Of a stretch of 64,000 nt of DNA, positions 1 through 64,000 are shown piece after piece (position 1 is the first letter of the stretch; each line of letters starts with the position of its first letter). The translations under genes and the position numbers were made by a program. The notes under the pieces are model-generated. The model was not told the origin of the DNA. It searched no databases and worked only from the letters and a program-made list of their open reading frames with translations. The DNA lies in the NCBI RefSeq assembly GCF_001426885.1, contig NZ_LMFP01000013.1, positions 298,659 through 362,658 of the forward strand. The letters are read 5' to 3'. The stretch is from Pelomonas sp. Root1444. Its GTDB lineage: Bacteria; Pseudomonadota; Gammaproteobacteria; Burkholderiales; Burkholderiaceae_C.

Positions 1-1
1 G

Positions 2-1057
2 CGTCAACAGCACGAAGCCGAACTCGCCCGCCTGCGCGAGGTACAGGCCGGTGCGCAGCGCCACGCCCGGCGGCGACTTGAACAACCGCGCCAGGCCGGC
101 GATGAGCGCGAACTTGGCCAGCACCGGCAGGGCGGTCAGCAGGATGATGAGCCACCAGTGGTCCACCACCGGCCGCCAGTCCAGCTTCATGCCGATGGTG
201 ATGAAGAACAGCCCGAGCAGCACATCGTGGAAGGGCCGGATGTCGGTCTCCACCTGGTGGCGGTACTCGGTCTCGGAGATCAGCATGCCGGCCACGAACG
301 CGCCCAGCGCCAGGCTCAGGCCGGCGTGCTCGGTCATCCAGGCCAGGCCCAGCGTGACCAGCAGCAGGTTGAGCATGAAGAGCTCGTCGCTCTTGCGGCG
401 CGCCACCAGCGTGAGCCACCAGCGCATCGCCTTCTGGCCGCCGTACAGCAGCACGCCCAGCAGGCCGGCCGCCTTCAGCCCGGCCCAGGCCAGCGCGCTC
501 ACCATCTCGCTGCCGCTGCTGTTCAGCGCCGGGATCAGCACCAGCAGCGGCACCACGGCCAGGTCCTGGAACAGCAGCACGCCCATGACCAGCTTGCCGT
601 GCGGGCTCTCCAGTTCCAGCCGCTCGGCCATCAGCTTGACGACGATGGCGGTGGAGCTCATCGCCATGGCCGCGCCCAGCACGAGCGAACCCTGCCAGTT
701 CAGCTCCCAGGCCACGCCCAACATCGCGAAACCGGCGATCAGCAGGGCGTTGCCGAGCATGGCGCCGGCGATGGTCAGCGTCACCTGCGCCATGCCGATG
801 CCGAACACGGCCGTCTTCAGCGCGCGCAGCTTGGGCAGGTTGAACTCCAGCCCGATGGCGAACATCAGGAACACGACACCGAACTCCGCCAGGTACTGGA
901 TGCTGGCCGAGTCATGCGCGAAGGCCAGCGCGTTCGGCCCGATCAACACGCCCACCGCGAGATAACCCAGCATGGGCGGCAGCTTCAGCGAACGGCAGAT
1001 CACCACGCCGAACACGGCGGCCACAAGATAGAGGAGGGCGAGATCGAGGGAGGTCAC
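2..1057 (-). CDS. Monovalent cation:proton antiporter (KefB/KefC type, CPA2), 3' end outside window
   Basis: This is the N-terminal 352 codons of an inner-membrane Na+ or K+/H+ exchanger of the CPA2 (KefB/KefC) family. The GTG start at 1057 gives a protein that begins directly with a hydrophobic helix, followed by repeated membrane segments. Family hallmarks are visible: PPMLGYLAVG after the first helix, a FLMFAIGLEF segment, and a conserved SSTAIVVKL stretch. The reading frame is open to the window edge, so the end of the transporter domain and any TrkA-N/RCK regulatory domain lie outside. It is divergent from glutamate dehydrogenase, with about 180 bases between them. The ion (K+ or Na+) cannot be decided from this fragment. 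Confidence 0.85.
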   Translation of the reverse strand, partial: MTSLDLALLYLVAAVFGVVICRSLKLPPMLGYLAVGVLIGPNALAFAHDSASIQYLAEFGVVFLMFAIGLEFNLPKLRALKTAVFGIGMAQVTLTIAGAMLGNALLIAGFAMLGVAWELNWQGSLVLGAAMAMSSTAIVVKLMAERLELESPHGKLVMGVLLFQDLAVVPLLVLIPALNSSGSEMVSALAWAGLKAAGLLGVLLYGGQKAMRWWLTLVARRKSDELFMLNLLLVTLGLAWMTEHAGLSLALGAFVAGMLISETEYRHQVETDIRPFHDVLLGLFFITIGMKLDWRPVVDHWWLIILLTALPVLAKFALIAGLARLFKSPPGVALRTGLYLAQAGEFGFVLLT

Positions 1058-1239
1058 CGGGCGATGGTATTCGGCGCGGCAAGGGGGTTCACGTCACGCC
1101 TTCCCGGGTGTGAAATCCGCCGCCGGCCAGCACCCATGCATTGCACGCATGGCCGCATACGCACTTGGCTAGACATGTCCTGGCGCCGGGGGCGGCCTTC
1201 GCGCTACCGTTCGCCCCACTCAAAGTTACGGAGCATTTC

Positions 1240-2511
1240 ATGCCCAACCTGTCGTTTGTTTCGCCCACGCGCAACAGCCCGTGGGGAACGTACCTGTCCC
1301 AGATCGACGCGGTCGAGCCCTATCTCGGGCACCTGCGCCGCTGGGTCGAAACGCTGCGCCGCCCCAAGCGCGCGCTCATCGTCGACATCCCCATCGAGCT
1401 GGACAACGGCACCATCGCCCACTATGAGGGCTACCGCGTCCAGCACAGCCTGACGCGTGGCCCCGGCAAGGGCGGCGTGCGCTACCACCCGGACGTGACG
1501 CTGGAAGAGGTGATGGCGCTGTCGGCCTGGATGACGGTCAAGAACGCCGCCGTCAACCTGCCGTACGGCGGTGCCAAGGGCGGCATCCGCCTCGATCCGT
1601 CGGCGCTGTCGATGAAGGAGCTGGAGAAGGTTACGCGCCGGTACACCAGCGAGATCGGCATCATCATCGGCCCCAACCAGGACATCCCCGCGCCGGACGT
1701 GAACACGAACGGCAAGATCATGGCCTGGATGATGGACACCTACTCGATGAACACCGGCGCCACGGCGACCGGCGTCGTCACCGGCAAGCCCATCGAACTG
1801 GGCGGCTCGCTGGGCCGCGTGGCCGCCACCGGCCGCGGCGTGTTCGTCGTCGGCCGCGAAGCGATGCGCCGCCTCAACGTCGAGATGGACCACGCGCGCG
1901 TCGCCGTGCAGGGCTTCGGCAACGTCGGCTCCATCGCCGCCAAGCTGTTTGCCGCCAACGGCGCCAAGATCGTCGCCGTGCAAGACCACACCGGCACCAT
2001 CGTCAACCACAACGGCTTCGACATGACCGACCTGCTGGAGCACGTGGCGCAAACGCGCGGCGTGGCCGGCTTCAAGGGCGGCGACATGATCGCCAACGAA
2101 GACTTCTGGGACATCAAGAGCGACATCCTGATCCCCGCGGCGCTGGAAGGCCAGATCACCGCGGAGCGCGCCCAGCGCATCCAGACCCGCCTGGTGATCG
2201 AGGGCGCCAACGGCCCGACCACGCCGGACGGCGAGGCCGTGCTGGCCGACCGCGGCATCGTCGTGGTGCCGGACGTGATCGCCAACGCCGGCGGCGTGAC
2301 CGTGTCCTACTTCGAGTGGGTGCAGGACTTCTCGTCCTTCTTCTGGACCGAGGACGAGATCAACGTGCGCCTGGACAAGATCCTGATCGGCGCCTTCAAG
2401 CACATCTGGGAAACCGGCGAGCAGTACAAGATCCCGCTGCGCACGGCCGCCTTCACGGTGGCTTGCACACGGGTGCTGCAGGCGCGCGAGGAGCGCGGCC
2501 TGTACCCGTGA
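1240..2511 (+). CDS. gdhA: Glutamate dehydrogenase, Glu/Leu/Phe/Val dehydrogenase family
   Basis: The 423-residue cytoplasmic enzyme interconverts glutamate and 2-oxoglutarate plus ammonia. The substrate domain carries the GGAKGG motif around residues 111-116 with the catalytic lysine (K113). The Rossmann domain has GFGNVG at 225-230. The sequence closely resembles Burkholderia-type GDH (PWGTYL and HLRRWVETL near the N terminus). The frame is open upstream to 1141, but the ATG at 1240 is chosen because a GGAG-like ribosome site precedes it and homologues begin there. Coenzyme preference (NAD or NADP) is not resolved. A hairpin-rich dispersed repeat follows the stop codon. Confidence 0.95.
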
Positions 2512-2564
2512 TCCGGTAGCCCCTGCGGGGTTGTTCCCCGGGGGTATTGCGGGCCGGGCGATGT

Positions 2565-2609
2565 GCTTGCGGCTCAATGCCGCAAGCATCGCCGCCCCCG
2601 TGGGGGGCG
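2565..2609. repeat. Dispersed hairpin repeat, copy a
   Basis: The segment contains a 9-bp stem with a 5-base loop (2565-2587; arms GCTTGCGGC and GCCGCAAGC) followed by a C-rich/G-rich palindromic stretch (about 2592-2609). A near-identical stem-loop followed by a similar C/G palindrome is present at 26879-26923. No T-run follows it, so it does not look like an intrinsic terminator, although it lies between gdhA and the ABC operon and could act at RNA level. Confidence 0.6.
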
Positions 2610-2725
2610 GAGGCCGGACATGGCCAGTCCTGTGGCGAGCAGCCTCACGTAGGTACATAGGCACAATTCGGTCAACGCGCATGGACAGCCGGCACGAAGT
2701 TGGCACAGTCGCACGCGCCTTGGTC

Positions 2726-3766
2726 ATGACCCTCGAACTGCCTGAATCCCTCTCCACCGGCCTAGCCCGCCGGCAATTGCTGCGCGGTGCGCTCGCCGGC
2801 GCGTTGCCGGCACTCGGCCTGCCCGCGGCGGCGGCCCCCGGCCCGCTGGTGGTGGGCGGCCTGCCCGTCACCTGCAACCTGACGCTGCCGGTCGCCTGCA
2901 TGGCGCGCGCCACCAGCAACAAGGCGGCCGGCAGCAAGGCCTTCGAGTTCGAGTACAGCAAGTACAACGGCTGGCCCGAGATCAAGGAATCGCTGATGAC
3001 GGGCCGCATCCAGGCGGCCTACATGCTGGCGCCGCTGGTGATGGACCTGGCGGACAAGCGCATCCCCGTCAAGATCGTCTCGCTGGGGCACCGCTCGGGC
3101 GCGGTGATCATGGTGCGCACCGATTCGCCGTACAAGAAGTTCAAGGACCTCGCCGGCAAGCGCATCGCCATCCCCAGCCGCTTCGCGGTGGACTTCCTGT
3201 TCCTGCGCAAGATGCTCGCCGCAGAGGGGATGAGCCCGAAGGACATCCAGATCATCGAGATGCCGCCGCCCGACATGCCGGCGGCCCTGTTTGCCAAGGC
3301 GGTGGACGGCTACTGCACCGGCGAGCCCTTCGGCGCCGCTGCGCAGAAAGCCGGCTATGCCAAGCCGCTGCGCATGACGCGCGACGAATGGCGCAATTAC
3401 ATCTGCTGCGTGCTGACGGTGCGCGAGGAGCTCATCAAGGAAAACCGGCCGCTGGTGCAGAACCTCGTGGACCACGTGCAGGGCGCCGGCAACTGGCTGG
3501 ACCAGCAGGCCGCCAACCGCGAGAAGGCCATCCAGATCGCCGCGGGCCGCAAGTTCTTCAACCAGGACCCCAACATCCTGCGCTTCGTGATGGAGAACCC
3601 GACGGACCGCGTGACCTACGGCGACCTGCGCATGATCCGCGCCGAGTTCGACGAGCTGATGCAGCTGTCCGTCGAGGCCGGCACGCTCAAGGCCCCGGTG
3701 TCCTACGAGAAGTATGTCGACGAAAGCTTCGTGAAGGCCGCCAAGGTCGCCCCGATTCCGATATGA
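2726..3766 (+). CDS. ABC transporter substrate-binding protein, NrtA/SsuA-like
   Basis: A 346-residue periplasmic ligand-binding protein of the nitrate/sulfonate/bicarbonate (NMT1/CmpA-like) family. A twin-arginine-type signal is visible (ARRQLLRG then an Ala/Leu-rich core), which favours the ATG at 2726; the frame stays open upstream to 2531 and an ATG at 2681 is an alternative. The mature part has features usual in this family, such as a PYKKFKDLAGKRIAIP segment and a conserved EPF. Its stop overlaps the start of the SCO1-like gene by four bases (ATGA), so it is the first gene of a coupled operon with permease and ATPase. The ligand is unknown; the neighbouring copper-type proteins make a metal or metal-chelate cargo worth considering. 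Confidence 0.85.
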   Translation: MTLELPESLSTGLARRQLLRGALAGALPALGLPAAAAPGPLVVGGLPVTCNLTLPVACMARATSNKAAGSKAFEFEYSKYNGWPEIKESLMTGRIQAAYMLAPLVMDLADKRIPVKIVSLGHRSGAVIMVRTDSPYKKFKDLAGKRIAIPSRFAVDFLFLRKMLAAEGMSPKDIQIIEMPPPDMPAALFAKAVDGYCTGEPFGAAAQKAGYAKPLRMTRDEWRNYICCVLTVREELIKENRPLVQNLVDHVQGAGNWLDQQAANREKAIQIAAGRKFFNQDPNILRFVMENPTDRVTYGDLRMIRAEFDELMQLSVEAGTLKAPVSYEKYVDESFVKAAKVAPIPI

Positions 3767-4341
3767 AACGTCGCACCGTCCTGCTGGCCGCGCTGCCGGC
3801 CGCCGCCTTCGCCAACACGCCAGCGCGACTGAAGGCCGGCGTCTTCGAGCCCGCGCAGCCCGCGCCCGAGTTCGCGCTCAAGGGCAGTGACGGCATCGAG
3901 CTGAAGCTGGCCCGTTTCAAGGGCAAGCTGGTGCTGCTGATGTTCGGCTTCACGAACTGCCCCGAGGTCTGCCCGACGACGCTGGCCACGCTGGCCCAGG
4001 CGCGCAAGCAGCTCGGCGCCGATGCGGCGGACGTGCAGGTCGTGTACGTGACCGTCGACCCCGAACGCGACGACGTGAACCGCATCCGCCAGTACCTCGC
4101 CGCCTTCGACCCGACCTTCGTCGGCGGCACCGAGACGCCCGCCAGGCTGGCCGAGATGCGCAAGCGCTACGGCGTCGTCGCCGAGAAGATCCCCAAGCCG
4201 CAAGCCAACGCCTACGGCATGAACCACTCGACCTCGGTCTACGTCATCGACCGCGCCGGCAAGCTGCGGGCCATGATGCCCTACGGCCACGAGGCCAAGG
4301 ACTTCGTCCACGACCTCAAGCTGCTCTTGGCGGCGAAGTGA
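3763..4341 (+). CDS. SCO1/SenC family thioredoxin-like protein
   Basis: A 192-residue exported protein of the SCO1/SenC/PrrC family, which handles copper delivery or thiol redox for cytochrome oxidase CuA sites. The copper motif CPEVC is at C66-C70 and the third ligand histidine is at H155 in MNHSTS. The VTVDPERD and later YVIDRAGK strands are typical. A short signal peptide (MKRRTVLLAALPAAAFA) leads to the periplasm. It overlaps the preceding binding-protein gene by ATGA and the following cupredoxin gene by four bases. Its position inside an ABC importer operon is not the usual one for SCO1, which normally lies near oxidase genes. Confidence 0.92.
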   Translation: MKRRTVLLAALPAAAFANTPARLKAGVFEPAQPAPEFALKGSDGIELKLARFKGKLVLLMFGFTNCPEVCPTTLATLAQARKQLGADAADVQVVYVTVDPERDDVNRIRQYLAAFDPTFVGGTETPARLAEMRKRYGVVAEKIPKPQANAYGMNHSTSVYVIDRAGKLRAMMPYGHEAKDFVHDLKLLLAAK

Positions 4342-4769
4342 AGCGCGGGTTGTGGCTCCTGCCAGCGGCGGCGCTGCTGGCGCCCCTCGGCTGGGCCGCC
4401 TTCGCGCCGATCGAGCTCGCCACGCGCGACGAGCTGTTCGAGATCCCGCCCGGCACCTACGCCCGCCGCATGGCCGGCGACAAGGTCGAGATCCTGCCGG
4501 ACCGCATCGACCTGACGCTGGGCCTGAACGACCAATTGCTGCTGCGCAACCGCGACGACGTGCCGCAGCAGTTCGGACCCGTGCTCATCATGCCGGGGCA
4601 GAGCTTTCGCCTGCCCTTCGAGGTCGCGTCGACCTACAGCTTCGCGTGCAGCGCGCATGCCAGCGGGCAGATGGCCGTCGTCGTCGCGCCGACGCCCGGG
4701 GCCGGCTGGCCGCGCCTGCAATGGCGCTGGCAGCAACTGAAGAAACGTTGGAACGAGGAGAACCGGTGA
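4338..4769 (+). CDS. Small cupredoxin-like periplasmic protein
   Basis: A 143-residue protein starting with GTG and a signal peptide or anchor (residues 1-23), followed by a compact beta-rich domain. It carries C104-x2-H107-x4-M112 (CSAHASGQM), the C-terminal ligand loop of type I copper proteins. The upstream position where cupredoxins usually have the first histidine reads NRDDVPQQFG, with glutamine instead. So either one ligand is lost, or it binds copper differently. It overlaps the SCO1-like gene upstream and the permease gene downstream (GTGA), which implies translational coupling. Assignment to cupredoxins rests on the motif and fold pattern only. Confidence 0.7.
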   Translation: MKRGLWLLPAAALLAPLGWAAFAPIELATRDELFEIPPGTYARRMAGDKVEILPDRIDLTLGLNDQLLLRNRDDVPQQFGPVLIMPGQSFRLPFEVASTYSFACSAHASGQMAVVVAPTPGAGWPRLQWRWQQLKKRWNEENR

Positions 4770-5527
4770 ACCTGCGCCTGAGTCGCATCCTGCCGCCGCT
4801 GGCGGTCCTCGCGGTGGTCATCGCCGCCTGGTGGAGCATCGTCGTCTACACCGAAAGCCCCATCTTCCCGACACCCTGGGCCGTCGTCACCGGCACGCTG
4901 GAGCTGGCCGAGGACGGCACGCTGTGGGAGCACATCACGGCGTCGCTGATGCGCGTGGGCATTGGCTTCGGGCTGGCCATGCTGGTGGGCATCCCGCTCG
5001 GGCTGTGGATGGGCTGGGTGGACGCCGCCTACCGCACCTTCAATCCCATCTTCCAGATGCTGCGGCCGATCTCGCCGATCGCGTGGATCCCGCTGGCCAT
5101 CCTGTGGTTCGGCGTCGGCGACATCTCGCCCATCTTCCTGATCTTCATCTCGTCGGTGTTCCCGCTCATCGTGCAGACCACCTCGGGCGTGCACACCATC
5201 GACCGGCGCTACCTGCGCGCCGCCGCCAATTTCGGCGTGTCGCGCAGCGTCATGTTCCGCCGCGTCGTCATCCCGGCCGTGCTGCCGGAGATCATCATCG
5301 GCATGCGCATCGGCATCGGCGTGGCCTGGCTGGTCGTCGTGGCCGCCGAGATGATCGCGCTGCGCTCGGGCCTGGGCTACCTCATCATGGATTCGCGCAA
5401 CGCCGGCAACCGCTACGACCTCGTCATCGCCAGCATGATCCTCATCGGCGTCATCGGCCTGCTGCTGGACGGCATCACGCGCCTGCTCGAAAAACTCAAG
5501 ACCGTGCGGTGGCGCTATGTCAGATAA
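4766..5527 (+). CDS. ABC transporter permease, NrtB/SsuC/TauC-like
   Basis: A 253-residue inner-membrane permease of the BPD_transp_1 (nitrate/sulfonate/taurine) type, with about six hydrophobic helices. The EAA-loop region reads AAANFGVSRSVMFRRVVIPA, which contacts the ATPase. The start is the GTG at 4766, supported by a GAGGAG ribosome site seven to ten bases upstream and by overlap with the preceding stop. The end overlaps the ATPase gene by 11 bases. Together with the binding protein and ATPase it forms a complete importer. Confidence 0.92.
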   Translation: MNLRLSRILPPLAVLAVVIAAWWSIVVYTESPIFPTPWAVVTGTLELAEDGTLWEHITASLMRVGIGFGLAMLVGIPLGLWMGWVDAAYRTFNPIFQMLRPISPIAWIPLAILWFGVGDISPIFLIFISSVFPLIVQTTSGVHTIDRRYLRAAANFGVSRSVMFRRVVIPAVLPEIIIGMRIGIGVAWLVVVAAEMIALRSGLGYLIMDSRNAGNRYDLVIASMILIGVIGLLLDGITRLLEKLKTVRWRYVR

Positions 5528-6293
5528 CAGCATGCCGAAGATCGCCGTCAGCGGCCTGACCAAGAGCTTCAAGGCCGCCAAGGGCGGCCAGCTGCCCGTC
5601 ATCCAGGGCGTGGATTTCGAGGTCGCGGAGGGCGAGTTCGTCGCCATCGTCGGCCCGTCGGGCTGCGGCAAGTCGACGCTGATGAACATCCTCGCCGGCT
5701 TCGAGAAGCCCGACGGCGGCAGCCTGCTCATCGACGGCCAGCCCCACCCCGGGCCCAGCCCGCAGGGCATCGTCATCTCGCAGTACGGCTCGGTCTTCCC
5801 CTGGCTCACCGTGCAGCAGAACCTGATGTTCGGCCTGACCGGCGTTGAGCATGGCGTCGATGCCGAGCGCGCCAAGCTGGCGGACCACTACGCCGCGATG
5901 GTCGGCCTCAAAGGCTTCGAGAACGCCTACCCGCATGAGCTGTCCGGCGGCATGCTCAAGCGTGTGGAGCTGGCGCGGGCCTTCATCGTCAAGCCCGAGA
6001 TCCTGTACCTGGACGAGCCGTTCTCGGCGCTCGACGCGCTGATGAACCTGCGCATGCGCAACGAGCTGCTGCGCATCCTGGCCGAAGAAAAGCACACCGT
6101 GCTGCTCATCACCCACGACGTCGACGAGGCGCTCTACATGGCGGACCGCATCCTCGTGCTGTCGCCGCGGCCCACGCGCATCCAGGCCCGCTTCGAGCTG
6201 GACATGCCGCACCCGCGGCGCCTCATCAGCCCCGAGATGGACCAGCTGCGCGAGGCCATCCTGAAGGAGCTGGGGCTGGAAATGCCTGGCTGA
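5517..6293 (+). CDS. ABC transporter ATP-binding protein, NrtD/SsuB/TauB-like
   Basis: A 258-residue nucleotide-binding subunit. Walker A is GPSGCGKST (46-54), the Q-loop is near Q88, the signature is LSGGM (141-145), Walker B is ILYLDEP (161-167) and the switch histidine lies in LLITHDVDEAL. The signature deviates from LSGGQ at the last position, which is common in this subfamily. It is the last gene of the importer operon; the next gene begins 78 bases downstream. Confidence 0.93.
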   Translation: MSDNSMPKIAVSGLTKSFKAAKGGQLPVIQGVDFEVAEGEFVAIVGPSGCGKSTLMNILAGFEKPDGGSLLIDGQPHPGPSPQGIVISQYGSVFPWLTVQQNLMFGLTGVEHGVDAERAKLADHYAAMVGLKGFENAYPHELSGGMLKRVELARAFIVKPEILYLDEPFSALDALMNLRMRNELLRILAEEKHTVLLITHDVDEALYMADRILVLSPRPTRIQARFELDMPHPRRLISPEMDQLREAILKELGLEMPG

Positions 6294-6371
6294 CCGTTCT
6301 CGCGCATCTTGAGGATGCGTGGGCCACGTCGTTCGGCCAGCATCGCCGTCGGTTCGATGACGGAGGCGACG

Positions 6372-7178
6372 ATGAGCGGCGACGACAAACCTGCCCCGGC
6401 GCGGGGCTTGCTGAACTTCCTCGACAGCAAGTTCGGCTTCTGGCTCACGACGACGCTGCTGGTCGCCGTCTGGGGCTCGACCTACGCGGCCGTCGACCGC
6501 TACCTGCACAAGGACGAGGCCGACAAGGCGCGCGCCGCCGAGGCCGCCCGGCGGGACATGGACGCGGTCCTCAAGGTCGTGCCGCTGCTGTTCGCACCCG
6601 AGGACGGCCAGCAGGACCTGGGCGTCAAGCTGCTGCTGTCGCTGCGCAGCAAGAAGGCCATCGAGGAAGACAGCCTCGCCCTGGTGCAGGCGGTGCTCGA
6701 CACCCGGCTCAAGGCCGGCACCGGCGCCAGCGCGACCGACAACGACCGTCGCCAGGCGTCGCTCATCCTCAAGGCCGAGGACAGCGAGCGCGTTGCCGCC
6801 ATCGCCAGCCCGGCGGCGTCCGCGCCGGCTGCCATACCCGCCGCGCGACAGCTCAACGATGCCGTCCTGCCCTTGCGCGTGTACCTGCAGATTGGCGACG
6901 AGGCGGACCGCGAGACCGCGCGGCGCCTGCGCAAGTCGCTGAGCAACGCCAACGTGGTGGCGCCTGGCATCGAGCTGGTGGATGCACGGCGCACCCCCGC
7001 ACGCAGCGACCTGCGCTATTGCGCCGACAAGGTCGCCCCCGACGCGCTCGGTCGCATCCAGGCGGCGCTCCAGCAGGCCAGCCTGAGCGCCGAGCCCAAG
7101 CCGCTGTCGGCGTCAGCCTGCGAGCGCGTGCGGTTCAACCATGTCGAGATCTGGTTGCAGCGTGGCGCGGCCGGCTGA
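6372..7178 (+). CDS. Hypothetical membrane-anchored protein
   Basis: A 268-residue protein with one predicted membrane helix near residues 24-45 (FWLTTTLLVAVWGSTY), then a charged Ala/Lys/Glu-rich segment that looks helical, and a periplasmic or cytoplasmic C-terminal domain with two cysteines (YCAD and ACERV). The ATG at 6372 is preferred because GGAGG lies five bases upstream; in-frame ATGs at 6357 and 6309 are alternatives. I do not recognise the family. It follows the ABC operon on the same strand. Confidence 0.7.
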   Translation: MSGDDKPAPARGLLNFLDSKFGFWLTTTLLVAVWGSTYAAVDRYLHKDEADKARAAEAARRDMDAVLKVVPLLFAPEDGQQDLGVKLLLSLRSKKAIEEDSLALVQAVLDTRLKAGTGASATDNDRRQASLILKAEDSERVAAIASPAASAPAAIPAARQLNDAVLPLRVYLQIGDEADRETARRLRKSLSNANVVAPGIELVDARRTPARSDLRYCADKVAPDALGRIQAALQQASLSAEPKPLSASACERVRFNHVEIWLQRGAAG

Positions 7179-7191
7179 GCCCCTTTAGCCC

Positions 7192-7635
7192 TTAGCCCTT
7201 CAGCACGGCGCCGGTGCTGTCCAGCACGCGCAGCGTGACCGGAATGGCCGGGGCGACGCTCTGCGTCACGGTGCAGAAGTCCTCGAATGTGTCCAGTACG
7301 CGCTGGATGTGCCCCAGTTCAGCGGCCGGCTTGCCCAGGTGCAGGTCCACCGCCAGCCCCTGCACACGGTTTCGGCCACGCTCGTTGCGGGCCACCGTCG
7401 CCTTCACCTCGGTGCGCAGCGGCGACGGGTCGTCCTTGTACTTCTGGCTGGCGAACCAGATCGACGCCGACAGGCAGTTGCCCACCGCCGAGGCCAGCAA
7501 CTCGACCGGATCGGGACCCAGGCCGGTGCCCTGCGGGGGCGGTTCGTCGGACAGCAGCACCGGCAGCTCCGGCGCGTAGTGGTGCTCGAACTGGTAGCCG
7601 TGGCGCTGGGTGAGGGTGACGCTGGGGTTGTCCAT
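7192..7635 (-). CDS. OsmC/Ohr family peroxiredoxin-like protein
   Basis: A 147-residue OsmC-family protein, which reduces organic hydroperoxides by two conserved cysteines. The first lies in GNCLSAS (about residue 54) and the second in FCTVTQSV near residue 121, matching the family pattern. Length is typical. It is convergent with the hypothetical gene ending at 7178. Its upstream region is interrupted about 19 bases before the start codon by the remnant of an insertion sequence end, so its native promoter may be lost or replaced. Confidence 0.9.
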   Translation of the reverse strand: MDNPSVTLTQRHGYQFEHHYAPELPVLLSDEPPPQGTGLGPDPVELLASAVGNCLSASIWFASQKYKDDPSPLRTEVKATVARNERGRNRVQGLAVDLHLGKPAAELGHIQRVLDTFEDFCTVTQSVAPAIPVTLRVLDSTGAVLKG

Positions 7636-7653
7636 CTGGGAATCTCCGTGACG

Positions 7654-7833
7654 GTTGGGGCTGACAACAAAGTGTCGAACCGGCGATCAATGTGCGAACC
7701 AGGCCGGTCCCCGAGGCTTGGCTTCGACGTCAAATTGTCGACTTGCGTCCCACGTGTGCTGAAGCTGTCACGGCTGCCGACGACCGCTTCGCCAGCGGTT
7801 GCCGTCCTCCGCTTCGTCGAACTCGGCGCCTGA
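7654..7833 (+). mobile_element. Remnant of an IS1182-type element: left end plus start of transposase
   Basis: Read on the plus strand, this stretch aligns along its length with the sequence upstream of, and at the start of, the complete IS1182-type transposase (minus strand, about 12800 down to 12600). Shared features include GGGGCTGA, ACAAAGTGTCGAAC, GTCGACTT and a similar peptide start (KLSTCVPR against KVSTLLPR, then PTTASPAV against STTAASSPV). It ends abruptly just before an attC site. It is the broken end of a related element in opposite orientation to the full copy. The match was judged by eye. Confidence 0.55.
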
Positions 7834-7841
7834 AAGCAGTC

Positions 7842-7898
7842 GTTCAACATTGGCGCTCAGCGGGCGGCGTCGCCCTCCGCTGCAGCAAAAGGTCGGGC
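7842..7898 (-). other. attC-like site A (cassette recombination site)
   Basis: In minus-strand direction this 57-bp site starts with GCCCGAC (near the RYYYAAC inverse core) and ends with GTTGAAC, a perfect GTTRRRY core. A GC-rich imperfect hairpin lies between them (GCAGCGG... ...CCGCTGAG). It begins two bases after the stop codon of the 7900-8199 gene, as expected for the 3' end of an integron cassette. Confidence 0.75.
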
Positions 7899-7899
7899 G

Positions 7900-8199
7900 T
7901 CATTGTCGGTGACGCATCGCGAGGCATATCCGGACGACATGGACTATGAAAAACACGCCGGCAAACTCAGCGATGACGGCCAGTACGTTGAACAGCCATT
8001 CCGGCACAGGAGCAAAGAGCCCGCCCGACCCAAACAACAACATCACTGGGAAGACGGGCCAGAAGAGCAGCAAGGCTATGCCGCCATCGCTATGCACCAG
8101 CGCCATGCTCGCGTACGCGCCCAGTAGGCAGAGTGGCAGGGTGATTGCCCCTGCCAAGATCGCCGAGATAAGAAGACCAACGCGATTGCCAGGCTTCAC
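7900..8199 (-). CDS. Cassette-encoded small membrane protein 1
   Basis: A protein of about 99 residues with three hydrophobic segments (LLISAILAGAITLPLCLL, IALLLFWPVFPVMLLF, and a C-terminal VIAEFAGVFFIVHVV), so probably an integral inner-membrane protein. No family is recognised. I place the start at the GTG at 8199; in-frame TTG codons at 8211 and 8217 are alternatives, but the latter lies inside the preceding attC and outside the cassette. Stop codon and attC A almost touch. Like other cassette genes it has no evident promoter of its own. Confidence 0.65.
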   Translation of the reverse strand: MKPGNRVGLLISAILAGAITLPLCLLGAYASMALVHSDGGIALLLFWPVFPVMLLFGSGGLFAPVPEWLFNVLAVIAEFAGVFFIVHVVRICLAMRHRQ

Positions 8200-8205
8200 G
8201 ATGAT

Positions 8206-8262
8206 GCTCAACGTCAAAAGTCAGCGGGCGGCGAAGCCGTCCGCTGCACTGGGAGGTTAGGA
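8206..8262 (-). other. attC-like site B
   Basis: A 57-bp site, minus-strand direction: TCCTAAC (one base off RYYYAAC) at one end and GTTGAGC (perfect GTTRRRY) at the other. The centre is an 11-bp hairpin with one mismatch and a TTC loop (CAGCGGACGGC/GCCGCCCGCTG). It lies between cassette genes 1 and 2. The upstream gene reads through it before stopping. Confidence 0.8.
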
Positions 8263-8639
8263 CTCGTCATGCCGCCACCTTGCCATACCAGCACGCCGGC
8301 AAGAACGGCCAACACAATGAGCCACAGCGGAATGTAGAGAATCCAAGCAAGAGCGCCTTCCCGTGGTGGCACGAAGAACAAGATCCAAGCCTGAAACGCG
8401 ACAACAACGAATGCGCTCAGCAGAAGCGCTAGGGGAAGGAATCTCTCACGAGATCGGACGTTGACGGCGCCGACAGCAAGAGCCACCAGTTGCGGGGCAG
8501 CCATGAAAAGCCAGTTCAGTGAAGCAGTTGTTGGATCGGCTAACAGAGACCGGCCCGATAAGACTTCGCGTCCGATGACCAGTGCTGCCGGAACCAGCAG
8601 CGCAAATACGCCAAGAGAAACCTGTCCGCGCGAAGTCAT
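8214..8639 (-). CDS. Cassette-encoded small membrane protein 2
   Basis: A 141-residue protein with four hydrophobic stretches (for example SLGVFALLVPAALVI, and IPLWLIVLAVLAGVLVW near the end). The ATG at 8639 lies five bases after an attC core (GTTAGAAC). The last 14 residues (NLPVQRTASPPADF) are encoded by attC B itself, a tail often seen on cassette-encoded proteins that end inside the recombination site. No family is recognised. The IS1111-type element is inserted just upstream, within the attC of the preceding cassette. Confidence 0.7.
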   Translation of the reverse strand: MTSRGQVSLGVFALLVPAALVIGREVLSGRSLLADPTTASLNWLFMAAPQLVALAVGAVNVRSRERFLPLALLLSAFVVVAFQAWILFFVPPREGALAWILYIPLWLIVLAVLAGVLVWQGGGMTSPNLPVQRTASPPADF

Positions 8640-8760
8640 CCGAGTTCTAACGAATGAAAGGGACTTCCCCGTCCCGAACCAGCCGCGTTGCGGCAGACGG
8701 CAACCAGGTGCCACGATGGGAAGTACGGTTTCTCATCAACTCATTCGGAAGGGGAAGTCC

Positions 8761-9777
8761 ATGACGATTCTGACCGTGGGTATCGATCTCGCCAAGAATG
8801 TTTTTGCGGTGCATGGCGTCAACGAGGCCGGCAAGGCCGAGCTGGTTCGACCGGCCGTACCGCGCGACAAGCTCCATGAGCTCATCGCCAGCCTGGCGCC
8901 CTGCGTGATCGGCATGGAGGCCTGCTCGGGCGCTCACCACTGGGCACGGCTGTTCCAGGCCTCGGGCCACACGGTGCGGTTGATCGCGCCGAAGTTCGTG
9001 ACGCCCTACCGCATGACGGGCAAGCACGGCAAGAACGACGCGGCCGACGCCGCTGCGATCTGCGAGGCCATCCAGCGCCCACACATGCGCTTCGTGCCCA
9101 TCAAGAGCCTGCCACAGCAGTCGGTCCTGATGGTGCACCGCGCTCGCCAGGGGTTCGTCGAGCAGCGCACCGCCACGTTCAACCGCATCCGCGGCCTGCT
9201 CAGTGAGTTTGGCATCGTGCTGCCACTGAAGGCCGCGACCGTGCGGCGGCGCGCTTGCGAGTGCCTGGAAGACCTGCCCGGCTACGCCAACACCGTCATC
9301 GGTGACCTGCTCAGCGAGGTCACCCGGCTGGACGAGCGTATCGCGCAGTACGACGTCCACATTCAGGCCATGTCCAAGGACGATGCACGTGCGCAGCAGC
9401 TGATGCAGCTCGGAGGCGTTGGGCCTACTACCGCCACCTGCCTGCTTGCCATGATCGGCAACGGGCATGACTTCGATTGCGGGCGGCAATTCGCCGCCTG
9501 GCTGGGCTTGGCGCCAGGGCAGTACAGCTCGGGCGGCAAGACCCGGCTGGGGCGCATCACCAAGGCAGGCGACGCCTACCTGCGCAGTCTGCTCGTCCTG
9601 GGTGCCAAGGCGCTGCTCGCGGCGGCCAAACACAAGTCGGACAGCATCAGCCGATGGGCGGTGGCCTTGGCCGAGCGGCGAGGCTACTGGCGGGCGGTCG
9701 TGGCCATCGCAGCCAAGAACGCGCGCATGGCCTGGGCGGTGCTGCGACGAGGCCAGGCGTTTGCACTGCCGGCGTAG
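8761..9777 (+). CDS. IS110-family transposase (DEDD recombinase, IS1111 group)
   Basis: A 338-residue transposase. The N-terminal RuvC-like DEDD domain shows VGIDLAKN (D9), GMEACSGAHHW and KNDAADA. The C-terminal Transposase_20 domain shows QLGGVGPTTA and YSSGGKTRLGRITKAGD with the conserved serine region. The ATG at 8761 is chosen because homologues start there; the frame is open upstream. The length is full, so the enzyme may be active. It would act with a guide RNA made from the element's noncoding part. Confidence 0.95.
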   Translation: MTILTVGIDLAKNVFAVHGVNEAGKAELVRPAVPRDKLHELIASLAPCVIGMEACSGAHHWARLFQASGHTVRLIAPKFVTPYRMTGKHGKNDAADAAAICEAIQRPHMRFVPIKSLPQQSVLMVHRARQGFVEQRTATFNRIRGLLSEFGIVLPLKAATVRRRACECLEDLPGYANTVIGDLLSEVTRLDERIAQYDVHIQAMSKDDARAQQLMQLGGVGPTTATCLLAMIGNGHDFDCGRQFAAWLGLAPGQYSSGGKTRLGRITKAGDAYLRSLLVLGAKALLAAAKHKSDSISRWAVALAERRGYWRAVVAIAAKNARMAWAVLRRGQAFALPA

Positions 9778-10133
9778 CTGCCCCACCTCGCCAACCATCG
9801 AAACCCAGGAGAACACTGAACCACCGCCGTGTGACGGCAAGCGTTGATGACAACAGGTTTGGACCTGCGCGGGGCGTGACCGATGAGCTTAAGGGCGGCG
9901 CAAGACTTGCCGGCTAACGAATGGGTCCCCCGCGTGCGTCCTTCATCAGGGTCCGTGGCATCGCGCGCCACACGAATGACCGTTTGTAGTTTGGCCAGTC
10001 CGCACCTTGTTGTCTTCGCCAGCGCGCGCCGGCGCCACGGCTGCAGGTCTTGAAGGGAATGCAGATGAAGAAATGGCCCGCTGAGCGGGCCATCAGGGAT
10101 GCGTTTGGCTTGACAACTGGGGGAGCCCTTGTA
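9778..10133 (+). ncRNA. Candidate guide (bridge/seek) RNA region of the IS1111-type element
   Basis: The 356 bases between transposase stop and right end carry no gene. In IS1111-group elements the guide RNA comes from this right-hand part. Short matches to the insertion junctions are visible: CTAACGAATG at 9914-9923 is identical to the left junction (8647-8656), TTGTAGTT at 9984-9991 is identical to the right junction (10129-10136), and CGAATGA at 9973-9979 repeats the left end. The 12 bases at 10076-10087 are the reverse complement of the attC flank at 10139-10150, but lie within a 21-base palindrome. RNA boundaries cannot be set by eye. Confidence 0.45.
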
Positions 10134-10183
10134 GTTCGCGCTCAGCGGGCGGCGAAGCCGTCCGCTGCAGCAAATGGTTGAGT
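10134..10183 (-). other. attC-like site C, split by the IS1111-type element
   Basis: In minus-strand direction the site opens with ACTCAAC (perfect RYYYAAC) and has the GC hairpin (GCAGCGGACGGC/GCCGCCCGCTG), but its core is missing here. The core half (GTTAGAA, one base off GTTRRRY) is found on the far side of the insertion at 8645-8651, directly before cassette gene 2. Together the two parts make a 57-bp site. Confidence 0.75.
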
Positions 10184-10187
10184 GGCT

Positions 10188-10559
10188 TCATAGCCAAGCC
10201 ACCGACAACACTGGCATGACCACCGCACCGAAGAACAGGAAGATCGCGAGAAACACCGCCGCGTACCAGCGCACCCCTGTTTGAACAAGCTGTGGCAGCC
10301 GCCCGATCAGCTTGCTTTGCGGTTGCAGGTTGCCGCGTTGCGGGTGAAACCAAACGCAGGCACACAGCAGTGCCCAAGGCACGGCAATAGCCGGCCCGGC
10401 AAGAGTGCTTGCGAAGAAGGCCATCTGAGGCGGAGCAGCGGAAAGCGCAGCGAACAAGATTGCGATAGCCAGGGACGATGCACCAAAGAGCCACCAGCGG
10501 CGCGCATAGAAGCGCTCAGCGACAGATGTGAAGAACTTGGGGGACACGAGCAGAGCCAC
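10188..10559 (-). CDS. Cassette-encoded small membrane protein 3
   Basis: A 123-residue protein with three or four hydrophobic segments (LFGASSLAIAILFAAL, GPAIAVPWALLCACVWF, AAVFLAIFLFFGAVVMPVL) and no recognised family. The GTG start at 10559 overlaps the core of attC D, so translation begins at the very first bases of the cassette. The stop is five bases before attC C. It is on the same strand as the other cassette genes. Confidence 0.65.
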   Translation of the reverse strand: MALLVSPKFFTSVAERFYARRWWLFGASSLAIAILFAALSAAPPQMAFFASTLAGPAIAVPWALLCACVWFHPQRGNLQPQSKLIGRLPQLVQTGVRWYAAVFLAIFLFFGAVVMPVLSVAWL

Positions 10560-10615
10560 TCAACCGTGAAGGTGAGCGGACGCCGTAGGCGGTCCGCTCC
10601 GCTGGCAGGTTAAAC
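10558..10615 (-). other. attC-like site D
   Basis: A 58-bp site with perfect consensus at both ends in minus-strand direction: GTTTAAC (RYYYAAC) and GTTGAGT (GTTRRRY). An imperfect stem (AGCGGAGCGGACCGCC against GGCGTCCGCT) lies between them. The stop codon TAA of cassette gene 4 is part of the inverse core. This is the clearest attC in the array. Confidence 0.85.
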
Positions 10616-10921
10616 GGCACGCTCGCCTCCTGGGTGTTTAGCCGCGAATCTCGGGCGATCTCTGAGCACCGATACAAGAACCGCGCCGACGCACAAAGGA
10701 AAGGCCAACACGAGCATCGTTTCTACCGGCGCTAGTAGGTCGGCCAAGATGACGATGGGCACAGCCCCTACCGCCGAACCGATTGCAATTGCCCACGCAC
10801 TCCAAACCAGCCCGGAGGCTTGGGCGGGGTCCTTCAGCGCTTGATTGCGCCATAGATGAACCAGCATCGCGAGCCCCGCCATGAGCGCTTGCCAAATGAA
10901 GAGGCCGAAAAGGGTTTCCAC
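10610..10921 (-). CDS. Cassette-encoded small membrane protein 4
   Basis: A 103-residue protein with three hydrophobic segments (LFGLFIWQALMAGLAML, AWAIAIGSAVGAVPIVIL, TMLVLAFPLCVGAVLVSVL) and no family that I recognise. The GTG start at 10921 is five bases after a GTTAAAC core at 10932-10926. The stop lies inside attC D. It is the first cassette of the visible array. Confidence 0.65.
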   Translation of the reverse strand: METLFGLFIWQALMAGLAMLVHLWRNQALKDPAQASGLVWSAWAIAIGSAVGAVPIVILADLLAPVETMLVLAFPLCVGAVLVSVLRDRPRFAAKHPGGERAV

Positions 10922-10925
10922 TGCC

Positions 10926-10932
10926 GTTTAAC
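10926..10932 (-). other. attC core at the array boundary (partial site E)
   Basis: Read on the minus strand this is GTTAAAC, a perfect GTTRRRY core just before cassette gene 4. The sequence before it (GCCCAGCCTC) resembles the right arm of other attC sites, but no matching inverse core was found within 60 bases. The site is either degenerate or cut by the IS1182-type element next to it. Confidence 0.5.
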
Positions 10933-10970
10933 GAGGCTGGGCAATAACCCGATTTCTGCGATGCCCGCAG

Positions 10971-12800
10971 CGGCTGATTGCGATCGATGCTGAGGAATTC
11001 TTCATCGTCTGATGCGGCGAGCCGCCGGCCCGATTGGATTGGACATTGTGAGTGACCTGGGTGGCGCTTGTGGCGCCTTGCGCGCGGTGGGCATCTTTCG
11101 CATCCCTCATGATCGCTCGCCTGTGTGGGCTATTTTCTCGATGTTGTGCACCAGGCAGAACAGCCGCCACTGCGTACCGACCTTGTCCTTGCCGCGCAGC
11201 GTGAAGCGGCTCAGCCGCTTGTTGTGGCGCAGGTTGGCGAACACCGGCTCGACGGTGGCGATGCGCTGGCTGTAGAGCCGCCGACCTCGCGGGCTGTCGA
11301 TGGCTTGGCGCATGCGGTGCAGCGGGTCTTGAGGATCGTCAGGCATTCGGGTGTGCAGCGCCACCGTTCTGCGCGCGGCGTCTGGCTTGCGGATGCATTG
11401 AGCGCGCTGCGCGCAGCTCGTGCAATCGCTGGCGCTGGCCTTGAAGTCCTGCCGCAGGTACAGCCCCACCTTGTACAGCGCGCCACTGCTTCGCAGCGTG
11501 CAGCCCGCCGGGCATGTGCAGGTGTTGTCGCCATGGAAGACGAAGTCGCCGGTGCCGAAGAAGCCCTTGACCTTCGGATTGGGGCTTTCGCCTCGCGCTC
11601 GCTTGTCGGCGAGCACTTCGCCCTTCGCCTTGTGCTTGGCCTGCTCTGCGAAGCGCTCGTCGCGCTGGCGCATCGCGTTGTCGGCCACGAGGGCCGGGAT
11701 GGCGGCCTCGCACAAGGCCCGGACGTTGTCGTTGGAGTGGTAGCCAGCGTCTGCCGTGATCAAGGTGTCGGGCGCGCGCACCGCAGCCGTCGCTTCGATC
11801 ATGGGCAGCAGCATGTGCTGTTCGGAGCCGGATCCCGTCACCTCGGCGGCCACGATGATCTGGTTCTCGCTGTCCACCGCTGCCTGCGCGGCGTAGCCCT
11901 GCATCACGCCTTTGCCTGTGGCCATTTTGGCGCTGTCGGGGTCGGTCACGTTGCTCTTGAGCTCCTGGCCGCGGTCGTTGCGCCGTGGCTCGTTGCAGGC
12001 AACGAAGTCGCGCGTGGCCTGGGCTTCACGGCGCAGTTCATCGATACGGGCCTGGCGCTTGGCGTCAAGCGCTTGCGCGCTGTCGCCGCCAGCGTCCTGC
12101 GCCTGATGGAGTGCCAGGATCTTGTCGGCCGCCTTGTCCAGCCTCAGCGCCCGGTGCTTGAGCTCCTCATGCGTGCCGCTGCGCGCCTTGCTGGCGTTGC
12201 TGGGCAGCTTGACCCCGTCGATGGCGAACATCTGCCGCCCAATCAAGCCCATGCGGTCGCAGGTGAGCAGCACCTGCGTGAACAGCGGCTGGATCTGATC
12301 CTTCAACTCGCGCACGAACTTGGCAATGTGGGTGTAGCTGGGCTGGCTGTCGCCGCTGATGGCGAGGAACTGCACATGGTGCAGGCAGGCATGCTCGATG
12401 CCGCGGCTGGAGACCAGGCCTCGGCTGTACGCCAGCAGCACGATCTTGAGCATCACGCGCGGGTCGTAGGCACTGGCGCCGACTTCATCGTTGCTGAACT
12501 TGGCATCCAGTGCGCTCAGGTCCAACTCGTGATCGACCAGATGATCCAGCGCGAACTCGAAGGTGCCGGGTTGAATCTGCTCGGCCAGTACAACAGGCAG
12601 AAAGCGGGGACTGCGATCTACGAGCTTGTAGCGTGGCCTGCGCTTGGCCGTCGTCACTGGCGATGACGCAGCGGTCGTCGAAGGGTTCGAGCGCTTCTTG
12701 CGCGGGAGCAAAGTCGACACTTTGACGTCGCTTCAATGCTCGCGGACCGGGCCTACTTCGAAACATTGACAGGCAGTTCGACACTTTGTCATCAGCCCCC
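10971..12800 (-). mobile_element. IS1182-family insertion sequence (ends approximate)
   Basis: The element consists of a full-length transposase gene and short noncoding flanks. The proposed left end (GGGCTGATGACAAAG, minus strand near 12800) shares its first bases with the remnant at 7654 and with GGCTGATTGCGATC at 10972. That would make an element of about 1.83 kb, within the usual IS1182 size. The inverted repeats are weak, so the ends are a proposal rather than a measured boundary. Confidence 0.6.
11107..12720 (-). CDS. IS1182-family transposase (DDE)
   Basis: A 537-residue transposase with the N-terminal DUF772-type domain (ALDHLVDHELDLSAL, then YDPRVMLKIVLLAYSRG) and a DDE catalytic domain. 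Candidate acidic residues are the D in FAIDGVKLPS, the D in TADAGYHS and the E in ATVEPVFANLRHNK. A cysteine cluster precedes the last part (CTCPAGC, CTSCAQRAQC). The GTG at 12720 falls inside a repeated motif (AAAGTGTCGAC), so the true start may be further in. Reading frame is intact. Confidence 0.93.
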   Translation of the reverse strand: MSTLLPRKKRSNPSTTAASSPVTTAKRRPRYKLVDRSPRFLPVVLAEQIQPGTFEFALDHLVDHELDLSALDAKFSNDEVGASAYDPRVMLKIVLLAYSRGLVSSRGIEHACLHHVQFLAISGDSQPSYTHIAKFVRELKDQIQPLFTQVLLTCDRMGLIGRQMFAIDGVKLPSNASKARSGTHEELKHRALRLDKAADKILALHQAQDAGGDSAQALDAKRQARIDELRREAQATRDFVACNEPRRNDRGQELKSNVTDPDSAKMATGKGVMQGYAAQAAVDSENQIIVAAEVTGSGSEQHMLLPMIEATAAVRAPDTLITADAGYHSNDNVRALCEAAIPALVADNAMRQRDERFAEQAKHKAKGEVLADKRARGESPNPKVKGFFGTGDFVFHGDNTCTCPAGCTLRSSGALYKVGLYLRQDFKASASDCTSCAQRAQCIRKPDAARRTVALHTRMPDDPQDPLHRMRQAIDSPRGRRLYSQRIATVEPVFANLRHNKRLSRFTLRGKDKVGTQWRLFCLVHNIEKIAHTGERS

Positions 12801-12960
12801 ACTGAAGTTTCCCGCGGGAAACGAGGTCGAGACATTGACCTTCGACCTGAGTGGTTTGCAACCTGTGCCGAGGATCGAAGTTCGAGACTTTGCCGTCTCG
12901 CATGGTCGCTTGACTGCCTCAGCTTCACTCTGGGGCCGGTCCGAAACTTTGTTCTTGTGA
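12712..12960. repeat. Array of degenerate TTCGANACTTTGNC motifs
   Basis: Six copies of a related 14-mer occur at about 12712, 12758, 12777, 12828, 12881 and 12940 (for example TTCGACACTTTGTC, GTCGAGACATTGAC, TTCGAGACTTTGCC). Three further copies lie in the remnant at 7654-7760, inverted. A perfect 16-base palindrome, GTTTCCCGCGGGAAAC, sits at 12807-12822. The first three copies belong to the end of the IS1182-type element. The outer three lie beyond it and may mark an older element end or protein-binding sites. No gene is seen here. Confidence 0.5.
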
Positions 12961-12974
12961 GCCGGCTGACCTCG

Positions 12975-14204
12975 TCAATCGCGGACCGGGCTCGCGCCGG
13001 GCAGCGGCAAGTTCAGCCGCAGCGCGGCACCCAGCGTGCGGGCCGCGCCGGCGCGCGGGTTGCTGAGGGTCAGGCCGGCGCTGAACCACGCGTTGCCCGC
13101 GCTCAGGCCCAGGGCCGCGTGGCGTGCGGTCGCGGAGGCGCCGACCCAGTAGCCGCTGTCGCCCAGGTTGCGCCGGCCCGCCAGCTCGATCTCGCGCACG
13201 CCGGCATGCGACTGCCACAGCACATCGAGCTGCCAGGCGTGCTGCTGCCAGCCGAGCCGGCCGAGCCAGCGCGCCCGCGGGTGCATGCGCAGGTCGGCGC
13301 GGCGGTCCTGGCCCTGCACGGCGGCCGAGCCGTCGGCATTGCCGATCAACCGGCCCTGCGCGTCGTAGAGGAAGCGGCCGACGCGCAGCGACTCGGGCAT
13401 GTCGCGGCCGTCCAGCCGTGCCGCGAGGTCGAAGCCGGCCAGCTCCAGCTGCCAGCGCTCGGACAGCGTCCAGCGTGCGCCCAGGTCCAGCGCGCGGCCG
13501 TGGCCGCCCGGGTTGCCTTCGCGCACGAAGGGGTTGAACCGGCTCGGGTCGTCGGTGCGCATGCGGTTGCCGGCGCGCAGGTGCTGGCCGTTGAAGAGCA
13601 TGCGGTCCGCACCGGCCGGCGTGGCGATGCCCGTGAAGACCTCGCGCAGCAGCTCGATGCGGCCCAGGTACTGCAGGGAGGCGCCGACTTCGAGGCGCTG
13701 CCCCGGCGCGGGTGTCCAGTGCCAGCCGTGGCCCAGGCTCAGGCCATCGCCCCGCCAGTAGTTCAGGCGGTAGTCGAGGTCGAACGAGGTGCCACTGCCC
13801 GGCGCTTCGTCGCGGTTGAGCAGGCCGAGCAGCGTCACCGTGTCGGCGCTGGCCGTGGCGATGCCGCCGCTGCGGGTCAGCGCCCTCAGGCGCCAGCCGC
13901 CGGCCTCGAAGCCGGCCGAGGCCTGCACCGCCAGCTGCGCGTGGTTCAGCGCATGCCGGCTGCGTGCATGCCGGCCCCAGTCCTTGTCGTCCAGGCGCAG
14001 CAGGGGTGCTGGGTCGCTGAAGGCGTCGACGCGGGCGTCGGCCTGCACGCGCAGGCCGGCGGGCGCGATGCGGGCCGGGTTGTCGGCCAGGGTGTCGCCC
14101 AGCGTGCCCGCGCCGGCGGGCGCGGCCAGCCCAGCGCACAGCGGCAGCGCGAGAAGCCGCCGGGACAAGTGGCGAAGGCGGGGAAGGTGCAAGTGGGCAT
14201 CCAT
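12975..14204 (-). CDS. Hypothetical outer-membrane/secreted protein
   Basis: A 409-residue protein with a signal peptide (LLALPLCAGLAAPAGAG) and a body of alternating hydrophobic and polar residues rich in Trp, Tyr, Arg and Gly (GHGWHWTPAPGQRLEVGASL, ARWTLSERWQLELAGFDL), which suggests a beta-barrel. Ends with LRLNLPLPGASPVRD rather than a classical terminal Phe. The ATG at 14204 is chosen over a TTG at 14216. I do not recognise the family. Its start lies 11 bases after the terminator of the large lipoprotein gene, so it may need its own promoter or read-through. Confidence 0.7.
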   Translation of the reverse strand: MDAHLHLPRLRHLSRRLLALPLCAGLAAPAGAGTLGDTLADNPARIAPAGLRVQADARVDAFSDPAPLLRLDDKDWGRHARSRHALNHAQLAVQASAGFEAGGWRLRALTRSGGIATASADTVTLLGLLNRDEAPGSGTSFDLDYRLNYWRGDGLSLGHGWHWTPAPGQRLEVGASLQYLGRIELLREVFTGIATPAGADRMLFNGQHLRAGNRMRTDDPSRFNPFVREGNPGGHGRALDLGARWTLSERWQLELAGFDLAARLDGRDMPESLRVGRFLYDAQGRLIGNADGSAAVQGQDRRADLRMHPRARWLGRLGWQQHAWQLDVLWQSHAGVREIELAGRRNLGDSGYWVGASATARHAALGLSAGNAWFSAGLTLSNPRAGAARTLGAALRLNLPLPGASPVRD

Positions 14205-14214
14205 GGCTGCGGTC

Positions 14215-14246
14215 AAAAAAAAGCCCGCGCGCCTGGGCCGCGGGCC
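14215..14246 (-). terminator. Rho-independent terminator after the lipoprotein gene
   Basis: On the minus strand a GC-rich stem (GCCCGCG paired with CGCGGGC) is followed directly by eight T residues (14222 down to 14215). It lies 26 bases after the stop of the lipoprotein gene. Confidence 0.85.
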
Positions 14247-14271
14247 TTGCGGGACTTCGGGAACCTGGCGA

Positions 14272-16527
14272 TCAGCCCAGGCTCTCGGTCGTGCCGTCCT
14301 TGTAGTTGATCTGCGTGCCCGACACGGTGCCGACCTCCTGGTCGCCGGCCTTGATCGAGCCGGTGATCTTGCCGTCGCTGCCGCGCGTGACCGTCGCCGC
14401 GACGGCCAGGCCGTTGCGGCTGGCAGTGATGGTCAGCGGGCCGTCCAGCTCGCCCGCGGTCAGCTTGGCGGCCACGCTGACCTTGCGCTCGCCCGCGCCG
14501 CTGGTGAACTGCTGGGTGACGGTCACGCTGGTCACGTCCTTGCCCGCCTCGGCACGCTCGGCGCCGACGGCCAGCTGAACGACGAGGCCGGCCTTGGTCG
14601 TCACCTTGCCGGCCAGCGACACGGTGCCGGCATGCAGTTCGCCGACGGTGTCGAGCTTGCTGATCTTGGCCGTCGCCTCGATGCTGGCCGAGTCGCCGCT
14701 GGTGCCGACAACCGAGCCGGTGAACTTGGCCGTGGTGGGCGTCGGCGTGGCGGCCAGCAGCGTGGCGGTGTCGCTCTGGCTGAGGGAGCCGGTCAGCGTG
14801 TAGTCGCCCACGGTGGCCTTCACGCCGAGGCTGGCGACGAGCGAGCTCCTGGTCTCGTCGACGGCGATCTTGGAGTCGGGCAGGAACTCGATCTTGGCCG
14901 TCTTGCCACCCACCGTGCGCGTCATGGCGCCGGCGATGGTGGCGTCGGCGACGGCGCCGGCGGTCAGCTCGGCGAGCGAGGCGTTGACGGTGAGGTCCAG
15001 GTCCTGCTTGTCGGTCGCCATCTGGGCCATGCCGAAAGGCAACGCGCCTTTGATCGAGGCCTTGGCCTTGGTGGCGGCCGTCGCGTTGCCCGGCTCGGTC
15101 AGCTCGAAGTGGAAGACGCCGTCCTGTTCGGTGCCGAAGGGCAGGTTGGTGACGTCACCCTCGGCGAAGGTGCCGTTGGTCGACGTCTGGGCCAGAGCGT
15201 CCCAGTTGAAGTCACCGGCGTTGGCGCCGCGCGTGAAGACGACGCGGAAGCGGCTCCACTCATGCGGCTTCTCCAGGTTACGGCCCTGACGGCGCGAATA
15301 GTTGCAGACGACGCGGGTAGTCTGGGCCGCCTCTGCGGTATCGCTGTAGCAGTCCATCGCGGGGCGACTACCGCTCGGGTTGTAGCGCTTGGTCCAGCCA
15401 ACGGCCGTCGGCGCGCGCGACACCATGCCGGCTGTGTCGCCCTGGATGAGCGACCACATGAAGGTGCCGCCCATGCTGAGCAGCTCGTAGTGCTCGATGG
15501 CCAGGCGAGTGCTGTCGTTGACTGCGGTCACCGCATCGGCGAGCGCCTTGCCGGTGGCGCGCAGCTGGCCGTCGGCGATGCTGGCCGACAGGCGCACGTC
15601 GGCGATGACGTCGCGCGCGGCCTTGATGCCGGTGGTGTTGGCGTCAGGCGCCTTGGGCGCGGTGATGATGTTGACGAGCTTGGCGGCAGCCTCGGCCTCG
15701 ATGACCGCGGCCACGTCGGGCTTGGCGAAGGTCTTGGCCGCGTCGGCCAGCATGTCGCCATAGTTGGTGGTCAGCTTGGCCACGTCGACCTTGCCGACGG
15801 CCGTGCCGCCCGGGCCCTTGCCGTCGAGCTTGCCGTCGGCGGCGAAGTCCTTGGCCAGCGCGGCCGCGGCCTCGTGGGCAGGCACGCCCGCGTCGCCGCT
15901 GCCCGCCAGCACCGCGAGCACCAGCGCATAGCGGCCGGCGTCGCTGTTGTCGGTGTTCTTGGCGGTGGCGTCCTTGATCAGCACCGGCGGCGTCAGCGCA
16001 TCGGCCAGGCCGAAGGCGGCGGCCACGGTCTTGTTGGCCGCGCCGATCGTCGTGTCGGTGGCGGCGGCGATGCCGCCGGCGGCCGCGGCCAGTTGCTGCT
16101 TGGCGGCCTCGGTCAGCGGCGTCACGCCGACGGTGGCCGTGCCGCCGGGCGCGACGGCAGACAGCGTCTGGCCGGCCGGGAAGCTGACATTGGTCTTGGT
16201 GTGCTCGTCGAAGTAGGTGACGCCCGTGCCGCCCTGCACGCTCACGACGACGGCGCCGGTGTGGCTGCCCAGGTCGATCTTGGCGACGCCATTGGCGTCG
16301 ACCGTGCCACGCGCGATCTCGGTCGTGCCGTCGAGCTTGTAGGCCACCACCACGGTGCCGGCCGAGAACTGGCCGAGCGAAGGTGTGACCGTGATGGGGT
16401 TGGAAACCGTGACCGGCGGCGGTGCCGGCGAATCACTGCCGCTGCTGCCGCCGCCACCGCAGGCGGTCAATGCCAATGCGCTGGCCACCACCAGTGCGGT
16501 GAGCTGAATGTTCTTGGACGAAGCCAT
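14272..16527 (-). CDS. Large secreted lipoprotein, function unknown
   Basis: A 751-residue protein with a lipoprotein signal: lipobox LTAC with C23, followed by a Gly/Ser-rich linker (GGGGSSGSDS) and a Pro-rich stretch. The rest is Ala/Thr/Val-rich with repeated beta-type segments in the C-terminal half (GSLSQSDTATLL, AKFTGSVVG, KVSVAAKLTAG). The middle part has two cysteines close together (MDCYSD, VVCNYS). A GAGGGA ribosome site precedes the ATG at 16527; the frame is open further upstream but without signal-like sequence. Likely outer-membrane or surface exposed. Family not recognised. Confidence 0.8.
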   Translation of the reverse strand: MASSKNIQLTALVVASALALTACGGGGSSGSDSPAPPPVTVSNPITVTPSLGQFSAGTVVVAYKLDGTTEIARGTVDANGVAKIDLGSHTGAVVVSVQGGTGVTYFDEHTKTNVSFPAGQTLSAVAPGGTATVGVTPLTEAAKQQLAAAAGGIAAATDTTIGAANKTVAAAFGLADALTPPVLIKDATAKNTDNSDAGRYALVLAVLAGSGDAGVPAHEAAAALAKDFAADGKLDGKGPGGTAVGKVDVAKLTTNYGDMLADAAKTFAKPDVAAVIEAEAAAKLVNIITAPKAPDANTTGIKAARDVIADVRLSASIADGQLRATGKALADAVTAVNDSTRLAIEHYELLSMGGTFMWSLIQGDTAGMVSRAPTAVGWTKRYNPSGSRPAMDCYSDTAEAAQTTRVVCNYSRRQGRNLEKPHEWSRFRVVFTRGANAGDFNWDALAQTSTNGTFAEGDVTNLPFGTEQDGVFHFELTEPGNATAATKAKASIKGALPFGMAQMATDKQDLDLTVNASLAELTAGAVADATIAGAMTRTVGGKTAKIEFLPDSKIAVDETRSSLVASLGVKATVGDYTLTGSLSQSDTATLLAATPTPTTAKFTGSVVGTSGDSASIEATAKISKLDTVGELHAGTVSLAGKVTTKAGLVVQLAVGAERAEAGKDVTSVTVTQQFTSGAGERKVSVAAKLTAGELDGPLTITASRNGLAVAATVTRGSDGKITGSIKAGDQEVGTVSGTQINYKDGTTESLG

Positions 16528-16695
16528 CTTGTGTATTCCCTCGGTGTCGCTGCCGCGGTCCAGAGCGATGCGTATGCCGCCCCCCGCAGACGCCGGCGAG
16601 TCTAGGCAGCGGCACCGGCGGGCCGCGCGAACCAATCGGGGGCGCTGTGAAAAAGGACCGTTCAACCCGGCGCCGAAGGCAAGCGGGCCGACCCT

Positions 16696-16727
16696 AAAAA
16701 GAGACAGCCGCCCGACCGCCGGGCAGC
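16696..16727 (-). terminator. Rho-independent terminator
   Basis: Minus-strand stem GCTGCCCG/CGGGCGGC with a short loop, followed by TGTCTCTTTTT. It lies about 34 bases after the stop of the gene at 16761-17423 and separates it from the lipoprotein gene. Confidence 0.7.
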
Positions 16728-16760
16728 CTGTGGCCGACGCTCGATCAGCGCCCCTCCCCG

Positions 16761-17423
16761 TCAGCGCAGGTCGCCGGTCTCGAAATAGACCTCCGCCAGG
16801 CCGCGGGCCTGGAAGGCGCGCTGCACCGCCGCACCGGGCCGCTCCAGGCCCTGCAGCGGGACCTCGACCTCGCCGCGCGGCACGGGTGCATCCAGCCGCA
16901 CGATGTGGTCGAAGTCCGGCCGGCGGTCTATCGTCTTGAAGGCGAACCACTCGCCGCCCTGACCGATCAACCGGTAGCGCCCCGTCGCGGCGTCGCGCAG
17001 CGCGGGGCTCAGGCGGCGGAACAGCAGCACCTCGTCGACGACGACGCGCTGCTCGCCGGCCTGCGGTCTCCCGCCCCGCTCGAAATGCCCTTCGAAGAAA
17101 CGCGCCTTGAACTCGCGCAGCGGGCTGGCGTGGCCCGGGTCCAGGCGCAGCAGGTCGAAAGTCTCGGGGTCGAAGGTCCACAGCCGCGGCCGCGCGGCCA
17201 GCGTGTCGCGCAGCGCGCGGTCGGCTGCGGCGTCGGCCAAGTGAAAGCGCAGCACGATCTGGCTGTCATGCGGCGCATGGAACATCGGCAGGTGCGAGGC
17301 ATACAGGCCCTCGCGCCCGCCGAACACCGCCATGCCGTGGCCGCCCACGGCGGTTTCGGCGGCGCCGGCCGCCAACGGCAGGGCGGCCAATGCCAGCAGC
17401 AAGCGGCGCTTGGTGTCATTCAT
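16761..17423 (-). CDS. Hypothetical exported protein
   Basis: A 220-residue protein with an N-terminal signal peptide (RRLLLALAALPLAAGAAE). The mature region contains GGHGMAVFGG, FHAPHDSQIVLRFHL and WFAFKTIDRRPDFDHIV segments, and appears to be one globular periplasmic domain. The ATG at 17423 is chosen because the signal peptide begins there; the open frame extends 78 codons upstream without a signal. No firm family. It is divergent from the DUF2242 lipoprotein gene. Confidence 0.75.
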   Translation of the reverse strand: MNDTKRRLLLALAALPLAAGAAETAVGGHGMAVFGGREGLYASHLPMFHAPHDSQIVLRFHLADAAADRALRDTLAARPRLWTFDPETFDLLRLDPGHASPLREFKARFFEGHFERGGRPQAGEQRVVVDEVLLFRRLSPALRDAATGRYRLIGQGGEWFAFKTIDRRPDFDHIVRLDAPVPRGEVEVPLQGLERPGAAVQRAFQARGLAEVYFETGDLR

Positions 17424-17559
17424 GCCGCCATTCTGGAGCACCGCACTTGGGGGCATGCGGCTTGCCCTGTCATCGGTTGGCGGACCGGCGGCGTTGGCCC
17501 CGTCACCGGCCCCGCAGGTGCCCTGGCCTGCTGCCTCCCGACGACGGAATAATCCCCAC

Positions 17560-18117
17560 ATGCATCGCCTTCGTTCCCTGATCCTGCCGCTCCTCGTCGG
17601 CACGCTGCTGGCCGGCTGTGGCAGCCTGCCTTCTTCGTCCGACAAGACCGCCGGCAAGGTCTACCAGCGCGAGAGCTTCGCCGCCGAGGAGACCTTCTCG
17701 CGGCTGTTCGACGCCAATGTCGAGACCACCTGCGAGGCCGCACGCCGCGCGCTGCTGAGCCAGGGCTACGTCATCAGCAAGGCCGACAGCGGCCTGGTGC
17801 GCGGCAGCAAGCACTTCCAGCCCGGCGGGGAGATGCATGTGGAGATCGCCTTCAACGTCGTCTGCGTGGGCGACGGGCCGAAGCAGCAGGTCGCCACCGC
17901 CTACGTCAGCGCCCAGCAGGACCGCTATGCGCTGAAGAAGAGCCCGCAGGCCGCGAGTCTCGGGGTCAGCGCGCTGGGCTCCATCTCCGTGCCGCTGTCG
18001 TCCAGCGACGACTCTCTCGTGAAGGTCGCGTCCGAGACCATCCCTGCCGGCGAGTTCTACGACCGCTTCTTCACGCTGATGCAGCGCATGCTGCGCGAGA
18101 ACACGGGTGAGCGTTGA
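17560..18117 (+). CDS. DUF2242 family lipoprotein
   Basis: A 185-residue lipoprotein; lipobox LAGC near residue 19 after a short hydrophobic core. The mature domain (YQRESFAAEETFSRLF, CEAARRALLSQGYVI, FYDRFFTLMQRML) matches what is known of DUF2242, a family of betaproteobacterial outer-membrane-associated lipoproteins of unknown role. The ATG at 17560 gives the signal peptide at the very N terminus. The next gene begins 12 bases downstream, so an operon of three genes is likely. Confidence 0.85.
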   Translation: MHRLRSLILPLLVGTLLAGCGSLPSSSDKTAGKVYQRESFAAEETFSRLFDANVETTCEAARRALLSQGYVISKADSGLVRGSKHFQPGGEMHVEIAFNVVCVGDGPKQQVATAYVSAQQDRYALKKSPQAASLGVSALGSISVPLSSSDDSLVKVASETIPAGEFYDRFFTLMQRMLRENTGER

Positions 18118-18129
18118 CCGCCGCGGGAC

Positions 18130-18867
18130 ATGAATCGCCTCCAGTCCGAACTGCAGCGCCTGTACCTGCTGCCGTCGTCGCACCCCGGCGAAGCTGCTGA
18201 CGGCCGCCTCATCAACGCGCGCGGCGAACTCCGGGCGATGATGCTGGAGCTGGCCCGCCCCGCCGGGTGGGACGCGCTGTCCCGGGTCTGGCAGGGGGTG
18301 CAGGCGGACCTGGGGCTGCCGGCGCCGGCCATCGCCGTGTCGGGCACGGACGGGCTGCAGCTGTGGTTCTCGCTGCAGGAGGCGACGAGCGCCGCCCGCG
18401 CGGCAGCGTTCCTGTCACAGCTGACGGCCCGCTATCTCGCGGGCGTCGCGCCGGCCCGCCTGCGGTCCATGCCGTCGGCCACCGAGCCATCGTGGCGGGC
18501 GGCGCTGGTGCCGGCCCAGCAGGCAGGCTCGGAGAACTGGTCGGCCTTCGTCGCGCCAGACCTGGCACCGGTGTTCGCCGACACGCCCTGGCTGGACATC
18601 CCGCCCAGCGTCGAAGGCCAGGCGGACCTGCTGGCGAAGCTCAAGAGCATCGAGCCGGTCGCGCTGGACGCCGCGATCCGGCGCCTGCAGCCGCTGGATG
18701 GCCCGGCGCCCGAAGCGCCGCCACCGAACGCGCCGCGCGCCGCCACCCAACCCGTCGCCAGCCCGGACGTGGATCCGCGGCGCTTCCTTCAGCAGGTGCT
18801 GAACGACGAGACTGCCGCGCTGCCCCTGCGCATCGAAGCAGCCAAGGCGCTGTTGCCGCGCTCATGA
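18130..18867 (+). CDS. Conserved hypothetical protein
   Basis: A 245-residue protein without signal peptide or membrane segment. It starts with an amphipathic N terminus (MNRLQSELQRLYLL), has a compact middle (LQLWFSLQEATSAARAAAFL) and a proline-rich linker near residues 195-215 before a helical C-terminal tail (DPRRFLQQVLNDETAALPLRIEAAKALLP). Probably cytoplasmic. It shares an ATGA overlap with the PAP2 phosphatase gene, which suggests coupled translation. No function is assigned. Confidence 0.75.
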   Translation: MNRLQSELQRLYLLPSSHPGEAADGRLINARGELRAMMLELARPAGWDALSRVWQGVQADLGLPAPAIAVSGTDGLQLWFSLQEATSAARAAAFLSQLTARYLAGVAPARLRSMPSATEPSWRAALVPAQQAGSENWSAFVAPDLAPVFADTPWLDIPPSVEGQADLLAKLKSIEPVALDAAIRRLQPLDGPAPEAPPPNAPRAATQPVASPDVDPRRFLQQVLNDETAALPLRIEAAKALLPRS

Positions 18868-19559
18868 GCGTGCGGTCGTTGCCGCAGCGCCTGGGCTTGC
18901 AATCCCGTACCGGCCGCCGCTGGTTGACCTTTGCCTTTGCCATGCTCGCTTTGAGCGGCTTCGCGGCGTTGGCCGGCGAGATGCGCGAGTCGGACACCGC
19001 CCGCTGGGACACGGCAGCGCTGCACCTGGCGCAGCAGTGGCGCGCCACGCACCCGCTGGTGGAGGCCGTCATGCGTGAGCTGAGCAGCCTGGGCAGCACG
19101 CCGGTGATGACGCTGTTCACGGTGCTCGCCGCCGGCTGCCTGTGCATGGCGGGCCGGCCGGCGCGGGCTGCGGCGGTGAGCCTGGCCATGATCACCGGCG
19201 CACTGGCGGTGACGGCGCTGAAGAGCGGCTTCGGCCGCGTGCGCCCGGACCCGGCCTTCGCCGCGGTCGTGCAGGACGGCCTGAGCTTTCCGAGCGGCCA
19301 CGCGAGCATGTCCGCCGTGTTCTATCTGACCGTGGGCGTGCTGGTGGCACAGCGGCAGGCGGGGCTGCGCATGCGGGCCTTCCTCATCGGCGCCGCGGCC
19401 TTCATGACCGTGCTGGTGGGCGTGACCCGCGTGATGCTGGGCGTGCACTGGGCCAGCGACGTGCTTGCCGGCTGGGCCTTCGGCGCCGGCTGGGCGGCGC
19501 TGTGGTTCTGGATTGCCGCGCATCTGCGAGACGCACGCAGGCCCAGGTCAGGCGCGTAA
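18864..19559 (+). CDS. PAP2 family membrane phosphatase
   Basis: A 231-residue inner-membrane enzyme of the type 2 phosphatidic acid phosphatase superfamily. The three catalytic motifs are present: KSGFGRVRP (K120-P128), PSGH (143-146) and TRVMLGVHWASD (R189, H195, D199). Five or six membrane helices surround them. Substrates in the family are lipid phosphates such as undecaprenyl pyrophosphate or phosphatidylglycerophosphate; which one applies here is not decided. Start overlaps the preceding gene by ATGA. Confidence 0.93.
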   Translation: MSVRSLPQRLGLQSRTGRRWLTFAFAMLALSGFAALAGEMRESDTARWDTAALHLAQQWRATHPLVEAVMRELSSLGSTPVMTLFTVLAAGCLCMAGRPARAAAVSLAMITGALAVTALKSGFGRVRPDPAFAAVVQDGLSFPSGHASMSAVFYLTVGVLVAQRQAGLRMRAFLIGAAAFMTVLVGVTRVMLGVHWASDVLAGWAFGAGWAALWFWIAAHLRDARRPRSGA

Positions 19560-19563
19560 AGAA

Positions 19564-19593
19564 GAAGGCCCGGCGCGTGGGCGCCAGGCCTTC
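19564..19593 (-). terminator. Hairpin terminator between convergent genes
   Basis: A strong inverted repeat (GAAGGCC...GGCCTTC with an inner GGCGC/GCGCC stem) lies just after the PAP2 gene. On the minus strand it is followed by TTCTTTAC, which would serve the M16 peptidase transcript about 160 bases past its stop. It may work in both directions. Confidence 0.55.
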
Positions 19594-19757
19594 CATCGGT
19601 CTGCCCATCGAGCTGCAGGTCGGTGCAGCAATGCGGGCTCGCGATGGATCCAATGTAGGCCAGCCGGTTGTGGCCAGGCATGCCATCGGCACCGCGCGTC
19701 GACGTAGGCTGGGCCCTACAGGCCGCGGTGACGCTGCCCATGCATGCCTCGGCTGCG

Positions 19758-22619
19758 TCAGCTGGGAGCACGCGCGATCAGGGTCACCCACTGATCCGGC
19801 TTGAGCAGGCGGCGCAGGGCCAGCAGCACGCGCTCGGGCGTGACGGCGGCCAGGCCTTCTTCCTCTTCGGCGAGCAGCTGCGCGAAGCTGATCTCGCGCT
19901 CCAGCTGCACCATCAGCGCGCCGGCCAGGCCCATCTCGCTGCTCAGCCGCTGACGCCTGTCGGCAAGCAGGCGAGAGCGCGCGTGCGCCACCTCCTCCGC
20001 GCTGACACCTTCGGCCAGCAGGCGCTGCACCTCCTCGCGCAAAGCGGCCTCGACCTGCGCGGCGCGGCCGGGTGCGCCGCTGGCCTGCAGGCGCAGGCCG
20101 GCGCGGTCGCCGTCGCCCGGCACGCGCAGCTGAGCGTCGACGCGGTAGCTCACCGCGTCCTGCACACGCAGTCGCTCTGCCAGACGGCCGCCGCTGATCG
20201 CGCCGCCGCCGAGGATGCGCGTGCCGACGAGCATGGGGTAATAGGCTTCGTCGCCACGGCTCAGTGGCAGCTCCTGCATCAGCGAGATCACGACGGCCGG
20301 CTGCCCGTCGCCCTCGCCGCTCGCAGCGCCGGGCGACAGCGTGGCGAAGCGCCCTGCCGCCACCGGCTTGTGCACCGGTGCCGGGCTCACGTAGGCCGGC
20401 GCGTCGGGCTTCTTCCAGCCGGCGAAGAGGTTCTCGACCAGCGCCACCAACCCCTCCGGCACCTGGCCAGCGACGGTGATCCTCAGATCATTGGCCGACC
20501 AATGCTTGCGCTGGAACTCGCGCACGTCCGCCACCGTCAACGCCCGCCACTGCGCGGCCAGCTCGGCGCCCGAGGGCTGGTAGCCCGCGTCGCCCGGCTG
20601 CAGGCCCATCTGCGCCATGCGGTGCTGGCGCTCGCGCTCCGGGGCGCTGGTGCGGCCTTCGCTGCTGTTGCGCTCGGCGCCGGCCAGGCGGGCGAGGGCC
20701 GCGTTGCGCTCCACCTCGAAGGCGGCCTCGGGCAGATCGGGCTCGCTGAGCAGCTCCTTGACCCATTGCAACGCCGGCGCGAGATGCTGGCGCCGCGTCA
20801 GCAGCTGCACGGTCACCGACTGCGGGCCGCTGGCGACGCGCAGCTCGGCCTGGAGCGCCTTCTTGAGCTGGCGGATCGTCGCGGCCGTGCGGCCGGCGGC
20901 ACCGGCCTCCAGCATGGAGCCGCTCAGCGCGCGCCAACCGGCGAGCCGTGCCATGTCGTCGGCACGGCCCCAGCGAAAGCCCAGCATCACGGCCACGCGC
21001 TCGTCCGCCGAGTTGCGCGGCAGCACGCCCAGCTTGATGCCGCTGGGCAGCAGGTAGCGCCTGGACGCGCGCTCCAGCAGCACCGGGTCGGTCTCAAAGG
21101 CATCGCCCGCGCCGAGCGCCTGCGGCGGCTTGAGTTCGCCAATCTCCCCGGCGGGGTCGCTGACGTGCGCGACTTCCACCGGCCGCTCGAACCAGCTGGC
21201 GATGCCGGTCACGGGCTGCTCCTCGAACTGCATGGCCTGTCTCGGCACGGCGGCATCGGTGACGCCACGGGCGTTGACGCGGTTGAGGCTGCGCAGGTAC
21301 AGGTCCGCGGCCGCGTACACGGCCGCCGGCTTCAGCGCGGCCAGACGCTCCTGCAGCCAGAATGCCAGGCGCCAGTCGCCCGCGCCGACGGCGTCGCTGA
21401 TCAGCGCCGGTGCCCGCATGGGGTCGCGAAGCGCTTGGGCGAGCTCACGGGCGCGGGTGTCGGTCATCTGCCGTACCAGCTCGGGGCTGATGGCGCGCCT
21501 GAGGTCCTGCAGGCGGTCGGTCCACTGCGATTCCAGAGACAGCAGCGCCTGCCGCGAGTCAGCGTTCGCGCTCGGGGTGTTGGGCGATTGCACGACCAGG
21601 CCCAGGAGGGCGGGGTCCCGCGTGCGGCCCGCCTCGCCCAGCACGGCCAGCGAAAAGGGCCGCTCGGGCTTGCGCTCGGTCAGGCGGGCGGGCACCTGCC
21701 CCAGCAGCTGCGCCAGCACCACGACGGCCGCCGCGTGCTCGTGCGCCATGCCGGGCACGCGCCAGCCCACGGCCAGGGCCGTGCTGGCGGTTCGCAGGGT
21801 CATCACACGCGGCGCCGTCTGCTGCGGTTCGGCCTGCTCGGGCAGGGGCGGCAGCAGCGCCGCGGCAGGCGGCTCGGGGTTCTTCAGCGGCCCGAAGATC
21901 TCGGCCACGGCCGCCAGCGCCTGGACCGGCTCGAAGCCACCGGTCAGCATCAGCACCGCGTTCTCGGGCCGGTAGTGGCGGCGGTAGAAGGCCTGCAGCG
22001 TCGGCAGCGACAGCTGCTCGATGTCGGCCTCGTAGCCGATCACGGGCCGGCCGTAGGGATGCTGACGGAACGCGGCGGCGAGCAGCCCTTGGCGCATGCG
22101 TCTCACGCCGTCGTGCAGGCCCATCTCGTTGAGCACGATGGGCTTTTCCTTGGCGAAGTCGCCCTCGGCCAGGCGCGCCTCGCTCATGCGCGAGGCCTCC
22201 AACCGCAGCATGCGCTGCAGCGTGGTCGCGGCATCGCCGGCGGGAAAGGTGCTGAGGTAGTTGGTGCGATCGGTGCTGGTGGTGCCGTTGAAGCTGACGC
22301 CCAGGCGCTGCATCTCGGCCCCGAGGTCGGCGATGGACGCCGTGCCGCGGAACGTCACGTGCTCCAACAGGTGCGCCATGCCGGCCTGCCCCGGCCCTTC
22401 ATGCCGGCTGCCGACGCGATAGGTCACCGTCAAGCCGATGCGCGGCGCGCCGGCCTGCGGCATCAACAGCACCTGCAGGCCGTTGTCCAGGCGGTATTCG
22501 GTGATGCCGCCCAGCGTTCTCTGTTCGGAGGGCAGCGCGGCCGGTTCAGCAAAGGCCGGCGTCGACAGCGCCAGCAGCAGCACCAGGGCGGCCTGCATCC
22601 ATCGTCGTTTCGTGCTCAT
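19758..22619 (-). CDS. M16 family zinc metallopeptidase, full-length two-unit form
   Basis: A 953-residue periplasmic peptidase with signal peptide (LVLLLALSTPAFA). The N-terminal half carries the inverted zinc motif H83-L-L-E86-H87 and the distal glutamate in LNEMGLHDG (about E165). The C-terminal half repeats the fold without the zinc site (IKLGVLPRNSADERVAVMLGFRWG, YYPMLVGTRILGGG), as in pitrilysin-type enzymes. Length is normal for this form. It degrades or processes peptides in the periplasm. It stands alone, convergent with the PAP2 gene. Confidence 0.95.
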   Translation of the reverse strand: MSTKRRWMQAALVLLLALSTPAFAEPAALPSEQRTLGGITEYRLDNGLQVLLMPQAGAPRIGLTVTYRVGSRHEGPGQAGMAHLLEHVTFRGTASIADLGAEMQRLGVSFNGTTSTDRTNYLSTFPAGDAATTLQRMLRLEASRMSEARLAEGDFAKEKPIVLNEMGLHDGVRRMRQGLLAAAFRQHPYGRPVIGYEADIEQLSLPTLQAFYRRHYRPENAVLMLTGGFEPVQALAAVAEIFGPLKNPEPPAAALLPPLPEQAEPQQTAPRVMTLRTASTALAVGWRVPGMAHEHAAAVVVLAQLLGQVPARLTERKPERPFSLAVLGEAGRTRDPALLGLVVQSPNTPSANADSRQALLSLESQWTDRLQDLRRAISPELVRQMTDTRARELAQALRDPMRAPALISDAVGAGDWRLAFWLQERLAALKPAAVYAAADLYLRSLNRVNARGVTDAAVPRQAMQFEEQPVTGIASWFERPVEVAHVSDPAGEIGELKPPQALGAGDAFETDPVLLERASRRYLLPSGIKLGVLPRNSADERVAVMLGFRWGRADDMARLAGWRALSGSMLEAGAAGRTAATIRQLKKALQAELRVASGPQSVTVQLLTRRQHLAPALQWVKELLSEPDLPEAAFEVERNAALARLAGAERNSSEGRTSAPERERQHRMAQMGLQPGDAGYQPSGAELAAQWRALTVADVREFQRKHWSANDLRITVAGQVPEGLVALVENLFAGWKKPDAPAYVSPAPVHKPVAAGRFATLSPGAASGEGDGQPAVVISLMQELPLSRGDEAYYPMLVGTRILGGGAISGGRLAERLRVQDAVSYRVDAQLRVPGDGDRAGLRLQASGAPGRAAQVEAALREEVQRLLAEGVSAEEVAHARSRLLADRRQRLSSEMGLAGALMVQLEREISFAQLLAEEEEGLAAVTPERVLLALRRLLKPDQWVTLIARAPS

Positions 22620-22731
22620 GGGCTCCGAGGTCTTGTACTTTCCCTGCCGGGAAATCTACCAGGCCGATTGAGCGCAGCCCTGCGTCAGAAACACTGCCGA
22701 AGCCGGCTGGCGCGTGAAGCGATAGGCCGGC

Positions 22732-23991
22732 TCAACTCGCCAGCCGCCTGGCCCGCCCCAGCAGCAGCGCCCGCTGCACCTCGTTGTCGGTCAGCTCCGC
22801 CGCGCGCAGGTAGGCGTCGCGCGCCTCGCCCACGCGGCCCAGGCGTTCCAGCACGTCGGCCTGCGCGCCGGCGAGGAAGGGGTAGCGCTGGAGCTGCGGC
22901 TCGGCAGCCAGCACGTCCAGCAGCGGCAGCGCGGCCGCCGGGCCGCTCGCAAAGCTCACGGCCACCGCGCGGTTCAACGCGATGACGGGCGAGGGGTTCA
23001 GCGCCAGCAGCCGGTCGTAGCCGGCCACGATGGCGCTCCAGTCCGTGTCCTCCACGCGCGCCGCGCGGGCGTGGCAGGCCGCGATCGCGGCCTGCAGCGT
23101 GTAAGGCCCCGGTTCACCCAGTGACAGTGCCCGCTCCAGCGCGACCAGGCCGCGGCGGATCAGCAGCGCGTCCCAGCGGCGGCGGTCCTGGTCGGGCAGC
23201 AGCACGGGGCGACCTTCGGCGTCCAGCCGCGCGGGCAGGCGCGACGCCTGGATCTCCAGCAGCGCGGCAAGGCCGTGCACCTCGGCGTCATGCGGCAGCA
23301 GGTGCTGCAGCTGACGCACCAGGCGCAAGGCCTCGTCGCACAGCGCCGGGCGCAGCAGGCTGGCACCGCTGCCGGCGCTGTGGCCCTCGTTGAAGATCAG
23401 GTAGACGACGGCCAGCACGGCGCCGAGGCGCTGGGCGCGCTCGCCCGGGCCGGGCAGCTCGTAGGCCTGGCCGTTGAGCGCCTTCTTGGCGCGCACGATG
23501 CGCTGCGCCACGGTGGCCTCGGGCTGCAGGAAGGCGCGGGCGATCTCGGCCGTCTCCAGGCCGCCCAGCAGCCGCAGCGTCAGCGCCACCTGCGCCTCGC
23601 GCGGCAGCACCGGGTGGCAGGCGATGAAGATCAGCCGCAACAGCTCGTCGCCGATCTCGGCCTGGTCGCGCGCGGCGTCGAGGTGGTCGACGAAGTCGGG
23701 CACGACATGCGTGCCGGCGGCCTCGTCGTCGGCCGCCAGGTGCTCGTGCTCGCGCTCCAGCATCTGGCGGCGGCGCAGCCGGTCCAGGGCCTTGTTGCGG
23801 GTGGTCGTCATCAGCCAGGCGGCAGGGTTGGCGGGCTGGCCGTCGCGGGGCCAGGTCTCGATGGCGGCGATGAGCGCGTCCTGCGCGCAGTCCTCGGCCT
23901 CGTCGAGGTCGCGCAGCAGCTTGGCCGCGGCGCCCACGAGGCGGCTGCGCTCGATGCGCCAGACGCCGGCGGCCAGGTCGGCATGGCTCAC
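22732..23991 (-). CDS. ECF sigma factor, ECF42 group, with C-terminal DUF6596/TPR-like extension
   Basis: A 419-residue RNA polymerase sigma factor. Sigma region 2 is seen near residues 10-85 (AEDCAQDALIAAIETWP, NPAAWLMTTTRNKALDRLRR) and region 4 near 115-170 (LTLRLLGGLETAEIARAFLQPEATVAQRIVRAKKAL). The long C-terminal half has VLAVVYLIFNEGHSA and helical repeats, which marks the ECF42 group. Such sigmas usually lack an anti-sigma factor and sit next to YCII (DGPF) genes, as here. It is the last gene of a minus-strand cluster; four bases separate it from the PhnB-like gene. Confidence 0.93.
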   Translation of the reverse strand: MSHADLAAGVWRIERSRLVGAAAKLLRDLDEAEDCAQDALIAAIETWPRDGQPANPAAWLMTTTRNKALDRLRRRQMLEREHEHLAADDEAAGTHVVPDFVDHLDAARDQAEIGDELLRLIFIACHPVLPREAQVALTLRLLGGLETAEIARAFLQPEATVAQRIVRAKKALNGQAYELPGPGERAQRLGAVLAVVYLIFNEGHSAGSGASLLRPALCDEALRLVRQLQHLLPHDAEVHGLAALLEIQASRLPARLDAEGRPVLLPDQDRRRWDALLIRRGLVALERALSLGEPGPYTLQAAIAACHARAARVEDTDWSAIVAGYDRLLALNPSPVIALNRAVAVSFASGPAAALPLLDVLAAEPQLQRYPFLAGAQADVLERLGRVGEARDAYLRAAELTDNEVQRALLLGRARRLAS

Positions 23992-23995
23992 GGCT

Positions 23996-24481
23996 TCAAA
24001 CGCCGCCGTAGGCCCGTTGCAGGGCGGCGATGTCGAGTTTCTGCATCTGCCAGACCGCCTGGAACACGCGTTGCACCCGCGCCGGGTCGGGGTCGCGGAT
24101 CATGTCGAACCAGACCCTGGGGATGATCTGCCAGGACAAGCCCCAGGCGTCTTCCACCCAGCCGCAGGCTTTTTCGCGGCCGCCGCCAGCGGGCAGTTGC
24201 TCCCACAGGCGGTCGACCTCGGCCTGGTCGTCGCATGCGACGGTCAGCGAGAAGGCCTCGTTGAGCTTGAAATGCGGGCCGCCGTTGAAGGCCGTCATCT
24301 GCAGGCCGAGCAGCTCGAACTGCACGACCATGACCGTGCCGGCCTCGCCCGGCGCGTTCTCGCCCCAACGCTGCGTGTGCTGGACTTCGCCGCTGCCGAA
24401 CACCTTCAGGTAATGCGCCACGGCATCCTCGGCGCCGCGCTGGTACCAGATGAAGGGCGTGAGCTTGTGTTGAATCTGCAT
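23996..24481 (-). CDS. PhnB-like VOC family protein
   Basis: A 161-residue protein of the PhnB/YjdN group of the vicinal oxygen chelate fold (often annotated 3-demethylubiquinone-9 methyltransferase-like). Typical segments are KLTPFIWYQRGAEDAVAHYLKVF, GGPHFKLNEAFSL, and WGLSWQIIP near residue 115. Enzyme activity is not known for this subgroup. It lies between two VOC genes and the ECF42 sigma gene on the same strand with short gaps. Confidence 0.9.
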   Translation of the reverse strand: MQIQHKLTPFIWYQRGAEDAVAHYLKVFGSGEVQHTQRWGENAPGEAGTVMVVQFELLGLQMTAFNGGPHFKLNEAFSLTVACDDQAEVDRLWEQLPAGGGREKACGWVEDAWGLSWQIIPRVWFDMIRDPDPARVQRVFQAVWQMQKLDIAALQRAYGGV

Positions 24482-24499
24482 GGTGGTCTCCCGATCAGT

Positions 24500-24910
24500 T
24501 CAGGCCTGGGGCGGCGTTCCGCTCATGTAGACGAGCTCCCAGTGGTGCCCGTCCAGGTCCTCGAAGCCATGGCCGTACATGAAGCCGTAGTCCTGCGGCT
24601 CGCTGGGGATGGTGGCGCCGGCGGCCTTGGCTTTCGCGACCAGCTCATCGACCTCCCCGCGGCTGTCACAGCTCAGGCACACCCAGCCGGTGGTGGCGCC
24701 CTTGGGGTCGGGCAGCGTCTTGCTGGTGAAGGTCTGCGCGAAGTCGCGGGTCAGCAGCATCACGAACAGGTTGTCGCCCAGGATGAGGCTGGCGCCCTTG
24801 TCGTTGGTGAACTGCGGGTTGAAGCCGTAGCCCATGGCCTCGAAGAAGGCCTTGCTGGCGGGCAGGTCCTTGCAGGGGAGGTTGACGAAGATCTGCTTGT
24901 GGGTGGTCAT
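24500..24910 (-). CDS. VOC (glyoxalase/bleomycin-resistance fold) protein
   Basis: A 136-residue protein: IFVNLPCKDLPASKAFFEAMGY at the N terminus and HGFEDLDGHHWELVYM at the C terminus are typical of a single-chain pair of VOC repeats. The conserved C-terminal glutamate (HHWELV) could bind metal. The ATG at 24910 is chosen because homologues begin with the first VOC strand; the open frame reaches further upstream. Eight bases follow the preceding gene's stop. Substrate unknown. Confidence 0.88.
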   Translation of the reverse strand: MTTHKQIFVNLPCKDLPASKAFFEAMGYGFNPQFTNDKGASLILGDNLFVMLLTRDFAQTFTSKTLPDPKGATTGWVCLSCDSRGEVDELVAKAKAAGATIPSEPQDYGFMYGHGFEDLDGHHWELVYMSGTPPQA

Positions 24911-24918
24911 GGTGGGGC

Positions 24919-25308
24919 TCACAAGGGTTGCACGAGGTGGATGAGGTTGCCGCAGCCGTCCTCGAACATGACGGCCTTGATGGGGCCCATGTCGACCGGC
25001 TCGCCGCGCACGACGACGCCGCGCTCGCGCAGCTTGCGCGCCTCGGCCTCGACGTCGGTCGTCACGAAGGCGTTGAGGGGGACGTTCGCGTCGTACAAGG
25101 CCTTCTGGTAGACCCTGGACGCCTCCATGTTCATCGGGTCCAGCGACAGCTCGACGCCATCGATGCCCTCGGGCGACACGACCGTCAACCAACGGTAGCT
25201 GGGGCCCATCTGGATGTCGGCCATCTTCCTGAAGCCGAGCTTGCCGGTATAGAAGGCCAGGGCCTTCTCCTGGTCGTCGACCATGACGCTGGTGACCTTG
25301 ATCTGCAT
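24919..25308 (-). CDS. VOC (glyoxalase-fold) protein
   Basis: A 129-residue protein beginning MQIKVTSVMVDDQEKALAFY, with GVELSLDPMN in the middle and FEDGCGNLIHLVQ at the end, the usual two-repeat VOC layout. It differs clearly from its neighbour, so the two are distant paralogues rather than a recent duplication. It is part of the ECF42 cluster. Start ATG at 25308; the frame upstream is open but does not continue the fold. Confidence 0.88.
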   Translation of the reverse strand: MQIKVTSVMVDDQEKALAFYTGKLGFRKMADIQMGPSYRWLTVVSPEGIDGVELSLDPMNMEASRVYQKALYDANVPLNAFVTTDVEAEARKLRERGVVVRGEPVDMGPIKAVMFEDGCGNLIHLVQPL

Positions 25309-25319
25309 GGTGATGCCTT

Positions 25320-25763
25320 TCAGTGGGTGGATTCGGCGAGGGTCTTCAGGCGCTGCAGGGCGGTGGGCCACAGGCCCGCCATCATGTCGGCGAAGCCGTC
25401 GTCCCAGCCGCGCAGCTGGATGACGAGGTGGGTGCCGCCGCCGGGTGCGGCGCTGAACTCGTAGATCTCGTGCGCGGGTTCGCGGCTGAGCGGGCTGTCG
25501 GCCGTCGGGCGGCCCGCGGTGAGGTCGCCCACCAGCTTCAGCGCCAGGCGCTGGTGCAGGCGGTTCTCCTCGACGATGGCGTCCATGCCGTTGCCGTCCG
25601 GGTCGCGGAACTGCATGCGGCTGCCCTGGGCCCACGAGCCCTCGAAGTACGAGCCCTCGCAGAAGGCGCGCGTCCAGTCGCGGTAGGCGATGGGGTCGAG
25701 CATGCAGTCCCACACGCGCGCCACCGGGGCGGCGATGTCGATGCTGAAAGTCAAGTCCTTCAT
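25320..25763 (-). CDS. SRPBCC family protein
   Basis: A 147-residue START/Bet v1-fold protein (SRPBCC). The N terminus (LTFSIDIAAPVARVWDCMLDP, YRDWTRAF) and the C-terminal long helix (GFADMMAGLWPTALQRLKTLAE) are characteristic of AHSA1-like members. The fold forms a hydrophobic ligand cavity. It shares a four-base ATGA overlap with the gene upstream, a second SRPBCC protein. Ligand unknown. Confidence 0.85.
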   Translation of the reverse strand: MKDLTFSIDIAAPVARVWDCMLDPIAYRDWTRAFCEGSYFEGSWAQGSRMQFRDPDGNGMDAIVEENRLHQRLALKLVGDLTAGRPTADSPLSREPAHEIYEFSAAPGGGTHLVIQLRGWDDGFADMMAGLWPTALQRLKTLAESTH

Positions 25764-26299
25764 GCCTTCACCTCCGCGATCTGGCGCAGGTTCTGCAGGC
25801 CGGCCTCGAAGTCCCGGCCCACCATCTTGTCCATGTTGATGAACACGCCCATCAGCTTGCTGAGGAAGTTGGCGGGGCCGTGCATGGTCCAGCGCACCTC
25901 GGTCGCGCCGTCAGGGGTGGGTTGCAGCGTGAACTCGGCCTGGTTGTGGGCCTCGAAGGGCTTCACGAAATCCAGCTTCATCTGCACGGCGCGGCCGGGC
26001 TGCTGGCCGACGATCTCCAGGCTGCCGCTGCCGACCTCGCGGCTGTCCCAGTCGTAGCGCGAGCCCACGCCGCTGGCGGCGCCGCTGTAGGCGCTCTTGA
26101 TCAGTGGGTCCTTGCGCTCGTAGGGGTTCCAGCGGTTGAAGGCGCGCAGCTCGGCGACCAGCGGCCAGACCTGCTCGGCGGGCGCTGCGATGCGCACGCG
26201 GCGCTCGACGCGGAACTCGTCGGGCCGCGTCGCGGCATAGGCCAGCAGCATCAGCAGCGCGACGCCCAGGCAGACGAGGACGAGGGAGAGGTTGTTCAT
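25760..26299 (-). CDS. Membrane-anchored SRPBCC family protein
   Basis: A 179-residue protein with an N-terminal membrane helix (LSLVLVCLGVALLMLLAYA) followed by a polyketide-cyclase-like SRPBCC domain (FRVERRVRIAAPAEQVWPLV, FNRWNPYERKDP, FINMDKMVGRDFEAGLQNL). The anchor places the domain at the membrane, unlike its soluble neighbour. It is coupled to the next gene by ATGA. Part of the ECF42 cluster. Confidence 0.85.
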   Translation of the reverse strand: MNNLSLVLVCLGVALLMLLAYAATRPDEFRVERRVRIAAPAEQVWPLVAELRAFNRWNPYERKDPLIKSAYSGAASGVGSRYDWDSREVGSGSLEIVGQQPGRAVQMKLDFVKPFEAHNQAEFTLQPTPDGATEVRWTMHGPANFLSKLMGVFINMDKMVGRDFEAGLQNLRQIAEVKA

Positions 26300-26309
26300 G
26301 GCGGCCTCC

Positions 26310-26714
26310 TCACTCGCTGCGGATGGCCATGTCGCCGCCCGGGGCGAAGTCGGCGTCTTCGTAGAGCCGGCGCACCTCGATCTCGCAGGCCATGCCGACG
26401 AAGGGCATCGGGAAGCGGCTGGCCCAGGCGCGCGCCTCTTCCTCGGAGCGCACCTGGATCAGCGTGTAGCCGGCGATCAGTTCCTTGGTCTCGGCGAAGG
26501 GGCCGTCGACCACCTCGCGGCGGCCGGCGGCGTCATAGCGCTGGCGCCAGCCGTCGCGGCTGGGGCGCAGGCCGGCGCCGTCCAGCAGCACGCCGGCGCG
26601 CGCCATCTCCTCGTGGAAGGCGCCCATCTCCTCGAAGAGCTTGGCGTACTCGGGGCCGGGCGGCTCGCCGCGCTCGCTGACGTCAGTGGCGCGGACTTGG
26701 ATCATGAATCGCAT
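26310..26714 (-). CDS. YCII (DGPF domain) family protein
   Basis: A 134-residue YCII-related protein with the DGPF signature in VVDGPFAETKELIAGY near residue 70 and the opening MRFMIQVRA. YCII proteins form dimeric ferredoxin-like folds; their role is unresolved, but they are the signature partners of ECF42 sigma factors. The ATG at 26714 is preceded by a GGAGAGA ribosome site. It heads the tight six-gene part of the cluster. Confidence 0.9.
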   Translation of the reverse strand: MRFMIQVRATDVSERGEPPGPEYAKLFEEMGAFHEEMARAGVLLDGAGLRPSRDGWRQRYDAAGRREVVDGPFAETKELIAGYTLIQVRSEEEARAWASRFPMPFVGMACEIEVRRLYEDADFAPGGDMAIRSE

Positions 26715-26834
26715 GGTGGGTCTCTCCTGTGGGGAGGCAGCCGTTTCGCTGCCTTCATACCCACGACGATCCATGCGAGCCGGTTTCGACAGACTCCGGG
26801 TAACTACGAAGTTTTCGATATTGGGGGGCGGTGT

Positions 26835-26923
26835 CCGGGCCGAGCGCCGGGCCGCCCCAAGCCGGCCCGCCTGGCCACGCTTGCGGCTCGATGCCGCAAG
26901 CTTGGCCGTCCCCCCGGGGGGAC
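26835..26923. repeat. Dispersed hairpin repeat, copy b
   Basis: The first 29 bases (26835-26863) are identical to 59091-59119. Next comes a stem-loop at 26879-26901 almost identical to that at 2565-2587, then a perfect 16-base C/G palindrome at 26908-26923. This compound repeat fills the gap between two YCII genes. It looks like a family of intergenic palindromic elements in this genome. Confidence 0.65.
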
Positions 26924-26970
26924 CGGCTGGGCTCGCCCGCGTCCAGCGGCGCGAGACCAGACGAGGGGCC

Positions 26971-27318
26971 TCACATATAGCAAGGCCCCACGCCGCGGAT
27001 CTCCACCGTCGCCCACTCGGCCGCCGGGCAACGCTCGGCCCAGGCCATCGCGACGCCTTCGTCCTCGGTGTCGAGCAGGAAATAGCCGCCCACCATTTCC
27101 TTGGCCTCGGCGAACGGGCCGTCGCAGACCTGGGCGCCGCCGTCGCGCTTGGCCAGCCGCTTGGCCGCCGAGCCGAGCGAGTTCACGCCCAGCAACAGGC
27201 CTTCGGCCTGCAGTTCGGCGGCGAAGTCCAGCATGCGCTGGTAGACGGCCTCGCCGTCAGCGCGGCCGCGTTCGGCGCGCTGGCCAATGGGTTCGACGAT
27301 GAGCAACATCTGGGGCAT
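26971..27318 (-). CDS. YCII (DGPF domain) family protein, second copy
   Basis: A 115-residue YCII-related protein with VCDGPFAEAKEMVGGYFLL near residue 70, starting MPQMLLIVEP. It is divergent in sequence from the first copy. The ATG at 27318 fits the family start; the frame is open 26 codons upstream. It is separated from the rest of the ECF42 cluster by a palindromic repeat of about 90 bases, so it may form its own transcript. Confidence 0.88.
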   Translation of the reverse strand: MPQMLLIVEPIGQRAERGRADGEAVYQRMLDFAAELQAEGLLLGVNSLGSAAKRLAKRDGGAQVCDGPFAEAKEMVGGYFLLDTEDEGVAMAWAERCPAAEWATVEIRGVGPCYM

Positions 27319-27400
27319 GGTCGGGTCCGGCAGTCCGTGGCAAGGCCGCGATTCTGGCGCCGCCGCGGCCCGGATGTGGCAGTTGCGGGTGATCAAGCCA

Positions 27401-28870
27401 TCAGCGCCGCATCGGCGAGCCGCCCCGCCAGGCCGGGTCCGACCAGCGCTGGAAGGCGCCCAGCAGGGCCGGCTCGGGCGACTGCCGCTCGGTGGCGAGG
27501 TTGGCCAGCGCCACCACTTCGAAGCTGCGGCGGTACCTCCCCTCGGCGCGGAACTCGCGCGCCAGCAGCATCTGCGCGCCGCCCGGCACCCAGCCGGCGA
27601 ACTCCGCCACGCCCAGCCCCGGCTGCGCCGGCGCGGGCGGCATGACGTCGATGCGCCAGCCGTCGCGGCCCTTCTGGAACACCCACAGCTCGCGCCAGCC
27701 GTCCAGCGGCTGGACGGCCAGGGCCAGCGCGCGGCCCTCGCGGTTCAACGACGCGGACGCCAGCGCCACCTGGCCGAAGCTGCAACGGCGCGCGGCGGGC
27801 TTGCCGGCCTCCTTCAGCTCGACGCAGCGCTCGCCGTCGGCGCCGGGTTGCAGGCTCAGCTGCACGGCACCGAAGTCGCGCGCCGCCGCGCTGCTGCCCA
27901 GCCAGCGCGCGGCGTTCACGCGCATGGCGGCGTCGGCGTAGGCGGCCTGGTCGTCCTCGGTCAGCTCCGTGGGCACGATGGCGGCGAACTCTGCCAGCGC
28001 CTGCGGCTGCACCGCGTCGCCCCGGCGGGCCTGCGCAAACGCCAGGCTGGCAGCCACCGACGCGCGGCGCATCGACAGGCGGTTCTTCCAGTGCGGCGCC
28101 AGCGTGGCCGCGTCCACCTGGGCCAGCACCTGCTGGCGCCACTGGTCGCGCGCCTCGGCCTCGCGCACGGTGGCGCGGGGGTTCAGGCAGTCGGGCCGCG
28201 TCAGCGCCAGCGCCGCGCGCACGCGCTGCTCGGGCACGGCTGGCGTGGCCAGCAGGCGGCGGAACACCTCGCCGTCGTAGCAGACCTGCACGCGGCCGTC
28301 CTCGGCTTCGAACTGCTCGAACTTCAGGCCGTAGCGCGCCGCCACGTCCATCTGCGCGGCAAGCTGGCCTTCGGTGGGCCGGGCGGTGGGGACGGAGGCG
28401 CGGTCGGCGATGCGCTCGGCAAACGTGCCCATCGCGTCCAGCGCCTCGGCGCCGCCCGCGCCGGCGAGTTCGGCGGGCGTGGCGGCCTGCACGTAGGCCG
28501 CGGCCAGCCCCAGGCCCAGCCCCTCGGTACCGAACTGCTGGCGCGCCAGCCGCAGCTGCGACAGCAGCTCCGCGGCCGCGCCCTCGCCACGCGGCACCAG
28601 CAAGACCTGGCTCTTGCGCAGCCAGCCGCCACGCTCGCGGCGGTAGTCCCACACCTGCCAGTGGTCGCCACGCTCGGCGCGGATCTCCAGCGCCTCGCCG
28701 CGGCCCATCTGGGCCTGCAGCGACGCCGTGTCGCGCGGTGCGCCGCGCAGCGGTGCGTCCTGCGACACCAGGCCGGCGCGCGGGAAGGCGGGCGGCTCGG
28801 CGGCCTCCGCCTGCGTGATGACGATGGCCGCGGCGGCGGCCGCGACGACGATCAGGGCAAAACGGCGCAT
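27401..28870 (-). CDS. Exported protein with SH3-like N-terminal domain
   Basis: A 489-residue protein with a signal peptide (FALIVVAAAAAAIVITQAEA). Residues about 33-95 resemble a bacterial SH3-like wall or ligand domain (LRGAPRDTASLQAQMGRGEALEI, WDYRRERGGWLRKSQ). The remainder is Ala-rich and probably helical, with a C-terminal beta-rich part (ELWVFQKGRDGWRIDVM, LLAREFRAEGRYRRSFEVV). Periplasmic or lipid-free exported. It begins six bases after the stop of the SPFH gene, so the two form an operon. No family name is certain. Confidence 0.75.
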   Translation of the reverse strand: MRRFALIVVAAAAAAIVITQAEAAEPPAFPRAGLVSQDAPLRGAPRDTASLQAQMGRGEALEIRAERGDHWQVWDYRRERGGWLRKSQVLLVPRGEGAAAELLSQLRLARQQFGTEGLGLGLAAAYVQAATPAELAGAGGAEALDAMGTFAERIADRASVPTARPTEGQLAAQMDVAARYGLKFEQFEAEDGRVQVCYDGEVFRRLLATPAVPEQRVRAALALTRPDCLNPRATVREAEARDQWRQQVLAQVDAATLAPHWKNRLSMRRASVAASLAFAQARRGDAVQPQALAEFAAIVPTELTEDDQAAYADAAMRVNAARWLGSSAAARDFGAVQLSLQPGADGERCVELKEAGKPAARRCSFGQVALASASLNREGRALALAVQPLDGWRELWVFQKGRDGWRIDVMPPAPAQPGLGVAEFAGWVPGGAQMLLAREFRAEGRYRRSFEVVALANLATERQSPEPALLGAFQRWSDPAWRGGSPMRR

Positions 28871-28876
28871 GGCGGC

Positions 28877-30118
28877 TTACTCCTGCTCCGGGTTGCCGGC
28901 CGCGGCGGCCTTGGGCGTGGTGCCGCCCAGCAGGGCGCTGCCGATGAAGCCGCCCGAGCCGGGCGGCGCGATGATGACCTGCACCTTGTCCGAGAGCTTG
29001 TCGGCCATGGCCTTCTGCACCAGCAGCGGGTGCCTGGTCAGCAGCTCGCCCTCGGTGGCCATCTGGCCGGCATTGGCCTTGCCCACCTGCGCCACACGGT
29101 AGGCCTCGGCATCGGCCAGCTTCTGGCGCGCGGCCGCTTCGGCATCGATCTCAATGCGGCGCGCCTTGGCCGCGCCTTCGGCCTGCTGGACTCGCGCAGC
29201 GCTGTCGGCCTGGGCTTCCAGCGCGCGCTGCTCGATCTGCTTTTGCTTGAAGGGCAGCACATGCTTCATGGCCTCCTCCTGCGCCTTGGCGGCGATGATC
29301 TGCTCGCGGCCCGCGGCCTCGGCGGCGGTCTCGCGGCGCACCTTGTCGGCGGCGGCCTCGAACTCGGTCTCCTTGACCTTCTTCTCGCTGATCTCCAGCG
29401 TGTAGCGCATGCGCTCACTGGCCAGGCTGTCGGCCAGCAGCCGGTCCATGCCGCGGCGGTAGTCGGGTGGCAGGTCCACCGAGCCGATCTGCACGCCCTT
29501 GAGCACGATGCCATCGGCCGCCAGCCTGGCGCGCAGCTCGGCCTCCAGCGCCGCGGCGATCTCGGCGCGCTGGCTGGAGAAGATCTCGCGCACCGTGTGG
29601 CGGGCGATCTGCTTGTAGACGACGGCCTGCACGGCCGGCGTGATGACGTCGGCCTCGATGTCGTCGGGCAGCTTGCGTGCCAGCTCGGGCAGGCGCGTCG
29701 TGTCCACCGTCCAGCGCACCGTCATGTCCAGGCCCAGCGACAGTCCCTCGACCGACTGCAGCGGCGCCGGGCCGCCGGCCTTGGCAATCGAGGCGGGGCG
29801 GTAGCTCTGGTCGCGCAGCGGGAACAAGCGCACCTCGTGCAGGCCGGGGATGCGCAGGAAGCTGCCGTCGCGGAACTCGGCCGTGCCGCCGCTGAACTGG
29901 TTGGTGCGCAGCGCGGCCTGGCCGTGCGGCACGGCCTGGATGGGCGGGTGCGTGACGACCGCGTAGCCGGCCGCGGTCACGGCGGTGGCGACGAGCAGCG
30001 GGGGCAGCACGCGGCGCAGCGAGCGTGCAGCGGAGGGCGCGGCCTCGACCGTGCGGCTGGCGCCGCGGCGGAAGGCGTGGCGGATGGCAGTGGCGAGGTA
30101 CTGGAGGCGGTGCAGCAT
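28877..30118 (-). CDS. SPFH/band 7 domain membrane protein (stomatin-like)
   Basis: A 413-residue protein with one N-terminal membrane helix (VLPPLLVATAVTAAGYAVV), then a band 7/prohibitin domain (VPHGQAALRTNQF, LSLGLDMTVRWTVD, ADGIVLKGVQIGSVDLP) and a long charged coiled-coil (AAADKVRRETAAEAAG through LADAEAYRVAQ). Such proteins assemble in ring-like oligomers at the membrane. AAGGAG lies eight bases before the ATG at 30118. The family often works with a protease or partner; here the only partner is the exported SH3-like protein downstream. Confidence 0.88.
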   Translation of the reverse strand: MLHRLQYLATAIRHAFRRGASRTVEAAPSAARSLRRVLPPLLVATAVTAAGYAVVTHPPIQAVPHGQAALRTNQFSGGTAEFRDGSFLRIPGLHEVRLFPLRDQSYRPASIAKAGGPAPLQSVEGLSLGLDMTVRWTVDTTRLPELARKLPDDIEADVITPAVQAVVYKQIARHTVREIFSSQRAEIAAALEAELRARLAADGIVLKGVQIGSVDLPPDYRRGMDRLLADSLASERMRYTLEISEKKVKETEFEAAADKVRRETAAEAAGREQIIAAKAQEEAMKHVLPFKQKQIEQRALEAQADSAARVQQAEGAAKARRIEIDAEAAARQKLADAEAYRVAQVGKANAGQMATEGELLTRHPLLVQKAMADKLSDKVQVIIAPPGSGGFIGSALLGGTTPKAAAAGNPEQE

Positions 30119-30360
30119 GTGAGCTCCTTGGAGCGGTCTCGCATCGGCTTGATGCATGGCGGCCATGGTTCCCGGTGCTGCGGGAAGGGACTAGAACGCC
30201 GCGGGGTGGTTGTCTTCCGGCGGCGCGGAAGGAATCTTCCGCCGCCCGCCGCCATCCCATCAATGCAGTGGAGATGTACCGCCAAGCCGGTACAGGGGGG
30301 CGGGGTGCGGCGTGAGGCAGTCGATAGGCTTGGTGGCTTCGTGATTCCCGGAAGATCCAG

Positions 30361-30882
30361 ATGAAACGCTCATTCGTTCTCAGCGCCTGCCTGCTGGCCG
30401 GCTCGGCCGCCTTCGCCGCTGAGGTCACGGTCCCGTTGGCTCTGGCCGAGAAGCAAGGCGATGGCGCCGCCCTCGGCACGGTGCGCATCGTCGAAACCGC
30501 CTACGGCCTGGCCTTCTACCCCGCGCTGAAGGGGCTGCCGCCCGGCCAGCACGGCTTCCACGTCCACGAGAAGCCCTCCTGCGCACCCGGCGACAACAAC
30601 GGTACGGTGACGCCCGCCTTCGCCGCCGGCGGCCACCTGGACCCGCAGGGCACGAAGAAGCACGGCGAACCCTGGGGCGACGGCCACCTGGGCGACCTGC
30701 CACCGCTGTTCGTGGCCGCGGACGGCACGGCCACATCGCCCGTGCTGGGGCCCCGCCTCAAGCTGGCGGACGTGCGCAACCGTTCGCTGATGGTTCACGC
30801 CGGTGGCGACAACCATTCGGACCATCCGATGCCGCTGGGGGGCGGCGGTGCACGCGTGGGCTGCGGCGTGATCGGCGGCTGA
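30361..30882 (+). CDS. sodC: Periplasmic Cu,Zn superoxide dismutase
   Basis: A 173-residue enzyme with signal peptide ([14 protein letters not shown]). It converts superoxide to oxygen and peroxide in the periplasm. Copper ligands are in GFHVHE and [11 protein letters not shown]; zinc-site residues are in GGHLDP and GDGHLGDLP. The disulfide cysteines are in KPSCAPGD and RVGCGVIG. Length and layout are normal. It is divergent from the SPFH operon and convergent with the VOC gene at 30886. Confidence 0.95.
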
Positions 30883-30885
30883 CCG

Positions 30886-31266
30886 CTACGTCAGGTCCTC
30901 GTGGATGCAGAGGTAGTTGCCCTCGGTGTCCTTGAACCACGCGGCCTTCTCGGCGCCCAACACGCAGACATGGTCGACCGTCTTCAGGCCGGGGAAGTCG
31001 TAGTCCTCGAAGACGACGCCGGCCCGCTTCAGCGCGGCGATGCTGGCGGCGATGTCGTCCACCTTGAAGCTGATGGCGGTGTGGTCCGCCTTGGTGCCGC
31101 CGGGCTTGGGGAAGAGGGCCAGCGTGCTGCCGCCCACTTGGTAGACGAACTTGCCGTCCGGCTTCAGGCCGCCCGGCACCAGGCCCAGGCTGCCTTCGTA
31201 GAAGGCCCGGGCCCGGGCCATGTCGCTGACGGGCAGCATCGTCGTGACCAGGGCGTTGTTCAGCAT
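30886..31266 (-). CDS. VOC (glyoxalase-fold) protein
   Basis: A 126-residue VOC protein (LVTTMLPVSDMARARAFYEGSL; WFKDTEGNYLCIHEDL at the end). The layout with two beta-alpha-beta repeats and a glutamate near the C terminus is typical. Substrate is unknown. It stands alone, only three bases from the convergent sodC stop. Confidence 0.88.
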   Translation of the reverse strand: MLNNALVTTMLPVSDMARARAFYEGSLGLVPGGLKPDGKFVYQVGGSTLALFPKPGGTKADHTAISFKVDDIAASIAALKRAGVVFEDYDFPGLKTVDHVCVLGAEKAAWFKDTEGNYLCIHEDLT

Positions 31267-31355
31267 GACGGTCCTTTCGCGCGTGCCGCCAGCCGGAGCC
31301 AGCGGGCCGCAAAGACAGCTTAGGCCGACTCGCGCGCCGGCGCCAGAATCCCGCC

Positions 31356-31757
31356 ATGCCCAAGCTGACCGCCGCCGACACCCGCGCCGCCGTGGACCAG
31401 TTCATGGCCGCACTGGACCACCCCTGCAAGGCCGAGATCGAGACGCTGCGCCGCGCCATCCTCGCGGTGGACCCGGCCATCGCCGAGGGCGTCAAGTGGA
31501 ACGCGCCGAGCTGGCGCACGACCGACTACTTCGCCACGACGCATCTGCGCAGCAAGGTGGGCCTGGGCCTGATCCTGCACCTGGGCGCCAAGGCCCGCGC
31601 GCTGCCGGCAGGAGGGCTGGCCATCGACGACCCGACCGGCCTGCTGAAATGGCTGGGCAAGGACCGCGCGCAGGTCGAATTCAGCACCGCCGCTGACTTG
31701 CAAGCCAAGCTGCCCGCGCTGCAAGCCTTGCTCAAGCAATGGATCCGGCACGTCTGA
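31356..31757 (+). CDS. DUF1801 domain protein
   Basis: A 133-residue cytoplasmic protein of DUF1801 (YdhG/YjhX-like fold). The family pattern is visible in KAEIETLRRAILAVDPAIAEGVKWNAPSW, a stretch with the conserved KWN/PSW. Role unknown in the family. It is 66 bases upstream of the response regulator gene, on the same strand, but need not be co-transcribed. Confidence 0.85.
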   Translation: MPKLTAADTRAAVDQFMAALDHPCKAEIETLRRAILAVDPAIAEGVKWNAPSWRTTDYFATTHLRSKVGLGLILHLGAKARALPAGGLAIDDPTGLLKWLGKDRAQVEFSTAADLQAKLPALQALLKQWIRHV

Positions 31758-31823
31758 CGCAGTGCGCCTGGCCGGAAGAATCCTTCCGCGGCGGCGCAAC
31801 CCCGGCTCCAGATAATCCGCCCC

Positions 31824-32522
31824 ATGCCCCGCATCGCCGTCATCGAAGACGACCCCACCACCAGCGAACAGCTCGCCGGCTGGATACGCGCCGCCCGCCC
31901 TGAGCTGGTCGTCGACCAGCACTTCGACCGCGACTCGGCGGAAGCCGCGCTGCTGCGCGAGCGCTACGACCTCGTCGTGCTGGACATCGAGCTGGGCCGC
32001 GAACGCAATGCCGGCGTGGCGCTGATCAACGAGATCAACAAGCAGGGCCTGGGCACGCCGGTGCTGGTCGTGTCGGCCATGCCAGCGGCCATCTACCGCA
32101 GCATCATGAAGGCACTGGACGCCTGGGACTACCTGCAGAAGACGACCTTCGACGAGGCCGAGTTCGTCGAGACCTTCCTGGACATCCTGCGCACCGCCCG
32201 CCCGGCTGCGAAGGCCGCCGCCAAACCGGCCGCCGACGCCAGCCTGCAGCTGGACCCGCTGAAGCAGCGCACGCCGATGTGGCGCGGCCAGCGCGTCAAC
32301 CTGCCGCTGACGGCGCAGCGCATCCTGGCCACGCTGCACGCACGCACCGGCGAGGTGGTCAGTTATGAAGACCTGTTCGACGTCGTGAAAAGCGGTCGCA
32401 ACCGCGACAACGTGCGCAAGCATGTGGCCACCATCCGCGACGCGTTCCGCGACGTGGACCCGACGTTCGACGGCATCGAGAACATCCCGATGCGCGGCTT
32501 CCGCTGGACGTCCGGCGGATGA
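31824..32522 (+). CDS. Two-component response regulator, OmpR-like
   Basis: A 232-residue regulator. The receiver domain has the acidic pair in VIEDDP and phospho-acceptor D54 in VVLDIELG; the conserved lysine lies in LQKTTFDEA. An Ala/Lys-rich linker (about residues 128-145) joins it to a winged-helix domain (LTAQRILATLHARTGEVVSYEDLF, VRKHVATIRDAF, GIENIPMRGFRW). It overlaps the kinase gene by four bases (ATGA), so both are made together. DNA targets unknown. Confidence 0.92.
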   Translation: MPRIAVIEDDPTTSEQLAGWIRAARPELVVDQHFDRDSAEAALLRERYDLVVLDIELGRERNAGVALINEINKQGLGTPVLVVSAMPAAIYRSIMKALDAWDYLQKTTFDEAEFVETFLDILRTARPAAKAAAKPAADASLQLDPLKQRTPMWRGQRVNLPLTAQRILATLHARTGEVVSYEDLFDVVKSGRNRDNVRKHVATIRDAFRDVDPTFDGIENIPMRGFRWTSGG

Positions 32523-34588
32523 AGCTGGGCCGCGTCGACTTTCCCTTGCCGGACATGCCGCGCCTGGGTGTCGCGGCCTTCCGCAACCGCATCGTCTTCC
32601 ACCTCGTCTTCGTCGCGCTGGCGCTGGCCACGCTCGCGCTGGCGCTGGCGCTGCTGAACGAGGAGCGCCAGCGCAACGCCCAGCGCTACCAGCAGAGCTT
32701 CGCCAAGTCGCTGGCCCAGGTCGTGGCCCAGCTGCGCCACCCGTCCGGACAGCTCGCGCTGCTGAACCCGGAGCCGGCACAGGTGGGGCCGGGTTGGGTC
32801 GCGCCGCTGGTGCTGCCCTTCGCCGCCATCGACTTCGACGACGCCACCAAGGCCCAGCGCGCCGTGGACATGGCCGGCTGCGCGCTGCAATACCCCGGCG
32901 GCGCCAGCCTGTGCGCCGCGGTGGGCAGCAATGCCTACGCGGGCGGCTTCGTCTACCTGGTGGCCAGCCTGGATGCACCGCCCCTCGTCGGCCGCGAGCG
33001 CGGTGCGACCGAGCTGCACGGCGTGCATCGCGTGCGCGTCAGCGTGCAGCGCGACGGCGCGGTGCAGCACTGGCTGGCGCCGATCGAGGCGCTGGATGCG
33101 CAGCGCGGCCAGCTGGCCGGCTTCGTCGTCGACACGGACGACAGCGCCACGCTGCCGCGCCGCGCGCGCCCGCAGCGCGACTTCCGAGGCTGGGTGTGGC
33201 GCGAAGGCCCCTGCCTGGCCGCGGGCGAGGACTGCCCGCGCCGCACGACGATCTCCATCCGCCTGCCGGTGGAGGCCTTCCGCGAGGCGCTGTTCCGACC
33301 CGGCGGGCCGCAATGGCCGCCGGCCGACCTGGCCCGCACGGGCCTGCGCCTGGCGCTGCTGGGGCCGGGCGGCGCCACGCTGTTCGACAGTGCCGCCGCA
33401 GGCGCGCAGCCGCCGCTGACGCTGGGCCGGCTGTCGGCCGCGCTGGCGCCGGGCGAGACGCTGAACATCGCACGGGGCCCCACGGTGGTGGCGCTGCTGC
33501 AGGGCGCCGACGACACCGGCGCGCCGCCCTCGCCGTGGTTGACGGCGCTGATCCAGCACCTGCCCGCGCCCGCCACGCCACGCACGCTGCGGGCGCAGGA
33601 CGCGGTGACGACGCCGGCCGGCCGCTTCGACATCACGCTGACCGGCGACCTGCAGGGCCTGGACCGTTCCCTGAGCGCCAGCGCGGCCCGTCTGGCGTGG
33701 CCGGTGGGCGCGATGCTGGCCGCCATCGCGCTGGCCTGGCTCATCATCGAGATGGGCCTGATCCGCCGCGTCGCCACGCTGACGAAGCGCGCGGCGGCGC
33801 TGTCGCACCAGCTGCAGCGGCCCGACGGACCGCGCGCCGAGCTGGGCACGCTGGATGTGGCCGACCTGCGCGGGCGCGACGAGCTGGGCATCCTGGCCGG
33901 CAGCTTGGCGGACCTGCTGCAGCAGGTGAAGGACAGCCTGCGCCGCGAGCAGCTGCGCGCCGAGCGCGAGCACGACCAGTGGCATGCGGTGGGCCACGAG
34001 ATCATGTCGCCGCTGCAATCGCTGATGCTGCTGCACGCGGGCGACGACGATCCCAGCCGGCGCTATGTGCAGCGCATGCAGCAGGCGGTGAAGGTGCTGT
34101 ACGGCCAGGCATCACCCAGCGAGGCGCTCGCGGCGGCGACGCTGGCCGTGGCCCGGCTGGACCTGGATGCCTTCCTGCGCGGCGTGGCCGAGAACGCGGC
34201 CTATGCCGGCATCGCCGGTGTGGCCTACGCGCCGGCCGCCGAACCGGTGTGGGTGCAGGCCGACGAGTACCCGCTGGAGGACGCGATCACGCATGTGCTG
34301 ACCAATGCCGACCGCTACCGCGTGGCAGGCACGCCCATCACGCTGGCGCTGCGGGTCGACGGCGAGTTGGCGACGGTCGACATCCACAACCAGGGACCGC
34401 GCATCCCCGACGAGCAGCTCGCCCGCATCTTCGACTACGGCGTCAGCGACGCCGAGCCCCAGGACGGCGCGCGGCGCGGCCAGGGCTTGTTCGTGGCCAA
34501 GACCTACCTTGCCAAGATGGGCGGCAGCATCGCGGCCCGCAACGTGGCCGATGGCGTGGTGTTCGAGATCGGGCTGAGGCGGCAATGA
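32519..34588 (+). CDS. Sensor histidine kinase
   Basis: A 689-residue inner-membrane kinase. First helix near residues 27-47 (VFHLVFVALALATLALALALL), a periplasmic sensor region of about 340 residues, second helix near 395-415 (AMLAAIALAWLIIEMGL), a HAMP-like segment, then the dimer/phosphoacceptor box VGHEIMSPLQSL with H493. The ATPase domain shows the N-box (HVLTNADRY, N596), HNQGPRIP and RRGQGLFVAKTY. The sensor domain resembles nothing I recognise and includes a cysteine pair (PCLAAGEDCP). Coupled to the regulator upstream and to a small gene downstream. Confidence 0.92.
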   Translation: MKLGRVDFPLPDMPRLGVAAFRNRIVFHLVFVALALATLALALALLNEERQRNAQRYQQSFAKSLAQVVAQLRHPSGQLALLNPEPAQVGPGWVAPLVLPFAAIDFDDATKAQRAVDMAGCALQYPGGASLCAAVGSNAYAGGFVYLVASLDAPPLVGRERGATELHGVHRVRVSVQRDGAVQHWLAPIEALDAQRGQLAGFVVDTDDSATLPRRARPQRDFRGWVWREGPCLAAGEDCPRRTTISIRLPVEAFREALFRPGGPQWPPADLARTGLRLALLGPGGATLFDSAAAGAQPPLTLGRLSAALAPGETLNIARGPTVVALLQGADDTGAPPSPWLTALIQHLPAPATPRTLRAQDAVTTPAGRFDITLTGDLQGLDRSLSASAARLAWPVGAMLAAIALAWLIIEMGLIRRVATLTKRAAALSHQLQRPDGPRAELGTLDVADLRGRDELGILAGSLADLLQQVKDSLRREQLRAEREHDQWHAVGHEIMSPLQSLMLLHAGDDDPSRRYVQRMQQAVKVLYGQASPSEALAAATLAVARLDLDAFLRGVAENAAYAGIAGVAYAPAAEPVWVQADEYPLEDAITHVLTNADRYRVAGTPITLALRVDGELATVDIHNQGPRIPDEQLARIFDYGVSDAEPQDGARRGQGLFVAKTYLAKMGGSIAARNVADGVVFEIGLRRQ

Positions 34589-34821
34589 AGATCGCCACCG
34601 CCCTACCGGAGGTCGCCACTGTGCGCACCCTGTATGTGCGCTTCGCGGCCGAAGCCGTCACCGACGACGCCAAGACCACGGGGCTGGCAGATGCGACCCC
34701 GGCGGTGCCGACTTACTCGGTCACCCGCCAAGGCGGCGCATGGCGCGTCCCCGACATCGACTACGGCCCCGGACGCCCAACCCTGCGGCAACTGCTCACG
34801 GCGCCGGAGCCGCCGCGGTAG
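34585..34821 (+). CDS. Small hypothetical protein coupled to the kinase
   Basis: A 78-residue protein whose ATG overlaps the kinase stop codon (ATGA). It has no signal peptide or membrane segment; the sequence (VRTLYVRFAAEAVTDDAKT, GGAWRVPDIDYGPGRPTL) looks like a small soluble domain. The overlap suggests it is a real third gene of the two-component operon. No family is recognised. Confidence 0.55.
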   Translation: MKIATALPEVATVRTLYVRFAAEAVTDDAKTTGLADATPAVPTYSVTRQGGAWRVPDIDYGPGRPTLRQLLTAPEPPR

Positions 34822-34822
34822 A

Positions 34823-35146
34823 TCAACCGCGACGCAGACGCTCCAACAGGCTGCGCGTGACCAGCTCTGAATTCAGCGACATCTCCAGCGGCGCCCGCAC
34901 CAGCCCGGCGTGGCCGTACTGCAGGTTTTCATAGACCTCGGCGGCGGCGGGGAAGTGGTCGAGCAGGCCGCGCAGCGCTTCGTGGCCCTGGTGCTCGTGC
35001 AACTCAGCACCGAGTTTCTGAACGAGAAGTTGGTATTGATGAGGGTCCGCCGCATGGCCCTGGCCTTCAAGCGCCTGCAGCAACTGGGCCAGGCGCACGA
35101 GGGACAGCAGTTCGGCGGGGACAGCGAGCTTGATGACGGAAGGCAT
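34823..35146 (-). CDS. Hypothetical helical protein
   Basis: A 107-residue leucine-rich protein (PAELLSLVRLAQLLQALEGQGHA, LVQKLGAELHEHQGHEALRGLLDHF) that should be all-helical and cytoplasmic. The ATG at 35146 is chosen (MPSVIKL); an in-frame start further upstream at 35173 is possible. It is convergent with the small gene behind the kinase, one base apart. No known family. Confidence 0.6.
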   Translation of the reverse strand: MPSVIKLAVPAELLSLVRLAQLLQALEGQGHAADPHQYQLLVQKLGAELHEHQGHEALRGLLDHFPAAAEVYENLQYGHAGLVRAPLEMSLNSELVTRSLLERLRRG

Positions 35147-35242
35147 GCGTCCCACATGCCGCCACCCCCACACTTTTCAAGCCACCCGGTTGCGGCATGT
35201 TGCACACCGGCCCCGCACAATCAGCGCCAGGACGTTGCGTTG

Positions 35243-35401
35243 ATGAAGCGAGAGACGGCTGAGGACGGCGTGCTGACCTCGCAGCCCATCACCGACCGCG
35301 GCGGCGCCGTCCCGCGCGGCGTGCTGCACAGGACCGAGGTCTTCCGGCCCGGCCGCAGTTTTTTCACGATGCTTGGCGGCGCCAAGCATCAGCCGGCATG
35401 A
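35243..35401 (+). CDS. Possible small protein upstream of RidA
   Basis: An open frame of 52 codons starting at an ATG (MKRETAEDGVLTSQ) and ending 15 bases before the RidA start. It is charged, with no signal peptide. No ribosome site is clear. It could be a small gene or just part of the leader of ridA; support is weak. Confidence 0.3.
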   Translation: MKRETAEDGVLTSQPITDRGGAVPRGVLHRTEVFRPGRSFFTMLGGAKHQPA

Positions 35402-35416
35402 ACACAAGGAGACCCC

Positions 35417-35797
35417 ATGTCACGCGACATTGTCTACACGTCGAAGGCTGCCAAGCCGCCGCCCATGTACAGCCAGGCCGTCAAGGCGGCGGGGCTGGTC
35501 TTCGTGTCCGGCACGGCGCCGACCGACCCCGAGACCGGCCAGTTCGTCGGCACGACGGTGCAGGAGCAGACGCGCCAATGCCTGACCAACATCGCTGCCA
35601 TCCTCGACGCCGCGGGCAGCTCGATGGACAAGATCGTCAGCGTCACCATCGTGCTGGCCGATGAGGACGACTTCGCGGGCATGAACGAGGAATACCTGCG
35701 CTGGTTCCCGGCCGATCCGCCAGCCCGCCAGGGCGCCAAGCTGCCGGCCCGCGTGCCGGGGCTGAAAGTGTCCATCGCCGCCATCGCCAAGGCATGA
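35417..35797 (+). CDS. RidA family reactive intermediate/imine deaminase
   Basis: A 126-residue RidA/YjgF/UK114 family protein, which hydrolyses reactive 2-aminoacrylate-type imines. Signature parts are SQAVKAAGLVFVSGTAPTDP, TRQCLTNIAAILDAAGSSMD and the C-terminal RVPGLKVSIAAIA; the conserved arginine lies in KLPARVPG. An AAGGAG site precedes the ATG at 35417. It overlaps the next gene by ATGA. Confidence 0.9.
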   Translation: MSRDIVYTSKAAKPPPMYSQAVKAAGLVFVSGTAPTDPETGQFVGTTVQEQTRQCLTNIAAILDAAGSSMDKIVSVTIVLADEDDFAGMNEEYLRWFPADPPARQGAKLPARVPGLKVSIAAIAKA

Positions 35798-36177
35798 CGC
35801 CACCGATGGACGAGGCATTGGACTGCCAGCAGTGCGGCGCCTGCTGCGCCGTGTTCCGCGTGTCCTTCTACTGGGCCGAGGCCGACGATGCCCGCGGCGG
35901 CAGCGTGCCCGTGGCGCTGACGCGGCCCGTGGGTCCCCTGCACCGCTGCATGGCCGGCACCGAGGCCCGGCCGGTGCGCTGCGTCGCGCTGCAGGGCGAC
36001 GTGGGCGGGGCGGTCGCCTGCGGCATCTACGCGCAGCGCTCCAGCACCTGCCGCAGCGTGCAGCCCGGCGACGCGCAATGCCTGAAGGCGCGCGCGGCGC
36101 ATGGGCTTGAAAGCGGGCCGGGCGGCATCACGTCGGCAGGCCTTGCTTCTTCCGGGCATGCCTCGGCCGCCTCATGA
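35794..36177 (+). CDS. YkgJ family cysteine-cluster protein
   Basis: A 127-residue protein with the YkgJ-type metal-binding cluster: CQQCGACC near residues 11-18, HRCMAG, VRCVAL, ACGIYAQRSSTCRSV. The cysteines probably bind zinc or an iron-sulfur cluster. The last 20 residues are low-complexity. It overlaps RidA upstream and the metallo-hydrolase downstream by four bases each, so the three genes are translated as a unit. Confidence 0.85.
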   Translation: MTPPMDEALDCQQCGACCAVFRVSFYWAEADDARGGSVPVALTRPVGPLHRCMAGTEARPVRCVALQGDVGGAVACGIYAQRSSTCRSVQPGDAQCLKARAAHGLESGPGGITSAGLASSGHASAAS

Positions 36178-37313
36178 AATCACTCGGCCAACGCGCCACC
36201 GGCCTCCGTCTCGAACGCATGCGGGCCTCGCCGCGCTACCGCGTGACCGACACAGGCGAGGGCTTCCACAACGTCCACCCGATCCAGCCGGGCCTGCGCG
36301 ACCGCACCGAACGGCCGTCCATCGGCGACTTCCTCTGCGCCGACGGGCGCCGCAAACCCGCGGCACCGCTGCCGTCGGTCGACCCGCTGGACGCCTGGCT
36401 CAAGCCCGCCGGCAGCGGCCTGCGCGCGACCTGGCTGGGGCACTCCACCGTGCTGATCGAGATCGACGGCCTGCGCGTGCTGACCGACCCGGTCTGGGGC
36501 CAGCGCGCGTCGCCGACGCAGCTGGCCGGGCCCAAGCGCTTCCAGCCCGTGCCACTGGCGCTGAAGGCGCTGCCTCGGCTCGACGCGGTCGTCATCTCGC
36601 ACGACCACTACGACCACCTGGACATCGGCACCGTCAGGGAGCTGGCCAAGCTGCAGCAGGTGCCCTTCATCACCTCGCTGGGCGTGGGCGCCCACCTGCA
36701 GGCCTGGGGCGTGCCGCCGGAGCGCATCGTCGAACTGGACTGGTGGGAGCACTGGCAGGCGCCGGGCGCCGAACTGCGCATCCACGCCGCGCCGTCACAG
36801 CATTTCTCCGGCCGCTCGCTGAAGGACCGCAACGCCACGCTGTGGTCGTCCCTCGTCATCGAGACGCCGAAGCACCGCGTGTTCTTCAGCGGCGACACCG
36901 GGCTGACGAGCGAGTACGCCGCCATCCGCGAACGCTTCGGGCCGTTCGACCTCGTCATGCTGGAAGTGGGCGCCTTCCACCCGTCCTGGGGCGACATCCA
37001 CCTCGGGCCGGAGAACGCGCTGAAGGCGTTGCAGCTGCTGGGCGGCGGTGCCTTCCTGCCGGTGCACTGGGGCACGTTCTCGCTGGCGCTGCACGACTGG
37101 GACCAGCCAGCGGAGACGTTGCTGAAACTCGGCCCGAAGCAGGGTGCGCAGTTGCTGATGCCGCGGCTGGGCGAGGCGGTGGAGCCGGCGCACGGCGAGC
37201 TGGCGGCGCCATGGTGGCGGGCGGCCGATGCGCCCACGGGCAGGCGCGCGAAGCCGTTCGAGCCGGAGGAGCCGGGCAAGATGCCGAAGGCGATGCCCTG
37301 GCCGCTGGACTGA
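36174..37313 (+). CDS. Metallo-beta-lactamase-fold hydrolase, NAPE-PLD/UlaG-like
   Basis: A 379-residue enzyme with an intact metal motif HDHYDH (H143, H145, D147, H148) and further metal-site residues in PSQHFSGR and FFSGDTGL. Its order (ATWLGHSTVLIEIDG, LTDPVW) is typical for the NAPE-PLD/RomA-like branch, which acts on phospholipid or similar phosphodiester substrates. No signal peptide is clear. Third gene of the ridA-ykgJ unit. Confidence 0.9.
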   Translation: MKSLGQRATGLRLERMRASPRYRVTDTGEGFHNVHPIQPGLRDRTERPSIGDFLCADGRRKPAAPLPSVDPLDAWLKPAGSGLRATWLGHSTVLIEIDGLRVLTDPVWGQRASPTQLAGPKRFQPVPLALKALPRLDAVVISHDHYDHLDIGTVRELAKLQQVPFITSLGVGAHLQAWGVPPERIVELDWWEHWQAPGAELRIHAAPSQHFSGRSLKDRNATLWSSLVIETPKHRVFFSGDTGLTSEYAAIRERFGPFDLVMLEVGAFHPSWGDIHLGPENALKALQLLGGGAFLPVHWGTFSLALHDWDQPAETLLKLGPKQGAQLLMPRLGEAVEPAHGELAAPWWRAADAPTGRRAKPFEPEEPGKMPKAMPWPLD

Positions 37314-37392
37314 GATGGGCTTCCTGCCGCGGGAGAAGTGGCTCCCACTCGCGGGGAGCTGACGCCACCGTCGCAGGCGTCCATGTTCGTCG

Positions 37393-38286
37393 TCAGCTCG
37401 CCACCGCCATCCGCTCCGCGATCCAGTCCACAAACACCCGCACCCGCGATGACAGCTGCCGCGCGTGCGGGTACAGCACCGACACCGGCATCGGCGCCGG
37501 CCGCCAGTCGGGCAAGACCTCCACCAGCTCGCCGCTCGCCAGTTCGGCCGCGATGGCATAACGCGGCATCTGCACGAAGCCCAGGCCGGCCAGGCAGCAG
37601 ACCGAATAAGCGGCAGCGCTGTTGACGGTCACCGGGCCGCGCAGCGTCAGGCTGCGGGTCTGGCCATCGACGATGAAGTCAAAAGGCAGGATGCGGCCGC
37701 CGCTGCCGGCGTAGTTCACCGCATCGTGCCGGGCGAACTCTTCCAGCGTGGTCGGCACGCCGCGCCGCGCCAGGTAGCTTCGGCTGGCACACGTCACCTG
37801 CGCCAGCAGCGCCACGCGCCGGCCCACCATGGACGAGTCCTTGGGTTCGCCCGAGCGCAACACGCAGTCGATGCCTTCGCGCACCAGGTCCACCAGCCGG
37901 TCGCCCAGGCCGATCTCCAGTTCGATGTCGGGATAGCGGGCGTGAAAGTCGCCAAGGAAGGGCAGCACGAAGCGCAGCGCCTGCGTGCCTTGCAGGTCCA
38001 CGCGCAGCTTGCCGCGCGGCTTGAGCTGGCTGGCGCGGAACAGCTCCTCGGCCTCGCCCACGTCCTGCAGGATCTGCTGGCAGCGCCCGTAGTAGGCCTG
38101 GCCGTCCAGCGTGGGGCTCACATGCCGCGTCGTGCGGTTCAGCAGCCGCACGCCCAGGCGCGCTTCGAGCTGCTGCAGCGCCAGGCTGGCCGAGGCGCGC
38201 GGCAGCTTCAGCTCGTCCGCGGCTTTGGTGAAGCTCGCCAGGTCGACGATGCGCACGAAGAGGTGCATGGCGTCGAGTCGGTCCAT
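37393..38286 (-). CDS. LysR family transcriptional regulator
   Basis: A 297-residue regulator: N-terminal helix-turn-helix (residues about 18-40, FTKAADELKLPRASASLALQQLE) and a C-terminal inducer-binding domain (LRVDLQGTQALRFVLPFL, ASRSYLARRGVP). It is divergent from an SDR gene with 111 bases between the starts, a classical arrangement in which the LysR protein controls the neighbour. ATG at 38286 fits the family start MDRLDAM. Confidence 0.93.
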   Translation of the reverse strand: MDRLDAMHLFVRIVDLASFTKAADELKLPRASASLALQQLEARLGVRLLNRTTRHVSPTLDGQAYYGRCQQILQDVGEAEELFRASQLKPRGKLRVDLQGTQALRFVLPFLGDFHARYPDIELEIGLGDRLVDLVREGIDCVLRSGEPKDSSMVGRRVALLAQVTCASRSYLARRGVPTTLEEFARHDAVNYAGSGGRILPFDFIVDGQTRSLTLRGPVTVNSAAAYSVCCLAGLGFVQMPRYAIAAELASGELVEVLPDWRPAPMPVSVLYPHARQLSSRVRVFVDWIAERMAVAS

Positions 38287-38397
38287 GTGGCGTCCCATTG
38301 TTTAGACAAGCTGGATTGTGATGTGTTGCGCTGCGTCTTTATCCGACTGGATTCGATCAATACAGTGACTTCACCCCATCCAAAACGGAGCCATCGC
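38287..38397. promoter_or_regulatory. Divergent regulatory region LysR/SDR
   Basis: AT-richer than its surroundings, this 111-base gap has a CAATACAGTGAC element near 38358-38369, also found in similar form (CAATACAGTGGC) upstream of the gene at 40809. The shared TACAGT may be a -10 element or part of a regulator site. A GGAG ribosome site precedes the SDR start. Confidence 0.4.
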
Positions 38398-39150
38398 ATG
38401 AGCCAAGCCCACACGTCCTCCCCCGTCGCCATCGTCACCGGCGCCTCGCGCGGCATCGGCGCGGCCATCGCCCAGCGGCTGGCCGCGGACGGCCATGCCG
38501 TCGTCGTCAACTACGCCAGCAACCTCGCCGAGGCCGAGAAGGTGGTCGCCGCCATCGTCGAGCGCGGCGGCCGCGCCATCGCGGTGCAGGCCGACGTGGC
38601 CCACGCGGACGCCGCCCGGCTGCTGTTCGACGCCGCCACGAAAGCCTTCGGCGGCGTGGACGTGCTCGTCAACAACGCCGGCGCGATGGCCAGCGAGCTG
38701 CCCCACCTGGCGGACACCTCCGATGCGACCTTCGACCGCCTGTTCAACATCAACGTGAAGGGCAGCTTCCTCGCGATGCGCGAGGCCGCCAAGCGGATTC
38801 GCAACGGCGGCCGCATCATCAATTTCTCCACCAGCGTCATCGGCCTGGGCCTGCCGGGCTATGCCGTCTATGCGGCCACCAAGTCCGCCATCGAGACGAT
38901 GACGAACATCCTGGCCAAGGAGCTGCGCGGCAGGAACATCACCGTCAACGCGGTGGCGCCGGGCCCGACGGCGACGGCGCTGTTCCTGGACGGCAAGACG
39001 CCCGCCCGCGTCGAGCAGCTCGCGAAGATGGCGCCGCTGGAGCGCCTGGGCCAGCCGGAGGACATCGCCGCCATGGTCAGCGTGCTGGCCGGGCCGCAGG
39101 GCGCCTGGGTCAACGGCCAGACGATCCGCGTGAATGGCGGCATCGTCTGA
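38398..39150 (+). CDS. Short-chain dehydrogenase/reductase (SDR)
   Basis: A 250-residue classical SDR, FabG-like in layout: cofactor motif TGASRGIGAAIA (residues 15-26), NNAG, catalytic serine in STSVIG, and YAVYAATK with the catalytic Tyr and Lys. The C terminus AWVNGQTIRVNGGIV is typical. It reduces a carbonyl with NAD(P)H; the substrate is unknown. Divergent from the LysR gene that probably controls it. Confidence 0.93.
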   Translation: MSQAHTSSPVAIVTGASRGIGAAIAQRLAADGHAVVVNYASNLAEAEKVVAAIVERGGRAIAVQADVAHADAARLLFDAATKAFGGVDVLVNNAGAMASELPHLADTSDATFDRLFNINVKGSFLAMREAAKRIRNGGRIINFSTSVIGLGLPGYAVYAATKSAIETMTNILAKELRGRNITVNAVAPGPTATALFLDGKTPARVEQLAKMAPLERLGQPEDIAAMVSVLAGPQGAWVNGQTIRVNGGIV

Positions 39151-39156
39151 ACAGGC

Positions 39157-39642
39157 TCAGCGGCCGAAGCGACGCAGCTCCTGCACGCTCAGCACCCACT
39201 CGGCGTTGCCCGCCACGCGTTCCACGACCAGGTCGATGAAGGCCCGCACCCGCGCCGGCTGGGCCACGCGGCTGCCGTAGTACAGGTACAGGCCCAGGTG
39301 GTGGGTCACATGCGCCGTCAGCAGCGGCACCAGGCGGCCGGCGCGCACCAGCGGCGCGGCCGTCACGCCGACGAGCTGGTCGATGCACTGGCCGGCCACC
39401 ACCGCGTTGGCCTCCAGCTCGACGTCGTTGGTCATGACGACCGAGGCGACGTCGCGCGCCAGCGTTTCACCGCCCACCGCGAACTCCCACGGCATGGGCT
39501 TGCCGGTGCCGGGGTGGCGAAAGCCGCTGCAGCGATGCTGGGCCAGCGCGTCGATGCTCTGCGGCGCGCCGTGCCGGGCGATGTAGCTCGGCGCCGCGCA
39601 GACGACGAGCTGCAGCGGCAGCAGCAGGCGGGCGATGACGCC
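39157..39642 (-). pseudogene. LysR regulator remnant, C-terminal half only
   Basis: About 160 codons encode the end of a LysR inducer-binding domain (VIARLLLPLQLVVCAAPSYIARHG, then CSGFRHPGTGKPMPWEF and RVRAFIDLVVERVAGNAEW). No helix-turn-helix or first half of the ligand domain exists upstream; the frame continues but the sequence there is an SDR fragment on the other strand. The gene is truncated by a deletion with its junction near 39640. It is convergent, seven bases from the intact SDR gene. Confidence 0.8.
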
Positions 39643-39777
39643 GTCACCGGGCCGCTGCGCCTGCCGCTGGGCACCGACACGCTGCGGGCCATTGCCGACA
39701 AGCACGCCTTCGTCGAGCGCGAGACGGCGGCGTGGCGCGGCGTGGCGGCCTCGACGGACTTTCCGCAGGCCGCCTGA
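39643..39777 (+). pseudogene. SDR oxidoreductase remnant, C-terminal end only
   Basis: About 44 codons in plus direction (PLRLPLGTDTLRAIADKHA, VERETAAWRGVAASTDF) end in TGA. This matches the usual C-terminal tail of a group of SDR enzymes (PLRLPLG, then a final helix and STDF). There is no start codon, cofactor site or catalytic Tyr/Lys. It abuts the truncated LysR gene head to head, which is explained by loss of both 5' halves and their shared promoter. Confidence 0.65.
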
Positions 39778-39797
39778 GCGGAAGGAACGAACGACGC

Positions 39798-40703
39798 TCA
39801 GGCCGTGTCCCACGGCGGCGTCGGCCCGCCGAAGCGCGCCGCCAGGAAGTCCACCAGCAGCCGCAGCGCCAGCGGTTGGTGCTGGCGCGACAGGAAGATG
39901 GCGTGGATGCCGAGCGTCTCCGGTTCGAGTTCTGGCAGCACGCGCACCAGGCGGCCGCTGGCGAGGTCGCCGCCGACGAAGTAGGTCGGCAGCATCGCAA
40001 TGCCGCCGCCGGCCAGCACCGCGCGCCGCAGCACCGCCGTCTCGTTGGTCGAGAAGCTGTCGGCAAAGGGCAGTTCGACCAGCTCGCCCTCGCGCCGCAA
40101 GCGGTACTGCGCGGCATTGACGAAGGCATGGCTGAGGCAGCGGTGCGCCTGGAGGTCTCCCAGCGTGGCCGGCCGGCCATGGGCGTGCAGGTAAGCCGGT
40201 GACGCACACAGCACCGACCGGCACAGCGCCAGCGGCCGCGTGATCAGCGTGGGCTCCAGCGCATTCGTGATGCGCACCGCCAGGTCGACGCGTTCCGTCG
40301 CCAGGTCGACGCTGCGGTCGGCGGCCAGCAGCGCGAAGCTCACGCGCGGATGGGCCTGCTGGAACTCGACCAGCGCCGGCGCCAGCTGGGCCTCGGCGAA
40401 CGACGGCGAGCAGGCGATGCGCAGCCGGCCGGCGGGCTCGCGCTGCGCGGCGCCAGCGTGGTGCTCCACGTCCTGCGCCAGGTCCAGCAGCTGGCGGCAG
40501 GACGGCAGAGCCGACTGCCCGGCCTCGGTCAGGCTCAGGCGCCGCGTCGTGCGGTGCAGCAGGCGCGCGCCCAGCCAGGCCTCCATCGCGGCGAGGTAGC
40601 GGCTGACCATCGCGGTCGACATGTCCAGCTGCTCGGCCGCCTGCGTCAGGCTGCCCTGCTCGACGACGCTGACGAAGACGCGCGCGGCGGTCAGTCGGTC
40701 CAT
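39798..40703 (-). CDS. LysR family transcriptional regulator
   Basis: A 301-residue complete LysR protein: helix-turn-helix near residues 17-40 (LTQAAEQLDMSTAMVSRYLAAME) and ligand domain (LRIACSPSFAEAQLAPALVEF, ASPAYLHAHGRPATLGDL). ATG at 40703 is used; the codon before it is TTG. It is divergent from the metallo-beta-lactamase-fold gene at 40809 and likely regulates it. Confidence 0.93.
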   Translation of the reverse strand: MDRLTAARVFVSVVEQGSLTQAAEQLDMSTAMVSRYLAAMEAWLGARLLHRTTRRLSLTEAGQSALPSCRQLLDLAQDVEHHAGAAQREPAGRLRIACSPSFAEAQLAPALVEFQQAHPRVSFALLAADRSVDLATERVDLAVRITNALEPTLITRPLALCRSVLCASPAYLHAHGRPATLGDLQAHRCLSHAFVNAAQYRLRREGELVELPFADSFSTNETAVLRRAVLAGGGIAMLPTYFVGGDLASGRLVRVLPELEPETLGIHAIFLSRQHQPLALRLLVDFLAARFGGPTPPWDTA

Positions 40704-40808
40704 CAATTACCTCGATTGGCGCAAAGAACATTCGATCGGAACGGACTTTATCAACCGAAAGGTGGCCAATACAGTGGCCTCCATCGTTTCGCAACCCTGG
40801 AATCCGCC
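40704..40808. promoter_or_regulatory. Divergent regulatory region LysR/MBL-fold gene
   Basis: A 105-base gap with lower GC. It carries CAATACAGTGGC near 40768-40779, close to the element upstream of the SDR at 38398, and the half-sites ATTCGATCGGAA and TTATCAACC. These are candidate promoter and LysR-binding elements; no site can be fixed from one sequence. Confidence 0.4.
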
Positions 40809-41705
40809 ATGTCCACGACCCGCTTCTTCCGCCAACTCTCGCGCCTGCTGCTGCCGGCGCTGGCCGTCGTCGGCGCCGACGCCGCGCTGGCCCAGGCACC
40901 CGCCGCGCCGCTGGCCGTCAAGGTCCACAACGCCGCCGCCGGCAGCTTCCACGTCAACGCCGTGGTCGTCAGCGGCAAGACGGAGGCCCTGGTCATCGAC
41001 ACCGGCTTCACCCGCGCCGACGCGCTGCGCGTGGCCGCCGACGTGCTGGACAGCGGCAAGACGCTGAAGACCATCTTCATCAGCAACGCCGACCCGGACT
41101 TCTACTTCGGCGCCGAGGTGCTGAAGGGCCTGTTCCCGCAGGCGCAGCTGCTGACCACGCCCGCCGTGCGCGAGAAGATCCAGGCCAAGATGGCGGCCAA
41201 GGTCGCGTTCTGGGGTCCCAAGATGGGTGCCAACGCGCCGCGCCAGCCGCTGCTGCCCGACGCGATGACCGGCACGACGCTGAGCGTGGACGGCGAGACC
41301 GTCGAGGTGCGCGGCACCACGGGCCTGCTCGCGCACCGGCCCTATGTCTGGATCCCGTCCCTCCGCGCCATCGTCGGCAACATCGCCGTCTTCGGCGGCC
41401 TGCACGTGTGGACGGCCGACACGCAAAAGCCCGCCGAGCGCCAGGCCTGGCTGGCCCAGCTGGACGAGATGCAGGCGCTCAAGCCGGCCCTGGTCGTGCC
41501 AGGCCACATGGCCGCCGGCACCGCGCTGGACGACAGCGCCATCGCCTACACGCGCGGCTACCTGCAGCGCTTCGAGGCCGAGCTGCCCAAGGCCGCCGAC
41601 GCCGCCGCGCTGATCGCGATGATGCAGCAGGCCTACCCCAAGGCCGGCATGGGCATGGCGCTGGACATCGGCGCCAAGGTCAACAAGGGCGAGATGAAGT
41701 GGTGA
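40809..41705 (+). CDS. Metallo-beta-lactamase-fold protein with degenerate metal motif, exported
   Basis: A 298-residue protein with a signal peptide (LLLPALAVVGADAALAQA) and an MBL-type fold (AVVVSGKTEALVIDTGF; GTTGLLAHRPYVWIPSLRAIVG; VVPGHMAAG). Where family members have HxHxDH, this one reads S92-N-A-D-P-D-F-Y99, so three of four ligands are changed (N93, D95, F98); the D and the later PGH remain. It may have lost metal-dependent hydrolysis or use another site. Divergent from a LysR gene and coupled by GTGA to a DsbA-like gene. Confidence 0.85.
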   Translation: MSTTRFFRQLSRLLLPALAVVGADAALAQAPAAPLAVKVHNAAAGSFHVNAVVVSGKTEALVIDTGFTRADALRVAADVLDSGKTLKTIFISNADPDFYFGAEVLKGLFPQAQLLTTPAVREKIQAKMAAKVAFWGPKMGANAPRQPLLPDAMTGTTLSVDGETVEVRGTTGLLAHRPYVWIPSLRAIVGNIAVFGGLHVWTADTQKPAERQAWLAQLDEMQALKPALVVPGHMAAGTALDDSAIAYTRGYLQRFEAELPKAADAAALIAMMQQAYPKAGMGMALDIGAKVNKGEMKW

Positions 41706-42397
41706 GGCAGCTGCACTATGTTCACGACCCGCTGTGCGGCTGGTGCTATGCCATCGCACCGCTGATCCAGGCCGCCCGCGGCGTGGTGCCGGTGCGGCTG
41801 CACGGCGGCGGGCTGATGACCGGCGCGCGCCGCCAGCCGGTCACGCCGCAACTGCGCGACTACGTGATGCCGCACGACCGCCGCATCGCCGCGCTGACCG
41901 GCCAGCCGTTCGGCGACGCCTACTTCGACGGCCTGCTGCGCGACGCCAGCGCCGTCTACGACTCCGAGCCGCCGATCGCCGCGGTGCTCGCCGCCGAACA
42001 GCTGGGCGGGCGCGGCGCCGACCTGTTCGCGCGCCTGCAGACGGCGCACTACGTCGAGGGCCGGCGCATCGCCGACGCCGACGTGCTGGTGGACCTGGCC
42101 GCCGAGATCGGCCTGGGCCGCGAGCCCTTCGCCCAGGCACTGGCCGACGCCGGGGGCGCCGCCGTGCAAGCCCACATGCAGGCCAGCCGCGCGCTGCTGC
42201 AACGGCTGGGCGGGCAGGGCTTCCCGACGCTGGCGCTGGAGGTGGACGGGGAATTGCGCCCCATCGACGTCAACGCCTTCCTCGGCCAGCCGCAGCGCTT
42301 TGCCGACTGGCTGCGCGGCGAGCTGCCTGCGCCAGCGGCGGCCGACGCGAACGCGCTGGCCTGCACGCCCGAGAGCTGCGCGCCGCCGGCGAGTTGA
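41702..42397 (+). CDS. DsbA/FrnE-like thioredoxin-fold protein
   Basis: A 231-residue protein of the DsbA-like (FrnE/2-hydroxychromene isomerase) group. The redox motif CGWC is at residues 12-15 (HDPLCGWCYAIAPL). The helical insert and the C-terminal GGQGFPTLALEVDGE, with the cis-proline next to Thr, are typical. There is no signal peptide, so it is cytoplasmic like FrnE. GTG start overlaps the stop of the MBL-fold gene. The last residues contain two more cysteines (ACTPESC). Confidence 0.88.
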   Translation: MRQLHYVHDPLCGWCYAIAPLIQAARGVVPVRLHGGGLMTGARRQPVTPQLRDYVMPHDRRIAALTGQPFGDAYFDGLLRDASAVYDSEPPIAAVLAAEQLGGRGADLFARLQTAHYVEGRRIADADVLVDLAAEIGLGREPFAQALADAGGAAVQAHMQASRALLQRLGGQGFPTLALEVDGELRPIDVNAFLGQPQRFADWLRGELPAPAAADANALACTPESCAPPAS

Positions 42398-42399
42398 CT

Positions 42400-44190
42400 T
42401 CAGCGCGCCTGCGCCGCGATCCACGCGTCGATGCGCTGCTCCAGCACCGCCAGCGGCAGTGAGCCCTCGGCCAGCACCTGGTCATGGAAGGCGGCCAGGC
42501 TGAACCTGGCGCCGAGGCGCTCTTGCGCGCGGCGGCGCAGTTCCTGGATCTTCAGCGCGCCGATCTTGTAGCCCAGCGCCTGGCCCGGCCAGGCGAGGTA
42601 GCGGTCGATCTGCGCCACGGCCTGCTGCTCGCTGGCGCCGGTCACATCCATCCAGTACTTCAGCGCCCGCTCGCGGCTCCAGCCCTTGGCGTGCAGGCCG
42701 GTGTCGACGACGAGGCGCGCCGCGCGGCTGATCTCCAGGCGCAGCATGCCGGCATAGGCCACCGGGTCTTCGTACAGGCCCAGCTCATGGCCCAGCGTCT
42801 CGGCATACAGCGCCCAGCCCTCGCCATAGGCATTGATCCAGTGGCGGCGCCGGAACTCCGGCAGCGGCATCTCCATCTGCAGGCCGATGTGGAAGTGATG
42901 CCCGGGCTGGCCCTCGTGCAGCAGCAACGCCGTCATGGTCGTCACCGCGTAGGCCTTGGGGTCGTTGATGACGGCCCAGAACACGCCGGGCGCGCCGCCG
43001 TCGGCCTGGCCCACGGTGTAGTGGTCGGACGCGGTCTCGCGCGTCAACTCGGGCTCGGCGCGGATGTCCATGGCCATGCGCGGCCGCCGGCCGAACAGCC
43101 GGGGCAGCTGCGGCACGATGCGGGCGTTGAGGGCGCGGTAGTGGTCGAGGATCTCGGCCTCGGTCGTGAACGGCAGGAAGCGCGCATCACTACGCGCCCA
43201 GGCCAGCAGGCCGCCGTTCTTCAGCGGGTCGCCGGTGTAGCCCAGCTTGGGCGCCAGGCGCGTGATCTCGCCCTGGATGCGCGCGACCTCCCGCAGGCCC
43301 AGCTCGTGAACCTGCTCGGGCGTCAGCTCGGTGGTCGTCTGCTCGCGCACCCATTGGCGGTACCAGGCGCGACCGTCGGGCAGGGCGGTCCAGCCTATGG
43401 CCTCGGCACGCGCGGCGGGCCGGTACTCGGCCTCGACGAAGGCCACCAGGCGGCGCAGCGCCGGCGCGGTGCGCTCCGTCCATTCAAGCCGGTAGGCCTC
43501 TGCCAGGCGCCCGCCCTCCGCAGCGGCCAAGTCGACCGGCAGGTTGCGCGCCGGCGCGGTGAAGGGGCTGTTGTTCGCGTCGGCATCGGCCAGCGCCTTC
43601 AGCAACGGCAAGGTCGCATCGACGACGGGCCGCGATTGCACGACGCCGCGCCGCATCCCTTCGCGCATGTTGGCGATGGCCTGGTCGCACCACGCCGGCA
43701 GGGCCGCGACGCGCTTCAGGTAGGCCTCGACCTGCGCCGCCGTCTTGAGCGGCTGACCGGCCTGGCCGCTGGAGAAGAAGGCCAGCTGCAGCGGCACGGC
43801 GCCCATGTGGTGCAGCGGCAGCAGGTGGTCGGGGAAGCGCTCGAAGGCCAGGCGGTCGCGCAGCTGGCGCTCCAGCAGCTCGCGGTTCAGGCGCTCGGCC
43901 GGCGGCAGGCTGGCGGCCGGCAGCGCGTTCAGCTCCTTCAGGAAGCCGCGCCAGGCCGCGAACTGCCGGCTGCGTTCGGCCGGCGCGATGGCGAGGCCCA
44001 GCTGGTCGTCGAAGCGGTTGTCGCCGTTCTCGGTGGCGGCCATGGGGTCGGAGCGCGCGCGGGCGTCGTGATAGCGCGTCGCGAGGTCGTCCAGGCGCTG
44101 CGCGGGCGTGGCGGCGTTGGCGGGCGGCAGTGCAAGCGCCGCGAGGATGAGGAACGGGGCGAGGGGCAGCGTCAGGGCGGGCAGGCGCAT
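42400..44190 (-). CDS. DUF885 family zinc-dependent peptidase-like protein, exported
   Basis: A 596-residue periplasmic protein with signal peptide (LPLAPFLILAALALPPANA). DUF885 members resemble M32/M3-type zinc peptidases; the motif HEGQPGHHFH near residue 430 and the later YGEGWALYAETLGHELG provide metal and catalytic residues. Length is normal for the family. ATG at 44190 is chosen for the signal peptide. It is convergent with the DsbA-like gene, two bases apart. Confidence 0.9.
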   Translation of the reverse strand: MRLPALTLPLAPFLILAALALPPANAATPAQRLDDLATRYHDARARSDPMAATENGDNRFDDQLGLAIAPAERSRQFAAWRGFLKELNALPAASLPPAERLNRELLERQLRDRLAFERFPDHLLPLHHMGAVPLQLAFFSSGQAGQPLKTAAQVEAYLKRVAALPAWCDQAIANMREGMRRGVVQSRPVVDATLPLLKALADADANNSPFTAPARNLPVDLAAAEGGRLAEAYRLEWTERTAPALRRLVAFVEAEYRPAARAEAIGWTALPDGRAWYRQWVREQTTTELTPEQVHELGLREVARIQGEITRLAPKLGYTGDPLKNGGLLAWARSDARFLPFTTEAEILDHYRALNARIVPQLPRLFGRRPRMAMDIRAEPELTRETASDHYTVGQADGGAPGVFWAVINDPKAYAVTTMTALLLHEGQPGHHFHIGLQMEMPLPEFRRRHWINAYGEGWALYAETLGHELGLYEDPVAYAGMLRLEISRAARLVVDTGLHAKGWSRERALKYWMDVTGASEQQAVAQIDRYLAWPGQALGYKIGALKIQELRRRAQERLGARFSLAAFHDQVLAEGSLPLAVLEQRIDAWIAAQAR

Positions 44191-44575
44191 CGTCGTGTAC
44201 GGGCTGGAATGGCGGTGGCCGCATTCTGCTGACACGGGCCGCTGGTTGCCGTCAGCAGCGGCACCAAGGGGTTATGGCGGCACGCATACACTGCAACGGC
44301 CGTCGCGTACTGCTCAATGGCGCGACCTCGGTGGCTGGACGCCGCGCATCACCTCCCGCGCTCCCCGCCCGCCGGCTCCCGCCGGCCGGCACGGTCGTCA
44401 TCCTCCTCCAAGCGGCGAGCTCAACCGCCCCGGAATGCTTCTTGCATGCACGCCATGTGCCCCTCCGGGCTTCGATGAACGCCTGGGCCGCCTGCCAGCA
44501 TCGGCGCGGCCTGCCCCCTTGTACGGCCGTTCGCGCGGGCTTCACCGCTGCCGGGCGCCGTTTCCGGAGATCGAG
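44191..44575. other. Intergenic region without recognised gene
   Basis: This 385-base gap separates the DUF885 gene (minus) from the small gene at 44576 (plus). No convincing coding frame, RNA gene or terminator is seen. A GCATACACT stretch near 44284 could be a promoter element, and a GC palindrome (CCGCCGGCTCCCGCCGGCCGG) lies near 44370. The divergent promoters of both neighbours should be here. Confidence 0.5.
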
Positions 44576-44821
44576 ATGACCCAGTCCAACCCGCTGCCCG
44601 CGACGCTGCGGCGCGAGGCGCTCCGCGCCGAATTGCTTGCCACCGTCGACCTGCTCAAGCGCCGCCGCGCCGCCGACATCGCCACCGCCGCCATCGACGA
44701 CTACGTCGCCCTGAACTGGCTCGAATGGCATGGCGGCTCGCTGCGCCTGACGACGACCGGCGAGAACCTGTGCAAACACATGACGTCCATGCTGGCCCGG
44801 CCGGGCGCCCTGGTGGCTTGA
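44576..44821 (+). CDS. Small hypothetical protein coupled to a protease
   Basis: An 81-residue soluble protein (PATLRREALRAELLATVDLLKRRRAADI, YVALNWLEWHGGSLRLTTTGENLC). The second half resembles a winged-helix-like wing (WHGGSLRLTTTG). A GGAG ribosome site precedes the ATG at 44576. The stop overlaps the protease start by one base (TGATG), so both are probably translated together. Function unknown. Confidence 0.7.
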   Translation: MTQSNPLPATLRREALRAELLATVDLLKRRRAADIATAAIDDYVALNWLEWHGGSLRLTTTGENLCKHMTSMLARPGALVA

Positions 44822-45615
44822 TGGCGCCCGCCCCGGCGGCGCTGGACCCGCTGCTGCTGGCCACCGTGCGCATCGCCACCTTCGACGGCCCGCGCGGGCT
44901 GACCACCGCCAGCGGTTTCTTCTTCCGGCGCGACCAGCGGCTGTACCTCGTCAGCAGCCGCCATGTGTTCTTCGACGAGGCCATCCAGCATCACCCGGAC
45001 CGCATCGAGGTCGAGCTGCATGCCGACGCGGACAACTTGGCCGACGTCACCGTGCTGTCCGTGCTGCTGTACCGCGACGGCCTGGCCAACTGGCGCCAGG
45101 GCCAGGATGACGGCGGCGACATCGACGTGGCGGTGCTGGAGATCGACGCCGACGCGCTGCCGGCGACGGTCAAGCTGGCCGCGTTCACGCCCGACCACCT
45201 GCCCGGTGCCGGCGACGTGGTGCCCATCGGCCAGCCGGTACTGATTCCCGGCTTTCCGCTCGATTTCCACGACGGGCTGCATCATTTCCCGGTCGTGCGC
45301 CAGGGCGTCGTCGCGTCGCCTTATGGCTGGCGCTTCCAGGGCCAGGGCTGGTTCCTCACCGACGCACGCACGCACCGCGGCATCAGCGGCGCGCCCGTCG
45401 TCGTCAGCGCACCGCGGCGCGAGGGGCTGCCCTGGCTGCTGCTGGGCGTGCATTCCGCGCGCTTCGACATGGGTGGGCGGGACCGGGGGTCGGACGAATC
45501 GCTGGGCCTGAACGCCGCCTGGTACCCCGACATCCTGTCGACGCTGACCGCGCCGCCGGCAGCCGCGCCGACCGAGGCTGACATGGCCCACGGACACGCC
45601 GCCAACGCGGCTTGA
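44821..45615 (+). CDS. Trypsin-like serine protease domain protein
   Basis: A 264-residue protein with a trypsin-like fold. The catalytic triad is readable: H48 in SSRHVFF, D102 in GDIDVAVLEID and S189 in THRGISGAP. There is no signal peptide and no PDZ domain, so it differs from DegP-type proteases and is likely cytoplasmic. The C terminus is low complexity. It is coupled to a small upstream protein. Stand-alone cytoplasmic trypsin-like proteins are found in housekeeping and defence settings; nothing here decides between them. Confidence 0.85.
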   Translation: MAPAPAALDPLLLATVRIATFDGPRGLTTASGFFFRRDQRLYLVSSRHVFFDEAIQHHPDRIEVELHADADNLADVTVLSVLLYRDGLANWRQGQDDGGDIDVAVLEIDADALPATVKLAAFTPDHLPGAGDVVPIGQPVLIPGFPLDFHDGLHHFPVVRQGVVASPYGWRFQGQGWFLTDARTHRGISGAPVVVSAPRREGLPWLLLGVHSARFDMGGRDRGSDESLGLNAAWYPDILSTLTAPPAAAPTEADMAHGHAANAA

Positions 45616-45678
45616 CGACGCCAGCGCCGCGCTGGCAGGCCGGCGGGCCTGCGCGCTGGCCTGTGTTCCACTTCCGGC

Positions 45679-47901
45679 GTGAAGCCCGAGACCCCCGATG
45701 CCCGGCCGCCAGCGCCGGCCTTTCCCCTCCCGCAACCCCGCCACGCCGCCCGCCTGCCCGCCGGCTTGGCACCCGAAGACTGGGCCCGCGTGCGCCAGGC
45801 GGCCCATGCGCTGCCGCAGGTGCTGGTGCCCGCCGATTTCGACGCCGGCAGCGACGAGATGCTGGACCGCCTGGGCTGCATCCAGATCTCCAGGGCCGCT
45901 GGCGGCGGCCGGCCCAGCCGCTGGATCCTGCCCCAGCACATCCCCGTCGCCCTGGCCCAGCTCGAGGCCACGCCGCAGACCAACACGCTACGCCCGCAGC
46001 TGCAGCAGCGCATGGCCCAGCTCGAAGGCCTGGGCCTGCGCCGCGAAGGGCTGGTGTTCACGCGGCTGTGCGTGCACCCGATCACGCTGGCCCACGAGGG
46101 CTGGCGCATCGACCTGTCGCACCGCGTGCCCGTGCCCGAGGAACCCGTCTGGGCCTTCTTCCGCGACGGCGACGCCCATGTGCTGCGCGCCGCGCTGGGC
46201 CAGGCGCCGGAGTACTCGTACACGGCCGAGCTGACGCTGCACCTCAACCACCTCATCGCGCGCAGCGAGGCCATGGGCCATGCGAGCCAGCTCGCGTCAC
46301 TGCTGCCGCGGCTGCAGGCCGAATGCGGCGTGCCCATGCCCTACCAGGACCTGAAGGCCGCGCTGACCCGCGCCCAGGACCGCTGGGAACAGCAGGTCGA
46401 GGAGCAGGACACGCTGGCCAGCCTGGGCCGCGAGCTGGCCTTCCAGGGCTACCCCGACAGCTTCGACGCAGCGCGCAAGCTGGGCCGCAAGGTGACGCTG
46501 TACCTGGGCCCGCCGAACAGCGGCAAGACCTATTCGGCCTTCGAACGGCTGGCGCAGGCACTGGACGGCGCATATCTCGCGCCGCTGCGGTTGCTGGCCC
46601 TGGAAGGGCGCGACCGGCTCGTGGCCCGGGGCGTGCCCTGCTCCCTGCTGACCGGCGAGGAGAACGTGCCGGCCGACGGCGCGCGCGTGGTGAGCAGCAC
46701 CATCGAGATGGTCAACACGCGCGACACCATCGACGTGGCGGTCATCGACGAGGCGCAGATGATCTTCGACGACTCGCGCGGCTGGGCCTGGACGCAGGCC
46801 ATCGTCGGCGTGCCGGCGCGCGAGCTCATCATCATCGCCTCAAGCTATGCGGCGCCGGCCATCGAGCGGCTGCTGCTGCTGTGCGGCGAAAAGCCCGAGA
46901 AGCGCGTGTTCGAGCGCAAGCAGCAGGTGCAGCTGATGCCCGCGCCGGTGCCGATGACGCACCTGCACGCGGGCGACGCCGTGGTGGCCTTCAGCCGCCG
47001 CGACGTGCTGATGCTGCGCGACCAGATCGCGCAAAGCGGCCATGTCGTCAGCGTCATCTACGGCGCGCTGCCGCCCGAGGTGCGCCGCCGCGAGGCCGAG
47101 CGCTTTGCGGTGGGAGCGAGCGACGTGCTGGTCGCGACCGACGCCATCGGCATGGGCCTGAACCTGCCCATCCGCCGCGTGCTGTTCTCGACGCTGACCA
47201 AGTTCGACGGCGTCGGTGACCGCGAGCTCAGCGTCAGCGAGGTGCACCAGATCGCCGGCCGCGCGGGCCGCTACGGCATGCACGACGAGGGCTTCGTCAG
47301 CGTGCTCAAGGAGGCCGAGGCCGACGCGATGAAGACGCTGCGCAGCCTGCTGCCCAAGGAGCCGCGCGCGCCGCGCGACTTCAAGTGCCCGGTGGCCCCC
47401 AACTGGCGCCATGTGCAGACCATCTCACAGCGGCTGGGCGTGAACAGCCTGCACCAGGTGCTGACCGTCTTCATGCAGCAGCTGCGGCTGGACGACGCGC
47501 ACTTCGAGGTGGCCGAGCTGGAGCAGATGCTGGGCCTGGCCGAGATGCTGGACCGCAACGCCGGCGCGCTGTCGCTGCAGGAGCGCTTCCGCTACGCGCA
47601 GGCGCCGGTGGACGACCGCCTGCCGCAGGTGGTGGAGCAGTTCCAGGCCTGGGCCGCCAGCCACGCCCGCACCGGCAAGGCCGGCACGCCCTGGTTCCTG
47701 GACGACGTCGACGAGCACAGCCGCCTGGACCGCATGGAGCAGGCGCTGCGCCAATGCACGCTGTGGCTGTGGCTGGACCTGCGCTTCCCGGACGTGTTCG
47801 GGCATGTCGAGGCGGTCATCGACCTGCGCGGGCGGTTGAATGACGGCATCGAGCGGCATCTGAAGGGGAAGAAGCCGTTGTGGCAGCGGCGGGGGCGGTG
47901 A
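45679..47901 (+). CDS. Suv3-like superfamily 2 RNA helicase
   Basis: A 740-residue helicase. The motor begins after about 265 residues: Walker A GPPNSGKT (277-284), YLAPLRLLALE (motif Ia), SSTIEMV, DEAQ (357-360), then domain 2 with VIYGALPPEVRRREAERF, DVLVATDAIGMGLNLPIRRVLF and HQIAGRAGRYG. The motif set and order match the mitochondrial Suv3 branch, and the C-terminal helical domain continues the likeness. The N-terminal 265 residues are not recognised. The GTG at 45679 is the start used. Role is probably RNA unwinding in decay. Confidence 0.88.
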   Translation: MKPETPDARPPAPAFPLPQPRHAARLPAGLAPEDWARVRQAAHALPQVLVPADFDAGSDEMLDRLGCIQISRAAGGGRPSRWILPQHIPVALAQLEATPQTNTLRPQLQQRMAQLEGLGLRREGLVFTRLCVHPITLAHEGWRIDLSHRVPVPEEPVWAFFRDGDAHVLRAALGQAPEYSYTAELTLHLNHLIARSEAMGHASQLASLLPRLQAECGVPMPYQDLKAALTRAQDRWEQQVEEQDTLASLGRELAFQGYPDSFDAARKLGRKVTLYLGPPNSGKTYSAFERLAQALDGAYLAPLRLLALEGRDRLVARGVPCSLLTGEENVPADGARVVSSTIEMVNTRDTIDVAVIDEAQMIFDDSRGWAWTQAIVGVPARELIIIASSYAAPAIERLLLLCGEKPEKRVFERKQQVQLMPAPVPMTHLHAGDAVVAFSRRDVLMLRDQIAQSGHVVSVIYGALPPEVRRREAERFAVGASDVLVATDAIGMGLNLPIRRVLFSTLTKFDGVGDRELSVSEVHQIAGRAGRYGMHDEGFVSVLKEAEADAMKTLRSLLPKEPRAPRDFKCPVAPNWRHVQTISQRLGVNSLHQVLTVFMQQLRLDDAHFEVAELEQMLGLAEMLDRNAGALSLQERFRYAQAPVDDRLPQVVEQFQAWAASHARTGKAGTPWFLDDVDEHSRLDRMEQALRQCTLWLWLDLRFPDVFGHVEAVIDLRGRLNDGIERHLKGKKPLWQRRGR

Positions 47902-47907
47902 GCGGAA

Positions 47908-48261
47908 ATGGCGGCGGACTTCTGCCTGTTTCTCCGCACCTTCGCTAACTGCGCCGATGAGTCGACCGCCCACTCGCTAAGGCTGCGGCTTTGCGACGCA
48001 TTGGCTGCGTGGCGCCCCACAGCGGCCGCTGAACCCAAGCGCTACTGGAAACTACCGGAGCTGTACGAGTTCACCTTTGACCTTCAGCCGGCAAAGGTTG
48101 CCGCGTTCGAACAGATCCTGTCCTTGGTTTCCTATGGCTGGCACCACGCATGGCCGGATGAAAACGAGCGTTCGTCGGTATGGAATCGTGCAGACGGGCT
48201 CGTCCTTCTGACGCCAGAAGTTGCCTGGGCGAATCTGGAGCTCTTCGCACGCGGCGGTTGA
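47908..48261 (+). CDS. Hypothetical protein
   Basis: A 117-residue protein without signal or membrane segment (KRYWKLPELYEFTFDL, FEQILSLVSYGWHHAWPDENERSSVWNRADG). It is rich in Trp and aromatic residues and looks like a small soluble domain. It starts six bases after the helicase stop. Codon choice is somewhat less GC-rich than its neighbours, which may indicate transfer. No family is recognised. Confidence 0.65.
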   Translation: MAADFCLFLRTFANCADESTAHSLRLRLCDALAAWRPTAAAEPKRYWKLPELYEFTFDLQPAKVAAFEQILSLVSYGWHHAWPDENERSSVWNRADGLVLLTPEVAWANLELFARGG

Positions 48262-48307
48262 AGGGAGCGAGGTCGTTGCAGCAGAAGCGGGTGAGGTGAG
48301 GCGTACC

Positions 48308-48538
48308 ATGCCGCCCATGCAGCTCACCACCGGCACCGTCATTGGCGGCAAGATCGTCATCGAAGGCGACCCGCTGCCCGAAGGGACTGTCGTGACCATC
48401 CTGGCTCGCGACCGGGATGAGACCTTTCTCGTCTCCCCTCAACTCGAGGCCGAGTTGCAGGCATCGCTGGGAGAGCTGGAACGCGACGAGACGATGCCCG
48501 CTGAAGCGCTGTTGCAGCGCATTCGCACCGCCTCGTGA
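48308..48538 (+). CDS. Antitoxin of a ParE-type toxin-antitoxin pair
   Basis: A 76-residue protein that begins with a small beta-rich domain (MQLTTGTVIGGKIVIEGDPLPEGTVVTIL) and ends with a helical tail (LEAELQASLGELERDETMPAEALLQRIR), the layout of antitoxins that wrap ParE/RelE toxins. ATGs at 48308 and 48317 are both possible starts. The stop overlaps the toxin start (GTGA), as usual for such pairs. Confidence 0.75.
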   Translation: MPPMQLTTGTVIGGKIVIEGDPLPEGTVVTILARDRDETFLVSPQLEAELQASLGELERDETMPAEALLQRIRTAS

Positions 48539-48837
48539 GCGGCCACGTCAGCGTGGTGGTGACCCGCCGGGCTGCCGCCCAGCTGGAGCGGGCAGCGTTG
48601 TGGTGGCGCGAGAACCGGCAGGCTGCGCCACACGCCGTGGCCGACGATTTTGAGGACGCACTCCGCCTGCTGGCGTTGCAACCCGAACTGGGTGCGCGGT
48701 CCGCGTCGCCGCGCTATCCGGATCTGCGACGGCTGTTTCTCTCGCGCATCCGGTATCACGTCTACTACCAAACGCTGCCAGACAAAGTGGTGATCCTGGC
48801 GTTCTGGCACGCCAGCAGGCAGTCCCCGACACTCTGA
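48535..48837 (+). CDS. ParE/RelE superfamily toxin
   Basis: A 100-residue ParE-like toxin (VVTRRAAAQLERAALWWRENR, then YPDLRRLFLSRIRYHVYYQTLPDKVVILAFWH). The arrangement of N-terminal helices and C-terminal beta strands with the LxRxRYHVYY segment is that of the ParE group, many of which poison gyrase. GTG start overlaps the antitoxin stop. Likely active as a unit; nothing is broken. Confidence 0.85.
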   Translation: MSGHVSVVVTRRAAAQLERAALWWRENRQAAPHAVADDFEDALRLLALQPELGARSASPRYPDLRRLFLSRIRYHVYYQTLPDKVVILAFWHASRQSPTL

Positions 48838-48883
48838 ATCGCCTTGCCGAACAAGGTTGTAGCGGCACCCCCGCAGCGCTCCT

Positions 48884-48953
48884 GGTAGGGCGGGTCATGA
48901 CCCGCCGGCATCGGTGCAAGTCAAACAAACGGCGGATCCCGACCCGCCCTACC
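48884..48953. repeat. 70-bp inverted repeat
   Basis: The 13 bases at 48884-48896 (GGTAGGGCGGGTC) are perfectly complementary to 48941-48953, with further partial pairing inside. The element sits between the convergent toxin gene and the epimerase gene. It resembles the GTAGGGCGGGT palindromes scattered in several proteobacterial genomes and could also stop transcription from either side. Confidence 0.7.
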
Positions 48954-49971
48954 GCGGCAACACGCCCAGCGCGATCAGGTCCCGCGCTGTCGCCACGATG
49001 GCCTCCCTCGGCGCCCTCGCCACCCAGCCCAGTACCTCCCGCGCATGGGCTGAATCCTGGTGCCGCACCGTCCCCAGCTCGCTCGCCGCCGCCCGTACCG
49101 TCGGGCTGACCCTGGCCAGCAGCCGCATGGCCCAGTCGGGCATCTGAAGCGTCGGCACGCGCCGCGCCTGCTCGCCGAGTTCAGCGCGCAGCACCGCGGC
49201 GATCTCGCGCAGCCACAGGAAGCCGCCGCAGGCGATGAAGCGCTCGTCGGCCATGTCTGGCGCGGTCAGCGCGCGAACGTGCAGGTCGGCCACGTCGCGC
49301 ACATCGACGATGCCAAAGCCGATGCGGGGCAGGGCCGGGATGCGGCCTTCGAGCAGGCTGCGCACGATGAGCACGCTGGCCGAATAGTCGGCGCTGGCCA
49401 CCGGGCCTAACACCACGGATGGGTTGACCGTGCAGAACGCCAGCCCGCCACCCTCGCGCGCCACCCAGTCGCGCGCCGCCCGTTCAGCCACCGTCTTGGA
49501 CTGCACATAGGCCGGGATGCCGGGCACCTCCAGCCGCGTCCAGTCGCGCTCGGTGAAGCGGTGCTCGCCGGGGCCGTGGCCATACGCGATGGCGGCGACG
49601 GATGAGGTCATCACGAAGCGTTGCACGCCCGCGTCGCGCGCCGCCTTCAGCGCACGCAGCGCGCCATCGCGCGCCGGCACGATCAGCTCGTTGGCATCGC
49701 GCGGCACGCCGGCCGGCAGCGGCGACGCGACATGGGCCACATGGCTGCAGCCGGCCGCGGCCTCGGCCCAGCCGGCGTCGTGCAGCAGGTCGGCGGCGAA
49801 GCAGCGCAGCTGTTCGTCACCCGGCGCCACGCCGAGCAGCTGGCGCAGCGCCGGCTCGCGCGCCAGGTCGCGCACGGTGGTGTTCACCAGCCAGCCGGCG
49901 GCCAGCAGCTGGCGGATCAGCACGCCGGCGATGTAGCCGCTGCCGCCGGTGACGAGGACGCGTGAATTCAT
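48949..49971 (-). CDS. NAD-dependent epimerase/dehydratase (extended SDR, dihydroflavonol reductase-like)
   Basis: A 340-residue extended SDR: cofactor motif VTGGSGYIAG at residues 7-16, catalytic segment TSSVAAIAYG and YVQSK with the Tyr and Lys. The layout is that of dihydroflavonol-4-reductase-like enzymes (PSVVLGP, DVRDVADLHVRAL). It reduces an unknown carbonyl with NAD(P)H. Its ATG overlaps the stop of the serine hydrolase gene upstream by ATGA. Confidence 0.9.
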   Translation of the reverse strand: MNSRVLVTGGSGYIAGVLIRQLLAAGWLVNTTVRDLAREPALRQLLGVAPGDEQLRCFAADLLHDAGWAEAAAGCSHVAHVASPLPAGVPRDANELIVPARDGALRALKAARDAGVQRFVMTSSVAAIAYGHGPGEHRFTERDWTRLEVPGIPAYVQSKTVAERAARDWVAREGGGLAFCTVNPSVVLGPVASADYSASVLIVRSLLEGRIPALPRIGFGIVDVRDVADLHVRALTAPDMADERFIACGGFLWLREIAAVLRAELGEQARRVPTLQMPDWAMRLLARVSPTVRAAASELGTVRHQDSAHAREVLGWVARAPREAIVATARDLIALGVLPR

Positions 49972-51035
49972 GGGGCCTTCGTCCCGGCTTCAGGCGCGGG
50001 CGGCGGCTGCAGCAGCGCCTCGATCAACGCCCGCCCTTTGACGCCGTTGGTCAGGATGACGATGCCGTCGCGGGTTTCGCGCACGAAGCCGGCGAAGGCG
50101 CGGTACTCGCCGTTGCTGCCGTTGTGGCTGATGAGCGTCGTGCCGCCCAGGTCGGTGATCGCCCAGCCCAGGCCGCGGGACGCGGGCCATGGCGAGTCGC
50201 CCTTGGGCAGCGGCACCTGCGGCCGCAGCATGTCGTCGTAGGCCGCGCGGGACAGGCCCTCGCGCTTGCACACCAGCGACAGGAAGCGGGCGTAGTCCTG
50301 CGCCGTCGTCACCAGCGAGGCGGCCGACATCGCAAAGTCGGTCAGGTTGGTCATGTCGCGCCCGCCGCTGGCCTGCGTCGCGATGCGGTAGCCGCGCGAC
50401 GCCACGGTGCCCCGGGGCAGCGGGCGGGTGAAGGTCGAGTGCGGCATCCACCGGCTCAACCGAGCCTCGAACAGCGCCTGCAAGGTCTGGCCGGTCTGCT
50501 TCTCGACGAAGGCCTGCAGCAGCTGGAAGGCCTCGCCGGAGTAGCTGTCGGCCGTGCCTGGTGGGTGCTGGAACGGGATGGGGGCGACGCGCTGCGGGAA
50601 CTCGGTGTCGCCGTCGACCCAGTTGGGCAGGCCGGTGCGGTGCGTGAGCACCATGCGCGGCGTCAACCGCGCATAGGCGGCCTTGTCGGGGATGCGCGCG
50701 TAGTCGAAGGTCGGGGCCAAAGGCCGGTCCAGGTCGATGACCTTCTCGTCCACCAGCTGCATGACCAGCCACGCGAAGACCGGCTTGGACAGCGAGGCCG
50801 CCTCGAACACGGTGGCAGGCGTGACCGGGCTCGGCGGGTCCAGCGACGCCCGGCCCGCCACGGCGGCTTCGTCCGGCTCGCACTGCTTCAACGTCGCCAC
50901 CGCGATGCCGGGCACGTCGAACCTCGCCAGCATCGCGTCCAGCTCGCGCGGCGGTGGCAGCGGCGGCGGCGTGTCCGCTGCCACCGCCGCGCCGAGCAGC
51001 ACCAGCGCAAGCCCTGCCGTCGCCAGCCTCTTCAT
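49968..51035 (-). CDS. Serine hydrolase, class C beta-lactamase/esterase family
   Basis: A 355-residue exported protein (signal LALVLLGAAVAADT). The serine motif S81-L-S-K84 is present, the tyrosine motif is Y165-S-G instead of YSN, and the third motif is HNG in LISHNGSNGEYRAF rather than KTG. This pattern fits EstB-like esterases and peptidases better than true beta-lactamases, so drug resistance is not implied. Coupled to the epimerase gene downstream. Confidence 0.9.
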   Translation of the reverse strand: MKRLATAGLALVLLGAAVAADTPPPLPPPRELDAMLARFDVPGIAVATLKQCEPDEAAVAGRASLDPPSPVTPATVFEAASLSKPVFAWLVMQLVDEKVIDLDRPLAPTFDYARIPDKAAYARLTPRMVLTHRTGLPNWVDGDTEFPQRVAPIPFQHPPGTADSYSGEAFQLLQAFVEKQTGQTLQALFEARLSRWMPHSTFTRPLPRGTVASRGYRIATQASGGRDMTNLTDFAMSAASLVTTAQDYARFLSLVCKREGLSRAAYDDMLRPQVPLPKGDSPWPASRGLGWAITDLGGTTLISHNGSNGEYRAFAGFVRETRDGIVILTNGVKGRALIEALLQPPPAPEAGTKAP

Positions 51036-51168
51036 GCAGTCCTCCTGTCGTTGCGGTGCGGGGCGATCATTTCACGCCCGTGCGGCATGCCGTCCGTCAC
51101 GCCCGGGCCACTGCCGATTGCCAGCGCAACGGCGTGCAGGGACAGTCGCGCCTTTCCAATCCACGGGA

Positions 51169-52587
<1,419 letters not shown>

Positions 52588-52678
52588 ACGGCCCCTCGTC
52601 CAGGCCCGCTTCGCTGAACGCGGGCGGCCCGGCGCGCCAGGTTCCACGCCCTCGGGATCGCCTGCCTACACTCGCCGG

Positions 52679-53344
52679 ATGATCACCGTCCACCACCTCA
52701 ACAACTCCCGCTCGCAACGCGTGCTCTGGCTGCTCGAGGAGCTGGGCCTGCCCTACGAGATCAAGCACTACCAGCGCGACGCCAAGACCTCGCTGGCACC
52801 GCCGGAGCTGAAGCGCGTGCACCCGCTGGGCAAGTCGCCCGTCATCACCGAAGGCGGGCTGACCGTGGCCGAGAGCGGCGCCATCCTGGAGTACCTGGTA
52901 GAGCGCCACGGCCAGGGGCGGCTCAAGCCCACCGGCGAGCAGGACCTGCTGGACTACCGCTACTTCATGCACTTCGCCGAGGGCTCGGCCATGCCGCCGC
53001 TGGTGATGAAGCTGATCTTCAACAAGATCAAGCGCGCGCCCATGCCCTTCTTCGTCAAGCCCATCGCCAAGGGCATCGCCGACAAGGTGCTGACGAGCTT
53101 CGTGCAGCCCAACATCGATGCGCAGCTGAAGTTCCTCGAAGGCCAGCTGAGCGCACGGCCCTGGTTCGCCGGCGCGGCGTTCTCGGCGGCGGATGTGCAG
53201 ATGAGCTTCCCCGTCGAAGCCGCCGCGGCGCGAGGTGGTTTCGACGGCTACCCCAAGCTGCAGGATTTCCTGGCCCGCATCCACGCGCGGCCCGCCTACA
53301 AGAAGGCGCTGGAGCGCGGCGGCCCCTACAGCCTGATGAACTGA
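52679..53344 (+). CDS. Glutathione S-transferase
   Basis: A 221-residue cytoplasmic GST. The N-terminal thioredoxin domain shows LNNSRSQRVLWLLEELGLPYE with Ser in place of the catalytic Ser/Tyr/Cys region, HPLGKSPVITEGG and the glutathione-binding ESGAILEYL. The C-terminal helical domain ends with RIHARPAYKKALERGG. It conjugates or reduces electrophiles with glutathione; the substrate is unknown. Confidence 0.92.
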   Translation: MITVHHLNNSRSQRVLWLLEELGLPYEIKHYQRDAKTSLAPPELKRVHPLGKSPVITEGGLTVAESGAILEYLVERHGQGRLKPTGEQDLLDYRYFMHFAEGSAMPPLVMKLIFNKIKRAPMPFFVKPIAKGIADKVLTSFVQPNIDAQLKFLEGQLSARPWFAGAAFSAADVQMSFPVEAAAARGGFDGYPKLQDFLARIHARPAYKKALERGGPYSLMN

Positions 53345-53486
53345 GCGGCCTACACTGCCCCGGGGCCGCGCACCGCGCGCCGCCAACGTCTTGCCCCGCC
53401 GGCCTGTCGCCCGGCCGCTGCGAACCAGCGGCGCTGACCTCCCCGTGTCGCATTGCGATCCGTCACGCAGCACACCGGAGGCGCGC

Positions 53487-54167
53487 ATGCCCGGCTACGA
53501 AGTCAAGGTCAGGTCCCTCGCCATCGACGGCGCGGCCGACCTGCAGATCCGCTCCCTGTTCGACAACGACCAGTTCGCCGACCCCGCTGGCGCCGCGCAG
53601 GCGCTGGGCATTTCAGCCGCCCAATGGCCGCTGTTCGGCCAGGTCTGGCCTTCGGGCCTGCATCTGGCCGCCGCGATGGCGGTGCGGCCGCTGACCGAGG
53701 GCGAGCGCATCCTGGAGATCGGCTGCGGCCTGGCGCTGGCCAGTCTCGTCTGCCACCGCCGCGGCGCCGAGGTCACGGCCAGCGACATCCACCCGCTGGC
53801 GGGCGCCTTCCTGCTGGAGAACCTGCGGCTGAACGCGCTGGCACCGATGCGCTACTGCCATGGCGACTGGAACGAGGACGCCGTGGCCGCCGAGGGCGGC
53901 GCGCCCAAGGTCCAGGGTCGCTTCGACCTCATCATCGGCAGCGACGTGCTCTACGAGCGCGACGACGGCGGCGCGCTGGCGGCCTTCATCGAGCGGCATG
54001 CGCTGCCGCGCTGCGAGCTGCTGATCGTGGACCCCAACCGCAGCAACCGCGCGGCCTTCGTCAAGCGGATGGCGGGGCTGGGGTTCGAGTTCAGCGAGAC
54101 GCTGCTGAGCGCGGGGGCGGGGCGGGCGGACTATCGGGGGCGGCTGATGAGGTTCGTAAGAGGTTGA
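53487..54167 (+). CDS. Class I SAM-dependent methyltransferase, METTL/Methyltransf_16-like
   Basis: A 226-residue methyltransferase. Motif I is ILEIGCGLALASL, followed by VTASDIHPLA (post I) and DLIIGSDVLYERDD (motif IV). This DxLY pattern is that of Methyltransf_16 proteins, which often methylate protein lysines or similar. ATG at 53487 follows a GGAG-type ribosome site (CCGGAGGCGCGC). The target is unknown. Confidence 0.87.
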   Translation: MPGYEVKVRSLAIDGAADLQIRSLFDNDQFADPAGAAQALGISAAQWPLFGQVWPSGLHLAAAMAVRPLTEGERILEIGCGLALASLVCHRRGAEVTASDIHPLAGAFLLENLRLNALAPMRYCHGDWNEDAVAAEGGAPKVQGRFDLIIGSDVLYERDDGGALAAFIERHALPRCELLIVDPNRSNRAAFVKRMAGLGFEFSETLLSAGAGRADYRGRLMRFVRG

Positions 54168-54187
54168 AGATCACCTGGCTTCGGCAG

Positions 54188-55207
54188 TCACGGTTTCGGC
54201 TGCTTGCGAGGCAACGCGCCCTTCGGCCCGTACTCCACGACCTGGCACCCCGCCCCCTGCGGGTTCTCGCAACACGCGGCCAGCTTCTTCAGGCTCTCGC
54301 TGAACTGCTCGTCCCACTGCGCCTTGCTGTGCAGGTTGCCCGGGCTCATCCAATGCGACTGCGGGAACCTCTTCGACCATTCGTCGCCGCCCTCCTGCGG
54401 CGCGCGGCCGGTGGACTGGTTCATCGCGACCTGGCAGGAGTTCATGTTGCCCATGCGGTGGCAGGCCGTGCAGGTGTTGCCGCGCGTCGTGATGCCGAAG
54501 GCGTGCAGCTTCGCCCAGGCCTTCTTGAAGTCCGCGCCGATGGCCTTGGGCTGGTAGTCGCCGAAAGGGTCGCCGGGCAGCTGCCGCGTCTGCGCGATGT
54601 AGGGCGAGTACATGAACGGCCCGCTGTCGTGGCAGTTGATGCAGGCCGGCTGGCTCCAGGCGACCTGGTGGGGCGTCTGCCAGACCTTGTCGGCCGGCAG
54701 CGCGCGCACGCCCTCGGGGCTCGGCGGCGGCGGCTTGCGCGTCAGCGTGCTGGGCGAAGGCACCCAGCGGCCGTCGATGCCGCTGGCAGCGCTCAGCGGC
54801 GCCTGCGCCTTGGCGGTGAACCAGCAGGTCTTGCCGTCCTTCAGGCTGTGCGAGATGACGTTGATTTCGTCGAACAGCCAGCTGCCCGCGGGCCGCGCGA
54901 CCTGCTTGCGGCAGATGGCGCTGATCTGCGCGGTCTTGTCGTCGCGCAGCACCAGCGCGCGGCTGCCGGGCACGCACTGGCCCTGGCTGCCGGCGTCGTG
55001 CTGGGGCAGCAGCGACGGCCTGTCGCAGCGCGCCGGCGCGGGCTGGGGCGGCACCGGCTTGCCGTCGACGGTGATGGGGATCTCCTCGCCGGCCATGCAG
55101 TTGAAGGCGGGGATCTCGCTGACCTGCGCGGCGCATTGGCGGCCGTACTCGAACAGCGTCTCGGCCTGGGCGGAGGCGCACAGCGCCAGCAGCAGCAGCG
55201 CCCTCAT
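54188..55207 (-). CDS. Periplasmic di-haem-type cytochrome c
   Basis: A 339-residue exported protein (signal LLLLALCASAQA) with two c-type haem motifs, CINCH and CTACH, in the C-terminal half. The N-terminal part has paired cysteines (FNCMAGEE, ARCDRPS) and no recognised domain. It overlaps the [2Fe-2S] subunit gene by ATGA. In molybdenum hydroxylases without a flavin subunit, such a cytochrome takes the electrons from the iron-sulfur subunit; that is the inferred role. Confidence 0.85.
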   Translation of the reverse strand: MRALLLLALCASAQAETLFEYGRQCAAQVSEIPAFNCMAGEEIPITVDGKPVPPQPAPARCDRPSLLPQHDAGSQGQCVPGSRALVLRDDKTAQISAICRKQVARPAGSWLFDEINVISHSLKDGKTCWFTAKAQAPLSAASGIDGRWVPSPSTLTRKPPPPSPEGVRALPADKVWQTPHQVAWSQPACINCHDSGPFMYSPYIAQTRQLPGDPFGDYQPKAIGADFKKAWAKLHAFGITTRGNTCTACHRMGNMNSCQVAMNQSTGRAPQEGGDEWSKRFPQSHWMSPGNLHSKAQWDEQFSESLKKLAACCENPQGAGCQVVEYGPKGALPRKQPKP

Positions 55208-55728
55208 GCGGTCACCAGGCCTTTCTCCGCCAGCACCACGGCGCGGATGGCCTGGTGGTAGCGGGCGTAGCCGGTGCAGCGGCAGATGTGCTGGCCGACG
55301 GCTTCTTCGATCGCCGCGTCGAGCCGGTCGCGCTGGACGGGCTGCACGCGCAGGCGGCCCAGCAGCATCTCGGTGGCCATGACGAAGCCGGGCGTGCAAT
55401 AGCCGCACTGGAAGGCGAAGTGGTCGAGGAAAGCCTGTTGCACGGCGCTGGGTTTCTCCATGCTGCCGGTGCCTTCGACGGTGGTGATGGACTGGCCTTG
55501 CAGCAGGGCGACGGGCGTGGAGCAGGCGAGCATGGGCTGCGCCTGGCTGGTGGGCACGCGGCGCGCGGCGACGGTGCAGGCCTTGCAGACGCCGATGCCG
55601 CAGCACAGGCGGGTGCCGGCAAGGCCCAGCTCTTCGCGCAGGAAGTCGACGAGGGGGAGGTCGGTGGGGACGGTCGCTTTGATGGGGCGGCCGTTGACGT
55701 GGAATTGGACGGGGACGAGGTCGGTCAT
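55204..55728 (-). CDS. [2Fe-2S] subunit of a molybdenum hydroxylase (xanthine dehydrogenase family)
   Basis: A 174-residue electron-transfer subunit with two iron-sulfur clusters. The plant-ferredoxin-type cluster is in RLCCGIGVCKACTVA and the second, helical one in FQCGYCTPGF plus HICRCTGYARY. Length and layout match CoxS/IorA small subunits. It lies between the cytochrome c gene and, after a repeat-rich gap of 421 bases, the large Mo subunit, all on the same strand. Confidence 0.93.
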   Translation of the reverse strand: MTDLVPVQFHVNGRPIKATVPTDLPLVDFLREELGLAGTRLCCGIGVCKACTVAARRVPTSQAQPMLACSTPVALLQGQSITTVEGTGSMEKPSAVQQAFLDHFAFQCGYCTPGFVMATEMLLGRLRVQPVQRDRLDAAIEEAVGQHICRCTGYARYHQAIRAVVLAEKGLVTA

Positions 55729-55740
55729 GGCTGGGGCTCC

Positions 55741-56149
55741 GCCTTCGTGGGTTGATTGTTCGCTGCGTCAGGTGAGCGCCAAGGCCCATGCCGGGAGTTC
55801 GCTCCCGCGGGCGACCGAGCCCCTTGAACGGCCGAACAGCCAACAGCCAAACCCGAAAGCCGTTCGCCACGAGGTATTTCTCTTCCCCCCTGTAGCGCCG
55901 CCGAGGAACGGAAGACCCGAAGCCCGCGAGCGAAGCTCGCCTGAAGATCTGACTCGCGACGCTTGTTTGAGCAGAGCGTAGCGGCGCGAGTTCGGCGCGG
56001 GGCTTCGGGTCTGAGTACCGCAGGGAACCCGGAGCGAAGCGCAGGGCGGTGCGGTTCGGGGGCGGTTTCTTTGGTTACTTTCTTGGGCGCCCAAGAAAGT
56101 GACTCGCCTGCGGGGGCGAAATCCCCGCTGGGCCTAGGCACAAACCCAC
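55741..56149. repeat. Repeat-rich intergenic region with a 30-bp palindrome
   Basis: This gap inside the molybdenum hydroxylase cluster has no credible gene. It holds many short inverted repeats (GCGAGCGAAGCTCGC near 55934) and a near-perfect 30-bp palindrome at 56074-56103 with one mismatch, centred on GGGCGCCC. The character resembles long intergenic repeats found in several Burkholderiales, where spurious short proteins are often annotated. The large-subunit transcript must read through it if all three genes form one operon. Confidence 0.6.
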
Positions 56150-58975
56150 TCATCCCAAAGCCCTCCCAATATCCGCCGCAGTGATCGGCAACGCCCGAAA
56201 CCGCTTCCCCGTCGCATGCGCAATCGCATTGCCAATCGCCGGCGCGATCGGGCACAGCACCGCCTCCGCGATGCCCTTGGCCGTCGGCTCATCAGAGGGC
56301 AACGTGGTGATCCCCACCCGACCCAAAGGCACGTCGGACGACAACGCCACGTGATACCGGTCCAGGTTCCACCGCCCGTCGCCCGCACCCCCCGCCTCCA
56401 GCGGCAAGTCCTCCAGCAACGCATAGCCGATGCCCATCGCCACGCCGCCCTGCGCCTGCCCAACGAGCAGGTCGCGCTGCAGCACCTTGCCCGCGTCCAG
56501 CATCAACTCCACCGCCACCACCCGCGGCTCGAAGCTGCGCGGCGCGATCTCGACGGCCACCAGCACGCCCGACGGCGCATACAGGCTGCGGCCGTACAGC
56601 GCCGCCTCCGGGCTCGGCGGCATGACGTCCTGCCGCAGCACCGGCGTCCACGTCGACTGCCCGGCCGGTCGCAGTGACAGGCCGTCGATGGGCAGCAGCA
56701 ACGGCGCGCCCACCGGCACGGCGTAGGTGGCCGACACCCAGGCGCCCTCGTACAAGCCATGCACCATCGCCGCGGCCGTGAGCCGGCCTTCGTGCACCTT
56801 GGCCGCCAGCGCCGGCAAGGGCAGCGGCGCAAGACCCGGCACCACCAGGCGCCCGGCCTCCCAGCGCGTGCGCCCCTGCAGCTGCGCCAGCGGCACGCCC
56901 CAGATCGCCGCGGCGGCCGGCAGCAGGCCGGCCTCGAACAGCACGCGGCTGGCCTGCTCGGTGACGTGGACCTGGTGGAAGGCCGTCAGGCAGGCGCTGC
57001 TGGACATGCTGAAGCTGGCCGTCCAGCGCGGGTCGCTCCAGCTGCCGCCCGGCGTGTTGTTGAGGTCCAGCGCGTTGAAGCTGCCCACGTCGCCCATGAC
57101 GACGTCGTGCGCGTTGTGGCCCAGCCAGGCGGCCGTGCTGATGGCCAGCGTCGTCGCCGAGCCGTTGCCCATGTCGACGCAGTTGGTGCGCACGGTCAGC
57201 CGGCCGTCAGGTGCAAGAGCCACCTCGGCCATGACGCCGTCCTTGCCGGTGCCATAGGCCTGGTTGGCCAGCGCGAAGCCGACGCCGTAGCGCACGCCCT
57301 CGCGCGCCTTGCGTGCCTTGACCGCCTCGCGCTCGCGCCACAGCGGGTGCTGGCGCGCGCGGCGGCAGATCTCGCGCAGCGTCATCGCCTGCGTCAGCGG
57401 CGCGCCGGTGATGGTGCGGTCGAACTGCTGCAGCGCGTTGATCTCGCGCAGCTCGATCGGGTCGCGCTGGAGCGCCACGGCCACCTCGTCCACCAGCGTC
57501 TCGACCGCGAAGCTGGCCTGCGGGCCGCCGAAGCCGCGCATGGAGCCGGCGACGACGCCGGTGCTGGGCTGCGCGATGGCGTCCACATAGGCCTGGCGGA
57601 TGTCGTAGCCGCTCAGGCCGCAGTAGGCGGCCAGCATGGCGACGAACTGGCTGTAGTTGTTCTGCCCGCCGGCGGGCAGCACCTGCTGGCTGCCGAAGGC
57701 GATGAACCTGCCGCTCTTGGCGTCGACCGCGATGCGCTGCGTGATGCGGCTCGCCAGCTGCTTGAGGCCGCCCTGGAACTGCTCGTAGCGGTCCTGCGCG
57801 ATGCGCACCGGGCCGTCGGCCAGCGCCGCGGTGACGGCCAGCAGTGCCGGGAAGGTGGACACGTCGCGCCCGCCGAAGCCGCCGCCGGGATAGCAGGAGT
57901 GCAGCGCCACGGTCTTGACGTGGATGGGGCAGCCCGTGCCGCCGAACATCGCCAGGCTGTCGCCCGCGTCGCCGTTGGTGGCCTGCGTGCCCAGCACCAG
58001 GCTCAGCGTGCCGTCGCCCGCGCGGTCCAGCCAGGCCAGGCCGGCCTCGGGCTCCATGAACATCGGGTCCAGCACCTGCGTCGTGTAGGTGCCGCCCAGC
58101 TGCAGCAGCGCGGGGCTGGCGCTTTGCAGCGTCGCATCGATGCGCCCGCGCAGCGCCTTGGCCGTCGTGTTGTAGGGCTGGCTCGCGCTGTCGGGCTGGA
58201 AGGGGTCGGACGCGCAGCCCACCTGCACCTGCGAGAAGGGCGCGATGCCCGCGGCCTCATAACGCGTCAGGTAGTTGACCGGGGCGTAGGCCTTGGCGGG
58301 CGGCGTGGGCGGCGGTGGCGGGGCTGCCCCGGTCTTGACGACGCCGGGCTCGAACTGCAGCGCGCGCTTGGCGCGGCGGTAGGCGTTGTTGTCGGCGAAG
58401 ACGAGGATGGCCACCGGCTGGCCGTAGAACTGCGGCGCGCTGCCCACCGGCACCAGCAGCTGCTTGATGCCGTCGGCGCCCGCGGTGGAGAAGGGCAGCT
58501 GCAGGTTCAGCGAGGCGAGGTCGCGCTGCGGCCAGGCGAAGCCCGGCAGCGGCGCCTGCGTGAGGGTCAGCAGCGGCAGGGCCTGGGCGTCCTGCAGGCG
58601 CGCCAGGTCCAGGCCCGTGAAGACCAGGCCCGGCTGCGTGGCACGCAGGATCATTGCCATGCGCTCGACCTGCGGCCAGCCCGGCATGTCGTTGGCGCGG
58701 AAGTCGCGGGCGTAGATCTTCTGGCCCGTGACCTTGGCCAGGCCGTCGATGCGAAAACGCGCCTTGCCAGGCCCGCCGGACCAGTTCGGCGCGCCGGGCG
58801 GCGCGTGCGGCTGGGTCGGCGTGTCCGGCGCCGGCGGGCGGGCGCCGGGGGTCCGGATGCCGGGCGGCTTGAAGGCCAGCGCCAGCTCGTGCACCAGCAA
58901 GGTCACGGCCGCGGCGCCGCTGCCGATGACGCGGCGCCGTGTCAGTTGAAACGGCCCGTTTGTGTTCTGCGACAC
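56150..58975 (-). CDS. Molybdenum hydroxylase large subunit (xanthine dehydrogenase/isoquinoline 1-oxidoreductase family)
   Basis: A 941-residue Mo-pterin subunit with a twin-arginine signal (TRRRVIGSGAAAVTLLVHELALA), so it is exported folded with its cofactor. Aldehyde oxidase/xanthine dehydrogenase domains follow (ARDFRANDMPG, GGFGGRDVSTFPALLA). Near the C terminus KGIAEAVLCPIAPAIGNAI contains the family's catalytic glutamate. Related IorB- and aldehyde-dehydrogenase-type enzymes oxidise N-heterocycles or aldehydes; the substrate is not known. No FAD subunit gene is nearby, which fits a cytochrome-linked enzyme. Confidence 0.93.
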   Translation of the reverse strand: MSQNTNGPFQLTRRRVIGSGAAAVTLLVHELALAFKPPGIRTPGARPPAPDTPTQPHAPPGAPNWSGGPGKARFRIDGLAKVTGQKIYARDFRANDMPGWPQVERMAMILRATQPGLVFTGLDLARLQDAQALPLLTLTQAPLPGFAWPQRDLASLNLQLPFSTAGADGIKQLLVPVGSAPQFYGQPVAILVFADNNAYRRAKRALQFEPGVVKTGAAPPPPPTPPAKAYAPVNYLTRYEAAGIAPFSQVQVGCASDPFQPDSASQPYNTTAKALRGRIDATLQSASPALLQLGGTYTTQVLDPMFMEPEAGLAWLDRAGDGTLSLVLGTQATNGDAGDSLAMFGGTGCPIHVKTVALHSCYPGGGFGGRDVSTFPALLAVTAALADGPVRIAQDRYEQFQGGLKQLASRITQRIAVDAKSGRFIAFGSQQVLPAGGQNNYSQFVAMLAAYCGLSGYDIRQAYVDAIAQPSTGVVAGSMRGFGGPQASFAVETLVDEVAVALQRDPIELREINALQQFDRTITGAPLTQAMTLREICRRARQHPLWREREAVKARKAREGVRYGVGFALANQAYGTGKDGVMAEVALAPDGRLTVRTNCVDMGNGSATTLAISTAAWLGHNAHDVVMGDVGSFNALDLNNTPGGSWSDPRWTASFSMSSSACLTAFHQVHVTEQASRVLFEAGLLPAAAAIWGVPLAQLQGRTRWEAGRLVVPGLAPLPLPALAAKVHEGRLTAAAMVHGLYEGAWVSATYAVPVGAPLLLPIDGLSLRPAGQSTWTPVLRQDVMPPSPEAALYGRSLYAPSGVLVAVEIAPRSFEPRVVAVELMLDAGKVLQRDLLVGQAQGGVAMGIGYALLEDLPLEAGGAGDGRWNLDRYHVALSSDVPLGRVGITTLPSDEPTAKGIAEAVLCPIAPAIGNAIAHATGKRFRALPITAADIGRALG

Positions 58976-59090
58976 GCCTGTCTCCCATCCCTGCGATGGG
59001 GGGCGAGTGTGTCACCGCGGCCGGGCCGCGGTCGGCGGATCAGGCACGATTCGCGCCCGCAGTTTCCCCATGCGCGTCGCGCACGACCCA

Positions 59091-59119
59091 CCGGGCCGAG
59101 CGCCGGGCCGCCCCAAGCC
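59091..59119. repeat. Short copy of the dispersed repeat, copy c
   Basis: These 29 bases (CCGGGCCGAGCGCCGGGCCG and nine more) are identical to 26835-26863. They lie at the 3' end of the diguanylate cyclase gene, overlapping the intergenic edge. The stem-loop part found in copies a and b is absent here. Confidence 0.65.
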
Positions 59120-59120
59120 G

Positions 59121-62100
59121 TCAGCCAGAGCCGACCGCGTCCTTGGCCGTGCCTCGCGCCACCTGCAGCCGCGGCTCGGTGAGCCAGCCGCTCAGGCTGT
59201 AGGGCGCCTCGCGCGGCGGCAGGCCGTCGGCGCGGACGGCGCCCACATGGCCGTCGCGGCCCTGCCCCTTGGCGGCGTACAGCGCCGAATCGGCCAGCGC
59301 CAGGCAGGCACGCCAGTCCCACAGCCGCGGCTGCTTCGGGTCCAGCGGGAAGGCGCAGAAGCCGATGGAGACGGTCACATGCACCGTCTCGCCCCCACCG
59401 ATGTCGAACGGCTGCTCGCGCACCGCGGCGCAGACGCGCGCGGCCAGCTCGGGCGCGTCGCGGCGCTCGGTCTCGCGGGCCAGCGCAAGCACCTCCTCGC
59501 CGCCCCAGCGCACCAGCGAATCGGTCTCGCGGAAGACCTGGCGCAGCCGCTGGGCCAGCTGCACCAGCACCGCGTCGCCGGCAGCATGGCCATGCTGGTC
59601 GTTGATGCGTTTGAAGTGGTCCACGTCCAGCAGCATCAGCAGCAGGTCGGCCTTGGCGCCGATGGCATGGCCCGGGCCGTCGCCGGCCGGCGCCTCGAAG
59701 CGGCGCAGGCACAGGCGCAGGTCGTCGTCCAGCCGCATCTCCAGGTAGCGGCGGTTGCGCAGCCCGGTCAGCGCGTCGGTCAGGCTCAGCTCGCGCAGCT
59801 CGGCGGTGCGCTCGTCCACGAGGGTCTGCAGCTCGGCCTCGTGCCGGCGCAGCTTGCGGGTGCGCCAGCGCGTCCAGCCCCAGATGCCCGCCAGCCCGAG
59901 CAGCACGCCGCCGGCATGCGCGGGCGTGGTTTCCCACCAGGCCGGCGCCAGCTCGATGGGCAGCTGCAGCTGCTCGGTGCCCCACAGCGTCTGGTGCGAC
60001 GTGGCGCGCACCTGCAAGGTGTAGTGGCCCGGCCGCAGCGGCCCGAAGCTGGGGTTGCGCGCGCTGGCGTCGACACGCGTCCATTCGCTGTCCAGCCCCA
60101 GCAGGCGGTACTCGTAGCGCGGCCGCGCCGGGTCGGCATAGTCCAGCGCCGCGAACTCGATGGACAGCGTGCGCTTGCCCGGCGGCAGCGCCAGGCCCGC
60201 GCCGGGCGGGCGCATGAGGCCCTGCGGCTGGCCGTTGACGCGCAGGCCGGCGATGACCAGCGGCGGGCTGGTGGCCGGGGCGCGCCAGGCCTGGGGCTGC
60301 ACGCGCAACAGGCCGCGGCTGCCGCCGAACAGCAGTGCGCCGCCGGGCAGCTCGGCGCTGGCGAAGAACCAGAAGCTGCCGAAGTTCGCGCCCTCGGCGG
60401 CGCCGAAGCTGTCGATGCGGTCGGTCGCCGGGTCGTAGACGTAGAGCTGGCTCCAGATGCGGCCCTGGCTGTCCTCGTGCAGGTTGCCGCCGAACACGCC
60501 TTCGACGCCAAGCCGCTCGCTGATGCGCTCGAAGCGCGCGCGGCCCGCGGCGTCCCAGCCGCGCAACCGGTGCAGGCCGCTGGCCGGCGTGTCCACCCAC
60601 AGCCGCCCGTCGCGGCTCCACAGCAGGGCCATGACGATGGGGGTGGACAGCGCCTCGCCGGGTGCCTGGGGCAGCGGCTCCAGGCCACCACCGCCCGCCT
60701 CGCGCTCGCGGAACAGGCCTTGCTGGCCGCCCACCCACAGCCGGCCGTCGGGCGCCTCACGCACGGTGTAGACGCCGCCGTGCAGGCGCGCCTCGCCCAG
60801 CGGCTGCACGCGCTCCAGCGCCGCCGCCGTGGCGCCGTCCAGGCGGTACAGGCCTTCCTGCATGCCCAGCCAGACACTGCCGTCGGCGCGCGGCAGCAGC
60901 TGCTGCGCGCGGCCACCGTCCAGCGGCCAGTCGCGCAGCAGGCGGCCGTCGGGCGCGCGGTGCTCCAGGCGGCCGGCCGCGGCCATCCACAGGCTGCCGT
61001 CGGCCGCCTCGGCCATCATCTCGACGACGTTGCGCCGCTCGCGCGGCCAGCTGCCCAGCGTCGCCAGCTCGCGGCCAGGCCGGCCGTCCAGCCGCACCAC
61101 CTGGCCGGCCTGCGCGGCCGCCAGCACCTCGCCGCTGCGCAACGCCAGCACGGCGCGCACGTCCGCCTCGGCCAGCGGGCCGGCCGGGTCGGCATCGGGC
61201 CCGCGCACCGCCAGCGCGGGGTGGTGGAGGTGGCGCTGCACGCCCAGGCCATAGCCGCTGACCCACATCGCGCCGCTCTGGTCGCGCAGCAGGCCGCTGA
61301 TGTCGTTGCCGGCCAGGCCCGTGACGCGACGCGGGTCCTGCCGCAGCCGGGCGTCGATGTGGCCGCTGGCCGGGTTCACCCAGAAGAGGCCGCCCTTGCT
61401 ACCCACCCAGAGCCGGCCGTCGGCGCCTTCGGCCAGCGCGTGGACGGCATGGCCCAGCGTTTGCACCCAACGCACCTGGCCCTGCTCGACGACGCCCAGG
61501 CGCCCGTCCTGCGTGCCCAGCCAGAGGCGGCCGCCGCGGTCTTCGGCCAGCGCCAGCACCGGCGCGCCGTCCGCCAGGCCGGGGAGGGCCACGTCTTGCC
61601 AGCCGCCCTTCACGCGCCGGGACAGGCCGCGCCAGTGCCCGGCCCACACCGTGCCGTCGGCGCCGACATGCAGCGCCAGCACGCGCGCCTCGGCCTGGCC
61701 GCGCCAGTCCAGCGCCTGCGGCTCGAAGCGTTTCGTCCGCGGGTCGTAGCGCTGCAGGCCGCGCCCCATGGTGCCGACCCAGACGGCGCCGTCACGGTCC
61801 TCGGCCAGCGCGCGGATGGGCGCCTGCGGGCCGCTGTCGGCATGGCTGGCCACGCGGTCCTGCCCCGGCTCATAGGCGACCAGGCCCTTGAACTCGGTGC
61901 CTATCCACATGCGCCCGTCGGCCCCGGGGGCCAGCGCGCGCACCCAGCCCAGGTTGCGCTGCGACGGCGTGTCGCCCGCCAGCTCGATGGGCCGCAGCCG
62001 GTAGCCGTCGTAGCGCGTCAGCCCCTTGCTCGTCGCGATCCACATGAACCCCGCTCGGTCCTGCGCGATCGCCGGCACCGAGTTCTGCGGCACGGCGACG

Positions 62101-62198
62101 CTGCGGAATTGCACCTCCAGCGGGCCGGCGTCGGCCAGGGCCAGGCCCATGCCAAGGGCCGTCAACCAGGCCGCCAGGCCACGAACTAGGGGGTGCAT
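59121..62198 (-). CDS. Beta-propeller sensor diguanylate cyclase (GGDEF)
   Basis: A 1025-residue membrane protein. After a signal (LAAWLTALGMGLALADA) come about 12 or more two-component-regulator propeller repeats (pattern DGRMWIGTEFKGLV, DGAVWVGTMGRGLQRYD), then a Y_Y_Y domain (YEYRLLGLDSEWTRVD), a membrane helix (GGVLLGLAGIWGWTRW) and a GGDEF domain. The active site reads GGEE (about 899-902), a functional variant, with an RxxD inhibition site (RETD) five residues before. It makes cyclic di-GMP in response to a periplasmic signal. No EAL domain. Confidence 0.95.
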   Translation of the reverse strand: MHPLVRGLAAWLTALGMGLALADAGPLEVQFRSVAVPQNSVPAIAQDRAGFMWIATSKGLTRYDGYRLRPIELAGDTPSQRNLGWVRALAPGADGRMWIGTEFKGLVAYEPGQDRVASHADSGPQAPIRALAEDRDGAVWVGTMGRGLQRYDPRTKRFEPQALDWRGQAEARVLALHVGADGTVWAGHWRGLSRRVKGGWQDVALPGLADGAPVLALAEDRGGRLWLGTQDGRLGVVEQGQVRWVQTLGHAVHALAEGADGRLWVGSKGGLFWVNPASGHIDARLRQDPRRVTGLAGNDISGLLRDQSGAMWVSGYGLGVQRHLHHPALAVRGPDADPAGPLAEADVRAVLALRSGEVLAAAQAGQVVRLDGRPGRELATLGSWPRERRNVVEMMAEAADGSLWMAAAGRLEHRAPDGRLLRDWPLDGGRAQQLLPRADGSVWLGMQEGLYRLDGATAAALERVQPLGEARLHGGVYTVREAPDGRLWVGGQQGLFREREAGGGGLEPLPQAPGEALSTPIVMALLWSRDGRLWVDTPASGLHRLRGWDAAGRARFERISERLGVEGVFGGNLHEDSQGRIWSQLYVYDPATDRIDSFGAAEGANFGSFWFFASAELPGGALLFGGSRGLLRVQPQAWRAPATSPPLVIAGLRVNGQPQGLMRPPGAGLALPPGKRTLSIEFAALDYADPARPRYEYRLLGLDSEWTRVDASARNPSFGPLRPGHYTLQVRATSHQTLWGTEQLQLPIELAPAWWETTPAHAGGVLLGLAGIWGWTRWRTRKLRRHEAELQTLVDERTAELRELSLTDALTGLRNRRYLEMRLDDDLRLCLRRFEAPAGDGPGHAIGAKADLLLMLLDVDHFKRINDQHGHAAGDAVLVQLAQRLRQVFRETDSLVRWGGEEVLALARETERRDAPELAARVCAAVREQPFDIGGGETVHVTVSIGFCAFPLDPKQPRLWDWRACLALADSALYAAKGQGRDGHVGAVRADGLPPREAPYSLSGWLTEPRLQVARGTAKDAVGSG

Positions 62199-62318
62199 GG
62201 GGCGGCATCCTAAGCGGGCGATTCGCGCCTGACTGCCACCGGGGCCCGGCCGCGCCGCCGTTTCAGCGTTGCCCCTGCCGGCTCTCGTGAAACCCTTCGC
62301 GGATCCGCCTTGCCCCGT

Positions 62319-63002
<684 letters not shown>

Positions 63003-63005
63003 GGC

Positions 63006-64000
63006 TCAGTGGAGTTCGATGGACGGGGCGCCCGCAAAGGCGCGGTAGGGTGAGACGACGACCTGCTCGCCGGGCTGCAGGCCGCCCAGCACTTCGATGA
63101 CGCCGTCGGCGCGGCGGCCGAGTTGCAGCGGGCGGCGGTCGGCATGGCGGCCGTCGGCGGCCAGCACGAAGGCCCAGGCGCCGCCGGTGTCGGCGTAGAA
63201 GCCGGCGTCGGGCAGCAGCAGTGCCTGTTGCGTGTTGCCAAGCGTCAGGCGCACATCCAGGCCCTGGCCGACCTGCAGCGGCGGCGGCTCGGCATCGAAG
63301 GTGAGCTCGACGCTGAAGCGGCCGTCCTTCACCTGCGGGTCGATGCGGGCGACGTGCAGCGCGTGGTCGCGGCCGTCCTGCGTGAACCACGCAGCCAGGC
63401 CTTCGTGCACGCGGCCGAGGTGGTATTCGTCCAACCGCAGGTCCAGCTTGAAGCGGCCCAGGCTGTCCAGCCGTGCGATGCGCGTGCCGCTGCGCACGCT
63501 CTCGCCGACCTGCAGCGCGAGGCCCGTCACGCGGCCGGCCACCGGCGCGCGCACGGCCAGGCCTTCGCTGGCGGTGCGCATCGCGTCCAGCCGCCTGTTG
63601 AGGTCGGCCACGGCGCGCTGCATGGCCTGCACGGACTGCTCGCGCACGGCCAGCTCCTCGCGGCCGTCGGCCTGCTGCTGGGCGAACAGGCGTTCGGCCA
63701 TCGCGAGCTTGTCGGCCGAGTCCTCCAGCGCCGACGGCGACAGGAAGCCCTGCGCGGCCAGGCCGGCATTGCGCTGGTGCAGCCGGCGCACGCGCTCCAG
63801 CTCGAACTGGCCCTCCGTCAACGTGCGGCGCTGCAGGGCCTGCGCCTGCATCCACGCGGCACGCAACGTCGAGAAGTTGGCCAGCTGCTGCGCGGCCTCG
63901 CTGGAGCGTGCCATCAGTTCCTGCGCGCGCTGGGTGCTGTTGAGTACGACCAGCAGCTGGCCGGCCTCCACACGCGCGCCGTCCTTCACCAGCACCTGCT
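63006..64000 (-). CDS. Periplasmic adaptor (membrane fusion) protein, HlyD/MacA type, 5' end outside window
   Basis: At least 331 residues of an efflux adaptor. The visible part begins in the lipoyl half-domain ([19 protein letters not shown]), continues with a long helical hairpin (residues about 25-135), the second lipoyl half ([22 protein letters not shown]) and a beta-barrel domain ([31 protein letters not shown]). The N terminus with any membrane anchor or signal lies beyond the window. It would link the ABC pump to an outer-membrane channel. Confidence 0.9.

What the first reader, a model, noticed from the sequence alone, without database searches (positions are those of the whole stretch)
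9778..10133. Candidate guide RNA of the IS1111-type element carrying attC-junction matches
The noncoding right part holds CTAACGAATG (9914-9923), identical to the left junction (8647-8656), and TTGTAGTT (9984-9991), identical to the right junction (10129-10136); CGAATGA recurs at 9973-9979. The 12 bases at 10076-10087 are complementary to the attC flank 10139-10150. Guide RNAs of IS110/IS1111 elements contain short stretches matching donor ends and target flanks, so this may be a natural RNA that programs insertion into attC.
Basis: partly seen in the sequence, partly recalled or inferred. Interest (0 to 1): 0.8.

Follow-up and report, generated by a model that had tools for sequence, protein, structure and literature searches.

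The report
RNA-guided insertion element in integron site
This jumping gene carries a short RNA that appears to read out the exact spot in the integron (a gene-capture array) where it inserts; such RNAs are already known from cousins, so this is a well-supported new member of a known kind rather than a new system.

Summary
The element (8652-10133) is an IS1111-family IS inserted between AAC and G of an integron attC site, without duplication. Its downstream noncoding part encodes a predicted guide RNA (seekRNA / bridge RNA). Across relatives the left target guide (9914-9918 plus core G9919) matches the left flank in 55-58 of 60 elements per position over 5 nt, then falls to background. The fold has 18 of 33 pairs with compensatory change. 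TTGTAG at 9984-9989 is a donor guide, not a target match: it equals the element's own right end and co-varies with it over 16 IS1111 elements (0 of 2,000). CGAATGA at 9973 and the 12-mer at 10076 are not supported. Transposase-bound RNAs of this kind were isolated in 2024 for attC-targeting ISKpn4 and ISPst6. No transcript was tested here.

The parts
8652..10133 (+). complete IS1111-family insertion sequence, 1482 bp, single copy in the host genome
   Evidence: Uninterrupted attC sites in 4 related genomes (4 of 5 stretches fetched) read AAC|GTTCGCGCTCAGCGG with nothing between; one copy in own genome
8640..8651 (+). left target flank, ending TCTAAC (attC R' core site on the minus strand, GTTAGA)
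   Evidence: related attC sites
10134..10185 (+). right target flank, remainder of attC, beginning with core G: GTTCGCGCTCAGCGGGCGGCG
8652..8671 (+). left end: 7-nt extension GAATGAA then imperfect subterminal inverted repeat AGGGACTTCCCC
   Evidence: similar in relatives
8761..9777 (+). transposase, 338 aa, DEDD (PF01548) plus Transposase_20 (PF02371)
9845..10005 (+). predicted guide RNA (long seekRNA / bridge RNA), about 160 nt
   Evidence: 34-sequence alignment and consensus fold, 33 pairs, 18 with compensatory change; the ends are inferred
9845..9849 (+). outer stem 5' strand UGAUG (partner CAUCA 9944-9948)
9884..9893 (+). right target guide (top-strand match, T/RTG) TGAGCTTAAG; pairs with right flank, contiguous over GCTCA (10140-10144)
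   Evidence: coordinates
9914..9919 (+). left target guide (bottom-strand match, B/LTG) CTAAC plus core G
   Evidence: coordinates
9939..9946 (+). candidate right donor guide (TCCTTCAT against the left end ATGAAAGG); tentative
   Evidence: covariation test not significant, 145 of 2000 shuffles as good
9984..9989 (+). left donor guide TTGTAG, identical to the element's right end TTGTA plus core G
10075..10091 (.). palindromic hairpin GGCCCGC-TGA-GCGGGCC; not a guide; no T-tailed terminator detected
10110..10133 (+). right end with -35 TTGACA (10110-10115); in the excised circle TA|GAAT would give a -10 TAGAAT at 16 nt spacing
   Evidence: a loose form of the layout (TTGNNN, 14-18 nt, then TA-like|GAAT) fits 55 of 56 elements with both ends, window included; promoter activity not tested

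Best explanation
The feature is the guide RNA of an IS1111-attC insertion sequence. The element excises as a circle whose joined ends form a promoter (inferred). The transcript runs through tnp into the 3' noncoding region, which yields a structured RNA of about 160 nt that binds the transposase (inferred from published relatives). An internal loop of that RNA carries two target guides: UGAGCUUAAG (9884-9893) pairs with the top strand right of the cut, and CUAAC+G (9914-9919) pairs with the bottom strand left of the cut. Together they read AAC|G at the edge of the attC R' site plus the TCA-type right side, a type also present elsewhere in the host genome. A second segment, UUGUAG (9984-9989), matches the element's own right end and probably guides the donor. 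Insertion is between AAC and G, in one orientation, without duplication.
For: Left guide against left flank: match at -1 to -5 in 58, 56, 58, 55 and 56 of 60 elements, then 11 of 58 at -6; for the 16 distinct guide/flank pairs whose guide is not ..TAAC the mean is 4.56 of 5 against 2.35 shuffled, 0 of 10,000. Right guide against right flank: 55 distinct pairs 6.68 of 10 against 4.91 shuffled (0 of 10,000); 31 not attC-like 6.63 against 4.49 (0 of 10,000); 24 attC-like 6.75 against 6.22 (5 of 10,000). Consensus fold: 98.6% of cells paired against 87.3% shuffled and 37-53% when slid; 18 pairs with compensatory change. Donor guide: 16 elements, 7.0 nt own against 4.75 shuffled, 0 of 2,000. Empty sites. 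In the host genome, 4 places fit a TCA-type attC pattern and all 4 have G after AAC and the same 8-nt spacing (the pattern itself demanded TCA; one of the 4 is in the window). Changed guides occur inside attC-guided branches of the transposase tree. In print: ISKpn4 and ISPst6 RNAs co-purify with their transposases and carry the target matches; reprogramming was shown with ISEc11 (PMC11187229).
Against: No transcript or binding data. The window's own RNA is not unusually stable alone (z = +0.71). Some attC-guide elements sit at poorly matching right flanks (L064 3.0, L007 4, L013 4.5 of 10). The right donor guide test is not significant (145 of 2,000). A short 82-nt seekRNA sufficed for ISEc11, so the donor segment may be dispensable.
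Confidence: 0.93

Rival explanations
1. Target choice is by the transposase protein or by attC hairpin structure; the noncoding matches are remnants of past insertions or shared ancestry, not guides.
For: attC sites fold, and the RNA of the window alone is not unusually stable; near relatives share both sequence and target, so matches could be inherited together.
Against: Relatives with 77-79% identical transposase sit at other targets and their loop sequences follow them (L011 CATAAG/CATAAG on the left and 9 of 10 on the right; L015 ATAGC/ATAGC and 8 of 10; L017 GAAAT on the left). Matches stop sharply after 5 nt. Shuffles do not reach the observed fit.
Confidence: 0.04
2. The RNA is guided on the target side only (seekRNA model); the right-end repeat at 9984-9989 is a DNA-level transposase site or a by-product, and donor ends are read by protein through the subterminal inverted repeats.
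For: Short 82-nt seekRNA supports ISEc11 movement (PMC11187229); the candidate right donor guide did not pass its test.
Against: A right-end copy of at least 6 nt lies in the noncoding region of 15 of 16 IS1111 elements tested (L082 has 5, near the shuffled mean), changes with the end, and has CCG just upstream in 15 of 16; donor-binding nucleotides were predicted for three IS1111 elements by others (PMC11208160).
Confidence: 0.35
3. The four matches noted by the reader are chance.
For: Two of them probably are: CGAATGA and the 12-mer in a palindrome.
Against: Shuffle rates of 0.06% and 0.08% for the other two and covariation across relatives.
Confidence: 0.01

Closest known systems
seekRNA of ISKpn4 and ISPst6 (IS1111-attC; Siddiquee et al. 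2024, PMC11187229)
   Same: Same family, same attC target class, NCR downstream of tnp, top-strand match 5' of bottom-strand match
   Different: Different element, in a Burkholderiales-type host; sequences not directly compared because those IS records were not retrieved; RNA not sequenced here
IS1111-attC group (Tetu and Holmes 2008; Post and Hall 2009; known here only as cited in PMC11187229 and from recall; PMC2447020 not held)
   Same: IS1111 element at one fixed place and orientation in attC
   Different: No difference found; ends mapped here with empty sites
Bridge RNA of IS621 / IS110 group (Durrant et al. 2024, PMC11208160)
   Same: Internal loop with left and right target guides around a shared core; a separate donor-matching segment
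   Different: Target guides in reversed order (right before left), RNA 3' of tnp, core a single G here, donor match beside a branched stem rather than in a proven loop
IS4321/IS5075 and IS5708
   Same: IS1111 relatives; IS4321 and IS5708 also carry the right-end match in the noncoding region. Enteric relatives of the window's element sit in a Tn3-family end; IS4321 targeting of Tn21-family ends is from a cited title
   Different: Other target

Membership tests
IS1111 family | DEDD transposase of 330-350 aa with C-terminal PF02371 | tested here: met
   338 aa; PF01548 65.6 bits, PF02371 89.7 bits, both over cut-off
IS1111 family | long noncoding region downstream of tnp | tested here: met
   356 nt after tnp, 109 nt before it (ends)
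IS1111 family | subterminal inverted repeats with short terminal extensions | tested here: inconclusive
   AGGGACTTCCCC and GGGGGAGCCCTT are similar but imperfect; compared by eye (relatives)
IS1111 family | no target-site duplication | tested here: met
   4 uninterrupted attC sites continuous across the junction
IS1111-attC group | insertion at a fixed position and orientation in attC | tested here: met
   attC sequence on both sides; 26 elements, window included, picked by an attC-like right flank and a guide ending AAC, share the geometry
seekRNA | matches to both target strands, top-strand match 5' of bottom-strand match | tested here: met
   9884-9893 then 9914-9919
seekRNA | 70-100 nt RNA (and 145-170 nt long form) co-purifying with transposase | not testable with these tools
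   no RNA data
bridge RNA (IS110 group) | separate donor-binding segment matching element ends | tested here: inconclusive
   left donor guide met (0 of 2,000 shuffles); right donor guide not significant (145 of 2,000)
Rfam families | match over gathering score | tested here: not met
   0 matches in the window at gathering scores

The most novel reading that the evidence does not exclude
The long seekRNA of IS1111 elements in general is a bispecific bridge RNA. Besides the target loop it carries a donor guide that has co-evolved with the right end of each element, seen here in elements whose transposases are mostly only 37-54% identical to the window's (13 of 15; the other two 62-63%), usually just after a CCG. 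Target guides are swapped freely in nature, so one lineage moves between integron attC sites, Tn3-family ends and other sites, and tunes its right guide to attC subtype.
Probability: 0.6. Interest if true: 0.5.

Novelty: new member of a known kind. Interest (0 to 1): 0.36.

Why it matters
It gives a naturally reprogrammed series of RNA-guided recombinases, with target and guide visible for each. It explains how an element can lodge in attC, the part of the integron that moves genes. It also offers covariation evidence on a point that the seekRNA paper left open: what the long form of the IS1111 seekRNA is for.

Tried and rejected
Rejected: CGAATGA (9973) as a guide; the 10076-10087 complement as a target match; my first idea that the top-strand match was CGTTGATG near 9842, whose UGAUG is instead the outer stem; the right donor guide as proven; single-sequence folding as evidence (z = +0.71). 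The right-end patterns I used nearly always demand a G after TA, so the G that begins 70 of 70 right flanks is not evidence of a core; the empty sites are. Likewise the attC pattern demanded TCA, so it does not count other attC types; the window itself also has a TGA-type site at 10561.

Failed or uninformative: two right-guide scripts used a bad anchor (where many rows had no anchor: 270 of 10,000 shuffles as good for 9 attC-type rows; 6, 53 and 70 of 10,000 for all, attC-like and other). They were replaced, in which L024, L025 and L026 take the first candidate anchor by a rule I chose, and L032 and L095 are still mis-anchored. A first donor test scanned too narrow a region and so missed the window's own segment (6.75 against 4.26, 0 of 2,000; window 4 nt); one search widened it. 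The pattern search had its spacing off by one. Viral contigs gave 2 distant loci. ISKpn4 and ISPst6 records were not seen by name in the listed rows (listings capped). No Tn3 transposase was recognised by eye in the ORFs of L043, L067 or L069; the target type rests.

Rows dropped: of 103 loci given to, 9 had no transposase match and 15 no recognisable RNA motif, leaving 79. L080 was left out of the left-guide test because its core was mis-set; L026 was left out of alignment A1 (long hairpin). L115 and L083 were left out of the donor test (ambiguous repeat; L083 gave the same ends as L082).

Full report
What is there. The window holds an IS1111-type element at 8652-10133. Its transposase (8761-9777, 338 aa) matches DEDD_Tnp_IS110 and Transposase_20 over their cut-offs. 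The host genome has one copy. The flanks join as TCTAAC|GTTCGCGCTCAGCGGGCGGCG. I fetched 5 stretches found with the joined flanks in related genomes; 4 of 5 show an uninterrupted attC that runs through this junction, identical over the first 21 nt on the right and ending AAC on the left. So the element lies between AAC and G of an attC site, without duplication. A simple pattern finds attC-like sites on the same strand at 8209 and 10561 (a third hit, 48514 minus, looks spurious).

All exist as stated, and the two junction matches are unlikely by chance (0.06% and 0.08% of dinucleotide shuffles). Chance tests alone do not show function, so I compared relatives: the best 80 of 237 loci from one genome scan, 2 viral loci, and 20 more from a DNA search of 399 genomes of the order. 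Of 103 sequences examined, window included, 79 gave a usable RNA region.

Target guides. At a near-constant distance 5' of the motif UUCAUCA, the last five bases before a G equal the five bases left of the insertion in 58, 56, 58, 55 and 56 of 60 elements. The sixth position matches in 11 of 58. Among 16 distinct guide/flank pairs whose guide does not end TAAC, the mean match is 4.56 of 5 against 2.35 when shuffled, 0 of 10,000 as good; single cases go down to 3 of 5 (L060). Examples: L011 CATAAG, L072 TAATC, L057 TACAT, L046 TTACC. The right guide lies 5' of it. In register, its pairing with the right flank is 6.68 of 10 against 4.91 shuffled for 55 distinct pairs (0 of 10,000). For attC-like insertions only it is 6.75 against 6.22 (24 pairs, 5 of 10,000). 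The window's right guide carries TGA and its attC carries TCA; L019 and L005 do the same, while 15 of 19 TAA-type insertions in that table carry TTA. The other four TAA cases do not fit. Of the 6 TCA-type elements, L032 and L095 were mis-anchored and L039 does not fit. In the host genome 4 places fit a TCA-type attC pattern, and all 4 have G after AAC and 8 nt between AAC and TCA, as here (TCA was demanded by the pattern, and one place is the window's own 8209 site). Poor right-flank fits exist: L064 (3.0), L065 (3), L007 (4), L023 (4.0), and L013, L030, L040 and L070 (4.5) of 10.

Degeneracy. Among 28 elements with guide CTAAC and a readable left flank, the flank has T at -4 in 23, C in 4 and G in 1. 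A U in the guide would pair with the bottom-strand A, or by wobble with G, which suits the degenerate attC core. This is inference.

Fold. An alignment of 34 distinct RNAs gives a consensus of 33 pairs, 18 with compensatory change. 98.6% of cells are paired, against 87.3% for shuffled partners (0 of 500) and 37-53% for slid partners. The two target guides face each other in one internal loop (window 9882-9893 and 9912-9923) between stems 9878-9881/9924-9927 and 9894-9897/9908-9911. The window's single sequence is not unusually stable (z = +0.71).

Donor guide. TTGTAG (9984-9989) equals the right end TTGTA plus the core G. Within the subfamily, right ends TTGTA, TTATA and ATGTA go with TTGTAG (52 of 53), TTATAG (15 of 16) and ATGTAG (1 of 1) in the RNA (the two misses are L022 and L046, where my pattern found nothing, though L046 does show TTATAG). 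In 16 IS1111 elements (among them IS4321, IS884 and IS5708) the longest exact copy of the right end in the noncoding region averages 7.0 nt against 4.75 with ends shuffled (0 of 2,000); 15 of 16 have at least 6 nt, L082 only 5. CCG lies just upstream in 15 of 16 (GGCCG in 8) and CTGCA just downstream in 6. The matching test for the left end was weak (5.88 against 5.52, 145 of 2,000), so the right donor guide stays a candidate. [quoted passage not shown]). The bridge RNA paper predicted target and donor pairing in six elements, three of them IS1111 (PMC11208160: one section and passages).

Retargeting. On a tree of 70 transposases (64 different), five elements that I labelled not attC (L010, L011, L015, L017, L018) form a supported group beside attC-targeting L014 and inside a larger attC-guided set.

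Expression. The right end carries TTGACA, and the joined circle ends would give TAGAAT 16 nt downstream. A loose form of this layout fits 55 of 56 elements with both ends. No promoter and no T-tailed terminator was found in 9700-10250 by simple consensus scans. This agrees with the published view that transcription comes from the circle junction.

Novelty. IS1111 elements in attC, and their RNAs, are published; ISKpn4 and ISPst6 seekRNAs were isolated. Searches of the open library (listings and abstract starts only, apart from the papers named) showed no paper on this element, but subscription papers are mostly absent. I rate it a new member of a known kind. The donor-guide covariation over diverse IS1111 elements is the least expected part.

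Noticed in passing
window 11107-12720 (-): A 537-aa ORF that looks like a further transposase (IS1182-like by eye, not searched) close to the cassette array.
   Followed up: no
host genome contig C29:210171-211115; attC-like sites on C1, C13, C33: A strong integron integrase match (461.5 bits) lies on a contig other than the window's (C13), while TCA-type attC sites occur on C1, C13 and C33, suggesting dispersed cassette clusters without a nearby integrase.
   Followed up: partly
window 8209 and 10561 (+): attC-like sites beside short minus-strand ORFs, i.e. a small cassette array around the element.
   Followed up: partly
L113, L114, L116-L124, L043, L080-L082: In diverse IS1111 elements the right end is repeated about 60-90 nt upstream in the noncoding region; in the window the distance is longer (about 147 nt) because of extra sequence that includes a hairpin.
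   Followed up: yes
L022, L027: Damaged or rearranged relatives (degenerate donor guide in L022; in L027 the right flank repeats the right end), possibly dead copies or tandem insertions.
   Followed up: no
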